A stretch of DNA of 64,000 bases from an uncultured Piscirickettsiaceae bacterium (GTDB taxonomy: Bacteria > Pseudomonadota > Gammaproteobacteria > Methylococcales > Cycloclasticaceae): the NCBI GenBank assembly GCA_913061075.1, contig CAJXSK010000001.1, positions 186,001 to 250,000 of the forward strand, given 5' to 3'. Below the pieces are notes generated by a model. It was not told where the DNA came from. It saw nothing but the letters and a program-made list of their open reading frames with translations, and ran no database searches. How positions within the stretch are numbered: the first letter of the stretch is position 1; each line of letters starts with the position of its first letter. Positions 1 through 64,000 of this stretch are shown in pieces. The position numbers and the translations under genes are program-made.

Positions 1-25
1 TATTAAGCGGTAGGGCTATTAGTCA

Positions 26-2872
26 ATGAGTCAGCAAGTTTTTCATCCCGGCCAGCGTTGGGTTAGTCATTCAGAGTCTGAGTTAGGCTTAGGGATGGTA
101 GAGGCCTTAGAAGGCCGTCATGTCACCATTTTTTATCCTGCAGTAGAGGAAACAAGGATATACGCCTTTAGCAACGCACCGTTAAGCAGGGTCATATATA
201 ACGTTGATGACAGTGTTCGCCACAATAATGGTGATGTATTAACGATTAACGAAACCCAAGAACACAACCATTGCATGATGTATTTGTGTACCAATGGTCA
301 AGGTGAAGACGTTATCCTGCATGAAATTGATTTGGATAGCGTTGGTGCGTTTAATGAACCTCAAAGCCGTTTGTTTACTGGTCAAATTGATAAAAATAAA
401 CGGTTTGACTTACGTCTTAAAACGTTGGACTTTCAACGTAAACTCGACCTTTCCCCAAGTTATGGATTAACGGGGCCAAGAGTACAATTACTACCCCATC
501 AATTTTACATTGCTAGCAAAGTAACCGAACGTAGTGCGCCACGTGTGTTGCTGGCAGATGAAGTTGGTTTGGGTAAAACTATCGAAGCCGGATTGATTTT
601 GCACCAACAGTTACTAACGGGTTCTATCGAACGCGCGCTGATTGTTGTGCCTGATGCATTAATACATCAATGGTTGGTTGAGCTGTTACGTCGATTTAAC
701 CTTTCGTTCACCATTTTAGATCATGAGCGTTGTGAAGCAATTCGAGAAGAAGGGGATATCAATCCGTTCGAAACGGCTCAGTTAGTGTTGTGCCAATTAT
801 CGTTTCTTTCTGAACAACCGCAATATCATGCGTTGGCAAAAGCCGCTGATTGGGATTTGATGATTGTTGATGAGGCACATCATTTATTTTGGAATGAAGA
901 TAACGTGAGCAACGAATACCGTTGTATCGAAGAATTGGCCCAAAAGACACCGGGTTTACTCTTGTTAACGGCAACACCAGAACAATTAGGTGTTACCAGC
1001 CACTTTGCGCGTTTAAGACTATTAGACCCAGACCGCTATTATGATTTGGCTGCTTTTAAAGAAGAGCAGGCAGGCTATAAAAAGATTAACGATATTATCA
1101 AGCGCTTAGTTGAAGAAACATCGCTAGAAACTGTCGTCGCAGATGTTGACATAAACCAGCAATTACTTGAATTGTTAGGTGAAGAGACGATGTCAGAAGA
1201 AGATCTGACGTTGGATGCGGTTATTGATGCACTGCTAGATAGACATGGCACAGGGCGTGTTCTGTTTAGAAACACCCGAGACAATATTGACGTGTTCTCA
1301 TCACGCGAGTTACATTCGTACGAATTACCTGCCTTAACGGTTGATGTGGAAAATGAGCCCGATGTCGATTTAGCCCTAAAAAGAGCATTGCTACCTGAAT
1401 TATTACTGGGTGATCGTTGGCTTGATTCTGATACGCGCGTTACTTGGCTACTGGATTGGTTAGCAACACATAAAGATGAAAAGGTGTTGTTAATATGTGC
1501 TCAACAACAAACGGCTGAAGAGTTGAATGCGTATTTAAAAATGCACACGGTGCTTTCATCGTCAGTATTTCATGAAGGCATGAGCTTAATTGCTAGGGAC
1601 AGAGCGGCGGCCTACTTTTCCGATATGGAAGAGGGTGCACAAATACTTATTTGTTCAGAAATTGGTAGTGAAGGCCGAAACTTTCAATTCGCACACCATT
1701 TGATATTATTCGATTTACCTTTAAACCCTGATTTATTAGAACAACGAATTGGGCGATTAGACCGAATTGGCCAAACCGACACAGTACATATTCATGTGCC
1801 CTGTATTGAAGGCTCTCCACAAACGATGTTAATGGAATGGTATGACAAGGGTCTGAATGCATTTTCGACGGTCTGTTCTACTGGGCACCATGTCTATGCG
1901 GCCGTTAAAGATGATCTTAAACAAGTATTATTAGCAGGCAAGTCAGACGAAGCATTCCAATCGGTCATTGATAAAACGGCTCTGTTAATGGAGCAAAGCA
2001 TAGAAGAGATGCAAGCGGGCCGTGATTTAATGTTGGAACTTAACTCATGCAGAACCGAACAAGCGGCGTCGATAGTAGAGGAAATCAATTTTTCATCAAG
2101 CCAGCTTGAATTGTCACAATTCATGGAAGACGTATTTGAAAACTTAGGTGTGGAGCAACAACACCATAGTGATGACAGTATCATTTTAAAACCAACAGGG
2201 CATATGCAAGCGGAAAACTTGCCAGGCTTAACTGAAGATGGTTTAACGGCAACGTTTAATCGTAAAATTGCATTATCTCGTGAAGACTTCCATTTTTTAA
2301 CATGGGAACACCCCATTGTTACTGGTGCAATGGAACAAATTATTAACAGTGATTTTGGTAATGCAACATTTTGCACGATTGCCTTGCCGCCCGTACCGGC
2401 AGGTACGTTAATTTTAGAAGCGATATTTACCACGCATTGTCCTGCGCCAAAACGCTTACAACTTCACCGCTACTTACCCAAAACAATGAAACGGGTAGTG
2501 GTAGCGTCAAATGGGCTGGATATGACCAATATCCTAAAACCAGAGCATATTGCATCTAGGCTAAGTTTCGTTAAAAAATCGGCCGCACTAAATATTATTG
2601 AACATGCACAACAGCCGATAAAAGAGTTGATTGCTAAGGCTGAAACATTGGTTGTTGATGATCAGCAAACGTTGGTTCTTGACAGCATTCAAAAAATGGA
2701 ACAGCAAGAAACACAAAACTTGGACAGGCTTGTAGCCTTGTCGCGTGTGAACCCTAGTATTCGTGAAAGTGAAATAACTCAATTAGAGTCAAAAATTAGC
2801 GACCTTAAATCTTACATTGAACGCGTATCCTTCAAATTAGATGCAATACGGGTTATATTGGTGAACGACTAA
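26..2872 (+). CDS. rapA: RNA polymerase-associated ATPase RapA (HepA)
   Basis: SWI2/SNF2-family ATPase that binds RNA polymerase and helps recycle it after transcription; cytoplasmic. The 948-residue product is close to the length of E. coli RapA (968). Visible motifs are Walker A DEVGLGKT at 178-185, the DEAH box with following HL at 282-287, and the helicase motif VI run QRIGRLDRIGQ near residue 575. The N-terminal 110 residues fit the Tudor-like domains of the family and the long C-terminal part fits the RapA-specific region. The ATG at 26 opens with MSQQVFHPGQRW, a start typical of RapA. It lies 23 bases before the next gene, with no clear terminator between. Confidence 0.96.
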   Translation: MSQQVFHPGQRWVSHSESELGLGMVEALEGRHVTIFYPAVEETRIYAFSNAPLSRVIYNVDDSVRHNNGDVLTINETQEHNHCMMYLCTNGQGEDVILHEIDLDSVGAFNEPQSRLFTGQIDKNKRFDLRLKTLDFQRKLDLSPSYGLTGPRVQLLPHQFYIASKVTERSAPRVLLADEVGLGKTIEAGLILHQQLLTGSIERALIVVPDALIHQWLVELLRRFNLSFTILDHERCEAIREEGDINPFETAQLVLCQLSFLSEQPQYHALAKAADWDLMIVDEAHHLFWNEDNVSNEYRCIEELAQKTPGLLLLTATPEQLGVTSHFARLRLLDPDRYYDLAAFKEEQAGYKKINDIIKRLVEETSLETVVADVDINQQLLELLGEETMSEEDLTLDAVIDALLDRHGTGRVLFRNTRDNIDVFSSRELHSYELPALTVDVENEPDVDLALKRALLPELLLGDRWLDSDTRVTWLLDWLATHKDEKVLLICAQQQTAEELNAYLKMHTVLSSSVFHEGMSLIARDRAAAYFSDMEEGAQILICSEIGSEGRNFQFAHHLILFDLPLNPDLLEQRIGRLDRIGQTDTVHIHVPCIEGSPQTMLMEWYDKGLNAFSTVCSTGHHVYAAVKDDLKQVLLAGKSDEAFQSVIDKTALLMEQSIEEMQAGRDLMLELNSCRTEQAASIVEEINFSSSQLELSQFMEDVFENLGVEQQHHSDDSIILKPTGHMQAENLPGLTEDGLTATFNRKIALSREDFHFLTWEHPIVTGAMEQIINSDFGNATFCTIALPPVPAGTLILEAIFTTHCPAPKRLQLHRYLPKTMKRVVVASNGLDMTNILKPEHIASRLSFVKKSAALNIIEHAQQPIKELIAKAETLVVDDQQTLVLDSIQKMEQQETQNLDRLVALSRVNPSIRESEITQLESKISDLKSYIERVSFKLDAIRVILVND

Positions 2873-2895
2873 TAACGATTGGTAATAATCAGCGG

Positions 2896-3855
2896 ATGAT
2901 GGGTTATATAAAGTATTTATTTTTAATAGGATTACTGTTTACTAATAACTTATTTGCAGCGCCTGAGTATGCTGCTAGTGGTGTAGAGATGAAAGCGGTT
3001 CAAGTCTCTGAACATGTTTGGTACGTAAAAGGGGCCTCTGGTGCAGCTACCGAAAATGAAGGCTTTATCTCAAACTCAGGGTTTGTTATCACGGAAGAGG
3101 GCGTTGTTGTTTACGATGCGCTAGGGTCGCCGTCATTAGCACAACAACTCATTGCCGAAATAAGAAAGGTAACAAACAAGCCAATTGTTAAACTGATTCT
3201 TGGTCATTATCACGCAGACCATATTTATGGTGCGCAAGTATTTAAAGAACTCGGTGCAGAAATAATAGCACCGGTTGGTGTCTATAAATACATAGATTCA
3301 GACGTTGGAATAAACCGGTTAGAAGAACGTCGTATTTCACTTTACCCGTGGGTTGATGATGATACATATATTGTTAAACCAGATAGGTTATTAGATAAAG
3401 CTGAAACATTTACCCTAGGAGGTATAACGTTTTTAATAAATGTTGTTGGCCCTGCTCATTCTGATGGTGATATGACCTTATACATAGAAAATGATCGTGT
3501 GTTATTTTCTGGTGATCTTATTTTTGAAGGGCGTGTACCTTATTTGGGCAGTTCAGATACCCGTTTTTGGCTTAAAACGTTAGAAAAAATGGAAATGCAA
3601 TCTTTGCAAGGCTTAGTGCCTGGGCATGGTGCAGCCGCTAAAGAACCAGCAAAAACAGTCTCTCTTACACGGCGCTATTTAGCCTTTATTAGAGAGAAAA
3701 TGGGCGCAGCTGTGGAAGAGTTGGAAGCGTTTGATGAGGCCTATAAACAAACAGATTGGTCTGAGTTTGCTAACTTACCTGCCTTTAAAGAGGCGAACCG
3801 AAAAAATGCTTACCAAGTATATTTATCAATGGAAGCCGAAGCGTTAGAGGACTAA
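2896..3855 (+). CDS. periplasmic metallo-beta-lactamase-fold hydrolase
   Basis: A 319-residue exported MBL-fold protein. An N-terminal signal peptide (about residues 1-21, ending FAA) is followed by the metal-binding motif HYHADH at 104-109, a later metal His in GPAHSDGD (near 187), the bridging Asp in FSGDL (near 206) and a final His in PGHG (near 243), so a dinuclear zinc site looks complete. It resembles the SoxH / quinoprotein-relay group of MBL proteins, but the substrate cannot be told. ATG at 2896 and 2899 are both possible starts. Its stop overlaps the yaaA stop on the other strand by four bases. Confidence 0.85.
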   Translation: MMGYIKYLFLIGLLFTNNLFAAPEYAASGVEMKAVQVSEHVWYVKGASGAATENEGFISNSGFVITEEGVVVYDALGSPSLAQQLIAEIRKVTNKPIVKLILGHYHADHIYGAQVFKELGAEIIAPVGVYKYIDSDVGINRLEERRISLYPWVDDDTYIVKPDRLLDKAETFTLGGITFLINVVGPAHSDGDMTLYIENDRVLFSGDLIFEGRVPYLGSSDTRFWLKTLEKMEMQSLQGLVPGHGAAAKEPAKTVSLTRRYLAFIREKMGAAVEELEAFDEAYKQTDWSEFANLPAFKEANRKNAYQVYLSMEAEALED

Positions 3856-4628
3856 GCTGCGTCCTTACGTAGAAACACCCATTCGCTTTCTGTAGACTGT
3901 TCAGCACAATAAGCATAACCGGCAGTATTAAACTGTTTAATATCGCTAGGGCTTTCAAGTCGGTTTTTAATAATATAGGCACTCATCATGCCGCGAGCTT
4001 TTTTCGCATAAAAGCTAATGATTTTATATTTGTCGTTTTTCCAGTCTTTGAACACGGGGGTAATAACAGCGGCGTTTAATAGTTTGGTTTTAACCGATTT
4101 AAAATACTCATTCGACGCTAAATTAATAAGCACAGGCATTTTCTGTTCAGCTAATTCGCCGTTAATTTTATCGGTAATTTGTGTGCCCCAAAACTCATAT
4201 AGATTTTTACCGCGCTGGTTATTGAGTTTTGTACCCATTTCAAGGCGGTAGGGTTGTATTAAATCCAATGGTTTAAGTAAGCCATATAGACCAGAAAGAA
4301 TGCGTAAGTGCCCATTTGCCCACGCCAAGTCATCTTCAGACATGCTTTGAGCAGCCATACCTTCATAAACATCACCCTTAAAGGCAAGCACGGCTTGTTT
4401 GCTGTTGGTTTCGGTGAACGGTAGCTGCCAGTCGATAAAACGATTGCTATTAAGCGTACCTAGTTTTTCACTAATACTCATCAGATTGGACACATCCGTT
4501 GGTGAGAGCGTTTTAAGCTGGTCAATTAATTCAGCCGAATCAGACAAAAAATCAGACTGTGTGAATTGTGACACGCTGGGTGGCGAATCAAAATCCAGTG
4601 TTTTAGCAGGGGAAATAACGAGCAGCAT
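3852..4628 (-). CDS. yaaA: peroxide stress protein YaaA (DUF328)
   Basis: 258 residues, matching E. coli YaaA (about 257). The N-terminus MLLVISPAKTLDF is the family hallmark. Further on it has the internal LSGLYGLLKPLD and YRLEMGT runs that typify the family. YaaA is known to limit intracellular iron and DNA/protein damage during hydrogen peroxide stress and binds DNA. It is read alone, tail to tail with the MBL hydrolase. Confidence 0.95.
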   Translation of the reverse strand: MLLVISPAKTLDFDSPPSVSQFTQSDFLSDSAELIDQLKTLSPTDVSNLMSISEKLGTLNSNRFIDWQLPFTETNSKQAVLAFKGDVYEGMAAQSMSEDDLAWANGHLRILSGLYGLLKPLDLIQPYRLEMGTKLNNQRGKNLYEFWGTQITDKINGELAEQKMPVLINLASNEYFKSVKTKLLNAAVITPVFKDWKNDKYKIISFYAKKARGMMSAYIIKNRLESPSDIKQFNTAGYAYCAEQSTESEWVFLRKDAA

Positions 4629-4771
4629 GTTAAGGCCTTGTTAATAGTGAATTGATAACATTGTACGAGGTTAAATAAAATTGTAAACGCAGTCATCGTT
4701 CACAAGTGCAAAGAAACCCATTTTTGTGTATAAAGAACACCTTATGTACAAGTTAAACACAAGGAATAATA

Positions 4772-5470
4772 ATGAGTGACCTTAAATCAATGAATATTGA
4801 CTTAGAGCCTGAAGAAGGCGGGGCTAAGAGTAAAAGTGGTTGCTTAAAAACAGCGGGCATCGTGTTAGTCACTATTATAGTGACCGCGATTGTTACCGTC
4901 TTCGTGTTAAATTATTACTTGTTCCCTAAAAAGTTTGATGAAGTAGAACTAAGCGCTAAAGAAGAAGTGGTGCTTAATCAAAAGCTTAAAAAATTTGGCT
5001 TACCAACGTTAGCTAGTAAAAACCCAAATGAAGAGCCCGTCGGTCTAGAGCCAGAAGCCTATACAGAAGTGGGTGCTAAGCGTGAAGTGGGCTTTAGCGA
5101 AAAAGAAGTGAATGCAATGTTGGCTAGAAATACAGATCTTGCGGATCAAATGGCTATCGACTTATCTGATAACCTTGCTAGTTTAAAAGTGATTATCCCC
5201 TTAGACCCAGACTTCCCTGTTATGGGCGGTAAAACGTTAAAGTTAAATGCCGGTGCAGAGTTGGCTTACAAAGATGGAAGGCCAATCGTTATTCTGAAAG
5301 GTGTTAGCTTATGGGGTGTGCCCGTGCCCAATGCATGGCTTGGCAATCTAAAAAATGTCGATTTGGTCAGCGAGTTTGGTGGTGATGAAGGATTTTGGAA
5401 ATCATTTTCTGAAGGCGTGGAGAATATCCAAGTTGAACAAGGTCAGTTAACTATTAAACTTAAAGAATAA
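4772..5470 (+). CDS. single-pass membrane protein of unknown function
   Basis: I do not recognise the family. The 232-residue protein has an acidic cytoplasmic N-terminus of about 25 residues, one strong transmembrane helix (about 27-49) and a soluble, probably periplasmic C-terminal domain of about 180 residues with alternating beta-type patterns. There are no cysteines outside the N-terminal segment and no catalytic motif. An AAGGA ribosome site lies 8-9 bases before the ATG. The following DUF411 gene begins at the base after its stop, so the two are likely cotranscribed. Function unknown. Confidence 0.75.
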   Translation: MSDLKSMNIDLEPEEGGAKSKSGCLKTAGIVLVTIIVTAIVTVFVLNYYLFPKKFDEVELSAKEEVVLNQKLKKFGLPTLASKNPNEEPVGLEPEAYTEVGAKREVGFSEKEVNAMLARNTDLADQMAIDLSDNLASLKVIIPLDPDFPVMGGKTLKLNAGAELAYKDGRPIVILKGVSLWGVPVPNAWLGNLKNVDLVSEFGGDEGFWKSFSEGVENIQVEQGQLTIKLKE

Positions 5471-5998
5471 ATGGTCGATATTATGATGAATTCGATGTTT
5501 TTAATCGCAAAAAGAACACTATGTTTGTTAGTCATTATTGGCTTGGTCGCATGTAGTGAACAAGTGACCACAACCGACGCAAAAGAAGTAGTTAGCGTTG
5601 CTCTCACAGATGTTAAATTAGATGTTTTTAAAAGCCCTACGTGTGAATGTTGTGGGCGCTGGGTTAACTACATTGATGATAAAGGTTTTGATGCCACTAC
5701 GCATCACCCCGCCGACTTGAATGCAGTTAAACAAAAATTTGGTATTGCCCCCCAATACCAATCTTGCCATACAGGTGTCTCTAAAGAAGGGTATGTATTC
5801 GAAGGGCATATACCGGCAGATATTATGCAAAAATTCTTAGTTGAAAAGCCCAAAAATGCGTTGGGTCTCGCTGTACCAGGAATGCCAATAGGTAGCCCAG
5901 GCATGGAAATGGGTGACCGGTATGATGATTACGATGTTTTACTGCTCAACAAAGACGGTAGTTCTTCTGTCTATGCCCGCATTGAACATAAAGGTTAA
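5471..5998 (+). CDS. DUF411 metal-binding lipoprotein
   Basis: 175 residues. A hydrophobic N-terminus ends in a lipobox-like LVAC (Cys about 28), so it is probably a lipoprotein. The rest is a DUF411 domain: the CECCGRW cysteine motif (near 60), QSCHTG (near 97), GHIPADI and the GLAVPGMPIGSPGMEMG segment. DUF411 proteins are usually found with copper or other metal-resistance genes and are thought to bind metal. Start choice among the ATGs at 5471, 5486, 5489 and 5498 is open; all precede the signal sequence. Confidence 0.85.
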   Translation: MVDIMMNSMFLIAKRTLCLLVIIGLVACSEQVTTTDAKEVVSVALTDVKLDVFKSPTCECCGRWVNYIDDKGFDATTHHPADLNAVKQKFGIAPQYQSCHTGVSKEGYVFEGHIPADIMQKFLVEKPKNALGLAVPGMPIGSPGMEMGDRYDDYDVLLLNKDGSSSVYARIEHKG

Positions 5999-6014
5999 TG
6001 TCGTTGCCGCGCAA

Positions 6015-6215
6015 ATGAAATATCTTTTCTTACTAGTAACATTATTTATTGTTAGCTTAACAGGCTGTACAGATGATGGCAGTGCAGCTAAAGCTAAAGA
6101 AGATAGGGCAGCCGTCTTTGATGGGCACTTAAAGGCCCTAGATAAAACGCGTAATATTGAGAATGTTTTGCAAAAAAGTGCCGATCAGCGTCAAAATAAA
6201 TTAGACGCACAGTAA
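6015..6215 (+). CDS. small lipoprotein, unknown
   Basis: 66-residue protein. I start it at the ATG at 6015 because that puts a clean lipoprotein signal first: a positively charged MK, a hydrophobic core and lipobox LTGC (Cys about 17). The open frame extends upstream into the DUF411 gene, but those codons have no signal-peptide character. The mature part is charged and probably helical, with no known domain. It starts 16 bases after the DUF411 stop and likely shares its transcript. Confidence 0.65.
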   Translation: MKYLFLLVTLFIVSLTGCTDDGSAAKAKEDRAAVFDGHLKALDKTRNIENVLQKSADQRQNKLDAQ

Positions 6216-6248
6216 ACAGTCACTGTTATTGCTCAATCTTTTTTGGAC

Positions 6249-7475
6249 TTACTGGCGGACTAATTTAGACTGGATAAGCAGCTTGTTGTGCAGAGTTTTA
6301 TGAACAGGGCACTTGTCGGCAATAATAAGTAGCTTTTGTTTCTCTTCATCTGTCAGGTTGCCTTTCAGTGTTATTTGTCGGTCAATTACATCAATCTTTT
6401 TATGTTGCTCGTCACAGGCTTGGCAATCTTCTCCATGAATGCGGCTATGGGATAATTCAACACTCACATCATCCAACGCTATTTTCTTTAAATTAGCGTA
6501 CATACGAATCGTCATCGATGTGCACGTGCCTAATGCTGCAAGCAGGTGTTCATAAGGGTCAGGCCCCAAGTTGCTCCCGCCGACAGACTTGGGTTCGTCA
6601 GCAATCCATTGGTGTGCATCCGTAGTCACGTTGCGAGTAAATTGTTGGTTTTTTTCATTAACAACGACGTTGCCAGTTGTTATGTTAGATTCTGCAGAAT
6701 TGACAATATTGAGTTCAGGTAAATACCGTTTAACCCACGTGCCAATATTTTCGGCCACATACGCAGCGTCTTCTTTTTTCGTTAAAAGATGGTCCGCATT
6801 ATCTAACGAAATAAAGCTTTTAGGATGCTTCGCGGCAACGTATATTTTTTCAGCTTCGTTAATAGAAACAGTCTGATCTAAAGGTGAATGAAACACTAAC
6901 AAGGCTTTTTTAAGTTGCCCAATATTCATCGGCTGTTGGTTCTTTAAATCATCCAAAAATTGTTTTTGAATCGTAAATTTTCGCCCTGCTAAATCAACTT
7001 CCGCAACACCGTTAGTTTCAATTTCTTCGGTTTGGCACTGAAATTGTTTCATAACATGTTGTGCATCGAATGGTGCACCTATGGTGACAACACCAATCGC
7101 CTCGGGAATATTCAACGCTGCTTGTAAAACCGCAGCGCCACCTAAACTGTGACCAATAAGTAAGGCAGGCGCATGGTAGTGCTCACGTAAATACGCTGTT
7201 GCTGCCAATAAGTCTTGAACGTTTGAGGAAAAGTTAGTGTTAGCAAAATCACCGTCACTATTGCCTAACCCAGTGAAATCAAACCGTAACACAGCGATAC
7301 CATTTTCTTTAAGGGCGCGCGAAATTCGCGTGGCCGCCGCAATGTTCTTACTGCATGTAAAACAATGAGCAAATAAAGCATACGCCTGTGTTTTGCCATC
7401 GGGTAGCTCTAGTAAACCTGATAGTGCGTCACCATTGTGACCGTTAAACTTAATTTGGATGCGTGATTGATTCAT
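6249..7475 (-). CDS. bifunctional alpha/beta hydrolase - OsmC family protein
   Basis: 408-residue two-domain fusion. Residues 1-250 are an alpha/beta hydrolase with nucleophile elbow GHSLGG, an Asp in FHSPLDQTV and a catalytic His in ADHLL. Residues about 265-408 are an OsmC/Ohr-type domain, with the two family cysteines in GTCTS and DKCPVHKTL, which would reduce organic peroxides. This fusion is known in proteobacteria. I use the ATG at 7475 rather than the upstream one at 7496, because GAGGAAAG sits just before it. It converges on the small lipoprotein gene. Confidence 0.87.
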
Positions 7476-7631
7476 CGACCTTTCCTCTTGTTTCATGTTC
7501 GTCTAGTTCTATAAACCGGCTTGGTTAAAAGAATCTTTCTTTTACATGAGATAATTGAAGCATTAATCTTTGTGTGAAAAGCCTAAAACAAATCTTGGCT
7601 GAGTGGGCTAATCAATATAAAAGCGATAAAG

Positions 7632-7970
7632 TTAAGTTGTTACCAACTGTTGAAGTTCGCTTATGTCAGTAACGGAAGTGGGGCGAATGACGCGCGCTAG
7701 TTCAATGCCATCTTTTAACAAAATCAGCGTAGGCCATAGCTTAATTTTATATGCGCGGCCTAAAGGTAAGCCTTTGCCGTCGTATGCTTTAATATGGGGT
7801 AGTTGAAGGGGGGTTAATGCGTGTTCAATGGCAGAAGCCGCCGCCACGCAATGTCCGCACCAAGGCGCACCAAATTCTAAAAAGGCATAACCACTGAGGC
7901 TGCTAATGTCTTCTACGCTGGGGTTGCTTTCTGAATAAGTGGGGTTGAATCCTATGGGGTAAACGTTCAT
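7632..7970 (-). CDS. thioredoxin-like protein
   Basis: 112-residue thioredoxin-fold protein with no signal peptide. The active site is WCGHC (Cys 38 and 41), a CGHC variant as in protein disulfide isomerases instead of CGPC. The cis-proline region LWPTLILL is present near residue 80. AAGGACAAACA before the ATG gives a good ribosome site. Likely a cytoplasmic disulfide reductase of unknown client; stand-alone unit. Confidence 0.85.
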   Translation of the reverse strand: MNVYPIGFNPTYSESNPSVEDISSLSGYAFLEFGAPWCGHCVAAASAIEHALTPLQLPHIKAYDGKGLPLGRAYKIKLWPTLILLKDGIELARVIRPTSVTDISELQQLVTT

Positions 7971-8080
7971 TGTTTGTCCTTTATGTTGTTAGGCATAAGA
8001 CCTAGCATGAAGGAACAGTTTATCCAATTAGGTGCTGAGCGAACAGGGCAAATGTTCGCTCAACAACCGGTTAAACGATT

Positions 8081-8524
8081 TTAGGCAATCGCTTGCGCTA
8101 AATACGGTTTGATATGGGATTGAGCGATGGTATCCAGTTTGATTTTACTGGACGATGTTCGAGGATTATAAAGCACCTGAATAATTTCTTTCCCTTTGCT
8201 TTTTAAATACGATTCCACCGCGATATTATGCGGGTTTTTGCCCCAATCTTCGCCCACGACAAAAATATCTACATCCAACGCCTTACAGCCAGAAACATAC
8301 TCAAGTTCATGGTAAGGGCGAACGATATCAACACAGCTCAAGGCATTCAGCATTTCAGATCGTTGATCAAGTGGAATAACAGGCATATTGGGCTTGTAAG
8401 AATGTACCACTTTGTCGGAGGCAACACCCACAGCCACAACATCACCCAATGATTCACAGTACTTTAATAAAGCAAGGTGTCCTACGTGTAATAAATCAAA
8501 CGTGCCTACGGTGTATACAATCAT
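8081..8524 (-). CDS. cytidylyltransferase family protein (TagD-like)
   Basis: 147-residue nucleotidyltransferase. HVGH at residues 13-16 is the HxGH nucleotide-binding motif, and RTSSS at 122-126 matches the second signature (RTxGIS-like). Family members activate alcohol phosphates as CDP-alcohols (CDP-glycerol, CDP-ethanolamine) or, in other branches, make ADP-heptose. The adjacent upstream gene on the same strand is a CDP-alcohol phosphatidyltransferase, 56 bases away, so I infer that this enzyme supplies its CDP substrate. AGGAG lies upstream of the ATG. The actual alcohol is not visible from sequence. Confidence 0.85.
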   Translation of the reverse strand: MIVYTVGTFDLLHVGHLALLKYCESLGDVVAVGVASDKVVHSYKPNMPVIPLDQRSEMLNALSCVDIVRPYHELEYVSGCKALDVDIFVVGEDWGKNPHNIAVESYLKSKGKEIIQVLYNPRTSSSKIKLDTIAQSHIKPYLAQAIA

Positions 8525-8580
8525 TGTGTTAATTAACTCCTAAAATAAAATAGTGTGTGTTTTATGAATCAGGTGACTTT

Positions 8581-9234
8581 TTATAAAAGTTTCCAGCCAT
8601 AAAACGCGGTTGTCGCTAGCGTATAAAACGCGAGCATATAAATATTAATGGGGTTGCCATTAAGTTTCGGTGTTTTAATTTGGGATACATTCAACGCCGC
8701 CAGTGTTAAGCCGCTAACGTAAAGAACGATAGAGAAGTTACCCATACTAAAAAGCCCTTCAAATAGAAAAATGAAAACCAGAATGATACTGTTGCTGTCC
8801 AGCGCTAATCCGGTGTACTTAGTGCCGCCAGATAAACCAAACGTATTGAAGTAACTGAGCCGTAGCGCGCTGGTCGCCAGCATGATAAAGGCACCAATTA
8901 AAAATAATGGTTCGAATTGTCCGTAGCTTAAAAGAAGAATGGCCGGCGCCGCGCCATAGTTAACAATGTCTATTAACGAATCAAGTTGCACACCAAATGT
9001 TTGGTCATCCGCCGTTCGGCCTTTCATTCTTCGCGCAATCATGCCGTCGCCCCAATCAAACGCAACGGCCCAAATCATGCCAATCATGGCGGCTTCATAA
9101 ACCCCAATAATACTGAAGTAGATAGACAAAATAGTGCAAGCTAATCCAGCAAGCGAACAGATGTTGGGTAAATCCTTTGCAAAGGAAAGAATGGTCGGTT
9201 GTTGCTCTTGGGTATCGTTGGTGTCAGTCGTCAT
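8581..9234 (-). CDS. CDP-alcohol phosphatidyltransferase family membrane protein
   Basis: 217 residues with about six hydrophobic segments. The signature runs D63-G64, A67-R68, G81, D85 and D89. The gap between AR and G is 12 residues, longer than the usual 8. Some phosphatidylserine-synthase-like enzymes share such variation. The reaction would transfer an alcohol phosphate from, or a phosphatidyl group to, a CDP-linked substrate at the inner membrane. It is first in a probable two-gene operon with the cytidylyltransferase. GAGG precedes the ATG. Confidence 0.85.
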   Translation of the reverse strand: MTTDTNDTQEQQPTILSFAKDLPNICSLAGLACTILSIYFSIIGVYEAAMIGMIWAVAFDWGDGMIARRMKGRTADDQTFGVQLDSLIDIVNYGAAPAILLLSYGQFEPLFLIGAFIMLATSALRLSYFNTFGLSGGTKYTGLALDSNSIILVFIFLFEGLFSMGNFSIVLYVSGLTLAALNVSQIKTPKLNGNPINIYMLAFYTLATTAFYGWKLL

Positions 9235-9733
9235 GGTGCCTCAAAAAGTGATGCTTAAAAACCTTGATAAATATCAAGTGCATAGAAAATATTGCCGGCA
9301 CAAAGCTAAAAATAGCAGGCGGCAAACAGCGCAGCGTAGCACTAAAACAGATACAAATTACAGATGAACAACACGGTGTTGCAAAACTCGAAGCCGGAAA
9401 TAAGTGACAACGATAGAAAGGATGAAATTGATGCTACGGTGAGAAAAAACGTAGAAAGAACAACAAGAACGCGGACTATATCACATAACTGGGTGTACGT
9501 TGGAAGGGTGTTTATATAGATTAGTTCGTCTCTAATTTAGAAGGTGTAGAGTCTACTAGAAGTATAAAAATTGTAGGGCTCATTATTGAACCAATTAAAA
9601 GGCTGGAAATGGGGAAGTTTAATTTGTTTAAATGTCGTGGGAACTCAATTGATAAGACACGAAACTATATTATTCTAAATAGGTAATGGTTATTTGAACC
9701 TAGAAAACGCAGAATATGCGAATTTTTAAAACT
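9235..9733. other. gene-free intergenic region (about 500 bases)
   Basis: No convincing gene on either strand; short frames here lack ribosome sites and family features. It lies between the start of the CDP-alcohol transferase gene and the end of the ZntB-like gene, so it should hold the promoter of the former. The only structure I see is the palindrome at 9263-9278. Confidence 0.6.
9263..9278. promoter_or_regulatory. palindrome upstream of the CDP-alcohol transferase gene
   Basis: CTTGATAAATATCAAG is a perfect inverted repeat with 6-base arms, about 30 bases before the start of the leftward gene. The position suits an operator, but nothing identifies a regulator. Confidence 0.3.
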
Positions 9734-10708
9734 CTAAAACCATTTTAGTTTTTTGAACAGCCAAACTTGAAGCACGATAATAAAAGCCAATATCCCCATA
9801 AATATCCAAAAAGCAGCCTCATTATTTGCTCCGGGTATGCCGCCAACATTGATGCCTAGCAAGCCTGTTAGAAACCCTAATGGCAGAAATATAGCCGCAA
9901 CAACCGAAAGCATATACATGTTTTTATTCAGCCGATCTGAAAGGCCCGTTACCAGCTCATCTTTAACTATTTGTGCTCTTTCACGTATGGTATCTAAATC
10001 TTCAACGTACCGAATTACACGATCTAATGCTTCTTGTAAGCGGCGCTTATGCATTTGATCCAACCAAGGCTGATCGGATACACGTAAACTTGCAATCACG
10101 TCTCTTTGAGGGGCGATATAACGTTTAAACATAATCGCATCCTTACGAATAGAAGTGATTGCTTGTCGCTCCTTCGTATCCGGGTTTTCCATAACACTTT
10201 CTTCAACATCATCCAGTTTCTCATCTATTTCAGAAAAAATGGGCTCCATACGTTCAAATAGACTTGCAACAAGAGTCGTCACAAAATCGCCGCTATTTTT
10301 AGGGCCTTTCCCTGCTTTCAACTTCTCTTGAATATCAAGAACAGCTTTTAATTTACGGCGTCGCAAGCTGATAACATAGTTTTTATCAACCCATAAGCGT
10401 ATAGAAACCATATCATTAGGCTCTGCACCTGGATTTAAATTAACACCGCGCAAAATCAAAAGAGCGCCATAATCGAACTCAAGGATACGGGGTCTTGTCT
10501 CATCAGCGCATAAAGCGTCAATAACAAGACTATCTAAATAAGGAAACTCCCTTTCAAGCAAACGGCGACTCTGCGGGTGTTCCGCCTCCAGATGAACCCA
10601 AACTTTGGCTTCATCACTGATCGCATTTGAAATCTGTGTTTCTTCGAGCAACGCGCTCGTTCCATCTCCATTAAGCTTACAGGCATAAAGAATATGATTA
10701 TTTTCCAT
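9734..10708 (-). CDS. zntB: ZntB-type CorA-family zinc/divalent cation transporter
   Basis: 324 residues (E. coli ZntB is 327). A large cytoplasmic domain is followed by two C-terminal transmembrane helices (about 265-285 and 298-318). The pore signature is GIN followed by VGGIPG, the ZntB form; CorA magnesium channels carry GMN. ZntB imports zinc with protons. GAGGGAAT precedes the ATG. The gene overlaps the end of the upstream channel gene by 11 bases, implying one transcript. Confidence 0.9.
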   Translation of the reverse strand: MENNHILYACKLNGDGTSALLEETQISNAISDEAKVWVHLEAEHPQSRRLLEREFPYLDSLVIDALCADETRPRILEFDYGALLILRGVNLNPGAEPNDMVSIRLWVDKNYVISLRRRKLKAVLDIQEKLKAGKGPKNSGDFVTTLVASLFERMEPIFSEIDEKLDDVEESVMENPDTKERQAITSIRKDAIMFKRYIAPQRDVIASLRVSDQPWLDQMHKRRLQEALDRVIRYVEDLDTIRERAQIVKDELVTGLSDRLNKNMYMLSVVAAIFLPLGFLTGLLGINVGGIPGANNEAAFWIFMGILAFIIVLQVWLFKKLKWF

Positions 10709-12695
10709 CTAATATTCCCTCTAATCCAGGCGCAGTACGTATATGTAAATCTCGTTGAGGGAAAGAAATCTCAATTCCAGCGTCCTTAAAGGCGTCCCAA
10801 ATGTCGAAACGTACCTTGCTTGAAATTGTATACATATCCTGAATATTCCAGATAAAAAAGCGCACTTCAAATATCAAGGCACTATCTGCAAAATCTTTAA
10901 AATAAACCACTGGCTTAGGGTTTTTTATTATCTCTATATTTTGGGTAATCATCTCCATCAGAATATCACGCACTTGCTGTGGATCAGAAGAGTAGGACAC
11001 GCCCACAGTGACAATGACACGACCAATTTTATCTGCGTGTGTCCAGTTTTTAACAGAGGAGGAGATGAGTTCAGCGTTTGGAACAATAATCGAGGTACGG
11101 TCAAACGTTTCAACGACTGTGGCGCGCACGCTAATTTGTTTCACAATCCCCTCACCAGAGTTCGTGATAATCCAGTCTCCAACTTTAATGGGGCGTTCAA
11201 ATAACAAAATAAGACCAGAAACGAAATTGCTGACAATAATTTGCAAGCCAAAACCAATACCTACAGATAACGCCCCTGCAATCAACGCCAAATTTGTTAA
11301 ATCAAAACCAAGCGCCGATATACCAGCCATCAGAGCAATAATAAACCCAACATAACCCAAAATTTGGGTTATTGACTGGCGAATACTCGCATCCATTTTG
11401 GTTTTAGGGAGAATTTTTTTATCTAAAATACGTTGCACAATGCGCGTAATAAATAACAAGCTTAAAAATACAATCAAACCAATCCCAATATTTGCAATCG
11501 AGATCGTCATAGTTCCAATCTTAAAGCCAAAGAAAGCTTGCTTTATCGTATCTTGAATATATTGCCATTCGGTGCCAAAAATTCCGGCAACCAGTGGAAG
11601 GCATATTAAGAATAAAATTAGATCAACAGACAGACAAAGCCAAAAGTATATGAGGTGTTCCGTGTCTTGATCTGTTTTATTTTGAGCTAAAAGCTTATCT
11701 ATCCGAGATAGATAAGGGCGAATTATCGCTCTTATGACAAGGGTCGCTGCCAATAAAGAAAAGACAAGAACCAACGATTCAAACAGATAGCGACTTAGGG
11801 CAGCATATCCAAATACATTAGCGACGATAATGAACAAGGTAATGGCCAGAAGCACCATAAATGTCTGGCGTGGAAAGAAATAACGGGTAGTGTCTTTTGG
11901 CCCTTTCAAAATAAAAAAAGAAAAAAGCCCCAATAAGGATGCAAAAATAGTCGTCACGATATAGCTTTGGACAACAGCAAATTCTAGAGGCATTCCCATA
12001 AATTTTCCACTATCAAGGAACAAAGCATCTGTTGAATATAAAAGCGCTATTACAAAAATTAGATGATGTGAATACGGACGAATTATTTTCGTGTTTGAAA
12101 AACGTTTCGTCGTTAAATAAACAAAAAACAAAAACCCTGTCAGCATAAGACACTTATGAATAAAGAAACCATTCGTATCATTGATAATGTGTTGGGTTAT
12201 GAGTGTTTGATAAATGATGAACAGCCCTAGCCCTATTGCGACAAATGCTAAGAATAAGGACGCTGAAACCATTGAAAAAATGCTTTGTTTCCCATCATCA
12301 TCTTGCAGTTTTATGCGTAACCTTTTTTTAGATAAAAAAGCGGCCACAAAAAAGATCACAAAAAAGAGAATGCTAGAAATGGTGATTGGAACTAATGCGC
12401 CTTTGCCAATGTTTTGAGGTACGAGTTTATAGCTGGATAATTGAGCAATGTAGGTATCTATAGCTCCTTTCCATAGGTCTATATTAAAAGGGGATGTTTG
12501 TGGCTCAAAGAGTCTATTTAAAAACAACCCTCGTCTCAAAGAAGTAATTTTTTCTAAAAGACGCGTTGCTTTAGAGCTAAGAGCTTCGGCTTGTTTCAAC
12601 AAGCCCTCTGTGGCAAGAGACTCCTTAGTTAACTCAGCACGTAGCTTCAGAATATTGTCGGGCTCAACCGTCGTGCTTTCGTCCTCTGGAGCCAC
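10698..12695 (-). CDS. mechanosensitive ion channel (MscS family), body of a disrupted gene
   Basis: 665 open codons holding the rest of a DUF3772-type coiled-coil domain, about ten transmembrane segments and an MscS domain. The last has the glycine-rich pore helix (GALSVGIGFGLQ, about residue 475) and the beta-domain run FERPIKVGDW. The family opens under membrane tension to release solutes. The GTG at 12693-12695 is the first possible start but has no ribosome site, and homology-like sequence continues upstream in the same frame across an ochre stop to a signal peptide at 12989. The intact protein would be about 763 residues. This body is probably expressed poorly or not at all unless the stop is read through or is a sequence error. 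Confidence 0.75.
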   Translation of the reverse strand: MAPEDESTTVEPDNILKLRAELTKESLATEGLLKQAEALSSKATRLLEKITSLRRGLFLNRLFEPQTSPFNIDLWKGAIDTYIAQLSSYKLVPQNIGKGALVPITISSILFFVIFFVAAFLSKKRLRIKLQDDDGKQSIFSMVSASLFLAFVAIGLGLFIIYQTLITQHIINDTNGFFIHKCLMLTGFLFFVYLTTKRFSNTKIIRPYSHHLIFVIALLYSTDALFLDSGKFMGMPLEFAVVQSYIVTTIFASLLGLFSFFILKGPKDTTRYFFPRQTFMVLLAITLFIIVANVFGYAALSRYLFESLVLVFSLLAATLVIRAIIRPYLSRIDKLLAQNKTDQDTEHLIYFWLCLSVDLILFLICLPLVAGIFGTEWQYIQDTIKQAFFGFKIGTMTISIANIGIGLIVFLSLLFITRIVQRILDKKILPKTKMDASIRQSITQILGYVGFIIALMAGISALGFDLTNLALIAGALSVGIGFGLQIIVSNFVSGLILLFERPIKVGDWIITNSGEGIVKQISVRATVVETFDRTSIIVPNAELISSSVKNWTHADKIGRVIVTVGVSYSSDPQQVRDILMEMITQNIEIIKNPKPVVYFKDFADSALIFEVRFFIWNIQDMYTISSKVRFDIWDAFKDAGIEISFPQRDLHIRTAPGLEGILDGK

Positions 12696-12764
12696 GCCAA
12701 GATCGGCAAGATCAGCTTGCGAACTGTCAACAACCGGTTTAATAATGGTGGCAATGTTTTGTAA

Positions 12765-12989
12765 TTATGTACGTGACAACTTGAGCGTATGACGGAATTC
12801 CAATAAACGAACTTCATCAATAGAACTTTCAGAAAGTACTGGAGAAATAAGCTCAATCGTATTTTGTTGTTGCTTAAGCTGTAACTCAATTGTTTTGTTA
12901 TTTATGGCTTCCTTAGCAACAACAGAAGTGGATGCGAATGCACATAAAACAAAAAAACAAAGATAGGTAAGAAGTCGAAAAAAATTCAT
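12765..12989 (-). pseudogene. N-terminal fragment of the MscS-family channel gene
   Basis: 74 codons starting with a signal peptide (about residues 1-26, ending VVAK), followed by a helical, Gln/Leu-rich stretch typical of the periplasmic coiled coil that begins large MscS proteins. It ends at TAA (12765-12767, minus strand) in the same frame as the 665-codon body. The codons after the stop, read on, give a run ending VVDSSQADLADLG, which fits the DUF3772 repeat. A single C-to-T change of CAA (Gln) would create the stop. Confidence 0.75.
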
Positions 12990-13058
12990 ATTTTGTAGTC
13001 CAAGTTATCAATACTAGATAGGTTCAATAACATATGCCGCCCTCTAATTCTTTAAAGC

Positions 13059-13484
13059 TTATTCCATAACGTGCGCAACATAAGCCACAGTAAAGGCGGC
13101 TTCTTGAAATACCTTTAACCCAGTTTCTGCAAAGCTAATAGGAACAGGGCGTTCCGACAGCGCTAACTTGATGTCTTTTTGCGACAGCATCAGCACATCA
13201 ATACCGGCAATCAATTGGATAGCAGCCTCTAACTTAAAACCGATAGCACCACCGGCAAATTTGCCCTTTAGCGCACGTTCTTTAATGGCAACGCGCTTAA
13301 CGCCATAGTCGCTCATCAGTTTTTCAAAGGCTTTTTGAAACTGCTGTAAATCACCCCTCGTATGAATTTTCGGTATGCTCAACTTACGGACTCTGCAATC
13401 GGGTAAATTAAAGTTTTGATGCTCAAATTGAAGTAAACAAATAACAGCATCATTGCCAGACAGTTCTACACCACATATTTTCAT
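13059..13484 (-). CDS. DUF3010 family protein
   Basis: 141-residue cytoplasmic protein opening MKICGVELSGNDAVICLL, which together with the internal KGKFAGGAIGFKLEAA matches DUF3010. It probably has an RNase H-like fold; no biochemical role is known to me. It stands alone: 146 bases from the chalcone-isomerase-like gene and about 70 from the channel gene. No strong ribosome site is visible. Confidence 0.85.
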   Translation of the reverse strand: MKICGVELSGNDAVICLLQFEHQNFNLPDCRVRKLSIPKIHTRGDLQQFQKAFEKLMSDYGVKRVAIKERALKGKFAGGAIGFKLEAAIQLIAGIDVLMLSQKDIKLALSERPVPISFAETGLKVFQEAAFTVAYVAHVME

Positions 13485-13630
13485 AGTTATTCTTTGTTCA
13501 GTTGAAATAATTCGGGTCAGGTTAACATTTTTCTCGTAAACAACTATTTAAAGTTAGCGTGTTCGCAATTGTTTAAGCTTAGATGTTGTTCATTTGTATT
13601 TGTTCAGCCTAGTTGGCTGATGGTTTCAAA

Positions 13631-14143
13631 TTACGTAGAACCAATTAATTTTTTGGTCATTTCAGGATAAGGACCATTTAGACCTAGCCAGATTGAAGCA
13701 AAGGCGTCTGAAAACCCTGTTTGATCTATTTTGCCTATAAATTGATCGTTAAAATAGAAGTAGGTGATTTTTTCATTATCGATGTAAAACGTAATCTTAT
13801 CTGCGGGTTTAACACTGGGCCATATCGCTAACAATTGTTTCGCCCAATTTTTTTTCTGGTTTTCGCTAATATTGAAACGTTCCCATTGGTTTACTGTTTC
13901 ATCCACAAGCTCAACGTTAGATATTTCTCTTTTGTAAGTTAATTCTAGTGACAAGGGGAATTTTCCTGCCTCGTAAATCCCACTGGGCGTCTTTAATTCA
14001 ATATCGTATATATCCCAAAACCAGACACTAAAGTTTGAACGGCCGACGACGGTTAGGTCATTCTGAGCACTTTCATTTGCACAAACGAGGCCTATTTGTA
14101 GTACAAGTAACACCATAAGAGTTTTACGTAGAAGCTTTTTCAA
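13631..14143 (-). CDS. periplasmic chalcone-isomerase-like protein
   Basis: 170 residues with a signal peptide (about 1-22, ending VCA). The mature part resembles the bacterial chalcone-isomerase-like family: FSVWFWDIYDIEL, LELTYKREI and a C-terminal FSDAFASIWLG. Such proteins are found beside ECF/ChrR stress loci; no flavonoid chemistry is implied, and lipid binding is one idea. It begins 39 bases after the anti-sigma gene and is probably the third gene of that operon. Confidence 0.8.
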   Translation of the reverse strand: MKKLLRKTLMVLLVLQIGLVCANESAQNDLTVVGRSNFSVWFWDIYDIELKTPSGIYEAGKFPLSLELTYKREISNVELVDETVNQWERFNISENQKKNWAKQLLAIWPSVKPADKITFYIDNEKITYFYFNDQFIGKIDQTGFSDAFASIWLGLNGPYPEMTKKLIGST

Positions 14144-14182
14144 AATGATTTAGTTGTTACCTGATTTAATTAAAGAACGTTG

Positions 14183-14890
14183 TTAATAGCTCGCATATCT
14201 ATTAAATATTGGGCCCAATAAGCCAGTAAAACGTAAGGGTGCATCCGTTATTGCTAAACAAACACAACCTGAGGTGCCGACGATAGGTTTATGTTCATCA
14301 GAACCGTCACACGCAATAAAATCACCTGCGTTATGTTTACCTTTGTGGTCTTTAAAATCACCTTTAATAACATACGTGAACTCTTTGCCTAAATGAGTAT
14401 GCTTAGGGATTTTGGTATGGGGTGAAAAACGTAACAAATTAACTTTAAAGCTAGGATCGTATAACTCCAGTGCAACAGATGATATTTTGGATGAGAGTTT
14501 TTGCCACTCGAAATCATCGTAATTAAAATCGGATAATTGGTTAAATAAAGGCCTATTTATTGCGGCAATGGCATAACTTAAGGTGTCATCTTCGCCAAAA
14601 TCATCGATATCGATATTTTTCTTATAAAGGCTTTTAGAAGTTTTTGAAACATCATTGTCTGATGTTGGTAATTTATCTAAATCAGCTGTTAAACGCTCAA
14701 AGCTATTATTTTCAATGCGAGAAGCTTCTGATAATTCGAGATTCTGGCCGTAAGAAGACTCTATAGCTGCAATTTTTTGTCGGCAAGGTTTGCATTGTTT
14801 TTGATGCAGAGCGATGGCCAAACTCAATGCGGGTTCTACATTTCCATTTGAATAGTTTAATAATAACTCAGTATTTATGTGGTTGTTCAT
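14183..14890 (-). CDS. chrR: ChrR-type anti-sigma factor (zinc ASD + cupin)
   Basis: 235 residues. The N-terminal anti-sigma domain carries H4, H29, C33 and C36, whose spacings equal the zinc ligands of Rhodobacter ChrR (H6, H31, C35, C38). The C-terminal cupin carries H164, H166, E170 and H200, again with the ChrR spacing (H141, H143, E147, H177). In Rhodobacter this protein holds the ECF sigma factor until singlet oxygen triggers release. The start overlaps the sigma gene's stop (ATGA), so the two are translationally coupled. Regulator identity is firm; the signal is inferred from the family. Confidence 0.95.
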   Translation of the reverse strand: MNNHINTELLLNYSNGNVEPALSLAIALHQKQCKPCRQKIAAIESSYGQNLELSEASRIENNSFERLTADLDKLPTSDNDVSKTSKSLYKKNIDIDDFGEDDTLSYAIAAINRPLFNQLSDFNYDDFEWQKLSSKISSVALELYDPSFKVNLLRFSPHTKIPKHTHLGKEFTYVIKGDFKDHKGKHNAGDFIACDGSDEHKPIVGTSGCVCLAITDAPLRFTGLLGPIFNRYASY

Positions 14891-15552
14891 TCGTCTCGAC
14901 TCCCTATATGGTGACGCAAAACCTTCAGTGAGCTTCTAATTCGAGACTTGATGACACCTAATGTTAAGTCAAGTTCTTGAGCTGCTAATTGATGACTTTT
15001 ATCCTCGTAATAAACTTTTAAAATAACGCTTTTTTGTTCGTTACTTAAATACTTAAAATTATTAGCCAGTTTAATTTTATCGTCGGCACTAATAAGCTCT
15101 TCGTGAATATCGTCTTCAATTATATGAAGGTCAGAATGAGAGTCGTCTAGCTTGACTTCAATAATTCTTTTTTGTCGAAGTAGATCAATTTTTAAATTTC
15201 TAGCGATGGTGAAAATCCAAGTTGAAACGTTTGCCTTGTCAGCTTGGTATGTGTTGGCTTTTTGCCAAACACGTATGAACACTTCATGGGTCATCTCTTC
15301 AGCGTGGCTTGCGCTAGCCTGTTGTTTGAAAAATGTTTTGACCTTGGGGGCGAAGTAAAAATACAAAGCCCTGTATGCGTTCTTATCTTGCTCAATGGCC
15401 ACCGCATGCATGTATTGTTTGCACAGACTTGCTTGCTCCGCCTTGCTTGGTGATGGCTCGCCCATAAATGAATAAATTGGTTGCCGAAGAATAGTATGAG
15501 CTGACCAATATACTAAGTTTTCGTTTACTTGTCTTTGCGCTTGCATATTCAT
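14887..15552 (-). CDS. rpoE: ECF sigma factor, RpoE/ChrR group
   Basis: 221 residues. Region 2 includes EEMTHEVFIRVWQKA and STWIFTIARN; region 4 includes QLAAQELDLTLGVIKSRIRSSL, the helix-turn-helix. The partner ChrR gene overlaps its stop. The annotated start gives about 30 residues more than typical relatives, and an internal ATG at 15465 is an alternative; neither has a clear ribosome site. It is expected to direct polymerase to the two mirror-image promoters at 15608-15671, one of them its own. The symbol follows Rhodobacter usage; it is not the E. coli envelope-stress RpoE. Confidence 0.93.
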   Translation of the reverse strand: MNMQAQRQVNENLVYWSAHTILRQPIYSFMGEPSPSKAEQASLCKQYMHAVAIEQDKNAYRALYFYFAPKVKTFFKQQASASHAEEMTHEVFIRVWQKANTYQADKANVSTWIFTIARNLKIDLLRQKRIIEVKLDDSHSDLHIIEDDIHEELISADDKIKLANNFKYLSNEQKSVILKVYYEDKSHQLAAQELDLTLGVIKSRIRSSLKVLRHHIGSRDE

Positions 15553-15607
15553 ATTTAATAAAAACTTTTTGTAAAGGCTACGTATCTTTTTAGTCTCTAC
15601 TTGGTTT

Positions 15608-15633
15608 TACGACAAATAACGCAGATTGGATCA
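15608..15633 (-). promoter_or_regulatory. predicted ECF-dependent promoter of the sigma/anti-sigma operon
   Basis: Minus strand: -35-like TGATCC (15633-15628), 16 bases, then CGTA (15611-15608). The sequence matches almost base for base the plus-strand promoter of the divergent lipid operon. It lies about 55 bases before the sigma start. A TGATC-type -35 is known for RpoE-ChrR promoters; autoregulation is the usual pattern. Confidence 0.7.
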
Positions 15634-15645
15634 AAAAAATAATTT

Positions 15646-15671
15646 TAATCCAATCCGTGTTATTTTACGTA
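15646..15671 (+). promoter_or_regulatory. predicted ECF-dependent promoter of the lipid-remodelling operon
   Basis: Plus strand: TAATCC (15646-15651), 16 bases, CGTA (15668-15671), about 30 bases before the DUF3833 start. It shares CCAATC and GTTATTT in the spacer with its divergent partner. The inner TTGGAT/ATCCAA arms (15626-15631 and 15648-15653) form a perfect inverted repeat. Confidence 0.7.
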
Positions 15672-15700
15672 CAACTTATTATGTCAATTAGATTGAGGCA

Positions 15701-16276
15701 GTGATGAAATTATTTTGTATGGTGTTAGGTGTTTCCATATTAAGCGGTTGTGCAATAGACGCTAATAAATACCGTAATAAAACACCTGGTTTTCAGTTCG
15801 AATCCTTTTTTCAAGGAAACCTATGTGCAAAAGGCCTAGTGAAATCAAGAAATGGTCAAATTAATCGAAAGTTTGCGGCTGACATTGTCGCCTTTAGTAC
15901 GGAGGATAAAGTTAGGCTAGAAGAAGTCTTTCTATTTGATGATGGTGAACGTCAAAACCGTGACTGGGTCTTTGACAAAACACCTAAGGGTTGGATAGGA
16001 ACAGCAGGCGACGTTGTTGGAATTGCCAATGGTGAAGTATTTGGCGATAGCTTACATTTAAATTACCAATTAAAAATTAACATTGATAACACTGAATACA
16101 TTGTGGCAATGGATGATTGGTTAACGTTAGTAGATAGCTCGACGCTTATGGGCTCAACAGAAATCAGTAAATGGGGTGTTAATTTGGGACGTATCGATAT
16201 CGTGATTCAAAAAGAAGCTATGATCCAAAGTGATATAAATAACGTAAGAACTTGTATAGAAGATAGAGTGTTGTAA
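15701..16276 (+). CDS. DUF3833 lipoprotein
   Basis: 191 residues with lipobox LSGC (Cys about 16). The mature part fits DUF3833: YRNKTPGFQFESFFQGNLCAKG near the start and a GNA-poor, beta-rich, lipocalin-like body. Proteins of this family recur next to ECF/ChrR and Cfa-like genes, so a role in handling modified lipids in the envelope is inferred. First gene after the predicted ECF promoter; the desaturase begins directly at its stop. Confidence 0.85.
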   Translation: MMKLFCMVLGVSILSGCAIDANKYRNKTPGFQFESFFQGNLCAKGLVKSRNGQINRKFAADIVAFSTEDKVRLEEVFLFDDGERQNRDWVFDKTPKGWIGTAGDVVGIANGEVFGDSLHLNYQLKINIDNTEYIVAMDDWLTLVDSSTLMGSTEISKWGVNLGRIDIVIQKEAMIQSDINNVRTCIEDRVL

Positions 16277-17209
16277 ATGCGTTTGCTAAATAGATTAAAA
16301 CCCATGCTTTTATGGTTTGATGCTAAATCAAGTGTCAATCAAGATGAAACTGAAAATCCAAATAAACTGGGCTGGAGCCAGGTAACGCCATTTGTTTTTA
16401 TGCATTTAATGGTATTGGCCGTTATTTGGGTGGGTTTTAGCTGGATAGCCATGTGGACCGCAGTTGCTTTATATTTTATAAGGATGTTTGCTATCACCGG
16501 TTTTTATCACCGATATTTTTCACATAAACTGTTTAAAACATCGCGTTTTATGCAGTTCTTTTTTGCGTTTATGGGGGCTAGTTCGGCGCAAAGAGGCCCA
16601 TTATGGTGGGCGGCACATCATAGAACCCATCATCATGCTTCTGATAAAGAAGATGATCCACATTCACCTAGATTACAAGGTTTTATTTGGAGCCATTGTC
16701 TTTGGTTCTTATCCCCCAAAAACCTCCCAACGCGAACGGATAAGATAAAAGACTTTAATAAATTCCCAGAATTAAGGTGGCTTGACCGGTTCGATATAAC
16801 GGCACCCTTAGTGTTAATTATTGCCCTCTATTGCGTGGGTTTTCTAATGGCTACTTATTACCCGCATTTGGAAACAACTGGGGCGCAAATGATTATATGG
16901 GGTTTTTTTATATCAACGGTCGCTTTGTACCACGGAACGTACACAATAAATTCTCTTGCACACAAATTCGGCAGTCGACGCTTTGATACGCTTGATGACA
17001 GTCGTAATAACGCACTGTTAGCCATTATTACGTTAGGTGAAGGTTGGCATAATAATCACCATTATTATCCTGGGAGCGCGAGACAGGGCTTTGTATGGTG
17101 GGAACTTGATATTACTTTTTACGTGCTGAAGATAATGAGTTGGTGTGGTCTGGTTTGGGATCTGAAACCGATTCCCATCGAAGTGCAAAAAGAGATTGCA
17201 AGGAGATAG
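16277..17209 (+). CDS. acyl-lipid / acyl-CoA desaturase
   Basis: 310-residue membrane di-iron desaturase. The three histidine boxes are H78RYFSH83, H115RTHH119 and H258NNHH262. Hydrophobic pairs lie at about 35-70, 92-105 and 170-220. It introduces a double bond in fatty acyl chains (delta-9 type by overall pattern). In this operon it would make the unsaturated chains used by the Cfa-like methyltransferase. The start directly follows the DUF3833 stop. Confidence 0.92.
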   Translation: MRLLNRLKPMLLWFDAKSSVNQDETENPNKLGWSQVTPFVFMHLMVLAVIWVGFSWIAMWTAVALYFIRMFAITGFYHRYFSHKLFKTSRFMQFFFAFMGASSAQRGPLWWAAHHRTHHHASDKEDDPHSPRLQGFIWSHCLWFLSPKNLPTRTDKIKDFNKFPELRWLDRFDITAPLVLIIALYCVGFLMATYYPHLETTGAQMIIWGFFISTVALYHGTYTINSLAHKFGSRRFDTLDDSRNNALLAIITLGEGWHNNHHYYPGSARQGFVWWELDITFYVLKIMSWCGLVWDLKPIPIEVQKEIARR

Positions 17210-17211
17210 TT

Positions 17212-17628
17212 ATGATCACTGATAAATTCACTCAAATCTATCAACGACTTCACAAAGATAACCTCGAGTTATTGGGGGAGCTTTACAGTGAAGGTATAAC
17301 GTTTATTGACCCCTTGAACAAAGTTGAGGGGCTTGATGGTTTAACGGTTTATTTTGCTGACTTATACGAAAACGTATCTTCAATTAGCTTTAACTTTATA
17401 GAGGTGAAGTCGTTTGAAAACACCCATTTTATCACCTGGACTATGACCTTAACTCATTCAAAACTGAATGGTGGGAAACCTTATGCTGTGGCAGGTGTTA
17501 CACATTTACAAACGGATGAAAACGAAAAAATAAACTACCACCGAGATTACTTTGATGCAGGAAAAATGTTGTACGAACAAATTCCGGTGATAGGAACAAT
17601 AATAACTTGGATTAAACGGAAGCTCTAA
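17212..17628 (+). CDS. NTF2-like (SnoaL-type) protein
   Basis: 138 residues. I use the ATG at 17212 because AGGAG (17201-17205) lies 6 bases before it; the frame stays open upstream only inside the desaturase gene. The FIDPLNKVEGLDGL and YFADLYENV runs are typical of the cone-shaped NTF2-like fold. Small proteins of this kind often accompany SDR and Cfa-like enzymes in ECF/ChrR operons. Reaction unknown. Confidence 0.8.
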   Translation: MITDKFTQIYQRLHKDNLELLGELYSEGITFIDPLNKVEGLDGLTVYFADLYENVSSISFNFIEVKSFENTHFITWTMTLTHSKLNGGKPYAVAGVTHLQTDENEKINYHRDYFDAGKMLYEQIPVIGTIITWIKRKL

Positions 17629-18395
17629 TGATATATGATTTTAAAGGTAAAAATGTTTGGGTTACCGGGGCTTCAAGCGGTATCGGTATGGGTTTGGCTA
17701 ATCAATTAGCTGAAAAAGGTGCCACTGTGTTCGTTAGTGCTAGAAATGTCGACAAGTTAAACGAAAACTTTGCGGATAATGCGTCGGTAACGATATTGTC
17801 AGGCGACTTAACCTCTGCTGACGTAAATAAAAAAATAGCAGCCCAAATTAAAGCTTCGGCGGGCGGGCTGGATTGCGTTATTTTTAATGCGGGTACCGCT
17901 GAATATGTTGATGTTTATAACTTCTCTGCGGCTCCATTTGAACGAATGATAGAAGCGAACTATTTTTCCATGGTAAGAGGAATTGAAGCTGCAATGCCGT
18001 TAATAAAAGAGTCAAAAAATGCTTATTTGGTTGGTATGAGTTCTAGTGTTAGTTGGCAAGGGCTTCCTTCAGGACAAGCGTATTCAGCTAGTAAAGCTGC
18101 CATCAGAAATTTATTCCAAGGGTTGAAAATTGAGCTTGCTCCTAAAGATATAGCCGTTAGTTGGATATGCCCTGGCTTTGTTAAAACGCCGTTAACTGAT
18201 AAAAACACTTTCGATATGCCGTTTAGGGTGAGCATTGAAGAGGCAACCGATACAATCGTTAAGCATTTGGAAAAACAAACCACGGAAATCCACTTTCCTA
18301 AGCGTTTCACGTATTTTTTAAAGATAGTTTCTTATTTACCGGCTGGATTGGCTGCAAAAATATTAAGCAAAACAGTGCCAGAATCTAGCCTATGA
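17628..18395 (+). CDS. short-chain dehydrogenase/reductase
   Basis: 255 residues. The NAD(P)-binding motif GASSGIG is at 14-20, NAG at about 87, and the catalytic Ser-Tyr-Lys set includes Y152 and K156 (YSASK). It overlaps the NTF2-like stop by one base (TAATG) and the next start by four (ATGA). An oxidoreductase step on a lipid or lipid-derived carbonyl is inferred from the operon. Confidence 0.9.
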   Translation: MIYDFKGKNVWVTGASSGIGMGLANQLAEKGATVFVSARNVDKLNENFADNASVTILSGDLTSADVNKKIAAQIKASAGGLDCVIFNAGTAEYVDVYNFSAAPFERMIEANYFSMVRGIEAAMPLIKESKNAYLVGMSSSVSWQGLPSGQAYSASKAAIRNLFQGLKIELAPKDIAVSWICPGFVKTPLTDKNTFDMPFRVSIEEATDTIVKHLEKQTTEIHFPKRFTYFLKIVSYLPAGLAAKILSKTVPESSL

Positions 18396-19648
18396 AAATT
18401 GCTATCGTTGGTACAGGTATAGCTGGAAGTTTGGCTGCGCATCACCTAAATAAAAAGCACGATATTACCGTTTTTGAAGCCGAGAATTATGTCGGTGGAC
18501 ACACGCATACCCACACGATTGAGTTGGGTGGTGAAAAGCAAATTATTGATACGGGCTTTATTGTTTTTAATAAAAAAACGTACCCAAATTTTCTTAACTT
18601 ATTAAAAGAATTAGGTGTTGCTTACCAATCAAGTGATATGAGTTTTAGTGTCCAAAATGAACGCACGGGCCTTGAGTATAACGGTACAAATCTAAATACA
18701 TTATTCGCTCAACGTAGTAACTTGTTCAGGCCTCGTTTTTATCGAATGATAAAACAAATATTACGCTTTAACGAAGAAAGCCTCAGTCTGTTATCGGACG
18801 AAACGCATTCGATATCAATGGGTGATTACTTATCTGATAATAAATACGATAAAGAATTTATCCATGATTATATTATCCCAATGGGCGCTGCAATTTGGTC
18901 TACCGACCATGACAGCATGTTTGCATTTCCGGCCCGTTTTTTCGTCCAGTTTTTCCATAACCACGGCATGTTATCGGTTGATGTGCGTCCCGAGTGGTTC
19001 GTTATTAAAGGCGGTTCTTCTGAATACTTAAAACCACTTATTGCAGAACATAAAGATAAAATTCGCTTATCTGCGCCCGTCGAAAACGTACGTAGGACAG
19101 AGAGCGACGTTTTTGTAAAAGCGATAGGACATGATGAAGAACGTTTTGATTACATTTTTATCGCCTCGCACAGTGATCAAGCGTTAAGTGTGTTGGCTGA
19201 GCCTTCGACACTAGAAAACGAAGTGTTGGGTGCAATACCTTATACCGATAATGAAGCCGTATTACATTACGACGAAAGCGTATTACCTAAACAAAAACTA
19301 GCATGGGGTGCTTGGAATTATCACTTGTTGAAAGAAAAAAAAGACCGCGTTGCGCTGACTTACAATATGAACATCCTGCAGTCACTTAAAAGTGATTACA
19401 CATTTAATGTAACCCTCAATAATACAACAGCGATTGACCCCCATAAAATTATTAAGGAGCTCCAATACACGCATCCATTTTTTAGTATCGATGGTGTAAA
19501 AGCACAACAAAAACACAGCGAATTAAATGGCCTAAATCGCACCTATTATTGCGGCGCTTATTGGCGATATGGATTTCACGAAGATGGCGTTGTTAGTGCA
19601 TTACAAGCACTCGAAGACTTCGATAGGGACCAAATAAGTGAAAAGTAA
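18392..19648 (+). CDS. FAD-dependent oxidoreductase (COG2907 type)
   Basis: 418 residues with an N-terminal FAD motif GTGIAG (7-12), then the ENYVGGHTHTH run characteristic of this group of amino-oxidase-like flavoproteins, and YWRYGFHEDGV near the C-terminus. It is almost always found next to DUF1365 and a Cfa-like gene. In Rhodobacter, genes of this kind are under RpoE-ChrR and linked to singlet-oxygen response and furan fatty acids. ATGA overlap with the SDR gene. Confidence 0.88.
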   Translation: MKIAIVGTGIAGSLAAHHLNKKHDITVFEAENYVGGHTHTHTIELGGEKQIIDTGFIVFNKKTYPNFLNLLKELGVAYQSSDMSFSVQNERTGLEYNGTNLNTLFAQRSNLFRPRFYRMIKQILRFNEESLSLLSDETHSISMGDYLSDNKYDKEFIHDYIIPMGAAIWSTDHDSMFAFPARFFVQFFHNHGMLSVDVRPEWFVIKGGSSEYLKPLIAEHKDKIRLSAPVENVRRTESDVFVKAIGHDEERFDYIFIASHSDQALSVLAEPSTLENEVLGAIPYTDNEAVLHYDESVLPKQKLAWGAWNYHLLKEKKDRVALTYNMNILQSLKSDYTFNVTLNNTTAIDPHKIIKELQYTHPFFSIDGVKAQQKHSELNGLNRTYYCGAYWRYGFHEDGVVSALQALEDFDRDQISEK

Positions 19649-20408
19649 AATATTCACAGGTCGCGTTAGACATAGGCGGTTTACACCTAAAAAAAACGAA
19701 TTTCAATACAATATATTTATGTTGTACTTGGACCTTGATGAACTGCCGACGTTGTTTGATCGTTTTTGGCTTTGGTCTTTGAACAAAGCTAACGTGGCGA
19801 GTTTCCACACAAAAAAATATTTAGCCGACGAAAATAGCTGTATTAAAACCGGCGTTAAGAATGAAGTTGAATCTCAATTAGGCGTTATCCCGAAAGGGCC
19901 TATCAGATTACTGACACACCTAACGTATTTTGGGTATTGCTTTAACCCCGTTTCTTTTTATTATTGCTTTAACGAAGACGACGAAACGCTCGACTTCATA
20001 GTAGCCCAAATAAATAACACGCCGTGGAATGAACGGTATTGTTATGTTTTAGACAATAGACCCTCAGATATAAGCAACAAAACAAGCAAAGTGGTTAGAA
20101 GTGAGTTTGAAAAGAAATTCCACGTGTCGCCATTTTTACCAATGGATATGCAATATTTTTGGCGATTTAACACGCCGGATAATAAGTTGGCCGTGTACAT
20201 GAAAAATACACAAGAAGAAGTGACGTGTTTTGACGTCAATTTGTCCTTAAAGAGCAAAGAAATTAATGCCTTAAACCTGTGTGCTGCTCTCGTAAAGTTC
20301 CCCCTGATGACGTGGCAAGTGGTTTTCGGTATTTATTGGCAATCATTAAAACTATGGTTAAGAAAAATACCTTTTTATGATCACCCCGACAGTCACAGTG
20401 CTAAGTAA
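19638..20408 (+). CDS. DUF1365 family protein
   Basis: 256 residues starting at a GTG inside the end of the flavoprotein gene (11-base overlap). The family run YFGYCFNPVSFYYCF is present, together with GRVRHRRFTP at the N-terminus. Function is not established; constant linkage to the flavoprotein and Cfa-like genes points to the same fatty-acid modification. Confidence 0.9.
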   Translation: MKSKIFTGRVRHRRFTPKKNEFQYNIFMLYLDLDELPTLFDRFWLWSLNKANVASFHTKKYLADENSCIKTGVKNEVESQLGVIPKGPIRLLTHLTYFGYCFNPVSFYYCFNEDDETLDFIVAQINNTPWNERYCYVLDNRPSDISNKTSKVVRSEFEKKFHVSPFLPMDMQYFWRFNTPDNKLAVYMKNTQEEVTCFDVNLSLKSKEINALNLCAALVKFPLMTWQVVFGIYWQSLKLWLRKIPFYDHPDSHSAK

Positions 20409-20462
20409 CTGACAAATAGGATAAAAACATAACAACGTTTAAAGCTAAGTTAAAGGATTTAT

Positions 20463-21758
20463 ATGAGTAATTCAGCATCAGTAAAAAAACTAACGGAACA
20501 CTTAGAAAATAAAGCAAACAGTAGTAGAAGTACCTTTTTCACTAAGGTTTTAAAAAGGGCCGTGTTTAAGCACTTAAGTCAACTTCAGTACGGCGAGCTA
20601 ACCTTGACGGATAATGGAGAAACACAAACGTTTGCCGGCGATAAACGTAGCGATTTAGTCGTTGAAATGAACATTGTGAATAGCGAGTTTTATTGGTATA
20701 TCGCATTGGGTGGTAGCGTAGGTGCAGCCGAAGCTTATATAAGTGATTACTGGCGCACGTCTGACCTAACCAAGGTTATTCAACTCTTTGCACTAAATCA
20801 ATCTGTTATGGACTCTATGGAATCTGGTCTAGCAAGCTTTACGACCCCGATTAAAAAAGCATTTCATTGGCTAAATAAAAATACGCACACGGGCAGTAAA
20901 AGCAATATTGTTGCTCATTACGATTTAGGGAATGATTTTTTTAAGTTATTTCTTGATCAAACGATGATGTATTCGTCGGGTATTTTTTACAAGCCAGACG
21001 ACACGATGGAACAAGCTTCTATCAACAAATTAGAAAGAATATGTACCCGCTTAAACTTAAAGCCTGAAGATCACGTGATTGAAATTGGAACGGGGTGGGG
21101 TGGTTTTGCAATGTATGCAGCCAAAAATTATGGTTGTCACGTCACCACCACTACAATTTCTGAAGAGCAATATGCGCATACACAACAGCAAGTTGAGAGA
21201 GCAGGCTTAAGCGGTAAAATTACCTTATTAAAACAAGACTACCGTGAACTTACAGGACAGTACGATAAGCTGGTGTCTATAGAAATGATCGAAGCGGTTG
21301 GGCATCAATACTTTGATACCTTTTTTGCAAAATGCAGTGGGCTTCTAAAAGATGATGGCGAAATGTTAATTCAAGCCATCACGATTAGTGATCAGCGTTT
21401 TAATAGCGCAAAAACTGAAGTGGATTTTATAAAACGCTATATTTTCCCCGGCAGTTGCATACCGTCTGTTAACGCTATCAGCCATAGCTTAACTCAATCG
21501 GGTGACCTTCGAATAACGAACTTGGATGACATCGGTACGCATTACGCGAGAACATTAAATGAATGGAAAAGGTCGTTTAAAGAGCGCATTGAAGAGGTAA
21601 AAGCACTAGGTTTCAGTGACGCGTTCATACGAATGTGGGAATACTACTTCAGTTATTGTGAAGGTGGCTTTAAAGAACAGGTCATTAGTGTCTCTCAACT
21701 ACACTTAGTTAAACCATTGGCGCGTGTTCCAATGTCACTTACCCCCTTGGAGAAATAA
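20463..21758 (+). CDS. cyclopropane-fatty-acyl-phospholipid synthase-like methyltransferase
   Basis: 431 residues. The SAM-binding motif is EIGTGWGGFA (about 206-215), preceded by the family run VAHYDLGNDFFKLFLD and followed by EMIEAVGHQYF. Cfa enzymes methylenate acyl double bonds in membrane phospholipids; UfaM-type relatives put a methyl group on unsaturated chains on the way to furan fatty acids. With a desaturase and ECF/ChrR control in the same locus, either product is possible. AAAGGA lies before the ATG. Confidence 0.9.
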   Translation: MSNSASVKKLTEHLENKANSSRSTFFTKVLKRAVFKHLSQLQYGELTLTDNGETQTFAGDKRSDLVVEMNIVNSEFYWYIALGGSVGAAEAYISDYWRTSDLTKVIQLFALNQSVMDSMESGLASFTTPIKKAFHWLNKNTHTGSKSNIVAHYDLGNDFFKLFLDQTMMYSSGIFYKPDDTMEQASINKLERICTRLNLKPEDHVIEIGTGWGGFAMYAAKNYGCHVTTTTISEEQYAHTQQQVERAGLSGKITLLKQDYRELTGQYDKLVSIEMIEAVGHQYFDTFFAKCSGLLKDDGEMLIQAITISDQRFNSAKTEVDFIKRYIFPGSCIPSVNAISHSLTQSGDLRITNLDDIGTHYARTLNEWKRSFKERIEEVKALGFSDAFIRMWEYYFSYCEGGFKEQVISVSQLHLVKPLARVPMSLTPLEK

Positions 21759-21766
21759 CCATCAAT

Positions 21767-22261
21767 TTGTGGCAAACAGTTTTATTATTTCAAACCGGCT
21801 GGTTACTACTGGTTTTAGGTCATGAGAGTCCACTTTACTTATGCGCAATCGTTTTGATTTTGTGTTATTTGACGGTCGATTTATATAAGAAAAAACCCAG
21901 TTCTTATTTAGCGTACTTTTCTCCGAAACTGATTATGTTTAGCATTGGTTGTATTACAGACTGGAGTTTAGCCAAACTTCAAATAATTGAGTTCGCTAGT
22001 AACGCATCGGCTTTACCCTTTTGGTTATTGCTACTATGGGTGCTTTTTTCTATAACGTTTGAAAAATGTTATAGCTGGTTAAACGGTAAGCTATGGCTTG
22101 CCGCAGTACTGGGGAGTATATTTGGGCCTGCTTCGTATTGGGCTGCAAGCAAATTGTCTTCTGTCGTCATACATATGCCGGTTGAATTTACTGTATTTAG
22201 CGTAGTTTTTTGGGCTGTTTTGTTCGTTACATTTTTACGAAAACCACGCTTAGATATTTAA
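21767..22261 (+). CDS. DUF2878 integral membrane protein
   Basis: 164 residues with about five transmembrane helices. The opening LWQTVLLFQTGWLLLVLG matches DUF2878. No ATG is available: the first conventional codon is TTG at 21767. Frame continues upstream through ATC at 21761, which has the better distance from GGAG (21749-21752), so the exact start is unsure. Last gene of the lipid operon, 8 bases after the Cfa-like stop. Confidence 0.8.
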   Translation: MWQTVLLFQTGWLLLVLGHESPLYLCAIVLILCYLTVDLYKKKPSSYLAYFSPKLIMFSIGCITDWSLAKLQIIEFASNASALPFWLLLLWVLFSITFEKCYSWLNGKLWLAAVLGSIFGPASYWAASKLSSVVIHMPVEFTVFSVVFWAVLFVTFLRKPRLDI

Positions 22262-22269
22262 GCCTCAAT

Positions 22270-22638
22270 TTATTTTGCATTAACGGCAGATGAAACCAGT
22301 AAATCCACCATTAACTCAGAAGCACCTAAATGGGGTGCAAGGCTTATATCAATGTTTGGGTGTTGAGCTGTACAAATATTAATGATGTTGGGTATGTCTT
22401 CAAACACGTGGCGTCCAGAATTAAGGAAGTAGGGCAAGACAATAATAGACGTTGCGCCATCTGAAATACATTGTTCAATACCTTCAGGAATCAACACATC
22501 GGCAAGCTCTAAAAATGCAGACTTAACAATGTCGTACTGCTCACCACAGCTATTTTTAAGCTTTTCAGCTAAGGCAACAACCTCGTCATTAGATTGTTTT
22601 CGCCGGCTACCGTGTGCGACGAGTAATAATGCTTTCAT
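22270..22638 (-). CDS. CbiX/SirB-like sirohydrochlorin chelatase
   Basis: 122-residue single-domain member of the class II chelatases, which insert iron or cobalt into sirohydrochlorin. VAHGSRR near the start supplies the metal His (H10); the SGRHVFEDIPN segment is the second family mark. It overlaps the psiE stop by four bases and converges on the DUF2878 gene. Whether it serves siroheme or cobalamin synthesis cannot be told here. Confidence 0.85.
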   Translation of the reverse strand: MKALLLVAHGSRRKQSNDEVVALAEKLKNSCGEQYDIVKSAFLELADVLIPEGIEQCISDGATSIIVLPYFLNSGRHVFEDIPNIINICTAQHPNIDISLAPHLGASELMVDLLVSSAVNAK

Positions 22639-23093
22639 GGTTTAACGACATCATCTTTATTTTTTCCTAACAAATAATAAGTGATGCCTAATGCCAAAAT
22701 AATGCTGGCTAATGCAAACATATGCATTGGAACTACAAACTTAAAATCAATAATAATCACCTTTCTAGCCATTGCCATCATGGCGGTTGCGATAACTAAT
22801 CTTAATGGAAATACATCTGTTCTTAGGTACAAAACAATATTTTGAAAAATTTCGATTGCTATTAAGACGGCTAAAAATGCTGCGAACGTTTTAAAGATAT
22901 CGGACAGGCTTAACAGTAAAAAAGGAGGCGCAATAAGCTGGTTGTACATGACGTACAAAACATCGGCTACGCCCCAAAAAATAACCAGTACCATCAACAC
23001 AGCTAATATTCTAATGGCAAGTTTAATCGCCTTATGTAAAACAGAAATTAAAGGGTCGTGGTGCTCGGTGGGTAGTTCATCATGGTTGTTCAT
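22635..23093 (-). CDS. PsiE-family membrane protein
   Basis: 152 residues with four transmembrane helices and the family run LRTDVFPLRLVIATAMMA followed by RKVIIIDFK. PsiE was named as phosphate-starvation inducible in E. coli; function unknown. It sits 68 bases after the Old Yellow Enzyme gene and overlaps the chelatase. Confidence 0.87.
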   Translation of the reverse strand: MNNHDELPTEHHDPLISVLHKAIKLAIRILAVLMVLVIFWGVADVLYVMYNQLIAPPFLLLSLSDIFKTFAAFLAVLIAIEIFQNIVLYLRTDVFPLRLVIATAMMAMARKVIIIDFKFVVPMHMFALASIILALGITYYLLGKNKDDVVKP

Positions 23094-23161
23094 TTTTGCT
23101 CTCTTTATAAATTTAAGTAATGTAATCTTGTTTAGTATTAAGTTAGGTATTGTATGCAGGC

Positions 23162-24298
23162 CTAACGGAGTCCTAATTTGCGCATAACGCGTTCACGTTT
23201 GTTTAGCCACCAACCAAAGGCTGGGTCCCATAGGGAATAATCATCATCCGCTGCAATTTCTTTAGCTGCCTGTAAAGGCCAATTAGGGTTGTTCAATAAC
23301 TCCCTACCAATGGCGATAAGGTCGGCTTGCCCCGATTCGATAACCGTATTTGCAACACGCGCATCCCATATAAAACCAACCGCCATTGTTGCAATATCGA
23401 CATTCTGGCGTATTTCTTTGGAAAAACCTGCTTGAAAAGCTGGGCCAATAGGGAATGAGATCGGCGGGTGTGGGCCGCCAATGCCGCCGCTCGAACAATC
23501 AATCACATCTACACCCCGGTCTTTAAGTGCTTTAGCCAACTGAATACTATCTTCAACAGTCCAACCGCCGTCTATCCAATCCGTTGCTGATATGCGGAAG
23601 AATAATGCCTTTTCTGCAGGCCAATTTTTTCTGACGGATGACGCGACGTCTAAAGCGAGTTTAATACGACCTTCGAAACTGCCGCCCCATTGATCTGATC
23701 GGGTATTGCATAAAGGTGAGTAAAACTGATGCAATAAAAACCCGTGGGCGGCATACACTTCAATGGCGTCAAAACCTGCTGAATCAGCTCGTGCTGCGGC
23801 TAGTCCAAAATCTTCAATAATTTGATGAATATCTTCATCAGTCATTATTTTTGGCGCAGGCCACTCTTTTCCATAAGGCTCGTTTGTAGGCCCTATTGCA
23901 GCCCAAGGCGCTTCGTTTCTTTCTTTAACGTCTTGTTCGTTAACAGGCGATTCACCATGCCACGGGCGTCGCTCACTGGCTTTTCTACCTGCATGTGAGA
24001 GTTGAATGCCTACGATTGACCCTTCGGCTTTAATGAACTTAGTGATTGGTTTTAATGCGTCTAGTTGATGGTCATTCCAAAGTCCTAGATCACCGTGCGT
24101 ACGCCGTCCATCTGACGAAATGGCAGTTGCTTCTGTAAATACGATACCGCAACCGCCTAAGGCGAATCGGCTTAAGTGTGCAAAGTGCCAATCATTGGCC
24201 ACTCCGTCTTTTGCTCTGTATTGGCTCATTGGTGAAACGCAGACACGATTTTTCAGTGTCAGGCTTCTTATTTGAAAGGGGTCAAAAAGTTTCGCCAT
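23162..24298 (-). CDS. NADH:flavin oxidoreductase (Old Yellow Enzyme, YqjM-like)
   Basis: 378 residues, an FMN-binding TIM barrel. Marks include the opening FDPFQIRSLTLKNRV, the HAGRKAS run, AAHGFLLHQFYSP with the downstream NTRSDQWGG, and the late ADLIAIGRELLNNPNW. The family reduces activated C=C bonds with NAD(P)H, which would fit detoxifying reactive enals from oxidised lipids (inference). It follows the lipocalin gene by 43 bases in the photolyase series. Confidence 0.92.
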   Translation of the reverse strand: MAKLFDPFQIRSLTLKNRVCVSPMSQYRAKDGVANDWHFAHLSRFALGGCGIVFTEATAISSDGRRTHGDLGLWNDHQLDALKPITKFIKAEGSIVGIQLSHAGRKASERRPWHGESPVNEQDVKERNEAPWAAIGPTNEPYGKEWPAPKIMTDEDIHQIIEDFGLAAARADSAGFDAIEVYAAHGFLLHQFYSPLCNTRSDQWGGSFEGRIKLALDVASSVRKNWPAEKALFFRISATDWIDGGWTVEDSIQLAKALKDRGVDVIDCSSGGIGGPHPPISFPIGPAFQAGFSKEIRQNVDIATMAVGFIWDARVANTVIESGQADLIAIGRELLNNPNWPLQAAKEIAADDDYSLWDPAFGWWLNKRERVMRKLGLR

Positions 24299-24341
24299 GT
24301 GTGTTCCAATAATTTTAAAATCCGCTGATACAGTTTACGTG

Positions 24342-24854
24342 TTAATTATGTTCAACAACAATCAATTGTGATGTGTTAAACCCCCGTTCTTTAGACATTG
24401 AGATAAACTTTTCCATAATCTCTGGTTTAACGGAGGGGGTTCTTGATAACAGCCATAAGTAATCCTTATCGGGCCCTGATATAAAGGCATATTGATAATT
24501 CTCTTTATCTAACTCAAAAATAATATACGAACCATAAAACGGGCCAAAAAATGAAACCTTTAAATATCCTTCGTTTGGTTCGTTAACAAAGTAGGCTTTA
24601 CCTAACGCTTCTTTCCACGCATTGTTTTCTGATGAAAACCCACGATTGAGAACGGTTACACCACCGTCTTCTCTCAAGCTGTATTCTGCGCTTACTTGGT
24701 TTAAACCTCTTTCAAACGAATGATCTAGTCGAGCAACTTCGTACCATTTACCTAAATATTTATTAAGCTCAAAGTTTGAAACGGGTTGAACGCCGGGTGG
24801 CAAACCAACACAGCCAGATAGAATGAAAAGAAAACCATATATAAAATAACGCAT
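24342..24854 (-). CDS. blc: outer-membrane lipocalin (Blc-like)
   Basis: 170 residues with lipobox LSGC (Cys about 15) and the lipocalin GxW motif in YLGKWYEVARLDHSFERG. The C-terminal LWLLSRTP segment is typical of Blc. Blc binds lysophospholipids and fatty acids and is stress induced. It lies 11 bases after the photolyase gene, so it is part of the same transcript. Confidence 0.92.
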   Translation of the reverse strand: MRYFIYGFLFILSGCVGLPPGVQPVSNFELNKYLGKWYEVARLDHSFERGLNQVSAEYSLREDGGVTVLNRGFSSENNAWKEALGKAYFVNEPNEGYLKVSFFGPFYGSYIIFELDKENYQYAFISGPDKDYLWLLSRTPSVKPEIMEKFISMSKERGFNTSQLIVVEHN

Positions 24855-24865
24855 TGTTTTATCCT

Positions 24866-26281
24866 TTAATTAACATCTTGTTTTAGTTGTTTAAAAACAG
24901 AAAGAGCCCTTAACCTGCAAACCTTTAAATCTACAATGGGTGCTGGGTAATTCTCAGGCTTATTTTTAACGTTCGGTAAGTGAATCTCTTTATCGGACAA
25001 GTGAGCCAACTCGGGTAAATAATGGCGAATAAAGGTGCCATTCGGATCAAACCGTTGTGATTGAGTGACAGGATTGAAAATTCTGAAGTAGGGAACGGCA
25101 TCAGTTCCTGTTGATGCACACCATTGCCAACCCCCATTGTTTGCCGCCAGGTCGCCATCAATCAAATGTTGCATAAACCAACGCTCACCTAAACGCCAAT
25201 CAATTAATAAATGCTTGGTTAAAAACATGGCGACTACCATCCGCAAACGGTTGTGCATCCAGCCTCGCGCCAGTAGTTGTCGAATAGCCGCATCAATTAG
25301 AGGAAACCCAGTTTTACCTTGCTGCCATGCGCTTAATTGTTCGTCATCATGTCGCCATTCAATTTGTTCAGTTTGTATTTTCCACGGTTTATGCCTAGAA
25401 ACTTGTGGGTAATCAATCAGTGTATGTTTGTAAAATTCTCGCCATAGCAATTCATTTTGCCAAATACGTATGTCTGCATTAGCTTCTCCGTATTGTTCAG
25501 AAGCTTGCCAACATTGGCGGATTGAAATAATGCCGCTCGCCAAATAAGGCGATAGGCGACTGGTGCCAGCTATTGCTGGTAGATCGCGGTTATTTTGGTA
25601 ACTTCGGATGGGTTGTTGACAAAAGTCGGCTAGTCTCGCTATGGCTTTTTGCTCACCTGCGGGCCAAAAATAACGCAGACTTTTCGACACCGTTGGCCAC
25701 GATATGTCTATCAAATCACATTGTTGTTCTAACGTATTAACAGTCGTTTTTATACAAGGATCTGGCGCTGGGTAAACATGAAACGAATTCAATAGGTAGC
25801 GTCTAGCGTGCTTTGAAAAAGGCGTAAACACCTTAAAGGGTGTGCCTGCTTTCGTCCTTAAACTCGCCGGTGGTAAGAGTAACTGGTCATGATAGTGTTG
25901 ATATGACAGTCCCATTTTTTGACAACGCTCCATAACGGCCTGATCTCTTTGCTGTTCGTTGGCTTGGTACTCTTGGTTAAAATGCAATTGATTGATTTGC
26001 CATTGTTGGCAAATAGTGGCAATTAAATCTGGTATTTGCTGATAGCTGTTCACCTCAAAAAAATGAAGTGTGATATTAAGTTTAGCCAGACCTTGTTTTA
26101 GTTCAAAAAGATTGCGGTGCCAGAAATCTATTTTAACTTCAGCATCATCGTGTTTTTGCCATTGATCTGGGGTTGCTATATAAATCGCAGTTACAGCTTG
26201 CCCTGCTTGGCAAGCATGAAAAAGTGCCGGATTATCTTTTATGCGCAAATCATTGCGAAACCAAACTAATTGTTGTGACAT
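24866..26281 (-). CDS. phrB: deoxyribodipyrimidine photolyase
   Basis: 471 residues, the length of E. coli PhrB (472). The N-terminal antenna-binding domain begins QLVWFRNDLRIKDNPAL; the C-terminal FAD domain has GWMHNRLRMVVAMFLTK, then WCASTGTDAVPYFRIFNP. Class I CPD photolyase, which uses blue light to split pyrimidine dimers. Its ATG shares one base with the merR stop, so it is coupled to the regulator. Confidence 0.96.
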   Translation of the reverse strand: MSQQLVWFRNDLRIKDNPALFHACQAGQAVTAIYIATPDQWQKHDDAEVKIDFWHRNLFELKQGLAKLNITLHFFEVNSYQQIPDLIATICQQWQINQLHFNQEYQANEQQRDQAVMERCQKMGLSYQHYHDQLLLPPASLRTKAGTPFKVFTPFSKHARRYLLNSFHVYPAPDPCIKTTVNTLEQQCDLIDISWPTVSKSLRYFWPAGEQKAIARLADFCQQPIRSYQNNRDLPAIAGTSRLSPYLASGIISIRQCWQASEQYGEANADIRIWQNELLWREFYKHTLIDYPQVSRHKPWKIQTEQIEWRHDDEQLSAWQQGKTGFPLIDAAIRQLLARGWMHNRLRMVVAMFLTKHLLIDWRLGERWFMQHLIDGDLAANNGGWQWCASTGTDAVPYFRIFNPVTQSQRFDPNGTFIRHYLPELAHLSDKEIHLPNVKNKPENYPAPIVDLKVCRLRALSVFKQLKQDVN

Positions 26282-27183
26282 TATTTTTTTAATTTAGCCA
26301 ACCAAGCTTGCATAACTGTTGAGTGCCAACATTCACTCATGTTGCCGCCAACCGAATTAAGGGGTATATCAGCTAGTTGTTTATCGTGAATATCAGCCAT
26401 GCGGCCTACGCAGATGATATCTTCTTGCCACAAGTTGCTTAACTTAGATAATTGATTGAATGTTGTTTGCTCTACGCGTTGATCTGCAAAAATTATTAAT
26501 GGCAATTCCGCATTATTATTCAATCGTGCTAAGCCTGCTAAATCATCAACTGTATTAAAGGCATTCACGCGAATGCCGCTTTGCAATAGCTGGGTATGTA
26601 GCAAATAGTAATTTTGCGATGGTCCAGTTACATCTAGACTCGCTAAGTAGCAATTCTCTTGTGCTTTTTGTTTGTCGGCACGTAACGTCACAATCAACAC
26701 TTGGCGTTGCCAGCCCTGTTGCCACAATTGTTGTTCCAGTTGGTAGCCTAACGGTTGCTGTTGCCAGCGCTGTATCAATAATGCGTGTAAAGGTTGGTAT
26801 ACCTGCTCACATAACGTGACAAAGGGCGCCGCCTTGTTCAATTCGTCAAGCAGTTGGTTTAAGCCGCGTTGTTTAAGCTGTATTATTGCCGCTAGCAAGT
26901 CGTTTTGTTGTTTTACCCATTGCTCATCAGTTGATGGTATATCGTTGGATGACTTGCCACTGGCAAGCAACGCGGGCACTTTGCTAATCGCTACGCCGCG
27001 ATTAAGCCACGACAAAATGTGTTGAATTTGCTGAATATTGTTTTGGTTATAAACGCGGTGGCCTTTTGGTGTTCTTTGTGGCTTAATTAATCCATATCGA
27101 CGTTCCCATGCACGTAAGGTGACAGATGCAACGCCAGTTTGCTGGCTAACATCACCAATAGTAAATGCTTGTTCAGATGGCAT
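26281..27183 (-). CDS. MerR-family regulator, LitR/PplR-like
   Basis: 300 residues. The N-terminal winged helix (about 7-75) has VASVTLRAWERRYGL and KGHRVYN. The C-terminal 200 residues resemble the helical plus Rossmann parts of B12-type MerR proteins, but the cobalamin-ligand DxHxxG motif is absent, as in class II LitR proteins, which do not depend on B12. Placement next to phrB and the fitting palindrome at 28168-28191 support a light-responsive repressor. It overlaps the upstream DUF523 gene by 11 bases. Confidence 0.87.
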   Translation of the reverse strand: MPSEQAFTIGDVSQQTGVASVTLRAWERRYGLIKPQRTPKGHRVYNQNNIQQIQHILSWLNRGVAISKVPALLASGKSSNDIPSTDEQWVKQQNDLLAAIIQLKQRGLNQLLDELNKAAPFVTLCEQVYQPLHALLIQRWQQQPLGYQLEQQLWQQGWQRQVLIVTLRADKQKAQENCYLASLDVTGPSQNYYLLHTQLLQSGIRVNAFNTVDDLAGLARLNNNAELPLIIFADQRVEQTTFNQLSKLSNLWQEDIICVGRMADIHDKQLADIPLNSVGGNMSECWHSTVMQAWLAKLKK

Positions 27184-28117
27184 TTCGTAAACTCAAATTG
27201 TCGGGGTAGGGTTGCAAATAAGCCTGTTTAGCAATGTAGGGGTCAGGGTGGTTACTAAAGTGGTGTTTAAGTAGGGTAATCGGAACAATTAATGGCACTT
27301 GATTGGTGCGGTATTGGTCAATGATATTGGCGAGCTCTTGTTTTTCTTTAGCGGACAAGACCTTTTTCAAATAGCCTTGTAAATGCATCAACACATTAGT
27401 ATGGGTTTTACGGGTGGCTAGAATACTCAGTTTTTCCATCAATAAGCTAAAATAACGCTTAGCTAATTCATCAACATCATGCTTCCCAGCATCGGCTAAT
27501 AGTCGCCCCAGTTCAACATAATGAGTCGGAGAGCGCGCCATAAGGCAATATTTATAACTGGCGTGAAATTCAATAATGGTGTGGTGGCTAATCCCTTGTT
27601 TATTTAATTGTTGCCAATTGTGGTATGCATAAACCCGGGTGATAAAGTTTTCCCGCAATACAGCATCTTCTAATCGGCCAGATTCTTCAACGGGTAATAA
27701 TGGGTTAGCATCCATAACCGCTTTTGCATAAACCCCACGCCCTGGTTCGGCGGCTGGGTAACCGCTTTCTTGAAATACCTTGACCCGAAAAACACCGCAA
27801 CTGGGTGATTTTTGCATAAAAACATAGCCACATAGATGATCTAATTGCTTGGCCTTGTTTTTGCTAAACGTATTCAGTTGGTCGGTATAATCTATGCTGT
27901 TGTCGTGTACAGCAACAACGCTAGGTGAGTTAATGTCGCCAATTTGGCGTATGGGTTTACGAGGGATTGACATGCCGCTAGCAACTTCTGGGCACTCGGG
28001 TATAAACTCAAAATAGCGTGATAAGTTGTCACTGCACAAGTGAGAATGTTTATGTCCGCCATCAAAACGCACTTCATTGCCCAGCAAACAACTACTGATG
28101 CCTACTTTTATTTTCAT
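27173..28117 (-). CDS. DUF523 - DUF1722 (YbgA) protein
   Basis: 314 residues in two domains. DUF523 (about 1-150) begins VGISSCLLGNEVRFDGG and holds SPSCGVFRVK. DUF1722/YbgA (about 175-300) holds the family run EFHASYKYCLMARSP. In E. coli, ybgA lies directly upstream of phr; this gene likewise leads a photolyase operon. Function unknown; conserved cysteines suggest metal or cofactor binding. First gene after the palindromic operator. Confidence 0.92.
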   Translation of the reverse strand: MKIKVGISSCLLGNEVRFDGGHKHSHLCSDNLSRYFEFIPECPEVASGMSIPRKPIRQIGDINSPSVVAVHDNSIDYTDQLNTFSKNKAKQLDHLCGYVFMQKSPSCGVFRVKVFQESGYPAAEPGRGVYAKAVMDANPLLPVEESGRLEDAVLRENFITRVYAYHNWQQLNKQGISHHTIIEFHASYKYCLMARSPTHYVELGRLLADAGKHDVDELAKRYFSLLMEKLSILATRKTHTNVLMHLQGYLKKVLSAKEKQELANIIDQYRTNQVPLIVPITLLKHHFSNHPDPYIAKQAYLQPYPDNLSLRNAI

Positions 28118-28145
28118 TGTTAATGGCTCTTAAGAACAGTGTTTT

Positions 28146-28174
28146 AGATTACCAATTAACAAATACTTATACAA
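28146..28174 (-). promoter_or_regulatory. predicted sigma-70 promoter of the photolyase operon
   Basis: Minus strand: TTGTAT (28174-28169), 17-base spacer, TAATCT (28151-28146), about 30 bases before the DUF523 start. The -35 lies inside the palindrome at 28168-28191, so a bound regulator would block polymerase. Confidence 0.55.
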
Positions 28175-28191
28175 GAATATTATTTTGTATA
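28168..28191. promoter_or_regulatory. LitR/PplR-type operator palindrome
   Basis: TATACA, 12 bases, TGTATA: a perfect inverted repeat (7-base arms when the flanking A/T pair is counted). It fits the TRTACA-N12-TGTAYA form reported for PplR1/LitR-class MerR regulators. It is placed between the divergent DUF523 and TIGR01777 genes and so could control both. Confidence 0.65.
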
Positions 28192-28220
28192 GATATGTGT
28201 CATTATGAATCAATAAATTA

Positions 28221-29141
28221 ATGATCGTTGCGATGAAAAATATACTTATAACAGGTGGAACAGGCTTAATTGGATCAGCGTTATGTGATTTATTAGTTAG
28301 CCAAAATCACCACGTTACCGTGTTAAGTAGACATCCTAAAATGGTTAAAGATAGATGCGGCCAGCAGGTTAAGGGCATTCAGTCGCTAGCTGACATTGAT
28401 GCGGAGATAAAAATTGATTGGGTCTTCAACTTGGCAGGCGAACCCATTGCTGATAAACCGTGGACAAAAAAACGTAAAGCCGCGTTAGAAAAAAGTCGAA
28501 TAGATCTAACGAGACACCTAGTCGATTGGATAGCGCAACGTAAACACGCTCCAGAGTGTTTAATCAGCGGTTCAGCCGTTGGCTGGTATGGCGATGGCGG
28601 AAACACTGTTTTAACAGAGCAAAGTGACTTTGTTGATGAATACACGCATCAATTGTGCGAGGGATGGGAGCAACAAGCCTTGCGCGCTTCACGATTTGGT
28701 GTTCGTGTTTGCACAGTACGAACGGGGCTAGTCTTAGCAGCGAACGGTGGTTTTTTGCATAAAATACTATTACCATTCAAATTAGGTGTTGGGGGCAGAC
28801 TCGGTTCTGGCCAGCAATATATGCCTTGGGTACATATTAAGGATATGGTCAACTTGCTCGCATTTCTAGCGAACAATAATCAGGCAGAAGGGCCGTTTAA
28901 TGCTAACTCACCAAACCCTGTGTCGAATAAACTATTTACGAAGACATTGGCCGACGTACTCCATCGCTATGCGTTTATTCCAGTACCTGCGTGGTTACTT
29001 AAAGCCCTGTTAGGCGAAATGTCTGGTTTATTGTTAACCGGCCAAAGAACAATTCCTGAGAAAGCACAAGCAATGGGTTTTCATTTCTTTTATACAGACC
29101 TAAAACTAGCGTTAACAGACGTTTTAACCAACAAAAATTAA
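28221..29141 (+). CDS. TIGR01777 family epimerase-like oxidoreductase
   Basis: 306 residues. The Rossmann motif GGTGLIG is near the start, followed by the family runs NLAGEPIADKPWTKKRK and SGSAVGWYGDGG. YfcH-like extended SDR proteins of unknown substrate; relatives recur in LitR-controlled light regulons. An in-frame ATG at 28233 is an equally likely start. Ferrochelatase begins 7 bases downstream. Confidence 0.9.
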   Translation: MIVAMKNILITGGTGLIGSALCDLLVSQNHHVTVLSRHPKMVKDRCGQQVKGIQSLADIDAEIKIDWVFNLAGEPIADKPWTKKRKAALEKSRIDLTRHLVDWIAQRKHAPECLISGSAVGWYGDGGNTVLTEQSDFVDEYTHQLCEGWEQQALRASRFGVRVCTVRTGLVLAANGGFLHKILLPFKLGVGGRLGSGQQYMPWVHIKDMVNLLAFLANNNQAEGPFNANSPNPVSNKLFTKTLADVLHRYAFIPVPAWLLKALLGEMSGLLLTGQRTIPEKAQAMGFHFFYTDLKLALTDVLTNKN

Positions 29142-29148
29142 ACTCAAT

Positions 29149-30171
29149 ATGACTAATAAAGCGGTACTACTGGCCAATTTGGGTTCACCAGATAATCCAG
29201 ACACAGCATCAGTTCGGGGTTATCTCAATCAGTTTTTAATGGACCACCACGTCATTCAGTTACCGTGGTTGCTGCGGCGAATGATTGTCAGCCTGTTTGT
29301 GCTACCAACACGCCCCAAAGCCTCGGCAGAAGCATACCAAAGTGTTTGGACAGATAAAGGTTCGCCATTGGTTGTTCTGTCAGATCAGCTTAAAAACGCA
29401 TTGCAGGCTAAATTAGAAATGCCCGTAGCAATGGCTATGCGTTATGGCAAGCCGAGTATTGAAACTGAACTACTAGCGCTCAGCCAACAGCCTGGTATTG
29501 AAGAAGTGGTTTACATCCCGCTTTACCCACACTTTGCCGATAGCACCGTCACCACCTCAATTGAGGAAGCAGAACGCGTTATAAAAAAACATCAGCTAAA
29601 CATTAAACTGGACGTGGTTGAACCGTTTTATGACCAACCAGACTACATTGATGCTCTAGTACTCAGTGCAAAACCCTATTTGGAACAAACGTACGAACAC
29701 ATTGTCTTTAGCTATCATGGCCTGCCCGAGTCGCATATAACAAAACGTGACCCAACCGCTCAGCATTGCTTACAAGGTTCAGGTTGTTGTCAACAACCCA
29801 ACGAGGCGCATAAAACTTGTTACCGCCACCAAATTATGCGTACCACACAATGCTTTGTTGAACAGGCAGGGATACCATCAGATAAGTACTCTGTCGCTTT
29901 TCAATCTCGCCTAGGCCGCGCTAAATGGTTGGGGCCAAATACAGAAGATCGCTTGCGCGAATTAGCCCAATCCGGTGTAAAAAACGTATTGGTTATATGC
30001 CCGGCTTTTGTAACAGATTGTTTAGAAACATTAGAAGAAATCGCCATTCGCGCAGACGAAGTGTTTAAAGAAGCAGGGGGAAGTGAGCTAAATTTAATCC
30101 CATGCCTCAATGAGCATCCAGCGTGGGTTGATACGTTGGCATCGTGGTGTCAAACATCACCAAAGGTTTAG
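29149..30171 (+). CDS. hemH: ferrochelatase
   Basis: 340 residues. Inserts Fe2+ into protoporphyrin IX, the last step of heme synthesis. Marks: opening VLLANLGSPDNPDTASV, the catalytic His in SYHGLPESHI (near 190), a cysteine-rich loop GSGCCQQ, and the Glu in FVTDCLETLEEI (near 295). Link to the light regulon is meaningful because protoporphyrin is a photosensitiser: more chelatase lowers singlet oxygen (inference). The spacing suggests cotranscription with the epimerase gene. Confidence 0.96.
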   Translation: MTNKAVLLANLGSPDNPDTASVRGYLNQFLMDHHVIQLPWLLRRMIVSLFVLPTRPKASAEAYQSVWTDKGSPLVVLSDQLKNALQAKLEMPVAMAMRYGKPSIETELLALSQQPGIEEVVYIPLYPHFADSTVTTSIEEAERVIKKHQLNIKLDVVEPFYDQPDYIDALVLSAKPYLEQTYEHIVFSYHGLPESHITKRDPTAQHCLQGSGCCQQPNEAHKTCYRHQIMRTTQCFVEQAGIPSDKYSVAFQSRLGRAKWLGPNTEDRLRELAQSGVKNVLVICPAFVTDCLETLEEIAIRADEVFKEAGGSELNLIPCLNEHPAWVDTLASWCQTSPKV

Positions 30172-30172
30172 T

Positions 30173-30203
30173 GGGGGAACTTCATAGCGTCCCCTTTAAT
30201 TTT
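30173..30203 (+). terminator. weak candidate terminator after hemH
   Basis: GGGGA (30174-30178) pairs with TCCCC (30190-30194) and is followed by TTTAATTTT. The stem is only 5 bases. Confidence 0.4.
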
Positions 30204-30209
30204 CTAAGG

Positions 30210-30271
30210 CCATAACGTCCTAGATCAGCCGACGACGGCTTTTGACGGTCGGCTGCATCGCCATGTTAGGC
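30210..30271 (-). other. attC site of cassette 2
   Basis: 62 bases. R'' GCCTAAC (minus strand) overlaps the TAG stop of the lipoprotein gene; an 8-base perfect stem CAGCCGAC/GTCGGCTG (30226-30233, 30248-30255) forms the inner arm. The outer core reads GTTATGG, which departs from GTTRRRY, as expected where the last cassette meets host DNA. Confidence 0.65.
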
Positions 30272-30774
30272 TAACAGACGCTGTAGTCGCCGGGTTCTCG
30301 TTCTTCGCGATCTTTCGCCTTTTGTTCTGGCGTTTTAAGTGCACATTCAAATCTGGTATTCATTCCCGTAACCTTATAACTGCCATTTTCTAAAGACCTT
30401 ATAAACCAGACACTCATTGGTGCGCCGATTAGATTCTTTGCGAAAACTGCTACAGCAATCTCATTGCCAACCGTCTTAGTTTCTACCACTTTAACTGGCG
30501 TTTTAATGCACTGACCCATCAGTTTCAGGCAGTTACCCAACCAATCTAATCCATCAACTATGTTGCTTCCGAATCTATGATGAGAGCCAAGAGATTGACG
30601 TATCAAATCAAGGTCATTAGCCGCATATGCAGCTATTAGACCATTAATCGCATCTTCGGGAGTTTTTGCTACTTCAGCCTCAATGCTCGTATTGTCGTTT
30701 TCGGCTTTAGAGCATGCGGTCAATGAAGATGAAAAAACTGTAACAACCAACAACAGGTATATGAATCTTCGCAT
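30271..30774 (-). CDS. cassette-borne lipoprotein, unknown
   Basis: 167 residues with lipobox LTAC (Cys about 21). The mature domain starts with a helical TPEDAINGLIAAYAANDLD run like many NTF2-like/DUF4878-type lipoproteins, and has three further cysteines (CLKLMGQC, FEC) plus one at the very C-terminus. I do not recognise a specific family. AAGGA lies 5 bases before the ATG, which itself is 16 bases into the cassette. It fills the whole cassette. Confidence 0.75.
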   Translation of the reverse strand: MRRFIYLLLVVTVFSSSLTACSKAENDNTSIEAEVAKTPEDAINGLIAAYAANDLDLIRQSLGSHHRFGSNIVDGLDWLGNCLKLMGQCIKTPVKVVETKTVGNEIAVAVFAKNLIGAPMSVWFIRSLENGSYKVTGMNTRFECALKTPEQKAKDREEREPGDYSVC

Positions 30775-30790
30775 CGAGTATCCTTTATTA

Positions 30791-30886
30791 GCCTAACGCT
30801 CAGCTCACCGAGCAAATTTTGGTGGCGGCTTTTTTGGAACAAAAAAGGTGACAGTAAAATTTGTCCGGTGCAGCCGTTTGTTAAGT
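30791..30886 (-). other. attC site of cassette 1
   Basis: 96 bases. R'' ACTTAAC at 30886-30880 overlaps the TAA stop of the GIY-YIG gene; R' GTTAGGC at 30797-30791 fits GTTRRRY. Long imperfect hairpin: CACCGAGCAAATTTT (30806-30820) pairs with AAAATTTGTCCGGTG (30857-30871), and CTTTTTT/AAAAAAG closes the loop. Confidence 0.7.
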
Positions 30887-31717
30887 TTCATTTGCCTCTA
30901 TTTCTTTTAACTGGGCGCCATTAGCATTTTTCCAGTTTGTAAGCCCATTAGTATTTCCACCTCGAACCACTCCGCCAGCAGTACTTGGCGAACCAAACTC
31001 TACGTCTTTGGAAAAAATTAGGTGATCACCTAGCTGCTCTAATAAACCCTTTTCTTTTAGCTGCTCCCTCTTTTCTCTTATCGTCTTCGCTGAGGCTCTG
31101 TGTTCTGAAACCGCTTGAGAACCAGCGAAGACGATAAAGCCGTTAGATGTTCGTTTTCCCGTTGCAACAAGTCCTTTTATTTTGCAATAGAGAAGATCTT
31201 GGGCTTCACTTGCTTGATCTATTTTTTCATTAAAGTCAGGTACACCTAAAACAGGTAAAAGCTGTAAGCATTTCTCTAAAAAAACGTCCATTTCCGCTGC
31301 GTCAGATTCTGGTAGTTTCGCACCACTGCTTGCGGAATTCATAACAACAGCAGCGCTGTTATTATTTGCCTTTTCTATCAATATACCTTCCAAGTAGCGT
31401 ATATGTGCTTTTGTTAAGTTTTCATCTTTTGACACAAATACAGTGGCAGCATTCCAAAAGTCTTTTGATGCATGACCTTTTAGACGATTTGCTACGTTTT
31501 CTGCTTCACCAATGTAGATTGCGCGATCTCCTGTTTCGGGATCAACACCTGTTAAGAGATAGAATCCAGGACTTGCAAGCTCTTCTCGCTTTATTAGATC
31601 AGGAATTTCTGTACGAGGCGCTGCAATAGCCTTTCCTGACCAGTTGGAAAGTTCTGCAGTTCTAAGCCCATTCGGACTTCCATGAACAAGAAATAATTTT
31701 ATTGTTGCTGCTTGCAA
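30881..31717 (-). CDS. GIY-YIG nuclease-family protein with DUF4357
   Basis: 278 residues. The GIY-YIG elements are GFYLL (51-55) and IYIG (67-70), with R78 following; the C-terminus (from about 195) fits DUF4357, ending in GGVVRGGNTNGLTNWKN. Such proteins occur in cassettes and near restriction or defence genes; nuclease targets are unknown. AAGGAG before the ATG is strong. It is the lead cassette and has its own promoter just outside it. Confidence 0.85.
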   Translation of the reverse strand: MQAATIKLFLVHGSPNGLRTAELSNWSGKAIAAPRTEIPDLIKREELASPGFYLLTGVDPETGDRAIYIGEAENVANRLKGHASKDFWNAATVFVSKDENLTKAHIRYLEGILIEKANNNSAAVVMNSASSGAKLPESDAAEMDVFLEKCLQLLPVLGVPDFNEKIDQASEAQDLLYCKIKGLVATGKRTSNGFIVFAGSQAVSEHRASAKTIREKREQLKEKGLLEQLGDHLIFSKDVEFGSPSTAGGVVRGGNTNGLTNWKNANGAQLKEIEANET

Positions 31718-31744
31718 TGAATTCTCCTTGAAGACTTAACTTGT

Positions 31745-31808
31745 TATTAACAGGAATCATAATTCCCTTTAATTTTCTTATATAGTGGGAATAAAATTCC
31801 TGTTAATA
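31745..31808. repeat. 64-base inverted repeat with GGAAT/ATTCC operators
   Basis: Arms of 13 bases match perfectly (TATTAACAGGAAT at 31745-31757, its complement at 31796-31808), with inner ATTCCC/GGGAAT arms at 31762-31767 and 31787-31792. Two palindromes lie within: GGAAT-CATA-ATTCC (31753-31766) and GGAAT-AAA-ATTCC (31788-31800). It overlaps the predicted cassette promoter. Confidence 0.75.
31777..31806 (-). promoter_or_regulatory. predicted promoter for the cassette array
   Basis: Minus strand: TTAACA (31806-31801), 18 bases, TATAAG (31782-31777), about 60 bases before the GIY-YIG start. One GGAAT-N3-ATTCC palindrome fills the spacer and the other lies just downstream of the -10, an arrangement typical of repressor control. 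Confidence 0.5.
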
Positions 31809-32223
31809 CGATAATAAAGAGCTAACAGGGAATTATTCTGTTTATTCCAAGTTAAAGATTAACATAGCTAATATTGTTTAGTTGTTATCAATTTAAAGCA
31901 AAAGGGTCAGACTCGATTAATTTTAGTTCTTTAACGCGATGAATGGGAATTGGGTTTTGTGCTTTTGATTTTATTCCCTTTTAACCTTACCGAAAGCTAG
32001 TTGTTTTTATAGGGCGTTCCGCTGTGGTTGTTTGAGCATGTTGTACGCGAGTTCCACAGTGGCTATAAAATCATCCCGCTTGAGGGAACCTTGGGTGAGG
32101 TTTTAGGGTTGCCTTTTTTGGTTCGTTTTTTGGCAACGCAAAAAATGAACGCGCCTCGCGGCAGCGAATCACTATCAAATAGTTGATAATCAGTAAAAAT
32201 CAGCCACTACCTATAAAAACACC

Positions 32224-33408
32224 TTATACAACTTGCCCCGCACACCAGCCTGATGCCCAAGCCCACTGGAAGTTATAGCCACCCAACCATCCAGACACAT
32301 CCACCACTTCCCCAATAAAATAAAGCCCTGTTGAGTAGTTAGATTCCATTGTTTGTGATGACAGTTCATCACAATTAACACCACCCAGTGTTACTTCTGC
32401 GGTTCTATAGCCTTCGGTGCTGTTGGGTTTTATTTGCCATTCGTGCAGTTGTTTGGCGATGGCTTTAAAGCGGCCGTGCGATATGGATTGCAGTGGTTGG
32501 TTGATAGTTTTTTCGTCTAGTAACGCGGTGATAAAGCGTTTGGGTAACAGTTCAGCCAGTATGGTTTTTAAATGCGTTTTCGGTTGTTCTTGTTGTTTGG
32601 TTTTTAGTAGGGCTTCTGTGTCTATATCCGGTAGTAGATTAATGCTGACGGATTCACCCGCTTGCCAATACGACGATATTTGTAAGATGGCAGGGCCACT
32701 TAAACCGCGATGAGTGAGGAGGATGTTTTCTCTAAAGCTGGTGCGTTCATTACTCACCACACAATCAATGGCGATACCCGAGAGGTCTGCCAACCAGTTT
32801 TTGTCATTATCTTGCAAGGTAAACGGTACAAGGCCTGCGGTGGTGGGGTGAACGATATGCCCAAAGCGTTTCGCCATGTTGTAACCAAAACCCGTTGCGC
32901 CCATTTTAGGAATGGATAAACCGCCGGTGGCGATAACGAGCGACTCTGCGGTGTAATCCCCTAATGAGGTTTTAATCAGGTAGGTATCATCCGGTTTATG
33001 CGCGTTTTCTATGGTGCAGTTAAGGCGAATTTCAACGCCTGCGTGTGCGCATTCGGATAACAGCATATTGAGGATGTCTTTAGCGCTGTCTTTACAAAAT
33101 AATTGGCCGTGGTTGCGTTCTTCGTAGGGAATGTTGTAGTCGGTGACCAGTGCAATAAAATCCCATTGGGTATAACGACTAAGCGCCGATTTACAAAAGT
33201 GCGGGTTATGAGAAATAAAATTATCCGCGTTCACATCCATGTTAGTGAAGTTACAGCGCCCACCACCGGACATCAGTATTTTTTTGCCCGCTTTATTGGC
33301 GTGATCGAGCACCACCACTTTGCGGCCGCGTTTTCCGGCTTCTATGGCGCACATTAAACCAGCAGCGCCTGCGCCAATAATTACGATGTCTGTTTCAGTT
33401 GGGTTCAT
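32224..33408 (-). CDS. HI0933/BaiN-family flavoprotein (YhiN-like)
   Basis: 394 residues. The FAD motif GAGAAG lies near residue 12, then GGGRCNFTN (near 50) and the C-terminal EVVDVSGWLGGYNFQWAWASG, all typical of the family. NAD(P)/FAD-dependent oxidoreductase with unknown substrate in most bacteria. Divergent from the MoxR operon. Confidence 0.92.
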   Translation of the reverse strand: MNPTETDIVIIGAGAAGLMCAIEAGKRGRKVVVLDHANKAGKKILMSGGGRCNFTNMDVNADNFISHNPHFCKSALSRYTQWDFIALVTDYNIPYEERNHGQLFCKDSAKDILNMLLSECAHAGVEIRLNCTIENAHKPDDTYLIKTSLGDYTAESLVIATGGLSIPKMGATGFGYNMAKRFGHIVHPTTAGLVPFTLQDNDKNWLADLSGIAIDCVVSNERTSFRENILLTHRGLSGPAILQISSYWQAGESVSINLLPDIDTEALLKTKQQEQPKTHLKTILAELLPKRFITALLDEKTINQPLQSISHGRFKAIAKQLHEWQIKPNSTEGYRTAEVTLGGVNCDELSSQTMESNYSTGLYFIGEVVDVSGWLGGYNFQWAWASGWCAGQVV

Positions 33409-33583
33409 TTAGTTAAGTTTTTTTGAGAAGGTGGGTTGTGTTTAAAGGCATGCGCCCCAATAAATATACCGGTATATTACGTTGTTTAACGGGGCAGCTT
33501 TGGCCAATGTGCAATAAAGTTTAATAAACGACGGTCTACCCTTATTATTTTATTTAAAAATTACGCGTAAAGGATAAAGAACG

Positions 33584-34567
33584 ATGGAAGAATCACGTTT
33601 GAGCGATACACAAACGGCGCTACAACAACTTAAAACTTACGTTGGTCAACATATTATTGGTCAAGATACGTTGGTAGAACGCATGTTGATTGCTTTACTG
33701 GCTGATGGGCATATTTTGGTAGAAGGTGCGCCAGGTCTGGCTAAGACTCGTGCCATTAATGTATTGAGTAATGGGGTGGAAGCGGATTTTCACCGCGTGC
33801 AGTTTACACCGGATTTGTTACCGTCAGATTTAACGGGTACTGATATTTACCGGCCTGAACACGGCACATTTACCTTTCAAAAAGGCCCATTGTTTCATAA
33901 CCTTGTGTTGGCCGATGAAATTAACCGTGCGCCTGCAAAAGTACAAGCGGCATTGCTAGAAGCGATGGCTGAGCGTCAAATTACCGTGGGTAGTACCAGC
34001 TATAGTTTGCCAAAATTATTTATGGTGATGGCGACTCAAAACCCGCTAGAACAGGAAGGTACTTATCCGTTGCCAGAAGCTCAGTTAGATCGGTTTTTGT
34101 TACACGTTAAAATTGATTACCCGAATGCGGTACATGAAAAAGAAATTTTACACTTAGCGCGCAAAGAAGCGGGTGGTGATTCAACTGCAAAACCAACAAG
34201 CGCATTGATGCAGCAAGAGAGTTTATTTACTGCACGTAAAGAAGTATTAGATGTTTACATGAGTGATGAGCTGGAAGATTATTTATTGCAACTGGTGTTA
34301 GCCACGCGCAACCCAGAAGCCTATGACGAGACCTTAGCTGGCTGGCTGCAATATGGGGCTAGTCCAAGGGCGAGCATTGCCTTGGACCGTTGTGCACGTG
34401 CAAAAGCATGGTTGCAGGGCAGGGACTTTGTTACGCCGGATGATATTCAAGACATGGCGCATGATGTGTTTCGCCACCGAATTATTTTATCGTACGAGGC
34501 TGAAGCCGAAGGCATCACGGAAGACCGTGTTATTGATGAACTGATTGCAAGAATTTCTGTGCCCTAA
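33584..34567 (+). CDS. moxR: MoxR-family AAA+ ATPase
   Basis: 327 residues. Walker A is EGAPGLAKT (near 46-54), Walker B is LVLADEINR (near 108), followed by the family run AERQITVG and sensor-like MATQNPLEQEGTYPLPEAQLD. MoxR ATPases act as chaperones that insert cofactors or assemble complexes with VWA partners. AAGGA lies before the ATG. First of a six-gene operon. Confidence 0.94.
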   Translation: MEESRLSDTQTALQQLKTYVGQHIIGQDTLVERMLIALLADGHILVEGAPGLAKTRAINVLSNGVEADFHRVQFTPDLLPSDLTGTDIYRPEHGTFTFQKGPLFHNLVLADEINRAPAKVQAALLEAMAERQITVGSTSYSLPKLFMVMATQNPLEQEGTYPLPEAQLDRFLLHVKIDYPNAVHEKEILHLARKEAGGDSTAKPTSALMQQESLFTARKEVLDVYMSDELEDYLLQLVLATRNPEAYDETLAGWLQYGASPRASIALDRCARAKAWLQGRDFVTPDDIQDMAHDVFRHRIILSYEAEAEGITEDRVIDELIARISVP

Positions 34568-35458
34568 ATGAACGATACGGCTGTACCTAACGAGCGGGTT
34601 TCTGTTCAGTTAAAACCATTGATAGATTTGGCAAGCAAAGCACCGCTGATGAAAATTCAGCGAGGGCGAATAAAAGCCAATCAAAGCGGTGGTTATGCGT
34701 CTCGTTTTAAAGGCCGTGGTATGGAATTTGACGAAGTGCGCCAATACCAAGCTGGCGATGATGTTCGTACGATTGATTGGCGAGTAACAGCCAGAACCAA
34801 CAAAGCACACAGCAAAGTATTTCATGAAGAACGTGAACGCCCTGTTTTTATATCTGTAGATATGCGTGCGGCAATGCAATTTGCCACGCAAGGCGTGTTT
34901 AAATCGGTTCAGGCTGCGAACATCGCCGCGCTTATTGCGTGGGCAGCACAAGCCAATGGCGATAAGGTCGGCGGTCAAGTGTTTGCGCAACACGGTTGTC
35001 AGGAATTAAAACCTGCGGCTGGCAGAGCGTCTGTTTTACATTTTTTAAACGCCTTGGTTCAACCAGCGTTGGTCGAAGCAAAAGAAATCAGTTTAGACGA
35101 TGTATTGCAGCGGTTATCACAACACGCTCGCCCAGGAAGTTTGGTTTACATCGTCAGTGATTTCCGTGGCTTAAACGATAACGTTGAGCGACAGCTGGCA
35201 AAATTGGCACGTCATTGTGAGTTAGTGCTGTTACAAGTATTTGACCCGATAGAACGGACGTTGCCTGCTAAAGGGCGCTACCGTTTCAGCCATGGTGAGA
35301 AAAGTACGGTTGTGGACATGCAAGATGAACAACAAGTCGCTGGGTATTTGCAGCATTTTATTGAACGCGAGGCGCGTTTAAAAAAATTATGCGCGACGTG
35401 GCGGCTATCGCTAAAACAGTGTTCGACCACAGATGACCCCTTTACGGTACTGAGCTAA
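34568..35458 (+). CDS. DUF58 protein
   Basis: 296 residues. The family hallmark is EFDEVRQYQAGDD followed by IDWRVTARTN (near 60-80), then a VWA-like fold without a complete MIDAS. Cytoplasmic; a constant partner of MoxR. It begins directly at the moxR stop and its own stop overlaps the next start by one base. Confidence 0.93.
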   Translation: MNDTAVPNERVSVQLKPLIDLASKAPLMKIQRGRIKANQSGGYASRFKGRGMEFDEVRQYQAGDDVRTIDWRVTARTNKAHSKVFHEERERPVFISVDMRAAMQFATQGVFKSVQAANIAALIAWAAQANGDKVGGQVFAQHGCQELKPAAGRASVLHFLNALVQPALVEAKEISLDDVLQRLSQHARPGSLVYIVSDFRGLNDNVERQLAKLARHCELVLLQVFDPIERTLPAKGRYRFSHGEKSTVVDMQDEQQVAGYLQHFIEREARLKKLCATWRLSLKQCSTTDDPFTVLS

Positions 35459-35922
35459 TGGTTAACGAGCTTCCTTTAAAAGATATACATCTACCCGATG
35501 CAATAACATGGTGGCCATTGGCGATAGGTTGGTGGTTGCTTATTGTTATGGTTATTGCAGCTATTTATGGTGGTTATCTCTTCTATAAACGGCTGACGCG
35601 ACGTACCGCAAGAAAAGACGCAACGATAGTATTGCAGGACATAAAACAACACGCCAAAGACGATGTGTTACAAACGATTAAAGCGCTTTCTGCGTGCTTA
35701 AGGCGCGTGGCGATTAGTATAGATTCACGCGAAAACGTGGCGGGTTTAGTGGGCGATGCGTGGTTGGATTACTTGGATAATGCTATGGACGATGCGCCTT
35801 TCAAAACAGGTATCGGGCGTTTGTTGGTCGATGCGCCTTACCAGCGTTTGGTAACAGAGACCGTCGACATTGACGCGTTAATAACGTTATGCGAAGCATG
35901 GTTAGCGAGGCAACCGTCATGA
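35458..35922 (+). CDS. DUF4381 membrane protein
   Basis: 154 residues. The opening DIHLPDAITWWPLAIGWW is the DUF4381 mark; one transmembrane helix (about 22-44) is followed by a basic linker and a cytoplasmic helical domain. Its place between DUF58 and BatA is the usual one. Its stop overlaps the BatA start (ATGA). Confidence 0.9.
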   Translation: MVNELPLKDIHLPDAITWWPLAIGWWLLIVMVIAAIYGGYLFYKRLTRRTARKDATIVLQDIKQHAKDDVLQTIKALSACLRRVAISIDSRENVAGLVGDAWLDYLDNAMDDAPFKTGIGRLLVDAPYQRLVTETVDIDALITLCEAWLARQPS

Positions 35923-36905
35923 TTCACATAGAATGGCCCCTGTTATTACTGGCCTTGCCATTACCGTTGTTGGTGCGTTGGTTAATGCCGCCGAAAGCGG
36001 TAACGAGAGATGCCGCATTAAAAATGCCGTTTATAGAAGAGCTAGGGCAGGTTAGCCATGTTTCTATGGCGGCTAATAAAAACTGGCCAATATGGCTGGC
36101 AAGTATCGCCTGGGTATTGTTGGTGTTGGCTACGTGCAGGCCACAATGGTTGGGTGAACCAATTGAACAAGCTGTTAGCGGGCGTGATTTGATGTTGGCG
36201 ATTGATGTGTCTGGCAGTATGGATGAAGATGACTTCTTTATTAATGACCAGCCTGTCGATAGATTAACTGCCACTAAACGCGTTGCAACGGCGTTTATTA
36301 ATCGTCGATTAGGCGACCGAATAGGGCTTATTTTGTTTGGCACAACGGCGTATTTACAAACGCCGTTAACGTTTGACCGCAAAACCGTGTCGACATTATT
36401 AGATGAGGCCTTTATTGGCATTACAGATGATGAACCGGCAACGTCCATTGGCGATGCAATTGGCTTGGCGGTTAAGCATTTAAAAGATGAAAAGAAGAAC
36501 AGTCGTGTATTGATTTTATTGACCGATGGCGCCAATACGGCGGGCGAGATTTCCCCTTTGCAAGCAGCCCAATTAGCGGCGGATATTAATCTTAAAATTT
36601 ATACGATAGGCGTGGGTGCGGACGAAAAAATTGTGCGCAGTTTTTTTGGTAATCGTCGCGTTAACCCATCACGTGATTTGGATGAAAAAACCCTAAGAAC
36701 GATAGCAGAGTTAACAGGAGGTCGTTATTTTCGAGCACGTAATCAAGAAGAGCTAGATGGTATTTATAAGTTACTGGATTTATTAGAACCCGTTGAGAAA
36801 GACAAACAATACTACCGGCCAATGAAAGAACTATACCCATGGCCCTTAGCGAGCGCATTGTTTTTGATGCTGCTTTTGGCTTGGTTTAGGGTGAGGCGTT
36901 CATGA
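35919..36905 (+). CDS. batA: BatA-like von Willebrand factor A membrane protein
   Basis: 328 residues starting at the ATG at 35919, which overlaps the DUF4381 stop; the frame is open upstream but only inside that gene. Two N-terminal transmembrane helices, a VWA domain with intact MIDAS (DVSGSM near 100), and a C-terminal helix. Bat proteins were linked to aerotolerance and envelope stress in Bacteroides and Leptospira studies. Confidence 0.92.
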   Translation: MIHIEWPLLLLALPLPLLVRWLMPPKAVTRDAALKMPFIEELGQVSHVSMAANKNWPIWLASIAWVLLVLATCRPQWLGEPIEQAVSGRDLMLAIDVSGSMDEDDFFINDQPVDRLTATKRVATAFINRRLGDRIGLILFGTTAYLQTPLTFDRKTVSTLLDEAFIGITDDEPATSIGDAIGLAVKHLKDEKKNSRVLILLTDGANTAGEISPLQAAQLAADINLKIYTIGVGADEKIVRSFFGNRRVNPSRDLDEKTLRTIAELTGGRYFRARNQEELDGIYKLLDLLEPVEKDKQYYRPMKELYPWPLASALFLMLLLAWFRVRRS

Positions 36906-38653
36906 ACTGGACAGATTTTCATTTTATTCGGCCTTTGTGGTTATTCGCCTTGTTACCGTCAACGGGTGTTTTTATATTATTTTTAAGGCAGCGGTTTAAT
37001 CGTGGAAATTGGGCAGCGGTTTGTGATGACGCGTTAATGCCCTATATATTAGAGGAAGGCGCAACGACAAAATCGTATGGCATGTTAGCGGTGTTAATGA
37101 GTGCCGCAATACTAGGTATTGTTGCCATGGCGGGGCCAACTTGGGAACGATTAGAAACGCCCACATTTACTAGTGATGCAGCCTTAGTTATCGCGTTAGA
37201 TTTATCGCCAACGATGAACGCTACGGATATAAAGCCGAGCCGGCTTGCGCGCGCTAAATTTAAAATTGCAGATATTCTTCGTCAAAGAAAAGATGGGTTA
37301 ACGGCGTTGGTGGTGTATTCAGCCGATGCGTTTACGGTTACGCCTTTAACCAATGACATTGCAACCATTGAGAACCAATTAAGCGCCTTAGAAAGCAGTA
37401 TTATGCCGGCAGCGGGAAAAAATACAGTTGCTGCACTTCAACAATCTGTGAACTTATTGGCGCAAACCGGACAACAAGAAGGTGATGTGTTGTTGATAAC
37501 TGATGCTATTGAAAATGACGATGTGCTCGATAAAGATACGATGGCGAGCTATAGATTGTCGGTGCTAGGTGTTGGAACAGCTGACGGGGGGCCGGTTAAA
37601 ATGGAACGGGGTGGTTTTTTGAAGGATAAACAAGGCAATATTGTTTTAGCTCGATTAAAGGCATCGCAATTATCGGCCATTGCACAACAAAGAAAAGGGC
37701 GTTATCACACCATGACAGCAGATGATCGAGATATTAAATCATTCATCAACTTTTTTGACAGAACAACAAACGCCAACATAGAACAAGAAAGTGGGGTGAT
37801 AGAGCAATGGAATGATTTGGGTGCTTGGCTACTACTGTTGGCGCTGCCCTTGGCCGCATTGAGCTTTCGTAAAGGTTTTCTTGTGCTGTGTTTACTGGTG
37901 ATATTACCAATGCCCAATACTTCTTATGCGTTTGAATGGGACGATTTGTGGACAACCAAAAACCAGCAAGCGCAACAAGCATTCGCTAAAGAGCAGTTTG
38001 AACAAGCGGCTGAGAGTTTCGAAGCGCCCGAATGGAAGGCGGCTGCGCAATACAAAGCAGGGGATTATCAACAAGCGGTTGAACAATTACAGCAGAGCCA
38101 AACTACAGACGGCCTGTATAACAAAGGAAATGCATACGCAAAATTAGGCGATTATGAAAAGGCGATAGAAGCCTATGAAAGCGCGTTGAAAAAGAACCCC
38201 AATAATAACGATGCAAAGCACAATTTGAAATTAGTGAAAGACGCTCAGCAAGAACAGCAAAAGCAAAATAACGATAAGCAAGAAGGTAAAGACCAACAGA
38301 ACGACGAACAAAAAGAAGACAGCAAAGAAAATTCGCAAGATAATGATAAATCAGATGGTGAAAAACCGCCTGAGAACGAAGAGGCCGGCGACGATTCAGA
38401 AAGTGAAGGACAGCCTGATCCGGAAGCAAAGGAGCAAGACGCGGAACCAAAAGAGCAACAACCGTCAGAAAAACAATCGCAAGATGAAATGACGGACGAA
38501 GAAAAAAAGGCTGAGCAAGCAAAACCGCAATCCCTGTCCGATGAAAAGAAACAAGCAGCAGAACAATGGTTGAACAGGATAGAAGATGATCCAGCCGGAT
38601 TGTTAAAACGAAAATTTAAATATCAATATGGCCAACGGCGCAAAACTCGTTAG
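36902..38653 (+). CDS. BatB-BatC fusion: VWA domain plus TPR
   Basis: 583 residues. N-terminal transmembrane pair, VWA domain (about 90-290) whose MIDAS reads DLSPTM (DxSxT, where DxSxS is usual), another transmembrane pair (about 305-340), a TPR segment (GLYNKGNAYAKLGDYEKAIEAY, near 400) and a very acidic, Gln/Glu/Lys-rich disordered tail. It joins BatB and BatC functions that are separate genes in Bacteroides. ATGA overlap with batA. Confidence 0.92.
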   Translation: MNWTDFHFIRPLWLFALLPSTGVFILFLRQRFNRGNWAAVCDDALMPYILEEGATTKSYGMLAVLMSAAILGIVAMAGPTWERLETPTFTSDAALVIALDLSPTMNATDIKPSRLARAKFKIADILRQRKDGLTALVVYSADAFTVTPLTNDIATIENQLSALESSIMPAAGKNTVAALQQSVNLLAQTGQQEGDVLLITDAIENDDVLDKDTMASYRLSVLGVGTADGGPVKMERGGFLKDKQGNIVLARLKASQLSAIAQQRKGRYHTMTADDRDIKSFINFFDRTTNANIEQESGVIEQWNDLGAWLLLLALPLAALSFRKGFLVLCLLVILPMPNTSYAFEWDDLWTTKNQQAQQAFAKEQFEQAAESFEAPEWKAAAQYKAGDYQQAVEQLQQSQTTDGLYNKGNAYAKLGDYEKAIEAYESALKKNPNNNDAKHNLKLVKDAQQEQQKQNNDKQEGKDQQNDEQKEDSKENSQDNDKSDGEKPPENEEAGDDSESEGQPDPEAKEQDAEPKEQQPSEKQSQDEMTDEEKKAEQAKPQSLSDEKKQAAEQWLNRIEDDPAGLLKRKFKYQYGQRRKTR

Positions 38654-38664
38654 GTAAGGTACGT

Positions 38665-40353
38665 ATGTTCAAACAACTCAATAGTTTTTTCAAACAATAC
38701 ATAAGTGTTTTATGCATGTTAATGATGCTTGTTACGACGGCAAACGCAGCTGATATAGTCGTATCGGTTGATAGAAACCCAGTTGTGCAAAACGAATCAT
38801 TTAAATTACTGTTCAATGCGTCAGAATCACCAGATAACGACCCCGATTTTTCACCGTTAAACGAAAAATTAAAGGTACTTAATCAAAGGAAAAACACCAA
38901 ATCGTCATGGGTTAATGGGCAATCATCAAGCCAAATCACTTGGGCGCTAGATGTACTGGCAAAAGAAGCCGGTGAACTGGTTATTCCATCAGTAAGTTTT
39001 GGGGATGACGTAACTGCGCCATTAAAAATTACCGTCGTCGATAACGCCGCTGCAAGTACAGCGTCCTCAACCGATGAGTTGTTTTTGGAAGTAGAAGCAA
39101 ATACAGAAGAGGCTTACGTCCAATCACAAATTTTGTATACCGTGCGTCTGTACCAACGTGTGCAACTTGAACAAGCATCATTAACGGAGCCAACGTTAGA
39201 AAACGCCATTGTGGAAAAGTTGGGTGAAGACAAGCAATATAGCACGCAAATAAATGGCGTTAACTATTCTGTATTTGAACGTGTTTATGCTATTTTTCCA
39301 CAGCAAAGTGGTGCTATAAATATTCCGCCGTTAGAATTAACGGCGCGAATCGTAACAAATGAAAGACCTTTTCAATTTGGAAGTGTTTTTAATCAGCATC
39401 GAATGAAAACAAAACTTATTAGCTCAAAAGGTGTTGACGTTAATGTTCTTCCTATTCCCGATACGTTTACCGCTGCACATTGGTTAGCAGCCAAAAATAT
39501 TCATGTGCAACAAACGTGGTCGAATGAAGAGTTGACAGTACCCGTTGGGGAACCATTAACGCGAACATTAACTGTGCTTGCAGAGGGCGTTAGCTCAAGC
39601 CAATTACCCGACTTAGTGACTGAACACACATCGGAAGATATAAAAATGTATCCCGATCAACCGATGTTACGCGACCAGAAAAAGGTTGAAGGTGTTATTG
39701 CATTAAGGGAACAAAAAGTTGCGATTATTCCGTCTAAAGCGGGGGAGTATGAAATCCCGGCTATTAGTATTCCTTGGTTCAACACCGAAACACATCAAAT
39801 GGAAATGGCGACGATTCCAGCTGTTACAGTGACTGCTGTGGCATCAATGAATAGCGTGGAAGCAGGCGCGAAACTACAAGCAGCAGAGCCTGTCGTGGTT
39901 GAAGCTACTGCTCTAGTGCAGGAAAAGTACACGGGTTTTTGGATGTGGGCTGCAATAGTGTTAGCGTTGGGTTGGTTAATAACGATAATTTGGATGATTG
40001 CCCAACGTCGTAATAAAAAGTCAGCAGAAGGCAGCTATACGTTGCCTAAATCAAAGAAGGTATCTTTAAAAGAACTTCGTAAGGCATGCGTAGAGAATAA
40101 CGCTCAGGATGCTATGAAAGCTTTGTTAAATTGGGCTGAATCTCAATACGGCACGCGCCAAATTAATAGCCTGAATTTATACATTAATAATGATTTAAAG
40201 GCTGAAATAAACCGCTTAAATGAAACGCTTTATGCCAATAAAAAACTGGTATGGGAAGGCTCAACGTTGATTCAATTGGTTGAAGAAAATACAAAATATA
40301 ATGCTGTAGAAGACATAACAACAGAACCATTACAGGCGTTACATAAAATTTAA
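38665..40353 (+). CDS. batD: BatD-like periplasmic/membrane protein
   Basis: 562 residues. Signal peptide (about 1-28, ending ANA), beta-sandwich repeats with the DIVVSVDRNPVVQNESF opening typical of BatD, one transmembrane helix (about 427-447) and a cytoplasmic helical tail. BatD is thought to be the periplasmic partner of the BatA/BatB complex. Last gene of the MoxR-Bat operon, 11 bases after the fusion gene. Confidence 0.92.
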   Translation: MFKQLNSFFKQYISVLCMLMMLVTTANAADIVVSVDRNPVVQNESFKLLFNASESPDNDPDFSPLNEKLKVLNQRKNTKSSWVNGQSSSQITWALDVLAKEAGELVIPSVSFGDDVTAPLKITVVDNAAASTASSTDELFLEVEANTEEAYVQSQILYTVRLYQRVQLEQASLTEPTLENAIVEKLGEDKQYSTQINGVNYSVFERVYAIFPQQSGAINIPPLELTARIVTNERPFQFGSVFNQHRMKTKLISSKGVDVNVLPIPDTFTAAHWLAAKNIHVQQTWSNEELTVPVGEPLTRTLTVLAEGVSSSQLPDLVTEHTSEDIKMYPDQPMLRDQKKVEGVIALREQKVAIIPSKAGEYEIPAISIPWFNTETHQMEMATIPAVTVTAVASMNSVEAGAKLQAAEPVVVEATALVQEKYTGFWMWAAIVLALGWLITIIWMIAQRRNKKSAEGSYTLPKSKKVSLKELRKACVENNAQDAMKALLNWAESQYGTRQINSLNLYINNDLKAEINRLNETLYANKKLVWEGSTLIQLVEENTKYNAVEDITTEPLQALHKI

Positions 40354-40539
40354 GCGGGTGGTTCTTGCTTGTTTTGATGAGCTATAACGCACCTGAAGTT
40401 AGTTTAAAAGGTAGTGCCCTAGTTAATTAAAAAGCTGTTTGCTGTGTTATTTGCCAATTTATAAAAATGGTTTTTTCTAAATAATGACGCTGATATTTTG
40501 TTAGTCTTATAGAATGAATTTTATAGCTTGTAACCCACC

Positions 40540-43290
40540 TTGATTCGCAAAATAGCGCGTGTGTTACGTGGTGTGTTTATAGGGCTATCGGTTATAGGTG
40601 TGTTACTAGGTTCGCTATACGTAGCACTGCCATGGCTGGCTCATAAGCTGGTTGAAAATGCGTTAGTTGAGCAGCAAGTTGAGTTATTAGATATGCATTT
40701 CAATCGCCCCTCTTGGGTTGACTTTACGTCTAAGACATTTCAACTAAATGTATTAACTTTTACTCTAGAAGACGATACCGAAATAAAGATTAATAACGTA
40801 CGTGTCGTATTAAATAATGCCGGTACGGGGGTTAACTTGCTTCATATCGCCTCAATTAATGTGCTGCGACAGAATGCAACGTCTACTGACGATAAACCGT
40901 TGGCTGAAATAGATCTTTTTGATTTATTACCGAGTGCTTTGTTCGATGAGCTGCCAGATACTCATTTAGCGATTGATTCGTTAGTTATTGATACCCCTGA
41001 GATTAAATTATCAGGTCTTACCGCAGATTTTTCTAGCACGGGGTTAGCAGCCCGAGCTAGGTTGAAAACTGATCTCATAAAGGCCATCTTACCGGTGAAA
41101 CATGCTGATGTTTCGTTGAATATCAGCACTGCAAATGACATGGATTTTATCTTATCGAAAATAAATTCTAAACCATTTTTGGAATTGGCTCTTGCCCTAA
41201 GGAAACGTGATAATTTCTTAGAAGGAAAATTGCAGCTGGCGAGTTCTTTGGCGCAGTTCAGTTTGGAGGTGGCGGATGGTGCTTTATTGACTGTTAATGA
41301 CAATCAATTTGCCAGCACGGCTGAGTTTTCATTACCAGCTAAACAAGTTCTAGCGCTGGATAAAATAACTCGCTTTACTGCATTAAGTAAGGTGTTAGAT
41401 ACGGCGGTTGTTTCAGATGGGGGTAGCCGAAAAGCGACTCAATTACGTGTCAATGCGACTATCGAGCATTCCTTGAATAAGGGGGTGATGGGTTTAAGCC
41501 TCGTGGTTAATGATGAGGTACTTGTACAGGCAGAAGGAGAGTTAAGTCGGGTTGTTTTTCAGCATGAAAATAATGAAATAATGGGGGCGATTTTCGCCAA
41601 GATTACTGATCCTATCGTCATTGAATATGATTTACAAGATGACCTGGGTGAGGGCTTGATGATTAGTGCTGGTGATTTTGCGTTTGAATACGTTGAAAAA
41701 GGCAGCCGGTTAGTAGACATACAATTGTCCGATATGACCTTCAATATGTCTGACAATGAGGGAGGCGTTAACAGTAGTTTTCGACTTAAAGGCGGTATGG
41801 ATTTAGCTGCTAAGGGGCCGCTTAAGTTTAAAAACCTATCTATAGGCTCCCTAAACGCGCTAATTAACAGCGACATCGCAATTGACAGCGACCTATTAAC
41901 CATCAAGCCGTTTTCAAACAATGTTCTTAGTATGCATTCCGTGCATTTTAATGAACATACAGCAAAGGCTGTGTCGTTGATTATCCCCAAACAAGGGTTT
42001 AACGTAAATTTAAAAACAGGGGATGTTTCAACGTTTAAGTTTTCATTAAATGGCACTGATTTTGTTTCTAATGATGCCGAGATGAAGCTGTTGGACTTTC
42101 AATTTAAGGGTGATGTGAAGAATAATAAAGTCAACCTTCATTTAACGACTAATGCCATGGATGCTGTTGTGTCGGGAGATTCGTATTACATTCCCCCAAT
42201 GGGCATTAAAAGTAAACTTTCTTTGGAATATTTAAACGTTAATCAGGCTAATATTAAGGTCGTAAATATTTGTAATGACCCTTTACTAACCGCTAGTTGG
42301 TCATCGATTCAACAAACGGGACATTTAATTGATGTGCGCTGGGATCACGTTTTTTCGAGCGATAAAACCCTTCGACAATGGTTAAATACATCGATACTTC
42401 CATTCGACCTTTCTGGCGGAACCTTTACAGGGCAGATAACAGTTGAGTTGGGTGAAGCTGCTGTACAATTTCGACAGTTAGACGTGTCGTTAAATAACGG
42501 CCAAGGAATATATGAGGAAGGTACATTTGAGGGAGTTCAGTTTCAGTTAAGCTCACCTTTGCGAGAATTAAAATCAGGCAAAACGAAACCGGCTGTAACA
42601 TTTGATACGTTTTATGTAAATATTGACGGCACCGTTGAAGCACTAAATATGGGTATAAAAGCCGATAATGTTGTGCTTAAAAGTGCCCTTTATGATGCCG
42701 GAAATGACTGGCATTTTAAAATACCGTTACTGAAGGCGAATGTTTTTTCAGGTGTTGTGGAAATTAGAGAGCAAGATATTAATTTGAGTAAAGATGTGCA
42801 ATTGGATTTAATTGTTAAACAGTTGGATTTGTCTGAGTTGGTTGGGACCCAAGAAATGGATGGTTTGCACACGACGGGTAAATTATCGGGGCATATTCCT
42901 TTGCTTTATTCTAATGGGCAAATTAACGTGCTTAATGGCGAAATAAATAGTATTCAACGTGGCAAAATACGCTATACCACGCCGCTGAGTAAAAGCGATG
43001 ATATTAATGAACAGCTAAAGCTTACGTTGGACGTATTAGAAGACTTTAACTACACGACGCTTAATAGCAAAATAGTTTACGATGATGACACGCTATATTT
43101 GAAATCGACTATTGCTGGAAACAACCCAAACGTTGCGAATGGTCGCCCGATAAACTTAAACCTAAATACCGAAGTAGGGTTGAAAGGAGCCATAGAAGCG
43201 ATGCGTATACAGTCTGGGATCAACTCACGAATTGAGGATTTTGTTGGCTCTAAAATAACCACGTCAACTGATCAATATTATTGCCAATAA
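40540..43290 (+). CDS. ydbH: YdbH-family AsmA-like lipid transport protein
   Basis: 916 residues. An N-terminal inner-membrane anchor (about 10-32) is followed by a long chain of beta-rich segments that builds the bridge-like groove of the AsmA/TamB superfamily. The last 100 residues include the conserved DDTLYLKSTIAGNNPNV run. YdbH, with TamB and YhdP, moves phospholipids to the outer membrane. The start is TTG at 40540; no ATG with a better position or ribosome site exists. Confidence 0.9.
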   Translation: MIRKIARVLRGVFIGLSVIGVLLGSLYVALPWLAHKLVENALVEQQVELLDMHFNRPSWVDFTSKTFQLNVLTFTLEDDTEIKINNVRVVLNNAGTGVNLLHIASINVLRQNATSTDDKPLAEIDLFDLLPSALFDELPDTHLAIDSLVIDTPEIKLSGLTADFSSTGLAARARLKTDLIKAILPVKHADVSLNISTANDMDFILSKINSKPFLELALALRKRDNFLEGKLQLASSLAQFSLEVADGALLTVNDNQFASTAEFSLPAKQVLALDKITRFTALSKVLDTAVVSDGGSRKATQLRVNATIEHSLNKGVMGLSLVVNDEVLVQAEGELSRVVFQHENNEIMGAIFAKITDPIVIEYDLQDDLGEGLMISAGDFAFEYVEKGSRLVDIQLSDMTFNMSDNEGGVNSSFRLKGGMDLAAKGPLKFKNLSIGSLNALINSDIAIDSDLLTIKPFSNNVLSMHSVHFNEHTAKAVSLIIPKQGFNVNLKTGDVSTFKFSLNGTDFVSNDAEMKLLDFQFKGDVKNNKVNLHLTTNAMDAVVSGDSYYIPPMGIKSKLSLEYLNVNQANIKVVNICNDPLLTASWSSIQQTGHLIDVRWDHVFSSDKTLRQWLNTSILPFDLSGGTFTGQITVELGEAAVQFRQLDVSLNNGQGIYEEGTFEGVQFQLSSPLRELKSGKTKPAVTFDTFYVNIDGTVEALNMGIKADNVVLKSALYDAGNDWHFKIPLLKANVFSGVVEIREQDINLSKDVQLDLIVKQLDLSELVGTQEMDGLHTTGKLSGHIPLLYSNGQINVLNGEINSIQRGKIRYTTPLSKSDDINEQLKLTLDVLEDFNYTTLNSKIVYDDDTLYLKSTIAGNNPNVANGRPINLNLNTEVGLKGAIEAMRIQSGINSRIEDFVGSKITTSTDQYYCQ

Positions 43291-43306
43291 ACAAAAGGAG
43301 TGTGGC

Positions 43307-43510
43307 ATGAAAAAAATTATTGTTGTAACAAGTTTTACATGTATGTGTTTGTTACTGATATCAACGACGGGGTGCACACCAACCGTTAGGGTAGAGGCAT
43401 CAGATAAACCTATTACGATTAACTTAAATGTAAAAATCGAACATGAGATTAGAGTCAAAGTTGATAAAGAGCTTGATTCAATATTATCAGAAGACTCTGG
43501 TTTATTTTAA
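43307..43510 (+). CDS. ynbE: YnbE-like lipoprotein
   Basis: 67 residues. Lipobox TTGC (Cys about 23), then the family run PTVRVEASDKPITINLNVKIEHEI. YnbE is the outer-membrane lipoprotein that extends the YdbH groove by beta augmentation. AAGGAG lies before the ATG; placed 16 bases after ydbH. Confidence 0.92.
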   Translation: MKKIIVVTSFTCMCLLLISTTGCTPTVRVEASDKPITINLNVKIEHEIRVKVDKELDSILSEDSGLF

Positions 43511-43521
43511 GGGAGGTTATT

Positions 43522-43851
43522 ATGAAATATATACAATACGTATTGGCTGTTTTAATTATGCTCGCTTCGGGCGCTAGCGTTGCTCTTGATTTAAAAAGCG
43601 CGAAAAACCAAGGTTTAGTGGGCGAAACCCCTTCAGGATATTTGGCAAGTCCAACTGGTTCATCATCTACGGATGTTCTATCACTTATTGGTGACATCAA
43701 TACAAAACGCAAACAAAAATATATTGAGATTGCTGCAAAAGTTGGAAAGTCACTGAGTGTCATAGAGAAATTAGCAGGGAAGAAAGCCATTGGAAAAACG
43801 AGCGCTGGTCGTTTTGTCCAGTTAGCGGATAAAAGCTGGATAAAAAAATAA
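43522..43851 (+). CDS. ydbL: YdbL-like periplasmic protein (DUF1318)
   Basis: 109 residues with a signal peptide (about 1-21) and the DUF1318 pattern: LKSAKNQGLVGETPSGYL, then NTKRKQKYIEIAAK. YdbL is thought to keep YnbE from misassembling. Third gene of the trio, 11 bases after ynbE, with GGGAGG as ribosome site. Confidence 0.93.
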   Translation: MKYIQYVLAVLIMLASGASVALDLKSAKNQGLVGETPSGYLASPTGSSSTDVLSLIGDINTKRKQKYIEIAAKVGKSLSVIEKLAGKKAIGKTSAGRFVQLADKSWIKK

Positions 43852-43957
43852 TAAACCTTTTTCCGAAATAATTATTAGGTATCGAACGGTTGCTTGATTA
43901 TTAAAAAGTAAGTCTTTTTTTTCTGATTTGCTCCGTTGATTTTGTTACGCTTGGCGG

Positions 43958-46663
43958 ATGACTTTTTCTGATACTTTATTGGCTTTAAAACAAGGTGCTG
44001 TGTTGCTCACAGTTAACCAGCGTTTGGCGCGATACTTACAAAATAGAATTGAAAGAACAGCCATAGAGGAAGGTGCTAAAGCTTGGGTTGCGCCGACTAT
44101 TCTATCCTTTGATGCGTGGCTGTTACAGCAATGGCAAAACCGTTTTGATGGTGAACCTAATGAAGAGTTAGCGAGCACCATTCAAAAAACAAGACTGACC
44201 CCGGAGCAATCGCTCGTGTTGTGGGAAAGCGTTGTCCGAAACACCTCTGGCGCTGAATTATTAAACGTATCGGCGACTGCTAAAGCGGCGAATAAGGCGC
44301 GGCAATTAGGTGTTCAGTGGGATATTGCTCAGAGTAATTCTCACGATGTTTCGGCACACCTTGATTTGGAGATGTTTGAACAATGGCATACGGACTATAA
44401 AGCAGAATTAGCGAAGGGTAATTGGATAGATAACGTTCAGTTGCTTGAATGTGTGAGTGCGATGCTTGAACAGGCTCATTTCCATTGCCCTGGAAAAATT
44501 ATTTTGGCAGGTTTTGATGTGTTTACGCCAACGCAAAAGGCGTTTTGGGAGCTCTTGCAACGTAACGGTTGTGATGTTGTTGAATATTCATCCAGTGTTA
44601 GCGAATCTCAAGCACACGTTTTTCGAACAAGTGATGAGAAGGAAGAGGCTGCGTTAATGGCGCAATGGGCGCGAGAGTGTTTGGAAGAGTATCCAAATGC
44701 TTCTATCGGCCTAGTAGTGTTAGATTTGAACGCACAACGCGAAACGATTGAAGCGGCATTTAAAGACACCTTTTACCCCAGCAAAACTTATGCGGTGGAT
44801 GTGCCTTTTGAGAAGCCCTATAACGTGTCGTTAGGTCTGGCGTTATCAGCTTATACACCTATTCAACAAAGTTTGCGTTTATTACAGTTTTTCAGTCAGG
44901 CTTTATCATTAAGCGAGTTGAGTTTATTGCTGCGTTCGTCGTTTATTTCAGCCGGACAAGCCGAGTGGGGTAATCGGGCGCGATTAGAAGTGTTGCTGCG
45001 TAAAAGAGGCTTGTTAACGTGTTCAGTTAAGCAGCTAGTAAACGCCTTACAACCATTTGAAGATAAGTTGTCACTCTGCCCGATGTTGTTATTGTCTTTA
45101 AATAAAGTGACTGAACGGTTAGATGCCAGACCAAACCGCGTGATGCCATCTGAATGGGTGAGTGTGTTTAGGGGGTTACTAACGGCGGTGGTCGCGCAAG
45201 GTGATCGCGAGTTAAGTTCTACCGAATACCAAGTGTTTCAAGCATGGGATGATGTATTGCGAACCTTTGCAACGTTGGATGCTGTGTATAACGTGATTGA
45301 TTACAGTGCGGCATTAAGTGCATTGCGTCGTTTACTGGGTGAACGAGTGTTTCAACCTGAAACGGCACCAGCACCGATTCAAATTATGGGTGTAATGGAA
45401 GCGGCAGGGCATACCTTTGATGCGTTGTGGGTGTGTGGTTTACACGATAAAACATGGCCGCCAGCGCCACAACCTAATCCCTTTTTACCGATTGTTGAAC
45501 AGCGCAAACAAGGCTTAGTCCAATCATCTGCCGAACATCAATATCAATACGCAAAACATGTAACAGAACATTGGGCAAGTGCTGCGAAAACGGTAGTGTT
45601 TAGTTTTTCACAATCAAACGGCGATACCGAACAAGCCATCAGCCCGTTAATAGAAGGTTACTCCATTATCAACAAAGAGCAGCTGTTGAAGGCGCAACCT
45701 GTCAACCGAATTGAACAACGGCTAGGCAGTGACGCGATGAGCCAGGTAGACGATATAACTGGCCCAGTGGTACAGCCGACAGCGATTGCAAAAGGTGGTG
45801 TGGGGGTTATTAAAGACCAAGCCGCATGTCCGTTTAAAGCGTTTGCGCACCATCGCCTACGGGCCAATGCGATGGAAGAGCCAGAACCGGGTATTGATGC
45901 GCGATTGAGAGGAAGCCTTGTTCATCGTTGTTTAGAAAATGTATGGCAAAGAATAGGCTCGCATCAAGCACTGTGTGTTTTGTCAGCTGATGAACAAGTC
46001 GGTTTAGTTGAATCTGTCGTGAAAACGGTTATTCAGCAAGAGAGCATTCGAACGCCTATTTTAAAGAAAGCGTTCGGGCAATTAGAAAGCCAACGCATAA
46101 CGCAATTATTATTGGATTGGTTGTCAATAGATGCACAACGCGAGCCGTTTGACGTAACTGCAACTGAGTTAAATCAAACGTTAACCGTTGGGCAACTTCA
46201 TTTGAATACGGTAATTGATCGTGTTGATACCTTGCAGGATGGATCAACGGCGATTATTGACTATAAAACAGGCGAGAGCAGCATCAATAAATGGTTTGGT
46301 GAACGCCCAGAAGAACCGCAATTACCACTGTATAGCGTGTTTGGTAGTGACACGCTTCAATCGAGTGTTAGCAGCATGAGTTTTGCGCAATTGAAAAAAG
46401 GCAGGATTAAATATGAAGGCTTAAGCGATAGTGCCGAACATTTTTCAAGCTTAAAAAATCTAAATGACAGTAAAAAAGCGGATAAGCCCGATTGGGGCAG
46501 TCAAATGGCGCACTGGAAAGCAGTATTAGGCGCGCTGTCGAATGAGTTTGTAGCAGGCGATGCACGAGTCAGTCCAACGGATAAAGCCTGTGATTATTGC
46601 GATTTAACCAGCTTGTGCCGAATTAATGAGCAAGCTGAGTTAGTGGGTGTTGACGATGAGTAA
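43958..46663 (+). CDS. AddB-like PD-(D/E)XK nuclease (TIGR03623 type)
   Basis: 901 residues. An inactive helicase-like N-terminal part is followed by a C-terminal RecB-type nuclease with RVDTLQDG and IIDYKTGE (near 755-775) as catalytic residues. Cysteines ACPFKAF (near 628) and CDYCDLTSLC (near 880) form the CxxCx5C iron-sulfur site of AddB-like nucleases. It pairs with the helicase gene whose start overlaps it. Together they should process double-strand ends for recombination. Confidence 0.9.
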   Translation: MTFSDTLLALKQGAVLLTVNQRLARYLQNRIERTAIEEGAKAWVAPTILSFDAWLLQQWQNRFDGEPNEELASTIQKTRLTPEQSLVLWESVVRNTSGAELLNVSATAKAANKARQLGVQWDIAQSNSHDVSAHLDLEMFEQWHTDYKAELAKGNWIDNVQLLECVSAMLEQAHFHCPGKIILAGFDVFTPTQKAFWELLQRNGCDVVEYSSSVSESQAHVFRTSDEKEEAALMAQWARECLEEYPNASIGLVVLDLNAQRETIEAAFKDTFYPSKTYAVDVPFEKPYNVSLGLALSAYTPIQQSLRLLQFFSQALSLSELSLLLRSSFISAGQAEWGNRARLEVLLRKRGLLTCSVKQLVNALQPFEDKLSLCPMLLLSLNKVTERLDARPNRVMPSEWVSVFRGLLTAVVAQGDRELSSTEYQVFQAWDDVLRTFATLDAVYNVIDYSAALSALRRLLGERVFQPETAPAPIQIMGVMEAAGHTFDALWVCGLHDKTWPPAPQPNPFLPIVEQRKQGLVQSSAEHQYQYAKHVTEHWASAAKTVVFSFSQSNGDTEQAISPLIEGYSIINKEQLLKAQPVNRIEQRLGSDAMSQVDDITGPVVQPTAIAKGGVGVIKDQAACPFKAFAHHRLRANAMEEPEPGIDARLRGSLVHRCLENVWQRIGSHQALCVLSADEQVGLVESVVKTVIQQESIRTPILKKAFGQLESQRITQLLLDWLSIDAQREPFDVTATELNQTLTVGQLHLNTVIDRVDTLQDGSTAIIDYKTGESSINKWFGERPEEPQLPLYSVFGSDTLQSSVSSMSFAQLKKGRIKYEGLSDSAEHFSSLKNLNDSKKADKPDWGSQMAHWKAVLGALSNEFVAGDARVSPTDKACDYCDLTSLCRINEQAELVGVDDE

Positions 46664-49600
46664 GCTACAAGATATTGCGCAACGTAAACAAGTATTGGAT
46701 GTTAGCCGGTCGTTTATTGTGCAAGCGCCTGCAGGTTCGGGCAAAACCAGTTTGTTAACGCTGCGCTTTTTACACTTGCTAACGATTGTTAATAACCCAG
46801 AAGAAATTTTAGCGATTACGTTCACTAAAAAAGCCGCGGCAGAAATGCACCAGCGGATTATTGAATCGATAAAGCTGGCGACAAAACCTTGTCCTGATAC
46901 AGAATTTGAAGCTCAAACATGGGCGTTAGCCAGGCAAGTGTTACAGCGTGATGCCGACTACGAATGGCATTTGCTACAAAACCCTAATCGACTGCGCGTG
47001 CAAACGATTGATTCGATGTGCGCGCACTTAACCAAGCAAATGCCGGTGACGGCCCGATTCGGCTCACAACCGAGTATTCAGCAAGATGCGCGTGATTTGT
47101 ACACAGAGGCGGCTAGAAACTGTTTAAACGAGTTAGACAGTGATGATGCCGTTGGTGAAGCGATTCGTTTGTTGTTGGCACATGTGGATAATCAATTAAC
47201 ACGTGCTGAAGGCTTGATATCTACCATGTTGGCTTCGCGTGACCAGTGGTTGCGTCATGTGTTGTCGGGTGACTCGGATTTGGCTAAACGAGACGTGCTA
47301 GAAGGTGTGTTAACGCGCACGGTTGGAGGTGTGTTGGAAGATATCGCTCAAGGCTTTAGCCAAGAACAAGCTGAATGGCTGGGCGAGTTGTTGCAGTTTG
47401 CAGGGTCGTATATTGAAGATAAAGAATCCGCCATCTGCCGTTTGGCAGATGAGCTTGATCTAACAGACACATCAGCGGGCTCATTGCCAAATTGGTTAGC
47501 GCTGGGCGATTTCTTACTGACGGGTTCGGATACATGGCGAAAACAAGCAGATGCCAACATTGGGTTTCCTGCGCCCAGCAAAGCTAAAGATAAAGATGAT
47601 AAGGCGCTGTTTACCGATAAGAAAAAGCAGTACAAAGCGTTATTACTTGAGCTGGGTGAGAACGACGAATTATCCGAGGCCATGAGTTGGTTACGCTGTT
47701 TACCGAACCCTGTTTACAGTGACCAGCAATGGCAAATTATTCAAGCGCTATTATTGGCGTTGCCACAAGCCGTGGCGCATTTGCGCTTAGTGTTTCAACA
47801 ACGCGGTTGTGTGGATTTTTGCGAAGTGTCCTTATCTGCAAGCCATGCGCTACATGATGCAACAGGTATGACGGATGTCGGCCTAAAACTGGATTATCAG
47901 TTGCAGCATCTATTGGTGGATGAGTTTCAAGATACATCCGAAACGCAGTTTATGTTGCTTAAAGACCTAGTGGCAGGCTGGCAAGTAGACGATGGCCGTA
48001 CCTTGTTTTTGGTGGGTGATCCGATGCAGTCAATTTATCGTTTTCGTCAAGCGGAAGTGGGGTTGTTTCTAAAAACACAAGAAGATGGTTTAGGCGAAGT
48101 GACGGATATTACGCCGGTTAATATTGCTGTAAATTTCCGTTCGCAACAAGCCATCGTGGATTGGATTAACACAGTATTTAGCAATGTAATGCCAGTGGTC
48201 GATAATGTGTTTAGCGGCGCTATTTCTTATAAGTCGTCAGTGCCTTATAAAACAGAGGAAGCAGGTAGCAAGGCGGTTCAATATTACCCCTATGAAACTA
48301 GGATTGATGAGGGCAATGGTTTGCTGACACTAGTGCAACAAATTAAGCAGGATATGCCAGAGGAAACGATTGGCGTATTAGTACGTAGCAGAAAAAGTTT
48401 AACTGAGTTAGTTATTGCCCTAAATGAAGCAAGTGTGCCATATCAAGCAACGGATATTGACCCGCTGAACACGCGGCAAACGGTGATTGATTTAATGTCG
48501 CTGACGCGGGCTTATTTGCACCCTGCTGATAGAATTGCGTGGCTTGCCGTACTACGTGCGCCGTGGTGTGCGTTGAGTTTGGAGGATATGTATTGTTTGC
48601 TGGACGGCTTTCCTAGTGAGAATGTGAGTTCGCTGCTACACAACAGCGAAAGCATTCAGACATTGAGTGAAGAAGGGCAAGTGGTTATAGGCCATGTGAT
48701 GCATGCATTTGGTGCTGCGTTAAGTCACCGAGAACGCATGAGTGTTGCGGAGACGGTAAAAGGCTTATGGTTGGAATTGTTAGGCCCAGAGTGTTTAACG
48801 TCCCCCGCTGATTTGGCCGATTGCGAACGTTTCTTTGATTGTTTGGTAGCGTTAGAGGCAGAGAGAGGATCAATCGATTTGTCTGTATTACAAGAACAAG
48901 TAGAAAAACTCTACGCCGCGCCTGATGTGAATGCGTCTAATACACTGCAAATAATGACAATACACAAAGCAAAAGGTTTGGAATTTGACCATGTGATTTT
49001 GCCAGGATTGGATAGAAAAGCAGGCAATGATGATAAGCGTTTATTAGCATGGTTAGAGAGACCATCTGATATACCGGGCGAAAGCGAACTGATGATTGCG
49101 CCGATTAAAGAAACAGGTGCAGATAAAGATGACGCGATTGCTAACTACTTAAGTAGAGTAGAGCAAAACAAGGCGCGGCATGAAAGCCAACGTTTGTTAT
49201 ATGTGGCTGCGACACGGGCAAAAAAACAACTGCATTTAAGCTTTTGTTTGACGATGGGTGAGAGGAAAGGCGAACCTAAAACACCGGCCAACAACACCTT
49301 GTTAGGCTTGCTTTGGCCAACCATAAAAGACGAAGTGGATGTTAATTTTTATAGTAATAAACTGCATCATAAAGAAACAATAACTAATTGTTATTTAAAT
49401 AAATTAAGTATAGTAAATGTTAATAAAGTTGATTATTCAACTTTAGATTATCAGCATAAAGTTAATACAAATATTCAGCCTCAAACTAATCTTATTGAGT
49501 TTGACTGGGCAACGGATTTGGCCGCGTCGGTGGGTACGGTGTGCCATCAATGGATGCAAATATTGGGTGAACGTGGTGAGTTCAATTTCACAAATAATGC

Positions 49601-50039
49601 CAGTGAACAACAAGCCATTCGGCACCAATTACTAGAAGTAGGTGTGTTGCCTAAAGATATTAAAAAGGCAGTCGAACGAGTAGGACAAATTTTGTTGCAT
49701 TGTGTGAAAGATAAGCGCGGCCAGTGGGTTCTTAATAATCAACACGAAGACAGTCAATTTGAATTAGCGTTGGCGGGTGTTGTTGACGATGCTGTTGTGC
49801 ATTGCCGCTTAGATAGAACTTTTGTTGATGAGGGCACGCGGTGGATAGTCGACTATAAAACCAGTCGCCATGACGACAATAACAAAGAAGAATTTTTAGA
49901 TACTGAAATGACCCGATACAAACCACAACTTGAGCAATATGCAAAACTGATGAGTAATTTGGATTCAAGGCCTATTAAATTAGGACTTTATTATCCTGCG
50001 TTTGGGGGTTGGCGATGTTGGGGGTTTGCTGATGTTTAA
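46656..50039 (+). CDS. AddA-like UvrD-type helicase-nuclease
   Basis: 1127 residues from the ATG at 46656, which overlaps the nuclease stop; an upstream GTG at 46647 is possible but less likely. Walker A is APAGSGKTS (near 26-34), motif II VDEFQDTSETQ (near 430), motif VI YVAATRAKKQL (near 850), and a C-terminal RecB-like nuclease motif VDYKTSR (near 1068). No recBCD was seen in the window. Its stop overlaps the next gene. Confidence 0.92.
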   Translation: MSKLQDIAQRKQVLDVSRSFIVQAPAGSGKTSLLTLRFLHLLTIVNNPEEILAITFTKKAAAEMHQRIIESIKLATKPCPDTEFEAQTWALARQVLQRDADYEWHLLQNPNRLRVQTIDSMCAHLTKQMPVTARFGSQPSIQQDARDLYTEAARNCLNELDSDDAVGEAIRLLLAHVDNQLTRAEGLISTMLASRDQWLRHVLSGDSDLAKRDVLEGVLTRTVGGVLEDIAQGFSQEQAEWLGELLQFAGSYIEDKESAICRLADELDLTDTSAGSLPNWLALGDFLLTGSDTWRKQADANIGFPAPSKAKDKDDKALFTDKKKQYKALLLELGENDELSEAMSWLRCLPNPVYSDQQWQIIQALLLALPQAVAHLRLVFQQRGCVDFCEVSLSASHALHDATGMTDVGLKLDYQLQHLLVDEFQDTSETQFMLLKDLVAGWQVDDGRTLFLVGDPMQSIYRFRQAEVGLFLKTQEDGLGEVTDITPVNIAVNFRSQQAIVDWINTVFSNVMPVVDNVFSGAISYKSSVPYKTEEAGSKAVQYYPYETRIDEGNGLLTLVQQIKQDMPEETIGVLVRSRKSLTELVIALNEASVPYQATDIDPLNTRQTVIDLMSLTRAYLHPADRIAWLAVLRAPWCALSLEDMYCLLDGFPSENVSSLLHNSESIQTLSEEGQVVIGHVMHAFGAALSHRERMSVAETVKGLWLELLGPECLTSPADLADCERFFDCLVALEAERGSIDLSVLQEQVEKLYAAPDVNASNTLQIMTIHKAKGLEFDHVILPGLDRKAGNDDKRLLAWLERPSDIPGESELMIAPIKETGADKDDAIANYLSRVEQNKARHESQRLLYVAATRAKKQLHLSFCLTMGERKGEPKTPANNTLLGLLWPTIKDEVDVNFYSNKLHHKETITNCYLNKLSIVNVNKVDYSTLDYQHKVNTNIQPQTNLIEFDWATDLAASVGTVCHQWMQILGERGEFNFTNNASEQQAIRHQLLEVGVLPKDIKKAVERVGQILLHCVKDKRGQWVLNNQHEDSQFELALAGVVDDAVVHCRLDRTFVDEGTRWIVDYKTSRHDDNNKEEFLDTEMTRYKPQLEQYAKLMSNLDSRPIKLGLYYPAFGGWRCWGFADV

Positions 50040-52176
50040 ATCTAAAAAGTTATGGCTGGTGGCTGTATTAGCGCTTGTTGTTATCGGCTTTTATTCATTT
50101 GGTTTGCATGAGTATTTAAACTTAGCCACCTTAAAAGATAAAAGTGCAGAATTCATAAACTATTACAACGCTCACCCCTGGCAAGTATCGACATGGTTTT
50201 TTGTTATTTATATTGTATCTACAGCAGTCTCTATTCCCGGTGCAAGTATTCTTACATTGGCAGGTGGTGCAGTGTTTGGCTTGTGGTGGGGTGTTGTGCT
50301 GGTGTCGTTTGCATCCACAATTGGCGCAAGTTTGGCCTTTTTACTATCGCGCTATGTGCTACGTGACACCGTTCAGAGTAAGTTCTCTGACAAATTGGCA
50401 GATATAAACGCGGGTATAGAAAAAGAAGGTGCGTTCTACCTGTTCACTTTGCGTTTAATTGTGGTGTTCCCGTTTTGGTTGATTAACTTACTGATGGGCT
50501 TAACGCCGATAAAGCTACGCACCTATTTTTGGGTGAGTCAGTTGGGCATGTTTCCCGCGACCATCCTATTCGTGAATGCGGGTACGCAATTAGCAAGTAT
50601 TCAACAGGTGAGCGATATATTGTCGCCAACCGTTGCTGTCTCGTTTGCGCTGTTGGGATTGTTTCCGTTATTTGCCAAAGCGCTACCGGGCATTATTCGT
50701 AGATATAAGGTGTTAAAGGCCTACAAAAAACCCGAATCATTTGATTACAACTTGATTGTGATTGGCGGCGGTTCAGCGGGTTTAGTTAGTTCCTATATTG
50801 CTGCCGCGGTAAAATCGAAGGTATTGTTAATTGAAAAAGACAAGATGGGTGGTGATTGTTTAAACAGGGGCTGTGTACCCTCAAAATCACTGATTAAATC
50901 CTCACGTTTTTTAGCGGATTTAACCCGTAGTGAACGTTATGGGATTAAAAGCGCATCAGCAGAGTTTGATTTTGCCGAAGTAATGGAGCGTGTTTCGTCA
51001 GTTATTACGCAAATTGAACCACATGATTCTGTTGAGCGTTACACCAATTTAGGTGTGGAATGCATGCAAGGTGATGCACGAATTGAATCACCTTGGAATG
51101 TAGTGGCGAATGGCAAAAACCTGAGTACGCAAAATATCATTATTGCCACGGGCGCTAAACCACGTGTACCAACTATAGAAGGGTTGGATGAAATTCGTTA
51201 TTACACGTCAGATACTATTTGGTCGTTACGAGAGCGACCTGAACGGCTGTTGGTTGTTGGCGGCGGGCCGATTGGTTGTGAATTAGGGCAGAGCTTTAAT
51301 CGCTTGGGTTGTCAGGTCACTCTTGTTGATATGGCTGATAGGTTAATGGGGCCAGAAGATGAAGATGTGTCGTTATTGCTCACACAACAATTAGAAGCTG
51401 AGGGTGTTGGATTACGACTCAGCCAATCTATCGAATCGTTTAGTGTTGAGGGCGACAAGCAAATGGTCGCGTTAAAATCGACGACTGGTGAAATACAGCA
51501 TGTTGAATTTGATGCCGTGTTGTTCGCGATAGGGCGTGTAGCAAATATTAGCGGTTTTGGGCTGGAAGAGCTAGATGTTCAAACATCACGCTCTGGAACA
51601 ATAGAGGTTGATAAATACATGCGTACCAGCGTGCCCACTATTTATGCCTGTGGTGATGTGGCAGGGCCTTATCAATTTACCCATACCGCTGCACACTACG
51701 CATGGTATAGCGCTGTTAACAGTTTGTTTGGCGACATATGGCGTTTTAAGGCAGATAGTAGAGTGATTCCTAGAGTGACGTTCACAGAGCCAGAAATTGC
51801 CAGTGTGGGCTATAACGAGCAATCAGCGAAAGCAGCAGGGCTGGTTGTTGAAACCACCGTATTTCAATTAGATGAACTAGATCGTGCAATTGTTGATGGC
51901 AAAACGAAAGGGTTTATTAAAGTGCTTACCCCTGTGGGTAAAGATAAAATATTAGGGGTAAGCATTGTTGGTGAGCACGCTGGTGAAATGCTGCCTGAGT
52001 TTGTGCTGGCAATGAAGCATGGCTTAGGTCTGAATAAAATACTGGGTACGATTCACGCCTACCCTACTTGGGCTGAAGCAAATAAATATACTGCGGGTGT
52101 TTGGAAGAAAAATCACGCACCTAAAAAACTATTAGCGTTACTAGAGCGTTATCATTTAGCCAAACGAAAACAGTAA
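50032..52176 (+). CDS. VTT-domain (TVP38/TMEM64) - MerA-like flavoprotein fusion
   Basis: 714 residues from the ATG at 50032 (overlapping the helicase stop). Residues 1-235 form a TVP38/SNARE-associated VTT membrane domain. The rest is a pyridine-nucleotide-disulfide oxidoreductase with FAD motif GGGSAG, the redox pair in CLNRGC, a second dinucleotide motif GGGPIG and the C-terminal HAYPTWAEA. It lacks the CC tail and N-terminal HMA domain of true mercuric reductase. Found next to arsenosugar genes, so a redox role there is plausible. Confidence 0.9.
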   Translation: MFKSKKLWLVAVLALVVIGFYSFGLHEYLNLATLKDKSAEFINYYNAHPWQVSTWFFVIYIVSTAVSIPGASILTLAGGAVFGLWWGVVLVSFASTIGASLAFLLSRYVLRDTVQSKFSDKLADINAGIEKEGAFYLFTLRLIVVFPFWLINLLMGLTPIKLRTYFWVSQLGMFPATILFVNAGTQLASIQQVSDILSPTVAVSFALLGLFPLFAKALPGIIRRYKVLKAYKKPESFDYNLIVIGGGSAGLVSSYIAAAVKSKVLLIEKDKMGGDCLNRGCVPSKSLIKSSRFLADLTRSERYGIKSASAEFDFAEVMERVSSVITQIEPHDSVERYTNLGVECMQGDARIESPWNVVANGKNLSTQNIIIATGAKPRVPTIEGLDEIRYYTSDTIWSLRERPERLLVVGGGPIGCELGQSFNRLGCQVTLVDMADRLMGPEDEDVSLLLTQQLEAEGVGLRLSQSIESFSVEGDKQMVALKSTTGEIQHVEFDAVLFAIGRVANISGFGLEELDVQTSRSGTIEVDKYMRTSVPTIYACGDVAGPYQFTHTAAHYAWYSAVNSLFGDIWRFKADSRVIPRVTFTEPEIASVGYNEQSAKAAGLVVETTVFQLDELDRAIVDGKTKGFIKVLTPVGKDKILGVSIVGEHAGEMLPEFVLAMKHGLGLNKILGTIHAYPTWAEANKYTAGVWKKNHAPKKLLALLERYHLAKRKQ

Positions 52177-52182
52177 ACGCTT

Positions 52183-53133
52183 ATGCATGCCACGCTACCA
52201 AAATTAAAACAGACAGATTTTCCGACTATAAAGAGGGGAGTGCTTGATACATTGCAAGTTAACTTAGGTTACTTATGCAACTTGTCGTGTTTACACTGCC
52301 ACGTTAATGCAGGGCCAACCCGAAAAGAGTTGATGGACAAGGCAACGATTGATCACTTGTTCGAGTTTATCGACCAGCAAAACATTAAAACGTTAGATTT
52401 AACGGGCGGTGCGCCAGAAATGAATCCGCATTTTGAATATGTTGTTACCGAAGCGGTTAAGCGCGGTTTAACGATCATTGACCGATGTAACTTAACCATA
52501 TTAGAAGAGCCAGGTTACGAGCACATGGCGAAATTCATGGCTGATAATAGGGTGCAAATTGTTGCTTCATTGCCTTGTTATTCAAGTGATAACGTGGATG
52601 CGCAACGCGGCAATGGTGTGTTTGATAATAGTGTTACTGCACTGCAAAAACTCAATACTTTAGGGTATGGAAAAGAATTAGATCTAAGTTTGGTTTATAA
52701 CCCGCAAGGCGCGCAGCTCCCACCCAATCAAGAAACGTTGGAGCTTGAATATAAACAACATTTATTTGATAACTTTGGTATTGTCTTTAATCGTTTGTTA
52801 ACGATAACCAATATGCCGATAAAACGATTTGGAAGTACACTCATATCAAAAGGAACTTTTGATGAGTATATGGACTTGCTTAAAGCATCTTATCAATCTG
52901 TAAACCTTGGTAACTTGATGTGTAAAAGTATATTAAGTATTGATTGGCAAGGCTTTGTTTACGACTGCGATTTTAATCAAATGTTGGAATTACCCGCCGG
53001 TGTTAACGGCACTAAAACACATATTTCTGATTGTTTAGATACAAACTTTAATCAACAAACAATAACAATAGCCGACCATTGCTATGGATGTACCGCAGGT
53101 AGCGGCTCCAGCTGTGGCGGTTCACTAACATAA
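52183..53133 (+). CDS. arsS: arsenosugar biosynthesis radical SAM protein ArsS
   Basis: 316 residues. The radical-SAM cluster motif CNLSCLHC is near residue 31, in GYLCNLSCLHCHVNAGP, the ArsS form. The C-terminal cysteine tail CYGCTAGSGSSC matches DUF3641. All tail positions are Cys, not Sec. ArsS is proposed to add the 5'-deoxyadenosyl moiety to dimethylarsenite. It starts 6 bases after the flavoprotein stop. Confidence 0.94.
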   Translation: MHATLPKLKQTDFPTIKRGVLDTLQVNLGYLCNLSCLHCHVNAGPTRKELMDKATIDHLFEFIDQQNIKTLDLTGGAPEMNPHFEYVVTEAVKRGLTIIDRCNLTILEEPGYEHMAKFMADNRVQIVASLPCYSSDNVDAQRGNGVFDNSVTALQKLNTLGYGKELDLSLVYNPQGAQLPPNQETLELEYKQHLFDNFGIVFNRLLTITNMPIKRFGSTLISKGTFDEYMDLLKASYQSVNLGNLMCKSILSIDWQGFVYDCDFNQMLELPAGVNGTKTHISDCLDTNFNQQTITIADHCYGCTAGSGSSCGGSLT

Positions 53134-53143
53134 GGACAAATAA

Positions 53144-54187
53144 ATGGACATGAAAGACAGTGTAGTAGAACGATATACCGAAGGCGCAGAAGCCGTACAA
53201 CCTGCACTATGTTGCCCAGTGGATTACGATGCCACATTGTTGGCGATGTTGCCCAAAGAGGTGATTGAAAAAGACTACGGTTGTGGAGATCCATCACGTT
53301 ACGTTCAAAATGGTGATGTGGTTCTAGATTTAGGTTCTGGTTCTGGAAAAATTTGTTACATGGCTGCACAACTGGTCGGCGAGACGGGTCGCGTAATAGG
53401 CGTGGACATGAACGATGAAATGTTAGCGTTGGCGAGAAAGTATCAGCCAGAAATGACGGAGAAACTTGGCGGCGATAAAGTAAGTTTTGTAAAAGGACAA
53501 ATTCAGGACTTGTCGCTGTCTCTAGATAAGCCTGACAGCAGCGAACCAATGATTGCAGATAACTCGGTTGATTTGGTTTTATCGAACTGTGTGCTCAATC
53601 TGGTGAATGATGGTGATAAAAAACAGCTAGTCGAAGAAATCTTTCGTGTAGTAAAGCCGGGTGGTCGAATTGCTATGTCGGATATCGTCGCCGATGAAGC
53701 TATACCTGACCATTTAAAAGCTGATCCAGAGTTATGGTCGGGCTGTATTTCAGGTTCATTTCTAGAAGATGAATTTTTAGAAAGTTTCAAACAAGCCGGT
53801 TTTAGAGCCGTTAAATGCGATAAATGGGATTCAGAGCCATGGCAAGTGGTCGACGGTATAGAGTTTCGTTCAGTCACTATTACCGCAACAAAAGGTGATG
53901 ACGTTCCATGTATCGATAAAGGCCATGCGGTTATCTACAAAGGCCCGTATGCTGAAACAACCGATGATGAAGGCCACGTGTTTTATCGCGGTAAACGCAT
54001 GGCAGTATGTGAGCGCACGTTTAATTTTTTAACGAGCGGGCCGTACGGCGATGACTTTATTGGCATTAATCCTGCTGAACAAACAGAAGGCCAAGCTTGG
54101 TGTGTGCCTGCAGGTACAGTAAGGCCTGCGAGTGAAACGAAAGGTAGTATTCACGGTAATGCTAAAGTAGGTGGTAGCTGCTGTTAA
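53144..54187 (+). CDS. arsM: ArsM-like arsenite S-adenosylmethyltransferase
   Basis: 347 residues. SAM motif LDLGSGSGKICYMAA (61-75); thiol residues C23/C24 and C47 (in DYGCGDP) and C196-region GCISGSF fit the arsenic-binding cysteines of ArsM. An extra C-terminal domain of about 80 residues ends GGSCC. It would make dimethylarsinite for ArsS. AAGGA lies before the ATG. Confidence 0.9.
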   Translation: MDMKDSVVERYTEGAEAVQPALCCPVDYDATLLAMLPKEVIEKDYGCGDPSRYVQNGDVVLDLGSGSGKICYMAAQLVGETGRVIGVDMNDEMLALARKYQPEMTEKLGGDKVSFVKGQIQDLSLSLDKPDSSEPMIADNSVDLVLSNCVLNLVNDGDKKQLVEEIFRVVKPGGRIAMSDIVADEAIPDHLKADPELWSGCISGSFLEDEFLESFKQAGFRAVKCDKWDSEPWQVVDGIEFRSVTITATKGDDVPCIDKGHAVIYKGPYAETTDDEGHVFYRGKRMAVCERTFNFLTSGPYGDDFIGINPAEQTEGQAWCVPAGTVRPASETKGSIHGNAKVGGSCC

Positions 54188-54864
54188 TGCCGGTCCTATC
54201 AATTGTTATACCTACGCTGAATGAAGCAGAAACATTGCCTGAAACATTAATGGTCTTACAAGCTGTTAGAAAACAAGGTGTTGAAATAATAGTGGTTGAT
54301 GGCGGTAGTACTGACAATACAAGTGAAATATCTGATGGCCTTGTTGATAAGTTTATGTTTTCGCCGACAGGGCGTGCTGCCCAATTAAATAAAGGCGCTG
54401 AAGTAGCGAAAGGGCAGTTCTTGTTGTTTTTACATGCCGATACCCTTGTGCCTGAAGCGGGCGTAATGCAAATTATAAGTAACATGCGTCAACATGATAA
54501 ACGTTGGGGTAGGTTTGACGTCAAGTTGAACGGTAAACATATAGCTTTCCGAGTGATAGAGAAAATGATGAATATCCGTTCTTGTTTGACGGGAATTGTG
54601 ACAGGTGACCATGCGATGTTCGTCTCAAAAAACCTTTTTGAACAAGTAGGTCGTTATCCTGATATTCAGTTGATGGAAGACGTCGCGATCAGTAAGAAAT
54701 TAAAGAAACACGCATCACCGATTTGTTTAAAAGCCAACGTAGTTACATCTGTTAGACGGTGGCAAACGTTTGGTATTTATAAAACAGTCTGGTTAATGTG
54801 GTCTCTAAGATTACGGTATTTCTTTAATGCCGATCCCAGTGATTTATCAAAAATGTACCGGTGA
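54187..54864 (+). CDS. arsenosugar biosynthesis glycosyltransferase (TIGR04283)
   Basis: 225 residues, GT2 family. LSIVIPTLNEAETL at the start, VVDGGSTDNT for nucleotide-sugar binding, and LFLHADTLVP as the metal-binding motif. TIGR04283 members travel with ArsS/ArsM. It shares one base with the arsM stop and converges on glnD. Confidence 0.92.
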   Translation: MPVLSIVIPTLNEAETLPETLMVLQAVRKQGVEIIVVDGGSTDNTSEISDGLVDKFMFSPTGRAAQLNKGAEVAKGQFLLFLHADTLVPEAGVMQIISNMRQHDKRWGRFDVKLNGKHIAFRVIEKMMNIRSCLTGIVTGDHAMFVSKNLFEQVGRYPDIQLMEDVAISKKLKKHASPICLKANVVTSVRRWQTFGIYKTVWLMWSLRLRYFFNADPSDLSKMYR

Positions 54865-54874
54865 CTTAGCATCT

Positions 54875-57484
54875 CTAAAGTAATCTTTTGATGAGTAAAT
54901 TTTGAAGTTTTTCTAAAACACGTTGGTCTGTAATCGGCTTATTGTCATTATTAGTAATAAAAAAGATATCTTCAGCTTGTGACCCTATTGTCGCGACTTT
55001 TGCATTACGGATATTGATGTCACACAGGCTAAAACACTCACCAATGGTTGATAAAACACCGGGTTTATCATGCGTGACAATTTCCATGATGGTGAATCTA
55101 TTGTTTGGGTCTATGCTGAATTTAACAGTTGTTTCAGTGTCAAAGTGTTTCGTTTGACGTGATTTGTGTCTATCGACAGATAATGAGGTGTTTTCTGGAT
55201 TAAGTATATTTTGCCTTAGAGTGTTTGCAATTGATTGCTCTCGAGATAAATCAGGTATAGGTTCGCCATTACTCTCGAGAACATGAAAGCTGACAAGGGC
55301 GATATTTTTATCAGTTGTAATGATACGGGCATCTAATATGTTTAGCCCTAATTGGTCAAGTGTTGCCGTACAAACGGCAAACATACCCCGTTGATCTTGC
55401 GAATACACAAATATTTCAGCGCCACCCCGTTGTGTTTGTGGGCGTATAAGTACCATAGGAATGTCATCATCAGAACAGGATGCAATGGATAATGTATGCC
55501 AGACGCTGTCATCTACTGAGAATCTTGAAAAGTAATCTTTATCGATACCGCTCCATATTTTATTAATTTGCTGATCACTTAATCCGTGTTCATTAAGTTT
55601 TAAGCGAGCCTCATGCTGCATATTTTGAGTTTCGTCTTGGTTGTCTACAGGTGAATCAAGACCGCGACGTAAAGCTCTTTGAGTATTGGTGTATAAATCT
55701 TTTAATAGGGTGGCTTTCCAATCATTCCATAAACTTGGGTTGGTGGCCTTCATGTCAGCAACTGTTAAAAGGTATAAGTAGTCAAGATACTCAAGGCTGC
55801 CAATTTTACTAGCAAACTTGTGGATAATTAATGGGTCATTAATGTCTTTTTTCTGCGCTGTCATCGACATGATTAAATGGTGCTCTACCACCCACCCAAC
55901 AAGTGTAGCGTCATATTCGTTATAGTTGTGTTGTTGGCAAAATTCTATTGCATCAACTTTCCCCAATGTAGCGTGATTTCCGCCACGACCTTTGGCGATA
56001 TCATGAAAAAGCCCAGCTAAATAAAGCAATTCTGGTTTTTGGATATGTTTATATACTTCGTTGCAATGAGGTAATTCTTCTTTATGTTTGTCTAGAGCAA
56101 AGCGGCGTAGGTTTCTCACCAAAAACAATGTGTGTTGGTCAACTGTATAGGCATGGAATAAATCGTATTGCATACGGCCAACAATATCTTTAAAAGCAGG
56201 AATGTAAGCACCTAAAACACCATAGCGGTTCATTCGCCTAAATTGATGGGTAATGCCATGCGGGTGACGAATGATGTCTAAAAATATTTTTTGTGCTTGT
56301 TTGTTTTGTCTAAAGTCAGTATCAATTAAATGTAGGTCTTCGCGAATTTGACGAATAGTCCCTGAGCGTACGCCTTCTATATTTGGAATCTTTTGTATTT
56401 TGAAGAAGATGTCGAGTAAGTCGGAAGGGTTGTTTTTGAAGGTGTCAGCGTGGGTGATTTCTATACCTTTGTTGACGACGCGAAAAGATTCGTTGATAGG
56501 TGTTATGTCAAACGTTTTGTTTTCCATCGCTTCGTTAAAAACTTGAAGTATCAACTCATTGATTCTTTCTAAATCCATGACCGTTTGATAATACAGTTGC
56601 ATGAAGCTTTCAACAGCAAGATTATTTTCGCCGTCTTCAAAATCAAACATAAGCGCCAGGTCTTTTTGATAGTCGAACAAAAGACGGTTTTCCGGTTTTT
56701 TTGCTAAAGAATGCAGGGCGAAACGAACTTGCCAAAGAAACTTTTGACCTTTAATTAACGCTCTGTATTCATTCTTAGTTAAGAAGGCATGGTTTACAAG
56801 CTTCCCTAAAGAGTTAGAGCCAAAGTAACGTTGTGTAATCCATTGTATGTTTTGAATATCACGTAAGCCCCCTGGCCCTTCTTTCATATCGGGTTCAAGG
56901 TTGTAGGCTGTGTCACCAAATTTTAAGTGTCGGGACGTTTGTTCTTTTACTTTCGCATGAAAAAAATCAACAGAGGGCCAAATATGTTCCGCGGATGTCT
57001 GTGCTTTCATCTCGTTGAATAAAGGTTCTGAGCCGGTTATTAAGCGTGATTCCATTAAGTTGGTTATGACGGTTATATCGTCTTTTGCTTGTTCTATGCA
57101 GTCCTCAATTGTTCGAACGCTAAGCCCGGGTTTAAGACCAATGTCCCATAAAAAAGTAGAAAACAGTTCGAGGCTTGATTTGTATTTTTCGAAGGATTCT
57201 TCCTCAAATATAATTAATAAATCTATATCCGAATAGGGGTGTAATTCTGCTCTACCGTAACCGCCGGTTGCTACAAGGGCTAAGCCGCTTAAATTTACGC
57301 CAATTATAGATCGCCAACAATCTGTGAGTACTTGATCGATATGGTTACTTCTGACTTCCAATAAATCTTCGATCCCATTCCCAGACTCAAAACGTTCATA
57401 AAATTTGATTTGGTGAGAGTGTAAATCTGCTTTAATCTGTTCTATTGACGGCAATATGTGATTTGGACTATTGAGCTCGCTCAC
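54875..57484 (-). CDS. glnD: PII uridylyltransferase / uridylyl-removing enzyme GlnD
   Basis: 869 residues. Nucleotidyltransferase motif GGYGRAELHPYSDIDLL (near 75-90), HD domain with HDIAKGRGGNHA (near 490), and two C-terminal ACT domains that sense glutamine. It modifies PII proteins to set nitrogen control. The start is GTG at 57484, two bases after the map stop, so it follows map in an operon. Confidence 0.96.
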   Translation of the reverse strand: MSELNSPNHILPSIEQIKADLHSHQIKFYERFESGNGIEDLLEVRSNHIDQVLTDCWRSIIGVNLSGLALVATGGYGRAELHPYSDIDLLIIFEEESFEKYKSSLELFSTFLWDIGLKPGLSVRTIEDCIEQAKDDITVITNLMESRLITGSEPLFNEMKAQTSAEHIWPSVDFFHAKVKEQTSRHLKFGDTAYNLEPDMKEGPGGLRDIQNIQWITQRYFGSNSLGKLVNHAFLTKNEYRALIKGQKFLWQVRFALHSLAKKPENRLLFDYQKDLALMFDFEDGENNLAVESFMQLYYQTVMDLERINELILQVFNEAMENKTFDITPINESFRVVNKGIEITHADTFKNNPSDLLDIFFKIQKIPNIEGVRSGTIRQIREDLHLIDTDFRQNKQAQKIFLDIIRHPHGITHQFRRMNRYGVLGAYIPAFKDIVGRMQYDLFHAYTVDQHTLFLVRNLRRFALDKHKEELPHCNEVYKHIQKPELLYLAGLFHDIAKGRGGNHATLGKVDAIEFCQQHNYNEYDATLVGWVVEHHLIMSMTAQKKDINDPLIIHKFASKIGSLEYLDYLYLLTVADMKATNPSLWNDWKATLLKDLYTNTQRALRRGLDSPVDNQDETQNMQHEARLKLNEHGLSDQQINKIWSGIDKDYFSRFSVDDSVWHTLSIASCSDDDIPMVLIRPQTQRGGAEIFVYSQDQRGMFAVCTATLDQLGLNILDARIITTDKNIALVSFHVLESNGEPIPDLSREQSIANTLRQNILNPENTSLSVDRHKSRQTKHFDTETTVKFSIDPNNRFTIMEIVTHDKPGVLSTIGECFSLCDINIRNAKVATIGSQAEDIFFITNNDNKPITDQRVLEKLQNLLIKRLL

Positions 57485-57486
57485 GG

Positions 57487-58284
57487 CTAAAAAATATCCG
57501 TTGGAATATGGTCGGCTTCAATAATTTCTTCTTCACGTAAGGTGAAAATTTCAAAGCCTGTCGCAGTGACGGCTAATGTGTGTTCAAACTGCGCGGAAAG
57601 CGTTCGATCTTTTGTAACCACCGTCCAATCATCGGATAACATTTTCACATGACGTTTGCCGGCGTTAACCATAGGTTCAATAGTGAAGGTCATGCCCTCT
57701 TCAAGAACAGTGCCCGTATCTGGTTTGCCATAATGCAATACTTGAGGGTCTTCGTGAAAGACTCGGCCAATGCCGTGGCCGCAATATTCACGAACAATAG
57801 AGTACTTTCTTCTTTCTGCATACTGTTGAATGGCATGACCTATGTCGCCTAACTTGGCACCGGGTTTTACCATGCTAATACCTAAATACATGGATTTTTG
57901 AGTGGTTTCTATTAAGCGTTTTGCCAAGATACTGGGCTGCCCAACAACAAACATTCTACTGGTATCACCATGGAACTCATCTTTTATAACAGTGATATCA
58001 ATATTAATAATATCGCCATTTTTAAGTTTTTTATGATTCGGAATACCGTGACACACTTGATGATTAACAGATGTACAAATAGATTTAGGGAAACCGTGAT
58101 AATTTAATGGAGCTGGTATGGTTTTTTGGATGTTAACCATATAATCATGGCAAATCTGATCAAGAGCTTCTGTGGTTACACCAGCAGTGACATGTTCTCC
58201 AATCATATCGAGTACATCAGCTGCTAATTTACCGGCTATGCGCATTTTCTCTAATTCTTCGGGCGTTTTAATATTGATGGCCAT
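57487..58284 (-). CDS. map: type I methionine aminopeptidase
   Basis: 265 residues, as in E. coli (264). Metal ligands are seen in NIDITV, the HGDTSRMF run, GHGIGRVFHE and TIEPMVN. Removes N-terminal Met from nascent proteins. Divergent from rpsB, as in many gammaproteobacteria. Confidence 0.97.
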   Translation of the reverse strand: MAINIKTPEELEKMRIAGKLAADVLDMIGEHVTAGVTTEALDQICHDYMVNIQKTIPAPLNYHGFPKSICTSVNHQVCHGIPNHKKLKNGDIINIDITVIKDEFHGDTSRMFVVGQPSILAKRLIETTQKSMYLGISMVKPGAKLGDIGHAIQQYAERRKYSIVREYCGHGIGRVFHEDPQVLHYGKPDTGTVLEEGMTFTIEPMVNAGKRHVKMLSDDWTVVTKDRTLSAQFEHTLAVTATGFEIFTLREEEIIEADHIPTDIF

Positions 58285-58339
58285 ATGATTCGCTTAAGTC
58301 TGTAGTAAGGGTTAAAATGAACGATTATACCGGTTTAAA

Positions 58340-58368
58340 TTGTCGTTATCATTGATATATGGTATAAA
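58340..58368 (+). promoter_or_regulatory. predicted promoter of rpsB
   Basis: TTGTCG, 17 bases, TATAAA, about 145 bases before the rpsB start. The long untranslated leader that follows agrees with a regulatory leader. Confidence 0.6.
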
Positions 58369-58374
58369 GCATCG

Positions 58375-58512
58375 CCGATTTTGGCACAACGATCACATGC
58401 ATCAGCACATCCGGTAGGGTGCTTGAGAAATCAGGTTACCGTTTGGGATGCTTGGTAGTTTACAACCCGAGTCTTTTCAGTAAAGCTGAAAGGCTATAAC
58501 AATAGGAAAAAT
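58375..58512 (+). ncRNA. rpsB leader (S2 autoregulatory RNA element)
   Basis: Untranslated leader with GGTAGGGTGCTTGAGAAATC and GGGATGCTTGG blocks and several short hairpins, one just before the AGGAAAA ribosome site. Gammaproteobacterial rpsB leaders are known to bind S2 and repress rpsB-tsf. Assigned by place and these blocks, not by a covariance search. Confidence 0.6.
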
Positions 58513-59313
58513 ATGTCTAATATAACAATGCGCGAAATGCTTGAAGCTGGTGTACATTTTGGTCACCAAACAAGATACTGGAACCCTAGAATGGCCCCTT
58601 ACATATTTGGTGAGCGTGGCAAAATACATATCATTAACTTAGAAAAAACATTACCTTTATTTAATGATGCATTAAATTTCATTAATAATTTAGCGGCTAA
58701 AAAAGGCACTATATTATTTGTAGGAACAAAGAAATCTGCGCGTAAAACAGTTTCTACTGAAGCAAAACGTTGCAATATGCCATTTGTTGATCACCGCTGG
58801 TTAGGTGGTATGTTGACTAACTTTGGTACGATTAAAAAATCTATCAATAGACTTAAAGAGCTTGAAACAATGCGTGAAGACGGTAGCTTAAATCGTTTTA
58901 GCAAAAAAGAAGGCCTTAAGTTTATGCGTCAACTAGAAAAGCTAGAACGTAGCGTTGGCGGTATTAAAGAATTGAAAGGCCCACCTGATGCAATTTTTGT
59001 ATTAGACGTAGGCTATGAAAAAATTGCTGTAAAAGAAGCAAAAAAACTGGGTATTCCAGTTATTGGTATTGTTGATTCAAATAACAAACCTGATCTAATA
59101 GATTACGTTATTCCTGGTAATGATGATTCTATTCGTGCATTGACGTTGTACTGTCAAAGTGTTGCAGGTTCAATTCTTGAAGGTAAAGCGAGTATTATTA
59201 AGGAACTAATTAGCGATAAAGAAGTAGCTAAGGCCGTTTCAAAGAAGCCAAGCAAACCAGCAGTAAAAGTAGAAAAGAAAGTAAAAGCTGAACCTGCCGC
59301 AACAAAAGATTAA
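58513..59313 (+). CDS. rpsB: 30S ribosomal protein S2
   Basis: 266 residues. Opening [20 protein letters not shown] is diagnostic, and [14 protein letters not shown] is also conserved. The last 35 residues are a Lys/Ala/Pro-rich tail, so the protein is longer than E. coli S2 (241). Confidence 0.98.
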
Positions 59314-59335
59314 GCACTACTTTTTAAAAAGTATA

Positions 59336-59360
59336 AACGCCTCCGATTGGGGGCGTTTTT
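59336..59360 (+). terminator. intrinsic (attenuating) terminator between rpsB and tsf
   Basis: AACGCCTCC pairs with GGGGGCGTT around a GATT loop, followed by a T run. It would lower tsf transcription relative to rpsB, as known in E. coli. Confidence 0.8.
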
Positions 59361-59452
59361 ATAAAGACTAACAAAGTGGCGATGGTGCTGCTTTCAATAA
59401 AGCTTATATCCTTCGGGTATAAATTACAGATAATAGAAATAGAGGCAAAGAA

Positions 59453-60337
59453 ATGAGCATAACAGCTGCAATGGTGAAAGAATTACGTGAAAGAACAGGC
59501 TCCGGCATGATGGAGTGCAAAAAAGCGTTGGTTGAAACAGAAGGTGACTTGGAGCTGGCGATTGAAAACATGCGTAAATCGGGCATGGCAAAAGCAGATA
59601 AAAAAGCGGGCCGTATTGCTGCAGAAGGTCTTATAGCCATTGCAACGTCAGGTGATGGTTCTAAAACATCAGTTGTTGAAATAAACAGCGAAACTGACTT
59701 CGTGTCGAAGGGTGATGATTTCATCAACTTTACTCAAGCTGTTGCAAATACAGTTGTTAATAATGATGTTGCGAGTGTTGAATTATTAAATGCTGCTCAA
59801 GTAACTGGTGAGTCGGTTTCTGTTGACGATAAACGTCGTGAGTTAATTGCTAAAGTAGGCGAAAATATTAATGTAAGGCGTTTTAAAACAATTGAAACGA
59901 GTGGAACAATTGTTGGTTCTTATAAGCACGGTATTAAAATTGGTGTTCTAGTGGAGCTTGAAGGTGGAAGTGTTGAGTTGGCGAAAGATATAGCGATGCA
60001 TATTGCGGCTATTAAACCAATATGCATTTCTGAAGAGGAAGTACCTGCTGAGGAAATTGAGAAAGAAAAAGAAATCTTCAAAAGCCAAGCTGCTGAAAGT
60101 GGCAAGCCAGCAGAAATCATCGAAAAAATGATTGTTGGAAAAGTTAAAAAATTCTTGAAAAGTGTTACCTTACTTGGCCAGCCTTTCGTTAAAGATGGCG
60201 ATGTGACAGTTGAGCAGTTGCTGAAGGCAAACAATGCATCAGTTAAATCATTCGTGCGTTTTGAAGTAGGCGAAGGTATTGAGAAAAAAGAAGAGGATTT
60301 TGCAGCTGAAGTGATGGCTCAAGTACGAGGCGAATAA
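59453..60337 (+). CDS. tsf: elongation factor Ts
   Basis: 294 residues. [20 protein letters not shown] is the N-terminal signature, followed by [12 protein letters not shown]. Nucleotide exchange factor for EF-Tu. AGAGGCAAAG lies before the ATG; 116 bases past the terminator. Confidence 0.98.
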
Positions 60338-60340
60338 TAA

Positions 60341-61054
60341 ATGACAAAACTAGCGTATAAGCGGATACTGCTAAAACTAAGCGGAGAAGCCCTTATGGGT
60401 GACTCTGACGGTGGTATTGATGGGGCAACAGTTCTTCGATTAGCCGAGGAAGTCAAAGAGCTCTGTGATTTAGGCGTTGAAGTTGGTCTGGTTATTGGTG
60501 GTGGTAATATTTTACGTGGGTCTGAGGTGGCGTCTGATGTTCTAGGGCGTGTTACTAGTGATCATATGGGGATGTTGGCGACAGTGATTAATGCACTGGC
60601 GATGCAAGACTCACTAGAGTCACTAGGCCAGTCAGTAAGAGTCATGTCTGCACTGCAAATTAATCAGATTTGTGAAGATTTTAAGCGACGCAGGGCGATA
60701 CGCCATATGGAAAAAGGCCGTGTCGTTATTTTTGCAGCGGGTACAGGTAACCCATTCTTTACGACCGATTCAGCTGCAAGCCTAAGAGGCATTGAAGTTG
60801 ATGTGGACTTGCTCATCAAGGCAACAAAAGTGGACGGCGTGTATTCGGATGACCCCATGACCAATCCGGACGCTGAGTTTTATCCTTCAATTAGTTTTGA
60901 CGATGCAATTGATAAGCGTTTGAATGTGATGGATGCTACAGCGTTAGTGCTTTGTCGGGATCACCAATTGAAACTACGCGTTGTTAACATTTTCGACAAA
61001 GGCGCGATTAAACGTGTTGTTGGCGGTGAAGATATCGGGACACTTGTCCAATAA
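60341..61054 (+). CDS. pyrH: uridylate kinase (UMP kinase)
   Basis: 237 residues. [12 protein letters not shown] at the start, GGGNILRG, and [13 protein letters not shown] are family marks. Phosphorylates UMP in pyrimidine synthesis. It follows tsf by 3 bases. Confidence 0.98.
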
Positions 61055-61070
61055 TTATACAGAGAAAACT

Positions 61071-61628
61071 ATGATTGAAGATATTGAAAAAGATTCAAAT
61101 GTTCGTATGAGAAAGTCGGTAGAGGCTTTTCAAAAAGCGTTAACGAAAATCCGTACGGGGCGTGCACATCCTAGTTTATTGGAAGATATCGTTGTTTCAT
61201 ATTACGACGTAGATACGCCGCTTAATCAAGTCGCGACGGTTAATATTGAAGATGCGAGAACATTGTCAATAATGCCATGGGAAGCAACGATGATTGGGCC
61301 TGTAGAAAAGGCAATAATGAAGGCTGATCTTGGTTTGAACCCAGTTACTGCTGGCAATGTTATTCGTGTGCCTATGCCACCTTTAACAGAAGAAAGGCGT
61401 AAAGACTTGGTAAAAGTTGTTCGTAATGAAGCGGAGAATGCGAAAATTGCTATTCGTAATATTCGACGTGATGCTAATTCAGAATGTAAAGAAGCGCTTA
61501 AAGAAAAAATGATCACTGAAGACGAGTTGCGTACTGGTGAAGACAAAATCCAAAAAATCACTGATCTTCAAGTTAGAGAAGTCGATAAGCTTTTAGAGGT
61601 CAAAGAAAAAGATTTAATGTCAATGTAG
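61071..61628 (+). CDS. frr: ribosome recycling factor
   Basis: 185 residues, the E. coli length. I use the ATG at 61071; the open frame upstream lies inside pyr[14 protein letters not shown] and the late [20 protein letters not shown] are typical. Releases ribosomes after termination, with EF-G. Confidence 0.98.
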
Positions 61629-61708
61629 TTAGAGTTAACGACCTATAGTTAATCGCTATGATTGAACTTAAGAACTTTATTCTACTTTGATACTAAAAGG
61701 AATTTACT

Positions 61709-62467
61709 TTGTCAAAGAGCAGTATTAACCCTAATATCCCGCGTCACATAGCCATTATTATGGATGGTAATGGTCGTTGGGCAACTAACAAAGGTAAATC
61801 AAGAACCTTTGGACATAAGGCGGGTGTGGGGGCTTTAAAGAAAACAATAGAATCGTGTGTTTCCAAAAACGTTAACGTATTAACTGTATTCGCCTTTAGT
61901 AGTGAAAATTGGCAACGGCCTCGCAAAGAGGTTGATGTGTTGATGGCGCTTTTTGCATCGACATTAGATTCCCAAGTAAAAAAACTGCATAAAAACAATA
62001 TCTGTTTGAAGATTATTGGTGATACAACAGCATTCTCTGTTTCTTTACAAAAGAGAATTATCAAGGCGCAAACGCTTACCGAAAACAATACTGGTTTGAC
62101 ATTAGTCATTGCGGCTAATTACGGTGGCAAATGGGATGTAGAGCAAGCAGCACAAGCGATGCTTGATGCGTCTCATCATCAAAAGCTCGATCAGGCGCAA
62201 TATGCTGATTTAAATATTAATGATTTTTTGAGTACGGCCGGTATTATTGAACCAGATTTATTTATTCGGACAGGTGGTGATCACCGAATCAGTAATTTCT
62301 TATTATGGCAACTAGCGTATTGTGAATTATATTTCACGGATGTTTTATGGCCTGATTTTGATGAGAGTGAGTTTGATTTGGCTATTCAAGATTTTTCTAA
62401 CAGGCAACGAAGGTTTGGCAAAACAGGTGAGCAAGTTACAGATAAAGCCACGTCTAATAAGTCGTAA
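61709..62467 (+). CDS. uppS: undecaprenyl diphosphate synthase
   Basis: 252 residues. IIMDGNGRWAT holds the catalytic Asp; FIRTGGDHRISNFLLWQ is the second signature. Makes the C55 lipid carrier for wall synthesis. Start codon is TTG at 61709 with AAAAGGAA 8 bases upstream; no in-frame ATG precedes the conserved N-terminus. Confidence 0.96.
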   Translation: MSKSSINPNIPRHIAIIMDGNGRWATNKGKSRTFGHKAGVGALKKTIESCVSKNVNVLTVFAFSSENWQRPRKEVDVLMALFASTLDSQVKKLHKNNICLKIIGDTTAFSVSLQKRIIKAQTLTENNTGLTLVIAANYGGKWDVEQAAQAMLDASHHQKLDQAQYADLNINDFLSTAGIIEPDLFIRTGGDHRISNFLLWQLAYCELYFTDVLWPDFDESEFDLAIQDFSNRQRRFGKTGEQVTDKATSNKS

Positions 62468-62509
62468 ACTAATTAGTATATAGTCACTAAATTTCTTTAA
62501 AATAATATA

Positions 62510-63331
62510 ATGAATTCTTTAGTCAAAAGGTTAATAACGGCAGCACTTCTTATTCCTGTCGTTATTTGGCTGGTTTTATATTCAACTGACATTACCTTCT
62601 TGAGTGTATTAAGTGTGATTGTTTTTATTGGCGCGTACGAATGGGCCTCACTATCTGGAATCAAAAATAGGTTATTAAAAGCACTCTACTCTGTTACATG
62701 TTTGCTGATAGCGGTTGCGAGCGTTTATTTAAGTACTGAATCACATCAATTGATCATGTATCTTATGCTAGGGTTTTGGTTAATAACCGTTGCCATGCTT
62801 ATTACTATCCCAAATGTGTTGATGGGGGTTAACGCTAACGTTGTAACACTATCTTTATTAGGTGCCGTTATAATTAGTTCGACTTGGCTTTCTTTGTATT
62901 TACTTCGCATTAGCTTTACGGACGGTAATTCATTATTAATGTATCTATTATTGTTAATATGGATTGCGGATAGTGGTGCATACTTTGCTGGTAGGGCGTT
63001 TGGTAAACATAAGCTTGCACCTGCGATTAGTCCGGGGAAATCAATTGAAGGTGTTTTAGGCGGCCTAATAGCTTGTTTTATTTTTAGTTACTTTGCCTTG
63101 GAATATATAGGCTATTCTTCCTCAGTGGTTTTCTTAGCTATTTCTTTAACAGTTGCTTTTGTGTCAGTTTATGGTGATCTTTTTGAAAGTTTAATGAAAC
63201 GAAAAGCTGGTGTAAAAGATAGTGGTTCTATACTGCCGGGACATGGTGGTGTGCTAGATAGGCTCGATAGCCTCATCGCAGCGGGCCCTTTCTTTGTTGC
63301 ATGCCTTTACCTTTTTGTTCACCAATTATGA
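62510..63331 (+). CDS. cdsA: phosphatidate cytidylyltransferase
   Basis: 273 residues with about eight transmembrane helices. The C-terminal signature [19 protein letters not shown] is present. Makes CDP-diacylglycerol, the precursor of all phospholipids. Its stop overlaps the dxr start (ATGA). Confidence 0.96.
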
Positions 63332-64000
63332 AAGGAGTCTGCATTTTAGGCTCTACCGGTTCTATTGGGGTTAGTACGTTAGACGTATTACGTTTAAACA
63401 AAGATTTATATGATGTAATCGCTTTAACGGCTCACAAAAACATAAATCGATTGTATCTTCAATGTATTGAATTCAACCCGTTATACGCTGTTATTTCAGA
63501 CGAGAACTTGGCAAAACAGCTGTCTATAAAACTAAAAGACGTTGCTTCTAGGACGACTGTATTATCTGGGCAACAAGCTTTATGTGATGTGGTGAAGTTG
63601 TCGGATGTAAATATTGTTGTCGCAGCCATTGTTGGCGCAGCAGGATTGTTGCCGTGCTTAAGTGCAGCTGAATCTGGAAAGAGAATCTTGTTAGCAAATA
63701 AAGAAGCCCTGGTCGTATCTGGTGAGCTTTTTATGGACACGGTTAAATCTAATGGCGCTGAGTTGTTGCCTCTGGATAGTGAACATAATGCGCTTTTTCA
63801 ATGTATGCCAAGTGGTTATTTAACAGGGCAAAAAGCGGACGGTGTTCAAAAGTTAATATTAACAGCATCTGGCGGGCCTTTTTTAAATACAAGTATTGAT
63901 GATTTGAAAAGTGTGACACCTGAACAAGCTTGTGCCCACCCAAATTGGTCAATGGGTAAAAAAATATCCGTAGATTCTGCAACGATGTTGAATAAGGGCC
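63328..64000 (+). CDS. dxr: 1-deoxy-D-xylulose 5-phosphate reductoisomerase (partial, 3' end off window)
   Basis: 224 codons are visible; the gene runs off the right edge. The NADPH motif ILGSTGSIG follows the start, then [11 protein letters not shown] and LDSEHNA (catalytic metal region), so it is Dxr/IspC of the MEP pathway. It is normally about 390-400 residues. ATGA overlap with cdsA. Confidence 0.96.

Follow-up and report, generated by a model that had tools for sequence, protein, structure and literature searches.

Divergent predicted promoters of the ECF11 (sigma-E/ChrR) type with matched spacers in an uncultured Piscirickettsiaceae bacterium

The window, a stretch of 64,000 nucleotides from contig CAJXSK010000001.1 (positions 186,001 to 250,000; assembly GCA_913061075.1) of an uncultured Piscirickettsiaceae bacterium, carries two groups of genes that diverge from a short intergenic region. 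The gene immediately to the left (14887-15552, minus strand) encodes an ECF sigma factor of 221 aa, in which Pfam regions 2 and 4 are both present and whose best match among solved structures is RpoE of Rhodobacter sphaeroides (2q1z_A, E 1.1e-26). Its predicted N-terminus holds about 30 residues more than that of R. sphaeroides RpoE, and the extension is kept in the related genomes G005 and G014. The next gene (14183-14890, minus strand) encodes a ChrR-family anti-sigma factor that consists of a zinc anti-sigma domain and a cupin domain. This protein scores 151.6 bits against TIGR02451 (cutoff 124.5) and matches Cupin_7, and its sole match among solved structures is ChrR (PDB 2z2s/2q1z chain B; match to 2z2s_B). 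The metal ligands that PMC6852236 names for ChrR have counterparts here: HxxxCxxC in the anti-sigma domain and, in the cupin domain, HxHxxxE followed further on by a His. The assignment to a singlet-oxygen-type sigma/anti-sigma pair, proposed earlier from the sequence only, is thus borne out by the ChrR-family score and by the RpoE match. A gene for a chalcone-isomerase-like protein (13631-14143, minus strand), found in the same place in G005 and G014, is probably the third gene of the sigma operon.

On the opposite side, the lipid operon begins with a gene for a DUF3833 lipoprotein-like protein (15704-16276, plus strand), the ATG of which, at 15704, is preceded by GAGG. The genes that follow on the same strand were identified by family matches and encode a fatty acid desaturase (16277-17209), a SnoaL-like protein (17203-17628), a short-chain dehydrogenase/reductase (17628-18395), a flavin amine-oxidase-type oxidoreductase of the RSP_1091 type (18392-19648), a DUF1365 protein of the RSP_1090 type (19638-20408) and a cyclopropane-fatty-acid-synthase-type methyltransferase (20463-21758). 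The RSP_1091 and RSP_1090 assignments were made from family annotation and gene order. At the junction of the DUF3833 and desaturase genes (16167-16288), 122 of the 122 compared bases are the same in G005 (L067), although the sigma proteins of the two genomes are 90% identical; the full identity of the junction suggests either recent exchange or strong constraint. Past the lipid operon, genes assigned by eye as CbiX-like, PsiE-like, old-yellow-enzyme, lipocalin and photolyase-like lie on the minus strand (22270-26281), and most of them are also found near the locus in G014.

The intergenic region contains the motif TRATCC-N16-CGTA on each strand, and both occurrences are exact, with zero mismatches. 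The predicted promoter of the sigma/ChrR operon occupies 15608-15633 on the minus strand (TGATCC-N16-CGTA; TGATCCAATCTGCGTTATTTGTCGTA), with the spacer AATCTGCGTTATTTGT, and that of the lipid operon occupies 15646-15671 on the plus strand (TAATCC-N16-CGTA; TAATCCAATCCGTGTTATTTTACGTA), with the spacer AATCCGTGTTATTTTA. The two -35 hexamers are separated by a core made of A and T only (15634-15645), which is kept in all three genomes. The sequence-only reading had placed both sites symmetrically about 15639.5 within a 64-base palindrome of near-identical halves. The centre is correct ((15608 + 15671)/2 = 15639.5), and the inner arms mirror each other exactly, with TTGGAT at 15626-15631 and ATCCAA at 15648-15653. 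The two sites are not identical, however: the -35 hexamers differ in one base, and between the spacers 12 of 16 positions match and four differ. The inverted repeat itself is real and imperfect: it spans 15604-15675, encloses both promoters and consists of 33-nt arms (15604-15636 and 15643-15675) that are 82% complementary around a 6-nt loop. Pairing was observed at 27 arm positions, compared with at most 21 when the 151-base intergenic stretch was shuffled with its dinucleotides preserved (0 of 200 reached the observed value). In shuffles of the same kind the motif occurred at a frequency of 0.00075 per shuffle, and none of 20,000 carried it on both strands.

The motif is the published ECF11 consensus, so the claim that these are ECF promoters is supported. 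TGATCC-N16-CGTA was defined for PSPTO_1043 of Pseudomonas syringae by ChIP-seq and qRT-PCR (PMC5507510), and the RpoE2 promoters of Shewanella oneidensis, whose starts were mapped by primer extension, have TGATCC and CGTAWT hexamers (PMC4336711). The lipid-side TAATCC is acceptable, with A tolerated at position 2, since katG of P. syringae has an upstream site of the form TAATCT-N16-CGTA that is induced (PMC5507510). In R. sphaeroides, RpoE promoters precede both rpoEchrR and RSP_1091-1087 (PMC3818230). Besides the sigma/ChrR pair, the present locus shows two further features of an ECF11 system, namely the autoregulatory motif 5' of the sigma gene (15608-15633) and core genes of the RSP_1091, RSP_1090 and cfa types behind the same motif at 15646-15671. 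Given the published motif and these flanking genes, together with the sigma/ChrR pair, the reading of the element as two promoters that diverge from each other and serve the adjacent ECF11 sigma factor is well supported, and we regard it as very probably correct.

The locus resembles that of R. sphaeroides in that the sigma factor and ChrR adjoin an operon with RSP_1091- and RSP_1090-type genes and in that each operon has its own sigma-E promoter, here a predicted one. It differs in that desaturase, DUF3833, SnoaL-like and CFA-type genes are included in a single run, in that the two promoter spacers match and in that a wider regulon was not found. With the PSPTO_1043 system it shares the motif, the identical spacing and core regulon genes; the P. 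syringae regulon, however, is spread over many loci, and its sigma and phrB-cfa loci lie apart, unlike the divergent neighbours described here. The RpoE2-ChrR system of S. oneidensis has the same TGATCC and CGTAWT hexamers and a regulon that includes cfa and photolyase (PMC4336711), but it has several dispersed targets, and its predicted SO_1986 and SO_1987 sites have unrelated spacers.

The gene order of the locus, the chalcone-isomerase-like gene included, is the same in G005 and G014, and the motifs and the 12-base gap hold their place in both. The lipid-side -35 hexamer is TAATCC in G005 and TAATCT in G014, which is two bases off the consensus compared with one base here. The identity between the two spacers is 12/16 in this genome, 14/16 in G005 and 8/16 in G014; under a composition model, the chance of such a match is about 6e-4 for this genome and about 8e-6 for G005, the only other genome with matched spacers. 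When this genome is compared with G014, 11 of 12 bases of the A/T core and 18 of 32 spacer bases are the same, and the hexamers show one change. It is therefore the hexamers, gap and A/T core of the element that last, and the matched spacers do not. Against G005, the conservation of spacers and flanks did not differ significantly (Fisher p = 0.35). The sigma factor and the DUF1365 protein occur in the same three of the 18 genomes of the genus, which indicates that the system was gained or lost as a unit. A TIGR02451 search at the order level gave only weak matches outside the genus, and a profile search of the contig collection with the sigma alignment found one locus (L017).

The survey covered 125 distinct ChrR loci, taken from class and phylum samples of Pseudomonadota and phylogenetically non-independent. 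The sigma-side motif (TRATCY-N16-CGTA) was present in 73 of them, and in 33 a divergent partner motif lay at most 200 bases away. The -35 hexamers of these pairs lay 2 to 102 bases apart, with a median gap of 25, so fixed spacing is not required, and several pairs had RSP_1091-like genes on the far side. The divergent pair is accordingly a recurrent form of the sigma-E/ChrR system: the promoter type was already published, and the layout is common in the family and does not make the element novel in kind. The spacers of the 33 pairs were unrelated to each other (mean identity 5.5, maximum 9/16). The spacer match at the present locus exceeds this maximum and is a small lineage-specific oddity, the sole unusual trait of the locus. 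In 102 survey promoters of the exact ECF11 type, the 15 bases upstream of the -35 hexamer were 56% A/T, compared with a background of 42%. The A/T core between the present promoters is probably an UP-like contact common to both, a role that is consistent with this upstream enrichment. A purine directly follows TGATCC in 96 of the 102 promoters (loci L051-L177), which is a small refinement of the consensus.

The genome scan proposed earlier as a check did not bear out the expectation that the local promoter definition would lead to the rest of the regulon. The exact motif has 13 matches in the 2.26-Mb genome, compared with eight for a reversed-pattern control. Three of them are placed as promoters at the locus; the third of these (TGATCC-N16-CGTA, 16221-16246, plus strand) lies inside the DUF3833 gene at its 3' end, with the desaturase ATG 30 bases further on, is identical in G005 and absent in G014, and is a possible internal promoter for extra desaturase output. 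Outside the locus, the only exact match in promoter position is TAATCC-N16-CGTA at L013 (G000:C14:43170-43195), 60 bases before a tyrosyl-tRNA-synthetase-like gene (tyrS), and this may be a chance match. The remaining nine fall inside reading frames, and most of these are on the opposite strand. Allowing one mismatch gave no enrichment (159 genome matches compared with 247 for the reversed control), and the TRATCY form in G005 (14 matches) and G014 (13 matches) was also near control. For the photolyase-like gene within 22270-26281 no exact motif was found; photolyase is a core target of ECF11 elsewhere. The response looks local, and further weaker sites could exist in the genome.

The matched spacers allow the element to be viewed in a different way, with the whole 64-base palindrome acting as a regulatory module, for example as the site of a second dimeric regulator or as a cruciform, in which the spacers themselves are functional. 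The spacer identities here and in G005, higher than in any of the 33 other pairs, and the strong fold of the element as single-stranded DNA (z = -6) speak for such a module. Nevertheless, in G014, which shares the gene order, the motifs and the 12-base gap, the spacers agree at half of their positions, and the survey pairs vary widely in gap and have unrelated spacers. Moreover, the genome shows no excess of the arm sequence (10 matches with at most two mismatches, 10 in the reversed control), and both changes between this genome and G005 break arm pairing, neither being compensatory. The functional module claimed by the sequence-only reading is for these reasons an unlikely explanation. An intergenic inverted repeat that is long and imperfect could also be a palindromic element of the mobile or repeated kind (MITE/REP-like), with the motif in it by chance, but the element is single-copy, its only full-length matches in the 18 genomes of the genus are the orthologous sites in G005 and G014, and the geometry between the genes persists at a sigma identity of 75%; this origin is extremely improbable. 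A partial match to the element in G014 lies within an aldehyde dehydrogenase gene. In G008, a genome without the sigma factor, a 25-base stretch (L178 1670-1715, G008:C1) is a 96% match to the lipid-side promoter in its -10 half and leader; it lies between porin-like (FadL-type by eye) and LysR-type genes and includes the -10 half only, with no TGATCC upstream. The hairpin would be stable if transcribed through, as in a terminator, attenuator or riboswitch; however, transcription is predicted to begin at the outer edge of the repeat or past it, which would leave the repeat out of both transcripts, there is no Rfam match and the repeat coincides with the promoter hexamers on both strands. We therefore give an RNA-level element almost no weight.

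With the divergent promoter pair as the preferred reading, the spacer match (12/16 and 14/16 in two genomes, 8/16 in G014 and at most 9/16 elsewhere) is better accounted for by a lineage-specific inverted copy than by a functional module. The simplest account is that one promoter was copied in inverted orientation, or that the arms were later homogenised, in an ancestor shared by G005 and the present genome, as judged from three genomes. More specifically, the second promoter may have been born or overwritten by an inverted copy through a template switch at a quasi-palindrome, with the spacer match as its trace; we offer this proposal tentatively and consider it rather doubtful. It is less likely that competition or cooperation between the two promoters in binding polymerase arises from the matched spacers and the shared A/T core.

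From the motifs, their geometry, the gene identities and their conservation, we infer the activity of the promoter pair, its inducer and the feedback, as well as the origin of the spacer match discussed above. Inactivation of ChrR, which singlet oxygen or organic peroxides bring about in studied relatives, would free the sigma factor, which would bind each TRATCC-N16-CGTA site and start transcription a few bases past each CGTA. It would thereby fire the lipid operon to the right and, to the left, the sigma-ChrR operon to which it belongs. In R. sphaeroides, activation by singlet oxygen needs RSP_1091 and RSP_1090, which promote ChrR turnover (PMC3818230). If the RSP_1091- and RSP_1090-type products act here as they do in Rhodobacter, the promoter pair would wire a positive feedback beside the autoregulatory loop. 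Joint firing of both operons, as the sequence-only reading had suggested, and the feedback loop are expected in the present organism from the published biology of sigma-E/ChrR systems.

The genome has 11 matches of the ring-hydroxylating dioxygenase alpha type, and the host is probably a small-genome marine degrader of aromatic hydrocarbons. Polycyclic aromatics can photosensitise singlet oxygen, so a sigma-E/ChrR response would be ecologically sensible in such a host. If the tentative inverted-copy proposal is true, a single step let the sigma factor capture or tune a divergent operon. The spacer match offers a small test case for the origin of divergent promoter pairs. The locus extends the sigma-E/ChrR stress circuit to a probable marine aromatic-hydrocarbon degrader, in which the circuit seems to be reduced to one self-contained locus, with the regulator, the target operon and the promoters within about 8 kb.
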